A stretch of 22,704 bases of DNA from a virus, in the IMG/VR virus record IMGVR_UViG_3300025085_000208, positions 1 to 22,704 of that record. One strand, given 5' to 3'. The stretch's first letter is position 1. Each line of letters starts with the position of its first letter. Shown one piece after another: positions 1 through 22,704 of the stretch. Under the pieces are notes generated by a model, which was given only the letters and a program-made list of their open reading frames with translations, searched no databases and was not told the origin of the DNA. Made by a program: the position numbers and the translations under genes.

Positions 1-595
1 TCTAATACAGAGGTCAAAGACTAAACCTCGTAAGGTTAGATGGACTACACCTCAAGTTAAATGTTTTCTTGACACTGCGTACAGTCAATGGAGATGGCGT
101 AGCATTGGCTTGATTGTGCACATGGCATTCAACTGGGCGCAGCGTATAGGAGATATGCGTATGCTTAAGTGGACTAGCCTTGACCTTGTTAACAACACGT
201 TAGAACTAGAGCAAAGCAAACGTGGTGAGGATGTATTCTTACCTATACAAGGTGGCTTGATTGACATGTTACGCCAACAACAGAACGACTTTGGGTTTCA
301 AGATTACGTAGCACCTAGAGTAGAGCCTAGAGCAGGGGCGTACACACCCTACGATGACGATGAGATACACGTGCTAGTTAACCAAGTTAAAAGTCAGGCT
401 GGCCTACCTAAAGAGTTGACAGCTATGGACTTGAGGCGTACTGCCATTACGCAGATGGTAGAGCGTGGTGTTGATGTGGTAGGGATCATGCAAGTGAGTG
501 GTCACGCTAACCCTCAAAGCGTTAAGCCTTACTTGGTCAATACATTGGCAGGTGCTACCGAGGCATTGTCTAACAGAGAAGAGGACTTGATATAA
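1..595 (+). CDS. Tyrosine recombinase/integrase, C-terminal catalytic part (5' truncated by window edge)
   Basis: The reading frame is open from base 2, so the gene begins before the window; a TTG at 110 is not a convincing start because coding sequence continues upstream of it. The visible part (about 197 residues) is the catalytic domain of a phage integrase, which cuts and rejoins DNA through a 3'-phosphotyrosine. Visible motifs are the first-arginine region (NWAQRIGDMR, about 130-160), the second-arginine box (MDLRRTAI, from 425), the GH dipeptide (about 500-505) and the nucleophile Tyr in KPYLV (codon 530-532). The usual HxxR box reads MDLR, so its first His is replaced by Met; this box varies among phage integrases. 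It overlaps the primase start by one base (TAATG). No attachment site or repressor is visible. The family call is secure; whether it integrates is not known. Confidence 0.88.
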   Translation, partial: LIQRSKTKPRKVRWTTPQVKCFLDTAYSQWRWRSIGLIVHMAFNWAQRIGDMRMLKWTSLDLVNNTLELEQSKRGEDVFLPIQGGLIDMLRQQQNDFGFQDYVAPRVEPRAGAYTPYDDDEIHVLVNQVKSQAGLPKELTAMDLRRTAITQMVERGVDVVGIMQVSGHANPQSVKPYLVNTLAGATEALSNREEDLI

Positions 596-1368
596 TGGAC
601 ATGGATAAATTTATAGATGACTTAGACTTAGGAGAGGGAGAGACTGTCAGAGGTTACTGCCCTGACTGTGGTAGTAAGAATACATTTACTGCAAGTAAGA
701 CAGGCGGTGCTGTATTGTATAACTGCTACAAGCTAGGCTGTAAGATCAGTGGTGTTCACACTGTAGGTATGACTGCTGCTGACATACAAGCTAGGATGCA
801 GGAAGTAGAACAAGATAAACCCAAACCAAAGGTTGAGATTATGGAATTACCTGAGTACGTTGTGCGTAGTGGCAGTGGGCTTGATGCATTCAGAGACAAG
901 TGGGACTTATGGGATCAAGGCTTGATGTATGACCTTAAAGATAGACGCGCAGTGTTTCCTATCTTTATAGACAATGTTCTAATTGATGCTGTAGGTAGGG
1001 CTTTAGCTGGTGCAGAACCTAAGTGGTTGCGCTACACTGGCAAGGCTAACTACTTCATTGGAGGTACAGGCAAGACTGTAGTTGTAGTTGAGGATGTTAT
1101 CAGTGCTATCACTGTAGCCAAGCTTGGCTTTACTGGTATGGCTATCCTTGGTACATCTTTGAGTGTTGCACATATGGAACAGTTGGGTAACTATTCTCAG
1201 GTTATCGTAGCGTTAGACCCTGACGCTGCACACAAGACCTTGCGTTTTAGACAAGAGATAGAGGCGTGGACAGGTGTAGCCACCATTGCATTAAGGCTTG
1301 ACGATGACATCAAGTATCGGGTAGAATCGGATATTCAGAAGCTCAAAACGTTAGCGGAGTTCTTGTAA
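595..1368 (+). CDS. DnaG/T7 gp4-type primase (zinc finger plus Toprim)
   Basis: This protein of 257 residues should make RNA primers for phage DNA replication. The N-terminus carries a zinc-binding module with Cys22, Cys25, Cys44 and Cys49 (CPDCGS, later C-x4-C). The Toprim fold follows: VVVVEDVISA places the metal-binding Glu at 166, and ALDPDAA gives the DxD pair Asp208/Asp210, with an acidic triplet at 236-238. It is about half the length of T7 gp4 because the helicase is a separate gene (3801-5024). Start and stop overlap the neighbours by one base (TAATG on both sides), so it is translationally coupled to the integrase upstream and the coiled-coil gene downstream. The helicase lies more than 2 kb away, with accessory genes between the two halves. 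Confidence 0.9.
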   Translation: MDMDKFIDDLDLGEGETVRGYCPDCGSKNTFTASKTGGAVLYNCYKLGCKISGVHTVGMTAADIQARMQEVEQDKPKPKVEIMELPEYVVRSGSGLDAFRDKWDLWDQGLMYDLKDRRAVFPIFIDNVLIDAVGRALAGAEPKWLRYTGKANYFIGGTGKTVVVVEDVISAITVAKLGFTGMAILGTSLSVAHMEQLGNYSQVIVALDPDAAHKTLRFRQEIEAWTGVATIALRLDDDIKYRVESDIQKLKTLAEFL

Positions 1369-1613
1369 TGATACAGCGTGATTTGTACGACAAGTTAAGA
1401 GTAGAGTACGAGGTAAGTGTGAGTAGACTGAAGCGTATACAAAAAGAAAACTATCAGTTACGTAATCAGATTGATATGCTACAACGTGATGCAAACTATT
1501 GGCATTCTCAAGCTGAAAAGTCTGAGAAAAAACGTATTGAATTGGAGAAAGATTACATGCAGTTAGAAGCCCAACTTAAAATATGGAAAGGTAAGGCAAA
1601 TGATATGCAATAA
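1368..1613 (+). CDS. Small coiled-coil protein, function unknown
   Basis: This is an 81-residue, highly charged, all-helical sequence. From about residue 15 to 75 it shows regular Leu/Ile/Met spacing (RLKRIQKENYQLRNQIDML), as expected for a coiled coil. It has no cysteines and no membrane segment. A GGAG lies eight bases before the ATG, which overlaps the primase stop. Its last 40 residues (NYWHSQAEKSEK... LKIWKGKA) resemble the 47-residue protein encoded at 2135-2278, so the two look like paralogues separated by the GIY-YIG-like gene. A role as an adaptor or oligomerisation partner of the primase is possible from position only. Confidence 0.7.
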   Translation: MIQRDLYDKLRVEYEVSVSRLKRIQKENYQLRNQIDMLQRDANYWHSQAEKSEKKRIELEKDYMQLEAQLKIWKGKANDMQ

Positions 1614-2145
1614 TTGCAGTGTAGAACTAACCAATGACAACTGGTATGCGACTATGAAAGAGAATAAACATTACTGCTGCATACCTTGTCATTTAAAACT
1701 ACAGACTCCAAGCAACAGAAGAAACAATCCTGATCGCATGTTTGTTAATGGTAAATACATAAAGAGATCACACCCATTACACAAACCGGGAAGGTATGAA
1801 TCATTTGGTGAGTTAGCATTTAGTAGCTTAGAAAATTACAACACTATTAAAGAAGGGTACGTGTATGTAATTAGTAATCCTGCGTGGCCTGATTGGGTAA
1901 AGATAGGCAAGGCTATAGATGCAGACGATAGGCTTAGTGGCTATCAAACAAGCTCACCCATGAGAGACTACACGTTGATACACTCTGTATACTTTAAAGA
2001 CCGTAGTACAGCGGAGCGTAATGCTCACTCTCTTGCATCTAATAGAACATCAAAGCCTTGGGATAAAGGTACAAACGGTGAGTGGTTTTATTTAACAAAT
2101 GAACAAGCGATACAAGTGTTGAAGGATACAACAGATGAAAGCTAG
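1600..2145 (+). CDS. Zinc-ribbon plus GIY-YIG/T5orf172 (MUG113-like) protein
   Basis: This protein has 181 residues. The N-terminus is a small zinc ribbon (CNNC at 3-6, CCIPC at 26-30). From residue 86 the sequence matches the GIY-YIG-related T5orf172/MUG113 pattern: GYVYV (86-90), KIGK (101-104), an Arg in DDRLSGYQTSSP (Arg111), Glu139 and His143 in AERNAH, and NGEWF (159-163). Proteins of this group are putative DNA-cleaving enzymes, often encoded as mobile or accessory genes in phages; activity here is not shown. The ATG at 1600 overlaps the end of the coiled-coil gene by 14 bases and follows a GGAAAGG-like ribosome site. Two paralogous coiled-coil genes flank it, consistent with insertion into or near an ancestral gene. 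The domain call is good; the biological role is uncertain. Confidence 0.75.
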   Translation: MICNNCSVELTNDNWYATMKENKHYCCIPCHLKLQTPSNRRNNPDRMFVNGKYIKRSHPLHKPGRYESFGELAFSSLENYNTIKEGYVYVISNPAWPDWVKIGKAIDADDRLSGYQTSSPMRDYTLIHSVYFKDRSTAERNAHSLASNRTSKPWDKGTNGEWFYLTNEQAIQVLKDTTDES

Positions 2146-2278
2146 AGAGGAACTACTAAAAGAGATTGGTGAGTTGAAGAAAGAAGTAGAGTATTGGAAA
2201 CAACAAGCCTATACTATACAAGAGCGTAGCAAAAAGTTAAAAGCTGAATTGTCTTTATGGAAAGGCACAGCACCGTGA
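2135..2278 (+). CDS. Tiny coiled-coil protein, paralogue of the 1368-1613 product
   Basis: This 47-codon frame starts at an ATG overlapping the end of the GIY-YIG-like gene by 11 bases, and it ends in a TGA that overlaps the GTG of the phosphate-transporter-like gene. The product is Lys/Glu-rich and predicted helical (KEIGELKKEVEYWKQQAY). Its ending (LSLWKGTAP) mirrors LKIWKGKAND at the end of the 81-residue protein at 1368-1613, as does the preceding YW-x2-QA motif. The conserved ending and the tight overlaps on both sides argue that it is a real gene. Function is unknown. Alternatively it is a remnant of a duplicated full-length copy. Confidence 0.65.
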   Translation: MKAREELLKEIGELKKEVEYWKQQAYTIQERSKKLKAELSLWKGTAP

Positions 2279-2706
2279 ACAACTATGTATATACAGCCAT
2301 TGGACTTGTGGTATTCTACATTGGCCTCAAGATGTTTAGTGGTGGCATGAAAAGTATGGGTAACATAGACCACTTGACTTGGTTCTTGGGCAACCCTATC
2401 TATATGTTCTTTGGGTCAATCGTTATGACATTGGCGTGGCAGAGTAGTAGCTTATCCACTACGGCTATCATTGCCTTGGTTGCATCGGGTGTGCTACCCT
2501 TACCTGCTGCTGTGGCTGCTGTACTAGGAGCTAACATAGGAACTACAGGGACTATATGGCTGGCAGGACTGTTAGTGTCTGACGGTATGCCAAGGGGTGA
2601 CACGTTACGCATAGCCATGATACACACTGGCGTTAATCTTTTGATGGCACTAAGTCTGTTGCCATTTGTAAATCACATAGCTAAGTATGTTGGGAGAGTA
2701 GGATGA
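2275..2706 (+). CDS. Half-size Na+/phosphate cotransporter domain protein (NptA/PF02690-like)
   Basis: This is a hydrophobic protein of 143 residues with a GTG start. I prefer GTG 2275 to ATG 2257 because GTG overlaps the preceding TGA and has GGAAAGG about nine bases upstream, whereas the ATG has no ribosome site. It has about four membrane segments (about 6-24, 42-56, 62-100, 112-132). It carries both signatures of the Na+/Pi-cotransporter family: QSSS at 56-59 and GANIGTT at 85-91, followed by the R-x-A-x2-H...N...LPF pattern. Full members contain two such inverted repeats within one protein; here there is only one, so a working transporter would have to be a dimer or pair with a host subunit. 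It is probably an auxiliary metabolic gene for phosphate uptake in the inner membrane. Family confidence is good; transport activity is inferred. Confidence 0.78.
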   Translation: MNNYVYTAIGLVVFYIGLKMFSGGMKSMGNIDHLTWFLGNPIYMFFGSIVMTLAWQSSSLSTTAIIALVASGVLPLPAAVAAVLGANIGTTGTIWLAGLLVSDGMPRGDTLRIAMIHTGVNLLMALSLLPFVNHIAKYVGRVG

Positions 2707-2754
2707 GTTGGTGGAGAGAAAATATATCCGTTAATATCCGAAAAGGAGAGTAGA

Positions 2755-2949
2755 ATGACTGATGTGAGTAAAACAAGGAACCATGTGAAACAAGCCTTAA
2801 ATGGAATCTACAGGGCGCTAATAGAGTTACATGATGCGACAAGAGAGGTTCCTGATAAAACTCTTGATGAAGCCTTTAAGCATGTGGCCGAAAGTTTGTA
2901 TACACGTTTTCTATGTTGTGCAATCACACGTAAAGAACAGGGAGCATGA
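2755..2949 (+). CDS. Small protein, tandem paralogue copy 1, function unknown
   Basis: This 64-residue protein has a strong ribosome site (AAAAGGAG) seven bases before the ATG. Residues 1-47 are closely similar to the next gene (shared segments TDV-x-KTRN, QALN-x-IYRAL and TLDEAF), and the DNA is nearly as similar as the protein, so the duplication looks recent. The last 17 residues diverge completely after the point where copy 2 reads gtggtccgaag and this copy reads gtggccgaaag, which suggests a small frameshift replaced its C-terminus. It is mainly helical and acidic, with no known motif. No family is recognised. Confidence 0.65.
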   Translation: MTDVSKTRNHVKQALNGIYRALIELHDATREVPDKTLDEAFKHVAESLYTRFLCCAITRKEQGA

Positions 2950-2951
2950 AG

Positions 2952-3131
2952 ATGACTGATGTGGATAAAACAAGGAACGTGGAACAAGCCTTAAACGCAA
3001 TATACAGGGCGCTGTTAGAGTTATGTGACGCAGGAGATTTTACTGATGAAACTCTTGATGAAGCCTTTGAGCTTGTGGTCCGAAGCAAGGTTAAGCTAGA
3101 AAGATGGATCAGGGAGAATAATGATGATTAA
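2952..3131 (+). CDS. Small protein, tandem paralogue copy 2, function unknown
   Basis: This product has 59 residues. I choose the ATG at 2952 over the one at 2946 because it aligns with the MTDV start of copy 1 and has GGGAG at a proper distance; the ATG at 2946 has only one base between GGAG and the start. The body matches copy 1 (2755-2949), but this copy ends in KLERWIRENNDD, which continues the helical, charged character. It is probably the intact version. It overlaps the thyX start by 11 bases, so it is coupled to nucleotide-metabolism genes. Function is unknown. Confidence 0.68.
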   Translation: MTDVDKTRNVEQALNAIYRALLELCDAGDFTDETLDEAFELVVRSKVKLERWIRENNDD

Positions 3132-3804
3132 TGTAACATACATAGACCACATGGGTAGTGACCTGAGTGTAGTCAATGCAGCACGTGTATCCTTTGGTAA
3201 GAGTAGTAAGATGGATATGAGTGACCAATGGGGGCCACCTAAACTAAAAGACAAGGATGCTAAACTTATCAAGTATCTAGCCAAGCATAAACATATGTCA
3301 CCATTTGGTCATGCCTTTGCCAGCTTCCATGTCAAGGCTCCTATCTTTGTAGCTAGACAACTGGTCAAGCATAAGTTCCTACGTTGGAATGAGATTAGTC
3401 GTAGGTATGTAGATGATGAACCTGAGTTCTATGTACCTAATAAATGGCGTGGTAGGTCTGATGATAAAAAACAAGGATCATCCGACACAGTTGTAGAGTT
3501 TCTTCGTATGCAGGGGTTTGGAGAACAATCAGTACACGATGGGTCTTTTAAACATCAAATGCATAGCCTCGATTTATATCGTGACATGGTGACAGCAGGA
3601 GTATGCCCAGAGCAAGCACGTATAGTGTTGCCACAAAGCACCATGACTGAATGGTATTGGTCAGGTAGTCTTGACGCCTTCATGGATATGTGCAATTTAA
3701 GATGTAAGCTTGACACTCAGTACGAGACTAGGTTAGTTGCAGAATATATACTGAGTGAAATGATTACCTTATTTCCAGTATCAGTGGAGGCATTAAGAAG
3801 ATGA
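3121..3804 (+). CDS. thyX: Flavin-dependent thymidylate synthase ThyX
   Basis: This enzyme of 227 residues makes dTMP from dUMP using FAD, NADPH and methylene-tetrahydrofolate. The family signature RHRxxSxNExSxRY aligns exactly with residues 83-96, but here it begins Lys-His-Lys (83-85) and the first Ser is Arg88. The NExSxRY half is kept as NEISRRY (90-96). Downstream, ARIVLP, NLR and QYETR correspond to the conserved dUMP-binding and helical region. ATG 3124 is an equally good start, with better spacing from AGGGAG. It overlaps the helicase gene by four bases (ATGA). With the MazG-like enzyme and class II RNR in the same arm it supplies thymidine nucleotides for phage replication. Confidence 0.9.
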   Translation: MMINVTYIDHMGSDLSVVNAARVSFGKSSKMDMSDQWGPPKLKDKDAKLIKYLAKHKHMSPFGHAFASFHVKAPIFVARQLVKHKFLRWNEISRRYVDDEPEFYVPNKWRGRSDDKKQGSSDTVVEFLRMQGFGEQSVHDGSFKHQMHSLDLYRDMVTAGVCPEQARIVLPQSTMTEWYWSGSLDAFMDMCNLRCKLDTQYETRLVAEYILSEMITLFPVSVEALRR

Positions 3805-5024
3805 TGGAGCTATCTTTAATTAGAACCCTACACGATCAGGAGTTCTATGAGGATCACAAGGGTATTAAATGCCCTGACAAGTTGTTCACTAAAGATGTAC
3901 GCAAGATCAAACGTGTGTTGGACAACGCTATGGAAAAGTATGACTGTAATATATCTACTTCTGAGTTAGAGGCTTTGTTCTTCTCTGAGTATAGTACCAT
4001 GACCACAGCTAACAAGGTTCTGTATGAGGGTCTGTTTGCCAAGCTACGCAAAGAGGTTCCTATGTCTAGGGAGGTAGCCTCTGATGTACTGTCTAGGATG
4101 TTTAGGCAGCACGTAGGGGAGCAAGTAGCTAACTTAGGGTTTGACTACGTTAACGGTAAGCTTACGTCCCTTGAGCCACTACGCCAAGTGCTAGAGGCAC
4201 ATGAGGATAACTTCATGCCTAACATGAATGTTGAGTGGGCTGACATTGATATAGATACCATCTTAGAGGCTGGTACTAAACAGTCACAGTGGAAGTGGAA
4301 CATACCTAGCCTCGCCGGGCGCATAGAAGGAATTAGTAGTGGACACTTTATCATTGTGGGTGCTAGACCTAACACAGGTAAGACAAGCTTCCATGCGTCT
4401 ACTATTGCCTCGCCTAGTGGATTTGCAGAGCAGGGTGCTAAGTGTATGGTGTTGTGTAATGAGGAAGAGTATGTACGTGTAGCTGAACGCTACCTGTGCG
4501 CTGCTGCCAGTATGGATACAGACGAGATCAAGTCTAACTATGCGTTAGCTGCAGCTAGGTACAAGAAGGTACGTGATCAGATAAGTATGTTTGATAGCAC
4601 AGGTAAAGACTTAGGTTGGGTAGAGAACATCATTAAGCATAGCAAGCCCGACATAGTTGTACTTGACATGGGTGATAAGTTTGCTGTAAAGAGCAGTGAC
4701 AAGTCAGATGTGTATCTCAAAACTGCTGCTATTCATGCGCGTAATATAGCTAAGAAGTATAATTGCGCTATCATATGGATGAGTCAGTTGTCTGCTGATG
4801 CACAAGATAAAGTTTACTTAGATCAATCTATGTTAGAGGGAAGTAAGACAGGCAAGGCAGCAGAGGCAGACCTGATGTTGTTGATTGCTAAGAACCAAGT
4901 TACTGAGGGTGATGACGATGACAACCAGCGACACATCAATGTAGCTAAGAACAAATTAAAAGGTGGATGGCATGGGGTTGTCCATTGTGAGTTAGATGGG
5001 GGCAGGTCACAGTACCTAGCCTAA
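3801..5024 (+). CDS. Replicative DNA helicase (DnaB/T7 gp4 helicase-like)
   Basis: This protein of 407 residues has a RecA-type ATPase core and should form a hexamer that unwinds the phage fork. Walker A is ARPNTGKT (188-195, Lys194). Walker B is PDIVVLDMGD, and a sensor strand IIWMSQLS follows. The C-terminus has the SKTGKAAEADLML stretch seen in phage gp4/DnaB helicases near the arginine finger and loop. The first 170 residues hold helical segments without primase motifs, so this is a helicase only; the primase is at 595-1368. The next ATG (3804) could also be the start. The gene lies directly upstream of the DNA polymerase with a 13-base gap containing GAAAGGA. Confidence 0.9.
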   Translation: MMELSLIRTLHDQEFYEDHKGIKCPDKLFTKDVRKIKRVLDNAMEKYDCNISTSELEALFFSEYSTMTTANKVLYEGLFAKLRKEVPMSREVASDVLSRMFRQHVGEQVANLGFDYVNGKLTSLEPLRQVLEAHEDNFMPNMNVEWADIDIDTILEAGTKQSQWKWNIPSLAGRIEGISSGHFIIVGARPNTGKTSFHASTIASPSGFAEQGAKCMVLCNEEEYVRVAERYLCAAASMDTDEIKSNYALAAARYKKVRDQISMFDSTGKDLGWVENIIKHSKPDIVVLDMGDKFAVKSSDKSDVYLKTAAIHARNIAKKYNCAIIWMSQLSADAQDKVYLDQSMLEGSKTGKAAEADLMLLIAKNQVTEGDDDDNQRHINVAKNKLKGGWHGVVHCELDGGRSQYLA

Positions 5025-5037
5025 TGAAAGGAATACA

Positions 5038-7119
5038 ATGCGGTTTGTATTAGATGTTGAGAATACAACACAGAAGAGGAACAACAAGTTATTCCTAGAC
5101 CCTTGGGAGCCTGACAACTTCTTAGTTAATGTGGGTGTACGTGATGTGGATGATGGAGATGAGACACAAACGTTTGATCTTCAGCACAAGGAATACGTTG
5201 ATCAGTCAGGAATTGAAGCTAGACGTATACAGAAGATACTAGACCACACTACCTTGCTCATCATGCACAATGCACAGCATGACTTAGCTTGGCTGTGGGA
5301 GTGCGGCTTCAAATATGATGGGCCTATATGGGATACCATGTTAGCTGAGAGTATATTACTCAGAGGAAACAACCTAGAGATCACACCCAATGGTGTAGCT
5401 AAAAAGATATCTATGTCTTTAGGTAATACAGCTATCCGTAGAAATCTTGAGTTTCAAAAAGATGACACCCTAAAGAAGTACTTCAAGGACGGGTACAATA
5501 CAGATGAGATACCATTATCAGAATTGACTTTTTATCTTGAGGCTGATTGTAACACCACTGCTGAACTGTTTCACGCACAGGTTGCAGACTTTGCTGCTCC
5601 TGAGTCAGCAAGCCTTATCAAAGTGAGAGACATTACATTCAATGTATGTAAGCTACTCACCCGTATGAAGCAGACAGGTATGAAGGTAGATCGTAAGGCT
5701 CTTGATGCAGTGCGTAAAGAGTACGAAGAAGAGCGAGGTGCTATACAATCACGCTTACAGATGCAGGTACGTGAGGTTATGGGTGACACACCTGTTAACT
5801 TGAACAGTCCAGAGCAGATGTCTCAGGTAATCTTTAGTCGTAAGCCTCACTCAAAAGATGATTGGCCTAATCTGTTTGATAACTGCAAGAAGTTAAGCGA
5901 ACTAAAGGAAATAATCAATGCTAACAGTGATCTTCTGTATCGCACTGAGGCGTTCACTTGTCCCACTTGTGAAGGTAATGCAGAAACGTACAAAGTAAAG
6001 AAAGATGGGAGTAAGTATGCAAGACCCAACAAATGTAAGGACTGTGATGCCAGAGGATATCAACTTAAGAAGCAGTCTCGTATGGCTGGATTTGGGTTCT
6101 TCCCTCCTAATGCTTCTTGGGTTAGTGCTAGTGGCTTCTCTACAGGAAAAGACGTACTAGATATTCTTAGGGCAACAGCGATAGATAACAACATGGATGT
6201 AGCTGTTAAGTTTCTTGAAGACTTAAAAAGACTCAATGCTGTATCTAGTTACCTGTCAAGTTTTGTTGACGGTATTGAAACCTACACCAAGCCAGATGAC
6301 ATACTACATGTGTCATTAACGCAACACATTACGTCTACTGGCAGGTTCAGTGGGCGTGAGCCTAACATGCAGAACATGCCTAGAGGCGGTACGTTCCCTG
6401 TAAAACGTGTATTCATATCACGATGGGAAGGTGGAAAGGTTATGGAAGCAGACTTTGCACAGCTAGAGTTTAGGGCTGCAGCATTCTTGTCACAAGACCC
6501 TATAGCTATGGAAGAGATCAATACAGGCTTTGATGTACACTCTTACACTGCACAGATCATCACTGATGCAGGACAGCCTACAACTAGGCAAGCAGCTAAA
6601 GAACATACTTTCGCTCCTCTCTTTGGTGCGACAGGGTTCGGTAGAACTAAGGCTGAAGCTGCATACTACCATCATTTTCTTGAGAAGTACGAGGGTATAG
6701 GTAAGTGGCACAAGAAGCTAGGTAGTGAGGCTATACGACTGCAAAAGATAACTAATGTGTCAGGTAGGCAGTATGCATTTCCCGGCACACATCGCAGAGC
6801 CAATGGCACACCTACTAACTTCACTAGGATTAAGAACTATCCAGTGCAGGGGTTTGCTACTGGTGATGTTGTACCTGTTGTATTACTTGAGATAGATAAC
6901 AGGCTCAAAGGTTTACGGTCACGGCTGGTGAACAGTGTTCATGACTCAGCGGTGATAGATATACACCCACAAGAAGAGAAGGAGGTGCTAGGTGTTATTG
7001 ATGATGTTAATAAAAACCTAGATGCAATAATTAACAGATACTATGGGGTAGAAATGAATGTACCTCTACTTTTAGAAGCCAAGATAGGACCGAATTGGCT
7101 TGACACTGTTGATGTATAA
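5038..7119 (+). CDS. Family A DNA polymerase with 3'-5' exonuclease and DnaJ-type zinc-finger insertion
   Basis: This is the replicative polymerase, 693 residues. The proofreading domain is intact: Asp6-x-Glu8 (Exo I), Asp82 in NAQHD (Exo II) and Tyr166...Asp170 (Exo III). Between exonuclease and polymerase domains lies an inserted zinc-binding element with CPTCEG at 308-313 and CKDC at 333-336 followed by ARG, the CxxCxGxG-like pattern of the DnaJ central domain and a known hallmark of the HMO-2011 phage polymerase. Polymerase motif A is DFAQLE (Asp472), motif B R517-x3-K521-x3-F525-x3-F529-G and motif C HD at 635-636. The residue matching E. coli Phe762 is Phe525, and the usual motif B Tyr (E. 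coli Tyr766) is Phe529. A ribosome site (AAAGGA) precedes the ATG. The 3' end contains a promoter for the next genes. Confidence 0.95.
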   Translation: MRFVLDVENTTQKRNNKLFLDPWEPDNFLVNVGVRDVDDGDETQTFDLQHKEYVDQSGIEARRIQKILDHTTLLIMHNAQHDLAWLWECGFKYDGPIWDTMLAESILLRGNNLEITPNGVAKKISMSLGNTAIRRNLEFQKDDTLKKYFKDGYNTDEIPLSELTFYLEADCNTTAELFHAQVADFAAPESASLIKVRDITFNVCKLLTRMKQTGMKVDRKALDAVRKEYEEERGAIQSRLQMQVREVMGDTPVNLNSPEQMSQVIFSRKPHSKDDWPNLFDNCKKLSELKEIINANSDLLYRTEAFTCPTCEGNAETYKVKKDGSKYARPNKCKDCDARGYQLKKQSRMAGFGFFPPNASWVSASGFSTGKDVLDILRATAIDNNMDVAVKFLEDLKRLNAVSSYLSSFVDGIETYTKPDDILHVSLTQHITSTGRFSGREPNMQNMPRGGTFPVKRVFISRWEGGKVMEADFAQLEFRAAAFLSQDPIAMEEINTGFDVHSYTAQIITDAGQPTTRQAAKEHTFAPLFGATGFGRTKAEAAYYHHFLEKYEGIGKWHKKLGSEAIRLQKITNVSGRQYAFPGTHRRANGTPTNFTRIKNYPVQGFATGDVVPVVLLEIDNRLKGLRSRLVNSVHDSAVIDIHPQEEKEVLGVIDDVNKNLDAIINRYYGVEMNVPLLLEAKIGPNWLDTVDV

Positions 7120-7128
7120 TGGTATAAC
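7100..7128 (+). promoter_or_regulatory. Sigma70-type promoter at the 3' end of the polymerase gene
   Basis: TTGACA (7100-7105) is followed after exactly 17 bases by TATAAC (7123-7128), eleven of twelve consensus positions. A second TATAAT at 7115-7120 is too close to the -35 box to pair with it. Transcription would begin just after the polymerase stop codon and drive the gene at 7162 and the nuclease genes behind it. The call comes from consensus and position only. Confidence 0.62.
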
Positions 7129-7161
7129 TACGGTTCGTTTAAAGCTCAGAAAGGATATATA

Positions 7162-8037
7162 ATGAGCAATGAGTTGAGTACTAACTTCGCTGGATCAGAC
7201 TTGGCAGCGGCAATGGGTTTCGGAGAAATGGATACGTCTACTTCTTCTGCACCAAAGATACCAATGTTGAATCAGGTGCAAGCACCTATCATGGTTGAAC
7301 ATGTTGTCGATGACGAGGTAGAAGAGAAGGTTGTAGTACCACTTGGAGCATACAAGCTCAAAGATGGTGAAGGTAACGAGGTGTATAGTCGATCTGTATC
7401 CATCCGTTTATTTGCACAGCGGCAGCAGTGGACGCAGTTCGACACTGATATAGGTAGGTCACATAGCACAGTCATGGTTACTAAACTTAAGGGTGACTTG
7501 AAGGATAGTAGAGGTACATTTAATCTAGGCCGAGATAGTAAGTACAGGACGCCAGAAGAATGGGCTGCTTTAGATGAAGACTACAAGGCACGACAAAGTA
7601 GTGTGAAGAACTCCAAAGTACTGTTTGGTAAGGTTACACTTAACAAGCCTTTTGATGCTGAAGGTAATCCTATGCAGGGCTACGATGGTGAGATTGACTT
7701 TGTGTATTACGTTAAGAACTTCCAAAGCAAGAAGTCTATGGACGCTGCACTACAGGAGATAACCGCTAAGAAGTTGTTACCTATTGAGCATACTATCAAG
7801 CTTACATCTAAGAAAGAAAAGATGTCTACTAATAGTTACGCTACTGTGGTGGCATCACTGGGGTCTAAGGTATCTATGAAGGAAGATGATCAAGATACAC
7901 TTCGTTCTTTTGTTGACTACATAGACAACTCTAATGATTACATTCTTAGTGAGTGGAAGAAGTTGAACAAGCCTGATGTAGCTATCTCACCTGATGTGCT
8001 TGATGCTATCGTACAAGTAGAGGAGGCTCCATACTAA
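7162..8037 (+). CDS. Unknown replication-module protein, possible ssDNA-binding protein by position
   Basis: This soluble protein of 291 residues has AGAAAGGAT as its ribosome site and its own likely promoter at 7100-7128. I recognise no catalytic motif. The N-terminus is Ser/Ala-rich and probably flexible (1-35). The middle (about 55-200) is rich in alternating beta-like segments with aromatic and basic residues (SVSIRLFAQRQQWTQF, VLFGKVTLNKPF, IDFVYYVKNF). The C-terminus ends in acidic residues and an aromatic (VQVEEAPY), as single-stranded DNA-binding proteins often do. It lies between the polymerase and the exonuclease/endonuclease genes, a slot filled in related phages by an SSB or by uncharacterised proteins. 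The SSB role is inference only. Confidence 0.55.
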   Translation: MSNELSTNFAGSDLAAAMGFGEMDTSTSSAPKIPMLNQVQAPIMVEHVVDDEVEEKVVVPLGAYKLKDGEGNEVYSRSVSIRLFAQRQQWTQFDTDIGRSHSTVMVTKLKGDLKDSRGTFNLGRDSKYRTPEEWAALDEDYKARQSSVKNSKVLFGKVTLNKPFDAEGNPMQGYDGEIDFVYYVKNFQSKKSMDAALQEITAKKLLPIEHTIKLTSKKEKMSTNSYATVVASLGSKVSMKEDDQDTLRSFVDYIDNSNDYILSEWKKLNKPDVAISPDVLDAIVQVEEAPY

Positions 8038-8038
8038 T

Positions 8039-8908
8039 ATGGATATGAACCATGCTGCTGAACTTCCTATTAAGAAGTTGATGCGGGATGCTACTCTAGG
8101 CAAGTCCAGTATGTCGGAGGCAATCATTGATAAGGTTGCCTCTGATGTCAAAGAAGGCTTAGACAAGCAGTTCAACGGGGGTCCACGTGATAAGTTTAAA
8201 CTTAGAATGTCAAACATTGGACGCCCTAAATGTCAACTATGGTTTGAGAAGAATAAACCAGAGGAGAAGTCACCACTACCTGATCAGTTCATGATGAACA
8301 TGATGCTAGGTGATATAGTTGAGGCGGTATTCAAAGGTGTACTGCGTACAGCAGGAGTCAAGTTTAAAGATAATGATGTTGTGAACTTAGACTTAGGTGG
8401 TGGTAGACGCCCAATCAGAGGAGAGTATGACTTAGTTATGGAAGGCAGAGTAGATGACATAAAGTCTGCATCTGATTATTCCTACACTAAAAAGTTTGTT
8501 GACCTTGAGACACTACAGGCTAGTGACCCTTTTGGATACGTAGCACAGCTTGTAGGCTACGCTACAGCAGCAGGTAAGAAGGTTGGTGGCTGGTGGGTAG
8601 TCAACAAAGCTAACGGTCATCACAAGTACGTTTCAGCCAAGCACGTTGACGTTGAGGCTGTCTTAGATAAGATGCGTGATACCTATGACTACCTAGAGAA
8701 CGATGAGCCACTTGAGCGACAGTACACAGATGTTGCAGAGACTTACCGTAAGAAGGAGTCAGGCAATAGGATACTATGCAGAGAGTGTAGCTTCTGTTCA
8801 TTTAAGAAAGCTTGTTGGCCTGACTATCAAGAACTACCATCAAGAACCTATCAAGGTAAACTAACGCCACCTAACGTGGCATATACTAAGCTAAAGACAG
8901 ATGCCTAA
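8039..8908 (+). CDS. Cas4/RecB-like PD-(D/E)XK exonuclease with probable Fe-S cluster
   Basis: This protein of 289 residues probably degrades or processes DNA ends, the counterpart of T7 gp6 exonuclease. The nuclease core is visible: Asp131 in RGEYDLV, then Asp140-Ile-Lys142 (the D/E-x-K pair), then Gln170-x3-Tyr174 in AQLVGYA, the RecB/Cas4 QxxxY motif. Four cysteines fit the iron-sulphur staple of Cas4/AddB enzymes: Cys65 (RPKCQLWFE) and C-x2-C-x5-C at 250, 253 and 259; Cys247 is extra. AGGAGG lies 12 bases before the ATG; a second in-frame ATG at 8045 is possible. It overlaps the endonuclease I gene by eight bases. Family assignment is good; polarity and substrate cannot be told. No cas genes are nearby, so a CRISPR role is not suggested. 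Confidence 0.82.
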   Translation: MDMNHAAELPIKKLMRDATLGKSSMSEAIIDKVASDVKEGLDKQFNGGPRDKFKLRMSNIGRPKCQLWFEKNKPEEKSPLPDQFMMNMMLGDIVEAVFKGVLRTAGVKFKDNDVVNLDLGGGRRPIRGEYDLVMEGRVDDIKSASDYSYTKKFVDLETLQASDPFGYVAQLVGYATAAGKKVGGWWVVNKANGHHKYVSAKHVDVEAVLDKMRDTYDYLENDEPLERQYTDVAETYRKKESGNRILCRECSFCSFKKACWPDYQELPSRTYQGKLTPPNVAYTKLKTDA

Positions 8909-9344
8909 ACCTAAGAGGCAACACCTTAAAGCCAAGTACAGGAGTGGTCTTGAAAAACAGACTGCTCTTGTTTTGTCTGAGTGCCAGAAAAAGGTAAGGT
9001 ATGAGTTACTTAAAATAGAATGGGAGGACTTGCGTTACCGTACTTACACTCCTGACTTTCAGTTAGACAATGGTATCTTTATTGAAACTAAAGGTATCTT
9101 TGATAGTGAAGACAGGTACAAGCATATACAAGTAAGGAAGCAGCATCCTGAGTTAGACATAAGGTTTGTCTTTAGTAACTCTAAGGGTAAGCTATATAAA
9201 GGTTCCAAGACTACGTATGGTGATTGGTGCGAGAAGAATGACTTCTTATATGCTCATAGGTTGATACCAAATGAATGGTTGACATCTCCCGGCGCATGTG
9301 TTACGGCTAAAATAATACCTCTCAAAACAAAAAGGAAAGATTAA
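8901..9344 (+). CDS. T7 gp3-type endonuclease I (Holliday-junction resolvase)
   Basis: This protein of 147 residues is close in length to T7 endonuclease I (149). It resolves branched DNA and helps break down host DNA. All four metal-site residues are present at matching spacing: Glu18 (YRSGLEKQ), Asp52 (YTPDF), Glu62 and Lys64 (IETKG). The following signature IRFVFSN...KGSKTTYGDWCEK is also typical. A short basic C-terminal extension (KTKRKD) may contact DNA. It overlaps both neighbours by a few bases, so it is part of the nuclease operon behind the promoter at 7100. Confidence 0.93.
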   Translation: MPKPKRQHLKAKYRSGLEKQTALVLSECQKKVRYELLKIEWEDLRYRTYTPDFQLDNGIFIETKGIFDSEDRYKHIQVRKQHPELDIRFVFSNSKGKLYKGSKTTYGDWCEKNDFLYAHRLIPNEWLTSPGACVTAKIIPLKTKRKD

Positions 9345-9679
9345 TGTCTAGTGATATAGGTGAGGGTGAAGTTGCGATATTGATAAAGCCTCTAGGAGAT
9401 GGGCGCATAGAGACTTGTATATACAAATCGCCCGATAACTACTTGGATGATGACGCCTTAGAGATAGCTCTTGATGTAGCATTAACTATGAATGCTTTGT
9501 TTGAGTTAGCACTAGATGAGGAGTCTGATCTTTTAGAGGGTCTAAAGGCTAGGGTTGAGTCCAAGATACAAGAGATTATGAATGATTCAATGGAGAGAGA
9601 ACAAGAGAAGCCAATCTATACTTCAGATGGTAATATCTTAAAGATAAACAGGTTCACGAAAACAAAGGGTAGCTGCTAA
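9344..9679 (+). CDS. Small acidic protein, function unknown
   Basis: This 111-residue protein overlaps the endonuclease stop by one base (TAATG). The first 30 residues look like a beta hairpin (VAILIKPLGDGRIETCIY), followed by a long acidic helical region (about 35-90). There are no catalytic motifs, cysteine clusters or membrane segments. I recognise no family. Its position between a nuclease and a DUF3310 gene is typical of small phage early or middle genes. Confidence 0.65.
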   Translation: MSSDIGEGEVAILIKPLGDGRIETCIYKSPDNYLDDDALEIALDVALTMNALFELALDEESDLLEGLKARVESKIQEIMNDSMEREQEKPIYTSDGNILKINRFTKTKGSC

Positions 9680-9680
9680 C

Positions 9681-9920
9681 ATGGCTAAGTGGAAAGAAGT
9701 AGACACGGATATGGTAAATAGCCCACCTCACTACGGCACAGGGTCTATAGAGTGTATAGAGTACATAGAAGACTTTCTAACTGATGAAGAGTATATAGGA
9801 TACCTAAGAGGTAACATAGCTAAGTACCTACACAGGTGGCGATACAAGAACGGTATAGAGGACTTGAAGAAAGCTGAGTGGTATGGTGCTAGACTAATAG
9901 CAAAGGTAGAGAAACAATGA
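9681..9920 (+). CDS. DUF3310 (SaV-like) protein
   Basis: This 79-residue protein has the full DUF3310 pattern: VNSPPHYGTGSIECIEYIED, then LRGNIAKYLHRWRYKNG and EDLKKAEWYGARL. The family is widespread in phages next to nucleotide-metabolism and replication genes. It is often described as a nucleotide-kinase-like or accessory protein, but no activity is firmly established. The gene follows the previous stop after one base with AGGGTAG as ribosome site, and its TGA overlaps the next ATG (ATGA). Confidence 0.85.
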   Translation: MAKWKEVDTDMVNSPPHYGTGSIECIEYIEDFLTDEEYIGYLRGNIAKYLHRWRYKNGIEDLKKAEWYGARLIAKVEKQ

Positions 9921-10090
9921 AGACTAGAAAGTTTAGTGCTACGTTTGTTCTTGAGGTAGATAAAGAAAACAATATACTATCTTCTCATGATGTACACCAC
10001 AATGAAGATATCAGGGACTTGCTTGAGAACTTAGTCTTTGATATAGATGACGTTACCATATACAACATTAACGTGAGGGAACACGGATGA
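9917..10090 (+). CDS. Small protein of 57 residues, function unknown
   Basis: The ATG at 9917 overlaps the DUF3310 stop, and the TGA at 10088-10090 overlaps the MazG-like gene start. It fills the gap exactly with ATGA couplings on both sides, which argues that it is a real gene. The product alternates beta-like and helical stretches (RKFSATFVLEVD, then RDLLENLVFDIDDVTIYNINV), resembling small alpha/beta phage proteins. No family is recognised. Confidence 0.7.
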   Translation: MKTRKFSATFVLEVDKENNILSSHDVHHNEDIRDLLENLVFDIDDVTIYNINVREHG

Positions 10091-10515
10091 TTACACAACA
10101 AGAAATAGATGACTTCGCTGAGTACGACAGAGAGGATATGATTAATAACCTCAAAGACTGTACACCTCTTGATATGGTCAAAGAGTTTGCTACAGCAATG
10201 GATCACCCACTTGGAGAAAAGTACGGCTACAGTAGAAAGCTAGAGGGTCTGCGTTGGTTACTTCTCAAAGAAGAGTACAATGAAGTTCGTGATGCAGATG
10301 GGCCACAGGAACTACTTAAAGAGTTAGCTGACTTGGTGTACGTTACGTATGGCTATGCAGCTACTTATGGGTGGGACTTAGACGAAGCTTTCCGTAGGGT
10401 ACACGCATCTAATATGTCTAAGCTAGGCCCAAGAGGTAAGCCACTTAAACGCCCTGATGGTAAAGTGTTAAAAGGTTCAAACTACTGGAAACCTGACCTG
10501 TCTGACTTAGTATAA
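10087..10515 (+). CDS. MazG-like nucleoside triphosphate pyrophosphohydrolase
   Basis: This 142-residue protein belongs to the all-alpha NTP pyrophosphatase superfamily (MazG/dUTPase/PRA-PH fold), which hydrolyses (d)NTPs to (d)NMPs. The metal-binding pattern is complete: Glu62-Glu63-x2-Glu66 (KEEYNEV) and Glu79-x2-Asp82 (KELADLV). It is followed by the typical ending HASNMSKLG...GKVLKGSNYWKPDL seen in phage members. GAGGGA lies eight bases before the ATG. It sits immediately upstream of the ribonucleotide reductase and in the same arm as thyX. Likely roles are trimming dUTP/dCTP or damaged nucleotides, or altering nucleotide signalling; the exact substrate cannot be read from the sequence. 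Confidence 0.87.
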   Translation: MITQQEIDDFAEYDREDMINNLKDCTPLDMVKEFATAMDHPLGEKYGYSRKLEGLRWLLLKEEYNEVRDADGPQELLKELADLVYVTYGYAATYGWDLDEAFRRVHASNMSKLGPRGKPLKRPDGKVLKGSNYWKPDLSDLV

Positions 10516-10526
10516 GGAAATAAAGT

Positions 10527-12428
10527 ATGAATAACAATTATCTACCAAGTGACTACCAAACCTTTATTGCAACCAGCCGCTATGCACGTTGGATTGAAGG
10601 CGAAGGACGCCGTGAAACATGGGGTGAAACTGTAGAGCGTTACTTGCAGAACATAGCTAAGACATGGCTCAAGCCTGTTGACCTAGATGAAATGCGTGAT
10701 GCCATACTTAGCCTTGAGGTTATGCCTAGTATGCGGTCACTTATGACTGCAGGAAAAGCGGCAGACAGGGATAATACCTGTATGTATAACTGTAGCTATC
10801 TACCCGTAGATGATCCTAAGTCTTTCGATGAGGCGATGTTCATCCTCCTTTGCGGGACGGGGGTTGGTTTCAGTGTTGAGCGTCAATTCATCACTAAACT
10901 CCCTGATGTTCCGCCTCTTTTCGATAGCGAAACGTGCGTTGTCATCAAGGACAGCAAGGAAGGATGGGCTAAGGGTTTGAGACAAGTTCTGGCACTCCTA
11001 TGGGCTGGTGAAATTCCTAAGTGGGATGTATCCAAAGTTAGACCTGCAGGTGCAAGGCTAAAAACTTTTGGTGGTAGGGCTAGTGGTCCTGCTCCTCTAG
11101 TTGATTTGTTTAACTTTGCGGTCACAACATTCAAGGGTGCACAGGGCCGTAGACTATCTAGCCTTGAGTGCCACGACCTCATGTGTAAGATTGGTGAGGT
11201 GGTAGTGGTAGGTGGTGTAAGACGTAGTGCTATGATCAGTCTGTCTAATCTGTCTGATGATCGTATGCGTCACGCCAAGTCAGGTAACTGGTGGGAGAAT
11301 GCAGGGCATAGAGCCTTGGCTAATAACTCGGTATCTTATTCAGAGAAACCAGACAGCATGGCATTCATGCGTGAATGGACTGCACTAATGGAGAGTGGTA
11401 GTGGAGAACGAGGAATATTCAACAGAGAAGCATCAGTTAAACAAGCTGCAAAAAATGGCCGTAGGGAGTCTTGCTATGAGTTCGGAACTAACCCATGTTC
11501 GGAAATCATTCTTAGGCCGAATCAGTTCTGTAATCTTACGGAAGTTGTCATCCGTGCTAACGATAGTCTGGAAGACCTTACAAGAAAAGTCCGTCTTGCA
11601 ACTGTACTTGGAACCATTCAGTCAACATACACTAAGTTCCCCTACTTGCGAAAGGTGTGGGCTACCAACACAGAAGCAGAACGCTTGCTCGGTGTGTCAC
11701 TCACAGGGATAATGGATAACAAATTAATGACTACGGCTAATGCTGGCCTAGCTGATACATTGGAGCATCTTAAAAATGTGGCTGTTTCTACTAACGCTGA
11801 GTGGGCTGACCGTCTTGGTATCCCTCATAGCACTGCTATTACTTGTGTCAAGCCCAGTGGAACAGTTTCCCAACTGGTTGACTCATCTTCTGGCATTCAT
11901 GCTCGTCACTCTCCCTATTATATCCGTACTGTGCGTGGAGATAATAAAGACCCATTGACAGAGTTTATGAAAACACAAGGCATCCCTAATGAACCTGACG
12001 TTATGAAGCCTGATGCTACCACAGTGTTTAGTTTCCCTATGCAGTCTCCTATGGGTGCTGTTCATACTGCTGATATGACAGCACTAGAGCAGTTAGAGAT
12101 GTGGCTGATGTATCAACGGCATTGGTGTGAGCATAAGCCTAGTGTAACAATTAATGTCAAAGCTGATGAGTGGTTTGAGGTAGGGGCATTCGTGTACAAA
12201 CACTTTGATGAAATGTCAGGTGTGTCATTCCTACCCTTCAATGAACATACGTATCAACAGGCTCCCTATCAAGAGTGTACACAGGAAGAGTTCTATAATA
12301 TGGTTGACAAGTCTCCTGTTAAAATTGATTGGACTAAACTAGCAGAACTAGAACATGCAGACAACACAAGCGGTATGCAGACTATGGCGTGTACTGGTGA
12401 TGTCTGTGAAATGGTAGATATAACCTAG
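10527..12428 (+). CDS. nrdJ: Adenosylcobalamin-dependent class II ribonucleotide reductase, monomeric type
   Basis: This enzyme of 633 residues converts ribonucleotides to deoxyribonucleotides using coenzyme B12. The active-site residues of the Lactobacillus leichmannii-type triphosphate reductase align with correct spacing: Cys89 (NCSY, equivalent to C119), Cys324-Ser-Glu326 in NPCSEI (C408/E410) and Cys335 (C419). The C-terminal redox pair is C-x4-C in MACTGDVCEM, eight residues from the end. It is shorter than the bacterial enzyme (about 739), so part of the allosteric insertion is probably missing. No small subunit gene or beta-type metal site is near, as expected for class II. A ribosome site (AAGGAA) precedes the ATG. 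It makes phage DNA synthesis depend on host cobalamin. Confidence 0.93.
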   Translation: MNNNYLPSDYQTFIATSRYARWIEGEGRRETWGETVERYLQNIAKTWLKPVDLDEMRDAILSLEVMPSMRSLMTAGKAADRDNTCMYNCSYLPVDDPKSFDEAMFILLCGTGVGFSVERQFITKLPDVPPLFDSETCVVIKDSKEGWAKGLRQVLALLWAGEIPKWDVSKVRPAGARLKTFGGRASGPAPLVDLFNFAVTTFKGAQGRRLSSLECHDLMCKIGEVVVVGGVRRSAMISLSNLSDDRMRHAKSGNWWENAGHRALANNSVSYSEKPDSMAFMREWTALMESGSGERGIFNREASVKQAAKNGRRESCYEFGTNPCSEIILRPNQFCNLTEVVIRANDSLEDLTRKVRLATVLGTIQSTYTKFPYLRKVWATNTEAERLLGVSLTGIMDNKLMTTANAGLADTLEHLKNVAVSTNAEWADRLGIPHSTAITCVKPSGTVSQLVDSSSGIHARHSPYYIRTVRGDNKDPLTEFMKTQGIPNEPDVMKPDATTVFSFPMQSPMGAVHTADMTALEQLEMWLMYQRHWCEHKPSVTINVKADEWFEVGAFVYKHFDEMSGVSFLPFNEHTYQQAPYQECTQEEFYNMVDKSPVKIDWTKLAELEHADNTSGMQTMACTGDVCEMVDIT

Positions 12429-12443
12429 AAAGGATATCACAAA

Positions 12444-12665
12444 ATGATATGGGTTTATACAGTAGTAATGATGATGATAGAACCAACAACAAACGAAAAG
12501 TCTTTCATAGTATTTTCACCAAACACAGCCTTTATAAATGAAGAGTCTTGTCAACAATGGAGAGAGGTAGACATGTTGAGGCTTTACAATTCAAGACCAA
12601 GTGAAACTGCAAAAGCAGTTAGCCAATGTTTTCCTTTTCCTTTTAATGTAGATAAAGGTACATAA
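12444..12665 (+). CDS. Small protein with hydrophobic N-terminus, function unknown
   Basis: This 73-residue protein has AAAGGAT as its ribosome site 15 bases after the RNR stop. The first 12 residues are hydrophobic (WVYTVVMMMI) and could be a short signal or membrane anchor. Two cysteines (ESCQQW and SQCFPF) are spaced as a possible disulphide. Similar small two-Cys exported proteins are common in phages but unexplained. It is probably the last gene of the long plus-strand operon before the separate promoter at 12672. Confidence 0.6.
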   Translation: MIWVYTVVMMMIEPTTNEKSFIVFSPNTAFINEESCQQWREVDMLRLYNSRPSETAKAVSQCFPFPFNVDKGT

Positions 12666-12671
12666 TATAGC

Positions 12672-12700
12672 TTGACAAATATGCAACACATCTATAAAGT
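12672..12700 (+). promoter_or_regulatory. Putative sigma70-type promoter for the 67-codon gene
   Basis: A perfect -35 TTGACA (12672-12677) lies in the 67-base gap before the gene at 12733. The best -10 candidates are TATAAA at 12693-12698 (spacer 15) or TAAAGT at 12695-12700 (spacer 17). Spacing is less ideal than for the 7100 promoter, but this one is intergenic. It would give the small gene its own transcript read by host polymerase. Confidence 0.5.
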
Positions 12701-12732
12701 ATGTATTGTAAATAACAATAAGGGTAGGTGGT

Positions 12733-12936
12733 ATGCAGTTAGAAGAAGAAGCTCTTAACTACAGTAAAGGTAAAGATGAATCTTTTAAAGAGAAGGTAAC
12801 AGAGATGTGTGAAACTATGGAGAACCTTATTGTCTCTAACTTACACCCTTGTCATGAACGTAAGATGGTTGAGCAGCATATTCGTGAAGTGTATCTTTGG
12901 GCTAGGTATTGTGTAGAGTTACACGGTACAAAGTAA
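12733..12936 (+). CDS. Small helical protein with own promoter; weak resemblance to Acb2/DUF7681-type anti-CBASS proteins
   Basis: This 67-residue, mostly helical protein is preceded by AGGGTAGGTGG as ribosome site and by a likely promoter at 12672-12700. Its second half, HPCHERKMVEQHIREVYLWA continuing to ...ELHG, has the order Pro-x2-Glu...hydrophobic-x-Glu-x3-Trp-Ala...His. I associate that order with the last helix of the small cyclic-nucleotide-sponge family Acb2/DUF7681 (PSRE...L-x-E-A-x-MWA). This comes from memory of the motif, not a search, and the protein is shorter than the known ones. It is followed after one base by a parS-like site and then a terminator, so it looks like an independently expressed accessory (moron-type) gene. 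A link between the protein and parS is possible but not shown. Confidence 0.6.
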   Translation: MQLEEEALNYSKGKDESFKEKVTEMCETMENLIVSNLHPCHERKMVEQHIREVYLWARYCVELHGTK

Positions 12937-12937
12937 A

Positions 12938-12953
12938 TGTTTCACGTGAAACA
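12938..12953. promoter_or_regulatory. Perfect 16-bp parS-like site (ParB-binding centromere sequence)
   Basis: The sequence TGTTTCACGTGAAACA is a perfect inverted repeat and identical to the consensus chromosomal parS site bound by ParB in bacteria, including alphaproteobacteria. It is intergenic, one base after the stop of the 67-codon gene and eight bases before the terminator stem. No parA or parB gene is in the window, so a host ParB would be the binder. It is the only such site here; other CACGTG hexamers in the window lack the flanks. Confidence 0.85.
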
Positions 12954-12961
12954 AAGTAAGA

Positions 12962-12992
12962 GGGGCAGTCGCTATGACCGCCCCTTTTTTTT
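12962..12992 (+). terminator. Rho-independent terminator at the convergent junction
   Basis: A GC-rich stem GGGGCAGTC / GACCGCCCC (one A-C mismatch) with a five-base loop GCTAT is followed by eight T residues. It ends plus-strand transcription from the left arm and from the 12672 promoter. On the minus strand the hairpin is followed only by a broken T stretch (TCTTACTTTG), so it may act weakly in that direction, where the 1194-residue gene ends six bases away. Confidence 0.9.
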
Positions 12993-12997
12993 GTATT

Positions 12998-15900
12998 CTA
13001 TGTAGCGTACTTGACTTGCAGTCGTTGTTCTTTTTTGTTGGTATCTAATTCGTATCTAAGAAAGTTTAACTGGTCCTCGTCTAAGTCTGTAACGTCACCA
13101 TCTATACCCATATCTTGTAAAGCTTCTCTTATTTCTTTGTCAGAGTAGCCACCATTACGTTTAGTTAAGTCATACATAATACCCATTCTTCTATTCTCAG
13201 GGTCAATGCTATACTTTAGCTCCAACATTGCAGACTCTTTAGCCCTTGAAAGTATAACTCCACGTAGTAGCTTTAATCTCATAGTGTTGTCAGCCTCTTT
13301 CCAAGTAGGGCTATCCAGCATCTTAGCTGCCTCATCGTTAAGATACTTAGTTATTACTTTCTTCATTCTGTTGTCAGCTTCAGGTATCTTGGCTGAAACA
13401 TTAGACTTCCACAGAGGTAGGCCCACCATAGCAAATGCTCTCTCAACAGGTGTGTGAGAAGCTGACTCACGGTATCCAAATATCCTACCTATGGGTGCAC
13501 CCTGTTGTATATCAGTCTCAAGACGCTGCGCTTCTACAGGACGAGGTGCATCAATAGCACCGAATGTACCCTTAGTGACAACTTCTTGTGCTGAGTACCC
13601 CTCAAGTCCTGTGATCTCTTCAAAGGCATCAAAGATACCCTCAACATAGCGCACAGAATTGTTGACAGTCTTATTGCCTATCTTACGATCCGTAGGAGTA
13701 TAGCCTTCACCTGCCACAAGGTTTCCTATTTGACTTATAGGATCAAGTGGACGGGTGTAGCCAGACGCATACATGGATACAGTGTTACCACCCAACTCTT
13801 GTAAGGCTTCGCCTACTGCTGGCATATCACCTGACAGAGCATCTATTATTATGTCCATAGAAATCTTAGATGTATCTCCTAGTTGGCGTGTTAAGTTTTG
13901 AGGCCCAAAGGTATTTATAATCTCTTGTATTAACTCAGGTGGAGCTTCACCATCACGATCAAAGTGTGCCTTAAGTCTACCTATACCCATGTAGAAACTA
14001 AACGGGAAGTCATACAAACGTGACTTAACTGAGCCATCATCTGCTCGGACTTCATGCCACTCCAAGCCCTCTTCTAGGCCAGCCTTAGAGTGTTCACCTG
14101 CTGTGTTAAGAATAGTTAAACCTACAGCAGTCTTACTTATAAGTTCTACAGGATCACGTGTAGTACCTGCTGCATACTTGTGAAGCAAACTAATACCTGT
14201 GTGATCAAACATGAACCCCATAGTGTTATTAAAGAATTGACCAAAGGGGATCATAGCACCAAGTATAGGAACCCTACGTGCTTCTTCTATTCCTTTAGCT
14301 ACATAACCTAGTAGACCCTTAGCATCTTTACCATAGGACTTAGCAAATACATTTCTAAGAGAATCATCAACAGCTTTAGTTTGTAACTCAAAGAAGTCTG
14401 CACCTGACATCTGATCCCAGTATTTAGGAGTACCGTCTGCATTAGCAGCACTCATGAACTCAGAGTAACTGACACCGTGCTTGATACGTATCTGCTTATC
14501 AATGTTGTACATAAACTCTTGGGTCTTGGTAAATATATCTTGTGCCTTAACTCCATAAAGAGTTTGCATACCAGACATAACCTTTTCAAAAGTGCCTTCT
14601 TTCTCCATGTCACTGAAGTCTAGCTTCAGGTCTTTCATTACATCATTACTATCAATGCCACCAGACATATATCTAAACAGTTCTTTACCTATCTTAGGAT
14701 TGTAAGCTAAGAAATCTAGTACCTCTTCCTGTGTAGCAAAAGGGTCTACTAAGTTCTTTATCTTCTGGCTTTGCAAAGTAAGCATACTCTTAGCTCTCTT
14801 AGCGTACTCTACAGAGCTACCTATCCTGCCAACAAGTAAGTTACCTACGGATGCACCTCCATACAAAGCACCTCGCACCATGTCAGAACCTGACTGCATG
14901 ACGGATGCATTAGACCAACCCACTACGTTTAACGCAGTAGTGCCGGGATGAGTAACAAGCATACGAATAAGGTTGGCTTGTGCTTTAGAAAACCCTGTGT
15001 CTAGTCTGTCTTGCAAGCCCTTTACAAACACAGGTGACTGAGGATCAAGCTCTGCTTCAAGTACATCATTACCTGTAGGAGGACCAGTAAGCCCTGCCTT
15101 CTTGCGCCTCTTTGCAGCCTCTTTAATAGAGTTCTTAGACTTACTTAATTGATACAGGGTTCTACCTGCCTCAGATGCAGTCCTTGCAAGTATATCCATG
15201 CCCTCATCTAAGTCTTTAGCCTTAGCAAACATAGGATGCTCTGCTTTAAGGGTCAGATCAAAGATGTCTTTTATGTCTTTCTTTACATCACCGTCCAAGT
15301 CTTTTACTATAGATGTGAGAAAGTCTGTGTAATGTACAAAGGCATCATCAGCGTACTCTAATTTAAATCCTGCACCCTCAAGTATTTGTATTAGTCCTTC
15401 TGTACCTGTTGATTCATCACCACTTAAAAAGAAACCTAAAGTATCCGCTGCAATGTCACCTGTCTGAGTGCCACTAGATGCAGCCGTACCTGCACGTACC
15501 TTTGCTAACCATGCCTCTGTACTGTCTTTTGTTTTGCCTAAGCTTTCTTTAATAGCTCTCTTAGCTGCAGCATCTGACTTCAAATTGTCAGCTACTGCTT
15601 TGTTACGGCCCTTCTCAATATCAATAGCTCTTTTTCTAGCAGCCGCTTCAGCTTGCTTCACTCTTTCAAACGCAGGTAAGGCTAGTTCTTTAGGGGCATT
15701 GCCTTTAGATATACTTGCTAAACTGTATGCAAGCACACCACCAAACAAACCTCCTGCAGCAGTTAACCCGTATGCTAACTCATCTCTCTCCTGTTGGAAG
15801 TCTGTCTTCATTAGTGCGTTCTGGTAAAAGCCTTCTACTGTGAGTGCAGCAGCAGTATCACCAAAGGCAGCACCTACACCAAACTTACGTCTTTCTTTCT

Positions 15901-16582
15901 TGAGTGCAGCATCTACTGCACCCTCTTCTACACCCTCTATGGCATCACCACGCATGGCTTTACGCATGATCTTACGCCTTATAAGACCTATCTGTTCTTT
16001 CTCTAGCTCTGAAAGTCCTGCACGTTTAACGCCTTCTTTACCTATCTTCTTTAAGTAACTGTTAGTTGCAATCTCAACTCCCTTCTGAGTTGCTTTAGAT
16101 GCAGCCTTAGTAGCACCACCAGATATAAGCTTGCCTACACCTAGACCAATAACGTTAACAGGGTCTAACACAATACCACGTGCGTAGTCACCTACAGCGT
16201 CTAGCTTCTCTGCTGTAGTAGAACCTCCACTGAAAGCACCCTTCATGTTTTCAAATAGTCTGTAGGAGTTGTTAGCTACAGCCATAGACTCCTCGTCTGC
16301 TTTGTACAAGTAAGCAGCCTCACCTAGCACTGTAGTAGATTGCCCTACGTTAAACTTACGATTATAGTTTACCCATGCATCAACTACTTCTTGTCTGTCA
16401 TGTGTCTTCTCTGACATGCCAAACCTACGCTTCATCTGTTCATCAATAATGTTGTAGTTGTGATCTTCAGTTAAATCATTTACAGAAAAAGAATCCTTCT
16501 CCCCACCTGAGTAGGTAAGGAAGTCACGCTCTTCTTCTACTTGTGTTTCATCAGGACCATATAGCTCTTCTAGTGTAGGCAT
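12998..16582 (-). CDS. Large internal virion (ejection) protein, T7 gp16-like by size and context
   Basis: This is the largest gene of the window, 1194 residues and last in the minus-strand block. Long helical and Ala/Lys/Glu-rich stretches dominate (about 280-360). There are a few Gly/Ala-rich hydrophobic segments (near 145-160, LTAAGGLFGGVLAYSLASI near 270-290, and VGWSNASV...GALYGGASVGNLLVGRIG near 550-590) that could enter a membrane during ejection. No enzymatic motif is seen; the peptidoglycan-cleaving activity carried by the T7 gp16 N-terminus is here a separate gene (18839-19732). It likely forms part of the channel through which DNA enters the cell. A GAGAG-like ribosome site precedes the ATG. 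The internal virion call rests on size, composition and neighbours. Confidence 0.7.
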   Translation of the reverse strand: MPTLEELYGPDETQVEEERDFLTYSGGEKDSFSVNDLTEDHNYNIIDEQMKRRFGMSEKTHDRQEVVDAWVNYNRKFNVGQSTTVLGEAAYLYKADEESMAVANNSYRLFENMKGAFSGGSTTAEKLDAVGDYARGIVLDPVNVIGLGVGKLISGGATKAASKATQKGVEIATNSYLKKIGKEGVKRAGLSELEKEQIGLIRRKIMRKAMRGDAIEGVEEGAVDAALKKERRKFGVGAAFGDTAAALTVEGFYQNALMKTDFQQERDELAYGLTAAGGLFGGVLAYSLASISKGNAPKELALPAFERVKQAEAAARKRAIDIEKGRNKAVADNLKSDAAAKRAIKESLGKTKDSTEAWLAKVRAGTAASSGTQTGDIAADTLGFFLSGDESTGTEGLIQILEGAGFKLEYADDAFVHYTDFLTSIVKDLDGDVKKDIKDIFDLTLKAEHPMFAKAKDLDEGMDILARTASEAGRTLYQLSKSKNSIKEAAKRRKKAGLTGPPTGNDVLEAELDPQSPVFVKGLQDRLDTGFSKAQANLIRMLVTHPGTTALNVVGWSNASVMQSGSDMVRGALYGGASVGNLLVGRIGSSVEYAKRAKSMLTLQSQKIKNLVDPFATQEEVLDFLAYNPKIGKELFRYMSGGIDSNDVMKDLKLDFSDMEKEGTFEKVMSGMQTLYGVKAQDIFTKTQEFMYNIDKQIRIKHGVSYSEFMSAANADGTPKYWDQMSGADFFELQTKAVDDSLRNVFAKSYGKDAKGLLGYVAKGIEEARRVPILGAMIPFGQFFNNTMGFMFDHTGISLLHKYAAGTTRDPVELISKTAVGLTILNTAGEHSKAGLEEGLEWHEVRADDGSVKSRLYDFPFSFYMGIGRLKAHFDRDGEAPPELIQEIINTFGPQNLTRQLGDTSKISMDIIIDALSGDMPAVGEALQELGGNTVSMYASGYTRPLDPISQIGNLVAGEGYTPTDRKIGNKTVNNSVRYVEGIFDAFEEITGLEGYSAQEVVTKGTFGAIDAPRPVEAQRLETDIQQGAPIGRIFGYRESASHTPVERAFAMVGLPLWKSNVSAKIPEADNRMKKVITKYLNDEAAKMLDSPTWKEADNTMRLKLLRGVILSRAKESAMLELKYSIDPENRRMGIMYDLTKRNGGYSDKEIREALQDMGIDGDVTDLDEDQLNFLRYELDTNKKEQRLQVKYAT

Positions 16583-16597
16583 ACTTTTGTCTCTCTA

Positions 16598-18256
16598 TTA
16601 TTGTTCGCTTGCTTCACGCCGTTCTTGAATGGACGCCATAGCAGCAGCCATTTTTGCGAGTGCTTTTTCTTTTTGTTCAATAGATAACTCTTCTAGCCAA
16701 GCTGCGTTGCCATTACTTTGTTCAGCAGAAACTCCAAATAGACCTTGGATAAATGCTGTTGTATTTGCAGCACCACTAAAAATGTAACTTGCAAACCAGT
16801 TGTCCAGACTAACAATGGTAGGCTCTGCACTATACCATGCGTCTGCTAGGTTATTTGCTATTGTTAGACCTGCTTCGTTAGCAGTTAAATCAGTTATAGC
16901 TTTTTCAATAACGGGTTTATTTACTTTTATCTCTTCATAGGAGTCTAGTACAAATTGTTTATAACCTGCATCTCCCTCTGGTGTAGATGGGTACAGTTCA
17001 CGATCACGTGCTAGACGTATATCAGGCATACCTTCTGGTGGTTCAGCCGCATCTGCTGTAGTCTGATCGGTAGGGGTTATGGCATCAGCATCACCTAGCT
17101 CAACAGGCTTCAGGTCAATCTCAGTAGGTATGGCATCTGAAGGCATTTCATAAGGTACAACATTACCGTTATATATTAAATACTCTGCATCGGGGTTAGC
17201 AGCAAACCATTCTCTAGCGGCTGCTTTGTTTGCAGGTCCGTTTAGTACTTCAAGCTTACCTATATCGTCTGGGCTTAATCCGTATGCTGCACCCTGCTCA
17301 ACAAGCCTTATAGTTTTTTCCTCTTCTGTTTCAGGTGTAATATCTATACCTTGAAGAGTTGACAACAACAAGTTGTTACCTTCAATACCGTACTGACCGT
17401 AAAGCCCTTGCATTACTTCTGCAACTTTTTCAGGATTATTAGCTATTGCATATGCAACCTTCTCAGAGGCAGTTGCTACATCATAAGTTCCTCTACCCAT
17501 ACCGTCCATAAAGTATTGACTTCCTATGGCACTCACAATCTTAGTTTCATACATTGATTTGTAGGCACGTTGCTCTGTAATGTTTAGCTTACCTGCATCA
17601 GGATCAGCCAAAGCACTTCTATTAAACGTAGGTAAGCCCTTAGAAGCTGGCATACCCATGCCTTCCATAGCTAAGATATCATTGTAAGAGTAACCTGCTA
17701 TTGAAGGTGTAGTTCTGCTGGCCTCATAACGTGCCTTAGCTTGCCCACCACCTGAAAACATATCACCTAAGCTTGCAAGGAATCCTCTATCCTCTGCATC
17801 AGAGGCTGCATCACCTGCATCTGTGTCAGCTTTAGCTACTTCAACTAAGAACTGGTCTTTCAAAGCTTGATCTATATCGTAACCCTCTTGTTTAACGTAG
17901 TCTTCAGACCCTTTATATACTTCATTCAAGTCTAATGTAGCACCATCATACTGAGTTTCAAACTGCTCTTGTAGTTTTCTTAATGCGCTTACGCCTTGAT
18001 AACCATACTTACTAACTAGCTCTTCAGCAGACTTAGGGTTAAGACCACCTGCCTCTAATGCATCAAGCATTTCAATAGCAGAGTCAGCCATAGCTGTTCT
18101 ATCATTTACAGTCTTACGACCAAAGCGCATCATGTAATCTTCTTGCTTAGTCATGAGGTCACGATAGTAATCGTTTTTCTTCTCAACGTTTTCTACGTAC
18201 TGGTCTGCTGCCCCTGCTGCCAATGCTCCAAAATCAATACTACTAAAAAGTCCCAT
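16598..18256 (-). CDS. Probable virion/internal core protein, function unknown (T7 gp15-like position)
   Basis: This protein of 552 residues is acidic and mainly helical. The N-terminus (MGLFSSIDFGALAAGAADQY) is followed by a helical, coiled-coil-like region to about 150. A Gly/Ser-rich linker (GDMFSGGGQ) lies near 165-175, and an acidic Pro/Thr/Asp-rich region near 390-430 separates the C-terminal helical part. There are no catalytic motifs. It lies between a small unknown gene (gap of four bases) and the 1194-residue protein (gap of 15 bases), the slot of T7 gp15. The virion role is inferred from gene order. Confidence 0.62.
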   Translation of the reverse strand: MGLFSSIDFGALAAGAADQYVENVEKKNDYYRDLMTKQEDYMMRFGRKTVNDRTAMADSAIEMLDALEAGGLNPKSAEELVSKYGYQGVSALRKLQEQFETQYDGATLDLNEVYKGSEDYVKQEGYDIDQALKDQFLVEVAKADTDAGDAASDAEDRGFLASLGDMFSGGGQAKARYEASRTTPSIAGYSYNDILAMEGMGMPASKGLPTFNRSALADPDAGKLNITEQRAYKSMYETKIVSAIGSQYFMDGMGRGTYDVATASEKVAYAIANNPEKVAEVMQGLYGQYGIEGNNLLLSTLQGIDITPETEEEKTIRLVEQGAAYGLSPDDIGKLEVLNGPANKAAAREWFAANPDAEYLIYNGNVVPYEMPSDAIPTEIDLKPVELGDADAITPTDQTTADAAEPPEGMPDIRLARDRELYPSTPEGDAGYKQFVLDSYEEIKVNKPVIEKAITDLTANEAGLTIANNLADAWYSAEPTIVSLDNWFASYIFSGAANTTAFIQGLFGVSAEQSNGNAAWLEELSIEQKEKALAKMAAAMASIQERREASEQ

Positions 18257-18260
18257 ACCC

Positions 18261-18842
18261 TTATGCCCCTCTGCTCATTAGTCCAGCACTAGGAGCTTCT
18301 GTGGTGACGGATGGTCCGTCAGTAGCTTCCATTGGTGCAGCCTCTTGCTCTGCCATCTTATCCTCTAATTCTTCTTCTGCTGGACTACCAATAGCAGCCA
18401 TTGTTTGAGAGATTTGTTCTTTACCTTTAGTAGATTTGTCTGCTAACTTGGAAGCAAGTAAGTCCTTAAGTCTTTCTTCTCTTTCCATCTCACCGTCAGG
18501 GTCATCTTCTGGCATGTACTCTTCGTACTCTATACCTGCTGAGTCAGCTAATACTTTAAACTGTTTATGAATTACAGGAGCAATAAGTAAACTTACGTCT
18601 ACACTATGTATGCCATTACCTTGAGCAACCGTTAGTGCAGTGCTAGTTAAAGTAGAGATAGGTATACCTGACTGCATCAAGTACAATGCACTATCTAAAA
18701 ACTTGTCATCAGCAAACTTATCTAAGTGCATCTTGATAGCTACGTTAGGGTCTGCTGTTTCGGGTGGCCTCTCCCAAGGAAAGCCACTAGGTTCATCAGT
18801 TAGGGATTGACCGGGGATAGGCCCGTTAAGTGCTTTACTCAT
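18261..18842 (-). CDS. Virion-module protein with acidic, disordered C-terminus, function unknown
   Basis: This protein has 193 residues. The N-terminus is Pro/Gly-rich (GFPWERPPE at about 21-29). A compact helical and hydrophobic region follows (about 35-105), and the last 80 residues are Glu/Asp/Ala/Pro-rich and probably disordered. Such layouts are common in small virion scaffolding or connector-associated proteins, but no family is certain. It overlaps the transglycosylase stop by four bases (ATGA) with AAGGAT upstream, so the genes are translationally coupled. Confidence 0.6.
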   Translation of the reverse strand: MSKALNGPIPGQSLTDEPSGFPWERPPETADPNVAIKMHLDKFADDKFLDSALYLMQSGIPISTLTSTALTVAQGNGIHSVDVSLLIAPVIHKQFKVLADSAGIEYEEYMPEDDPDGEMEREERLKDLLASKLADKSTKGKEQISQTMAAIGSPAEEELEDKMAEQEAAPMEATDGPSVTTEAPSAGLMSRGA

Positions 18843-19732
18843 TTCTTATCCTTAGAAAAATAGTAGTCATCTATAGATTGACCTGTAATATCACCGTTAT
18901 TGCTAGGACGCCAACCGGGATTTTGTTTCCACGCTTTGCTGTTCTTCTTGTATATGACAGTGCTTAAAGGAGAATTTCTGTATCCGGGTGCTGCTTGTAG
19001 AACAGCTAAGGATTGAGTTCCGTCATAACCCCATCTATCAAGATAAGTAGAGTACAAGTCCATTTGTTGCCCTGCATCCATGCCACGTATCTTACTTAGT
19101 GTAAGGTCTTGTGGTACTTTGTTTAGTTCTTTTAAATCTTTCAAAGCTGTAGGTGTAATTTGCCAAAGAGATACAGCACCTGAATCTTTATTCCGTGCTG
19201 AGGTATCACCTGCTGACTCACCTGCAATAACATTCTTAAACGCTTGCTCTGGTAGTTTAGGGTGCGCTTTCTTTAAGCGACTCATACCATCTATAAACGT
19301 TCTATCTTTTTCAAGGTCTGCCATAGTAGGTGTTGAGTATTGTTTCATTCTTGCACGTTCTTGCATACGTAAAGCGTTCTCATCGCTAACAGCATTACTG
19401 GACTCTGGATCACCTTCTGTAAAGAAGCCGCCGTCTTTAGAAGGATCAGGTACACCCTTTGCTTTCTTTTCTTCTTCGTAACCAAAGGATATATCAAGCC
19501 AACCCTGTACATCCTCGTATGCACTCTTGATACCAGCTACAGCTTCAGATACCTTTCCAGATATTTCAGAAGCCAGCCCCGCACCTTTTGCTTCAGGTTT
19601 TCCTACAAGGCTCTTAGATTCTGCCTTGATAATATCACTTGCATCAGAGCCTTCTCTGCCTACATCTGTCTTAGTTATACCTGACTTCTGTTGCTTCTCT
19701 ATAGCATCGAACATATCTTTATAATTTGACAT
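18839..19732 (-). CDS. Virion-associated lytic transglycosylase (SLT/lysozyme-like)
   Basis: This protein of 297 residues cleaves peptidoglycan to let the ejection apparatus cross the cell wall. The catalytic domain is C-terminal. The catalytic Glu is Glu172 in VIAGESAGD, followed by the GxxxLWQI motif (GAVSLWQITP, 185-194) and LAVLQAAPGY (242-251), which fills the place of the usual AYNAGPG loop. The first 140 residues are Lys/Glu/Ser-rich and predicted flexible, probably for docking in the virion. GGAGG inside the end of the upstream gene serves as ribosome site, coupling the two. In T7 this activity is fused to gp16; here it is separate. Confidence 0.87.
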   Translation of the reverse strand: MSNYKDMFDAIEKQQKSGITKTDVGREGSDASDIIKAESKSLVGKPEAKGAGLASEISGKVSEAVAGIKSAYEDVQGWLDISFGYEEEKKAKGVPDPSKDGGFFTEGDPESSNAVSDENALRMQERARMKQYSTPTMADLEKDRTFIDGMSRLKKAHPKLPEQAFKNVIAGESAGDTSARNKDSGAVSLWQITPTALKDLKELNKVPQDLTLSKIRGMDAGQQMDLYSTYLDRWGYDGTQSLAVLQAAPGYRNSPLSTVIYKKNSKAWKQNPGWRPSNNGDITGQSIDDYYFSKDKK

Positions 19733-21832
19733 TTAAAAGCCCCCTCCAAACATTGCCATTAATGCTCTACCATATGATGCAGACTTGGATGCCTTTGCTT
19801 GGGATTCAGCAGCTTTAGTAGCAGCGTCAGCACCTAGTTGTGCTACAAAAATATTGTTAAGCCTGTCTTGATGACTCTCTGAAGACTTCCAAGCAAATGA
19901 CATTAAGTCCCTCTCACGTTGCCATATTTGATCTAAGGTACTAGCTGTAAATGCATTGGCTGTTTTTGCATCCTGCATGTTAGCATCATTCTGTGCAGCC
20001 ATGTTAGCAGTAGCTAACTTTTGACGCCACTGAGTATTAGCTTGTGCAACTAATAGACTGTTGCCAGAATTAAATTGGTCACGTGCATTCTCTTGCTCTA
20101 CGTTAAACTGTTTGATGGCATTAGTTTCACTTACATTAAACTGTGCCATAGCGTTAGCTTGAGTAGCATTAAACTGGTTAACTTGAGTCTTCATAGTTGC
20201 CATGAATTGATTTGTCTGATTATCGCTAGTTGCATTAAATTGTTTTGCTGCGTTTTCTGCAGCGGTATCACTTAAGATAGCATCTTGTACTGCCTTGGCT
20301 TTAAATATCTCTGTCTGCTGCTCGTTGTTTAAGTTTGCCAAGTCCATAGACAAGAAGTTCTTAGCGTTCTCAACTTGTGCTTGCTGTTCATTACTCAGGT
20401 TAGCCAAGTCCATAGTAGCCATAGCTGCAGCATCAGCCATAACCTTAGCGTTCTTAGCATTCATGTTAGCTAAATTTGTAGTAGAAGCAATACGAGCATT
20501 CTCTAATGAAATCTGTTGATCAGCAGTGAAGTTCATGTTAGCTATGTCACTGATCTTAGCAGCAGTAGTTACACGTGCTTGGAATGCCTGATCAAAGTCT
20601 AACTTAAGAAAACTTGCACGTTGCTCTGCTGCAAACAAGGCAGTCTGCTGACGGTTGCTTAAGTTCTGTGCTTCAAACTTGGCAAACGTGGCAGCATCTT
20701 GTGATGCAATAGGTAGCGCAGACTCCATAGCAGCCTGTACAATGGCTTGTCCTGCCATAGAGGATGCACCTAAGCCACGCGCAGCCATAGTAGCGTTAGC
20801 GGCTCTCATTGCACCTGCAGCCCAAGCAGGTGTTGCCCCTCCTTCAAAGTCTGTCATAAGCTCAGAGAGTTGACCTTTAACTGTAGCTTTCTTACTAGGG
20901 TCAGCATTAGCAGCCTGTATATCAGTAACCTCTTTGACTGCAGCCATATCAACAGAAGAGCCTTCAACGGCTTCGCCCGGCTCAAGCACACGTGCAGGAG
21001 GAGGTACAACTTTAGTAGGGTCAACCTGTGTTATATCTTCTGTACCTAGTCCTGTTATCTTTGTAGGATCACCTTTAGCAGCGTCAACTGTAGTTGACAC
21101 ATCTCCTTTTGATGCTGTTACATCTTTTAAAGCTTTGTCTACATCTTCTTTAGAAGTAGACGCCAACACAGATGCAGGTGTTAGAGTTTCAGGGGTAGGT
21201 GCTTTAGCTGTTGTGTCTGCCGTAGAAGCAGTAGCAGTACTCGCATCCCCTGCGTCACCTGTACCTGTGGCTATAATTTGATTAACAGTTTCAGCTATCT
21301 TGTCTACTGGTGTTTTAGTAACTAAATCAGCAGGGTCTTTTAAAGCCTTAGCTGTTAAGTCTCGTTGAGAAGCAGCCATTTCTGCACCCTGTGCAGTACT
21401 TAAAGTAACCATCTCAGCTTGTAGTTTTTGAATGTCTGCTTGCTTTGCCGAAACCTTTTCAGCAATCTTAGGATTTGTTTGATCCTGTGCTGAAAGATTA
21501 GCAAGCTCAAGGTTAGCTTTATTTAATTTGTCTTGTAATTGTTGGCGTGATTTAGTTAAATCTTCTCCTGTAGTCTCAGCGTATTCACTTGCTGCCGTAC
21601 CTGCATCCTCTGCCTCTTTAGCTTGCTTTATTTCAAGTAATCTCTTTTCTTCTGCTGCTTTTTCTGCTGCAGCCAAGTCTCTTTTACGTTGTTCTTCAGC
21701 ATCGGCAGCGGCTTTGGCAGCAGCGTCTATTGCAATCTGAGGATCAACAGGTGCAGGGCCACCGCCACCACCACCACCAAAGACAGCATGATCCAAGAAT
21801 TGAACACTGGGGATAAATGGATTATAGATCAT
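19733..21832 (-). CDS. Ala-rich internal virion protein with 22- and 11-residue helical repeats
   Basis: This protein has 699 residues. After a Gly7 run (about 19-25) comes a Lys/Glu/Ala-rich coiled-coil stretch (about 35-170), a Thr/Pro/Ala/Asp-rich low-complexity region (about 180-300), and a long helical half. Two repeat types are visible: three 22-residue units beginning Asn-(Leu/Met)-(Ser/Asn) at 456, 478 and 500 (for example NLSNEQQAQVENAKNFLSMDL), and five perfect-length 11-residue units beginning Gln-Phe at 531, 542, 553, 564 and 575, with a sixth start at 586. Eleven-residue periodicity is typical of hendecad coiled coils and of amphipathic helices that lie on membranes. The C-terminus is Gly-rich (MFGGGF). 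It is probably an ejection protein, in the T7 gp14/gp15 position; no enzymatic motif is seen. Confidence 0.68.
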   Translation of the reverse strand: MIYNPFIPSVQFLDHAVFGGGGGGGPAPVDPQIAIDAAAKAAADAEEQRKRDLAAAEKAAEEKRLLEIKQAKEAEDAGTAASEYAETTGEDLTKSRQQLQDKLNKANLELANLSAQDQTNPKIAEKVSAKQADIQKLQAEMVTLSTAQGAEMAASQRDLTAKALKDPADLVTKTPVDKIAETVNQIIATGTGDAGDASTATASTADTTAKAPTPETLTPASVLASTSKEDVDKALKDVTASKGDVSTTVDAAKGDPTKITGLGTEDITQVDPTKVVPPPARVLEPGEAVEGSSVDMAAVKEVTDIQAANADPSKKATVKGQLSELMTDFEGGATPAWAAGAMRAANATMAARGLGASSMAGQAIVQAAMESALPIASQDAATFAKFEAQNLSNRQQTALFAAEQRASFLKLDFDQAFQARVTTAAKISDIANMNFTADQQISLENARIASTTNLANMNAKNAKVMADAAAMATMDLANLSNEQQAQVENAKNFLSMDLANLNNEQQTEIFKAKAVQDAILSDTAAENAAKQFNATSDNQTNQFMATMKTQVNQFNATQANAMAQFNVSETNAIKQFNVEQENARDQFNSGNSLLVAQANTQWRQKLATANMAAQNDANMQDAKTANAFTASTLDQIWQRERDLMSFAWKSSESHQDRLNNIFVAQLGADAATKAAESQAKASKSASYGRALMAMFGGGF
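20069..20242 (-). repeat. Tandem 33-bp coding repeats (11-residue QFN units)
   Basis: The codons for Gln-Phe-Asn (attaaattg or attaaactg on the plus strand) recur every 33 bases from 20234 down to 20069 (one unit has Met instead of Asn). The units are in frame inside the 699-residue virion protein and diverged in between, so they are protein-level repeats rather than a recombination or regulatory array. Confidence 0.85.
20270..20467 (-). repeat. Tandem 66-bp coding repeats (22-residue units)
   Basis: Three consecutive 66-bp units encode residues 456-521 of the 699-residue virion protein. The string gccaagtccata occurs twice 66 bases apart (about 20337 and 20403). A less exact 24-residue unit lies just before. 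They are in frame and adjoin the 33-bp repeats, so the array may have grown by doubling of an 11-residue unit. Confidence 0.75.
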
Positions 21833-21834
21833 GA

Positions 21835-22260
21835 TTAAAACTCTTTCTTGTGTGTCTTGGTAGGATCAGAAAACCTACGCCATCTTGCAATAGGTGCTTT
21901 ACCGTATACTTGTAAGTGTTCTTTTTTAAGTGATGAAATCATTTGCCTTGCTTTTCCTGTGGTAGATATAAAGTCTAAACCCCAAAGCTGTTTATCTTCT
22001 ATGTCTTTATCTTCGTAGTCTTCTTGTTTAGGTTCATACTTATACTGTAATAGTTTTTCTGCTTTATCTTTTGTTAGCCAGCACCAAGTTATAAGTCCTA
22101 CAGGTACATTTTTTTGATTGTAAAATATTCTAACACGGTTGTTTTTAATTGGCAATACTAAATACGTATTTATATCATCTAAAGTATATTTTTTATGTGG
22201 TACGCTGTTTATAAATAAAGTTAATCCATCTGCTACTGCTTTGTTGTAGTCTAACTTCAC
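21835..22260 (-). CDS. HlyC-like (toxin-activating) lysine acyltransferase
   Basis: This protein of 141 residues starts with GTG, which overlaps the previous TAG by one base and has AAAGGA upstream. The sequence follows the RTX toxin acyltransferase pattern of HlyC: His22 in NSVPHKKY (HlyC His23), LPI (36-38), a basic strand RVRIFYN, the signature PVGLITWCWLT (53-63, HlyC PVAYCSWANLS), and Asp96 in LWGLDFIS (HlyC WFIDWIAP, Asp92). HlyC-type enzymes move fatty acyl groups from acyl carrier protein to lysines of membrane-active toxins. Here it sits directly upstream of the repeat-rich virion protein in the slot of T7 gp13, so a virion ejection protein is a likely substrate. The family call is made by eye; the substrate is inference. 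Confidence 0.72.
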   Translation of the reverse strand: MKLDYNKAVADGLTLFINSVPHKKYTLDDINTYLVLPIKNNRVRIFYNQKNVPVGLITWCWLTKDKAEKLLQYKYEPKQEDYEDKDIEDKQLWGLDFISTTGKARQMISSLKKEHLQVYGKAPIARWRRFSDPTKTHKKEF

Positions 22261-22523
22261 TAGAATCCGTCCTTTAATCCGTCAAGTATGTCTTGAACTG
22301 ATACTCTCTTCTTAGCATTAGGTGTGTATCTACACATATACGTCTTAGGGCATTCACTAAACTTAAACATAGGGTAATGATATCCTATTGTACCATTAGG
22401 TCCACGGTAAATGCAAACCATTTCTCCCTGTATCTTAACTCTTTTTGCTAAGTGACACTGTACAAACTCAGGGTTACTTAACATCCCTGCTAACACAAGG
22501 GGTAACACAACAATATTAATCAT
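22260..22523 (-). CDS. Small exported Cys-rich protein, function unknown
   Basis: This 87-residue protein has a hydrophobic N-terminus (INIVVLPLVLAGML, 2-15) that looks like a signal peptide or membrane anchor. Four cysteines follow (23, 37, 58 and 64) and could form two disulphides in the periplasm; the middle is Gly/Tyr-rich. The ATG overlaps the stop of the upstream membrane protein by one base (TAATG), and its own stop overlaps the acyltransferase GTG. No family is recognised. Its neighbours suggest a role in the cell envelope during ejection or lysis. Confidence 0.65.
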   Translation of the reverse strand: MINIVVLPLVLAGMLSNPEFVQCHLAKRVKIQGEMVCIYRGPNGTIGYHYPMFKFSECPKTYMCRYTPNAKKRVSVQDILDGLKDGF

Positions 22524-22704
22524 TAACCAATCCCTAGTGATATCAGATATATGCCCCCACCTAATACACCAATTATTAGTAATGATAGGCCACCTATAGC
22601 TGCGTTGTTTGCCATCTGTCTTTTAGCTTCCATCGCCGCATACACAGTATCTTCACGTTCCTTACGTATTTGCCTACGCATACCTAACATTTCATCGTAT
22701 GTGC
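22523..22704 (-). CDS. Membrane protein, C-terminal part (5' end beyond window)
   Basis: The frame is open from the window edge to a TAA at 22523-22525, giving the last 59 residues. A charged helix (MRRQIRKEREDTVYAAMEAK) is followed by one strongly hydrophobic, Gly-rich segment (AAIGGLSLLIIGVLGGGIYL, ending ISLGIG), a single membrane span at the very C-terminus. This layout could suit a tail-anchored virion protein or a small holin-like protein; the missing start prevents a choice. Confidence 0.6.
   Translation of the reverse strand, partial: TYDEMLGMRRQIRKEREDTVYAAMEAKRQMANNAAIGGLSLLIIGVLGGGIYLISLGIG

Follow-up and report, generated by a model that had tools for sequence, protein, structure and literature searches.

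The junction and its surroundings

The stretch of DNA analysed here, referred to as the window, comprises the 22,704 nucleotides of virus record IMGVR_UViG_3300025085_000208. Two gene arms converge within it. The replication and RNR arm, on the + strand, carries genes for an integrase, primase, ThyX, helicase, DNA polymerase, exonuclease, endonuclease I, a MazG-like protein and a class II ribonucleotide reductase (RNR). It begins with the C-terminal part of a tyrosine integrase (2..595, + strand), truncated by the contig end, and its last large gene encodes the class II (adenosylcobalamin-dependent) RNR (10527..12428, + strand). This is followed by a conserved 67-aa ORF of unknown function (12733..12936, + strand). 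The structural arm runs towards it on the - strand and contributes a 1194-aa protein (12998..16582, - strand).

Where the arms meet, there is a perfect 16-bp palindrome, TGTTTCACGTGAAACA (12938..12953, assigned to neither strand), which is identical at 16/16 positions to the chromosomal parS consensus of the ParABS system, TGTTNCACGTGAAACA (PMC7022226). The stop codon of the 67-aa ORF lies 1 bp before the palindrome. An intrinsic terminator with a GC-rich stem and a T-run, recognised from its sequence and fold (-23.9 kcal/mol, z -5.2), begins 7 bp past the palindrome's end (12961..12992, no strand assigned) and probably serves both strands. A first-pass annotation, made from the letters alone, had described a full parS match in an intergenic place, between a gene end and a terminator at the meeting point of the arms, and each of these elements was recovered. 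It had also put the chance of such a match at about 5 in a million, in agreement with the 5.6e-6 exact copies expected under the window's own first-order Markov (dinucleotide) model. No second copy within 2 mismatches was detected in the window; the next-best match, at 17327, has 3 mismatches and is inside a coding gene.

Both DNA and protein matches place the window among the HMO-2011-type podophages (CRP-1, 2, 9, 207, 345, 603 and HMO-2011), and its RNR gene shares 70.7-72.3% nucleotide identity with those of CRP-1 and CRP-345. It meets the membership test for this group, which is the order of integrase, primase, helicase, DnaJ-domain PolA and RNR together with a converging structural arm, and the gene order at the junction is identical in HMO-2011-type isolates. 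Judged by its sequence, the window is thus an HMO-2011-type podophage related to roseophages. Distant homologues of the 67-aa ORF (30-31% aa identity) adjoin the same junction in CRP-2, CRP-207 and CRP-603, and no parS was found beside them there.

Searches for the host of the parS-bearing clade did not identify one. An integrase profile run against 84,980 species genomes yielded no confirmed relative, and a search with the large terminase subunit (TerL) matched solely phage contigs binned into MAGs of unrelated phyla. Consequently, no host is claimed beyond the relationship to roseophages. HMO-2011-type contigs of the same lengths and names (62,825 and 55,371 bp; L310-L313, L317 and L318) occur in two MAGs whose assigned phyla differ (Flavobacteriales TMED123 and Neomarinimicrobiota MED589), and at least one of these bins must therefore be contaminated.

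Conservation of the site

Relatives of the phage were gathered via the neighbouring 1194-aa protein, and hence independently of parS. The exact 16-mer is present at the same junction in 27 of the 29 readable loci, is absent from two (L142 and L154), and is degenerate in none, even though the proteins are often merely 39-47% identical. Its position is fixed, never having shifted among the relatives' junctions, and the terminator is kept in most of them. Across an alignment of 20 distinct junction sequences, all 16 positions of the site are invariant, compared with 10% of third codon positions in the adjoining ORF, where third positions are nearly saturated with changes (pairwise identity mean 0.59, minimum 0.32). 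Downstream of the site, 3 of 45 columns are invariant. As exact sites were used to cut this alignment, the figure free of that bias is the 27/29, with none degenerate. The test for a site kept by selection (invariance against a 10% third-position background, with 27 exact, two absent and none degenerate) is met. The first-pass annotation had suggested deliberate retention, to be refuted by absence or degeneration in close relatives; that refuting case was checked, and the suggestion survives the same 27 of 29.

The site is dispensable for HMO-2011-type phages in general, since none of the cultured isolates tested has an exact or one-mismatch copy. No parS within 2 mismatches occurs in CRP-1, 2, 9, 207, 345, HMO-2011, HTVC033P, CRP-3, 212, 235 or 738, and CRP-603 has a single 2-mismatch copy away from the junction. 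A simple link between parS and integrase or lysogeny was considered and rejected, as the integrase is found in relatives both with and without the site.

Several sites per genome in one TerL clade

The relative G002 (57,846 bp) can be regarded as complete because it has a 112-bp terminal direct repeat. It contains three exact parS sites: one at 48059, equivalent to the window junction; one at 17064, inside TerL; and an intergenic one at 10394, which is upstream of an early gene in a non-convergent location. The probability of at least three exact sites in this genome is about 1e-15. The TerL site, GTTTCACGTGAAAC, translates as VSRET (NVSRET in G002), and another relative, L212, combines a TerL site with two more exact sites.

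Of 80 relatives compared by TerL, the site in this gene is present in the nine closest, exactly or altered at its first base to AGTTTCACGTGAAACA; the remaining 71 have none within 2 mismatches. In a TerL tree built from a subset of relatives, the carriers, including G002, form one clade (support 100/99), and all 10 of its members keep the site. The sister lineage G003/L218 has the homologous TerL linker without parS. The junction site is also missing from G003, so that one lineage lacks both. Among these relatives, the presence of parS at several loci is clade-specific.

Absence of phage-encoded ParA and ParB

Profiles for ParB_N (PF02195) and ParA-type proteins (PF13614) found nothing in the window, G001, G002, G005, G006 or G009, and the HTH_ParB profile (PF17762) found nothing in the complete G002. 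The earlier claim that the window encodes no ParA or ParB is therefore borne out and extends to a complete relative, and the criteria for a self-contained phage ParABS cassette fail for both proteins. More broadly, none of 132 parS-bearing virus records exceeded the PF17762 cut-off; the Butyrivibrio virus Arian gave one weak, sub-threshold match. An exact parS without a protein to read it suggests that the phage probably borrows the segregation machinery of its host.

Distribution of parS across viruses

The exact 16-mer occurs in at least 120 viral-contig stretches, compared with 3 and 9 for control palindromes, an enrichment of at least 13- to 40-fold. It is also present in 315 annotated phage records, where a control palindrome has none. 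Carriers include phages of Listeria, Microbacterium, Arthrobacter, Gordonia, Bacillus, Lactobacillus and Ruegeria, as well as microviruses (including Spiroplasma phage 4) and an inovirus. Of 146 viral sites, 64 are not within an ORF, where 13.1 would be expected; for control sites, the figure is 0 of 12. These record counts are redundant and include some unannotated fragments, such as the 'Listeria phage LM' series. Among the 'viral' records with parS, some may in fact be pieces of host DNA, and two contigs with dense parS clusters (L017 and L044) could be host origin regions. No literature survey of parS in phages was found, with bioRxiv and most subscription papers outside the coverage.

Two carriers are well suited to further work. 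The inovirus L301 (PQ006097.1) has six exact sites within 6,183 bp (704, 740, 3041, 3583, 4380 and 5921), the densest arrangement seen. Inoviruses often persist in dividing cells, which makes it a good model for a partition role. The cultured Ruegeria phage DSS3P8 (L298, KT870145.1) has three exact sites (841, 141133 and 143177), which cluster in a stretch of about 6 kb spanning the start of its circular record, and offers a tractable alphaproteobacterial test system. Strictly lytic phages, such as the Listeria P100-like ones, are also among the carriers; with such phages, partition fits less well than titration or positioning.

The parS variant carried tends to follow the host. A GC form, TGTTCCACGTGGAACA, serves as parS in P. 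aeruginosa and P. putida (PMC7022226, PMC5098823). It is found in 58 phage records (control, 1), in which Pseudomonas phages are commonest (17/58). Klebsiella phages account for another 10 and are mostly large, related ones with the site within a coding gene; these are taken here to be chance occurrences within one lineage. Chromosomes of Enterobacteriaceae are missing par genes (PMC7022226), and no enterobacterial phage is among the matches listed for the TTTC form. First-word groups of that form beyond the ten named each account for at most 6 of its 315 records. This wider host-linked pattern, observed across unrelated phages, makes host ParB the likely reader of the phage sites, although there are no binding data.

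Proposed role of the phage sites

It is established that ParB, on binding parS, closes into a CTP clamp and then spreads (PMC12704722). The most likely role of the phage site is to load host ParB onto phage DNA, with the binding itself being inferred. On this view, the site is a genuine parS of the chromosomal type, carried by a phage without its own ParB. Once the phage DNA has entered the cell and circularised, dimers of host ParB-CTP would load at the junction, and at one to three additional sites elsewhere in the genome, and the clamps would slide outwards. DNA coated in this way would become a client of the host ParA machinery, and possibly of MipZ and SMC too. The most likely benefit would be that unintegrated phage DNA is positioned and inherited with the host chromosome during a slow, deferred or carrier-state infection. 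The ParA interaction and the segregation benefit are, like ParB binding, inferences. Taken as a whole, from genuine site through host ParB loading to host-linked positioning or inheritance, this explanation is held with moderate confidence. Among the possible benefits, partition or positioning ranks first, titration of ParB second, and an effect on architecture or expression third, and these are not firmly separated.

Titration would mean that multicopy phage parS soaks up host ParB, disturbing segregation, the placement of MipZ and FtsZ, and division, and thereby keeping the cell undivided while it is infected. ParB-parS governs MipZ and FtsZ in Alphaproteobacteria (PMC6315104), and parS copies on the mobile element SGI1 destabilise its helper plasmid (PMC10954446). 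Several sites per genome, multiplied by replication, and the occurrence of parS in strictly lytic phages are also in keeping with this idea. However, one to four sites per genome would make a poor sponge without a high copy number, and whereas a decoy could lie anywhere, the junction site is always in the same place. Titration is regarded as unlikely. That ParB clamps, together with the SMC they load, condense the phage genome or act as a barrier where transcription of the two arms converges is more doubtful again. SMC is recruited by ParB at parS (PMC10197239), viral sites are over-represented between genes, and the window's site is exactly at the arm meeting point beside a terminator; but neither of the other G002 sites, one in the TerL interior and one preceding an early gene, is at a convergent junction, and isolates without parS manage with the terminator alone.

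Two further explanations dispense with ParB altogether. Palindromic operators beside gene ends are common in phages, and no experiment excludes a phage-encoded regulator whose target shares the parS sequence by coincidence. Such a regulator is nevertheless very improbable, given that the same exact 16-mer is shared by tailed phages, microviruses and an inovirus whose gene contents are unrelated, that the variant follows the host parS type, and that control palindromes of like composition give merely 0 to 9 matches. Pure chance, or selection on a hairpin in the transcript, can be practically discounted. A 6-bp RNA hairpin can form at the site, but it is weak (-4.7 kcal/mol, z -0.78), and there are no compensatory changes because no position of the 16-mer changes at all; both the chance expectation and the exact retention at 27 of 29 junctions tell against accident. 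An Rfam search at the site returned no match, and an RNA element was rejected as a candidate.

Loading of host ParB therefore remains the preferred reading. In its broader form, it is quite probable that phages with no relationship to one another, dsDNA and ssDNA alike, have taken up the parS variant of their hosts, without ParB, to recruit host ParB-CTP clamps, a widespread convergent strategy in which the marine clade has fixed several sites.

Relation to known systems

The membership test for a ParB-less phage with parS, of which the Bacillus phage phi29 is the type, is met by the marine phage. Both lack ParB and have several parS sites, those of phi29 being four one-mismatch TGTTTCACGTGGAACA sites. 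Entrapment of the phi29 chromosome in spores by host Spo0J, a ParB homologue, has been reported (PMC9437464, citing Meijer et al. 2005). phi29 is small and lytic, has linear DNA replicated by protein priming, and enters spores via Spo0J. In contrast, the marine phage is an integrase-bearing podophage of ~57 kb, presumably with non-sporulating marine Alphaproteobacteria as hosts. SGI1 is likewise a mobile element with parS mimics and no ParB of its own, which exploits the ParABS of another replicon: its mimics bind IncC ParB, stabilising SGI1 (PMC10954446). Unlike the marine phage, it is not a virus and uses a plasmid system, whereas the phage has the host chromosome's own site. Chromosomal ParABS uses the same 16-bp sequence, while the phage copy is on a virus, away from oriC and the parAB genes. 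DNA of phage-plasmids (P1-like elements and extrachromosomal mycobacterial prophages, PMC7157519) is also partitioned by ParABS, but these encode ParA and ParB with their own cognate sites, and the marine phage has neither gene.

In view of the phi29 and SGI1 precedents, the kind of system is already known. The first-pass reading was right about the identity of the site and the lack of phage ParA and ParB, and implied more novelty than these precedents allow. The literature covered contains no description of the marine clade, of the multiple sites fixed in it or of how widely parS is spread among virus groups. If host ParB reads these sites, the segregation machinery would be a common phage target or vehicle well beyond the phi29 sporulation case, and ParB-CTP biology, cell-cycle control and phage life cycles would become linked. 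The parS variant would also provide a sequence-based clue to the hosts of uncultured viruses. These ideas would be directly testable in cultured phages (Ruegeria DSS3P8, B103-like phages of Bacillus, and Gordonia or Arthrobacter phages).

Other features of the phage genomes

Between small early genes, G002 (L168) has nine copies of a palindromic 32-nt element with the core TTAGTGTCGGATTGTCCGACGTTAA (4083-9999), which look like a repeated phage operator or promoter; the element is absent from the window fragment. A 149-aa segment of a Na+/Pi-cotransporter (PF02690) is encoded in the window at 2257-2706, with a G002 counterpart at 838-1269 and no match in the compared isolates, and is possibly a host-derived phosphate gene. 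Adjacent short ORFs of similar sequence (MTDVSKTRNHVKQALNGIYRAL / MTDVDKTRNVEQALNAIYRAL) at window positions 2755-3131 appear to be a probable tandem duplication. The replication arm also encodes, at 1600-2145, a T5orf172/MUG113 (GIY-YIG-like) protein with an N-terminal Cys-rich motif.
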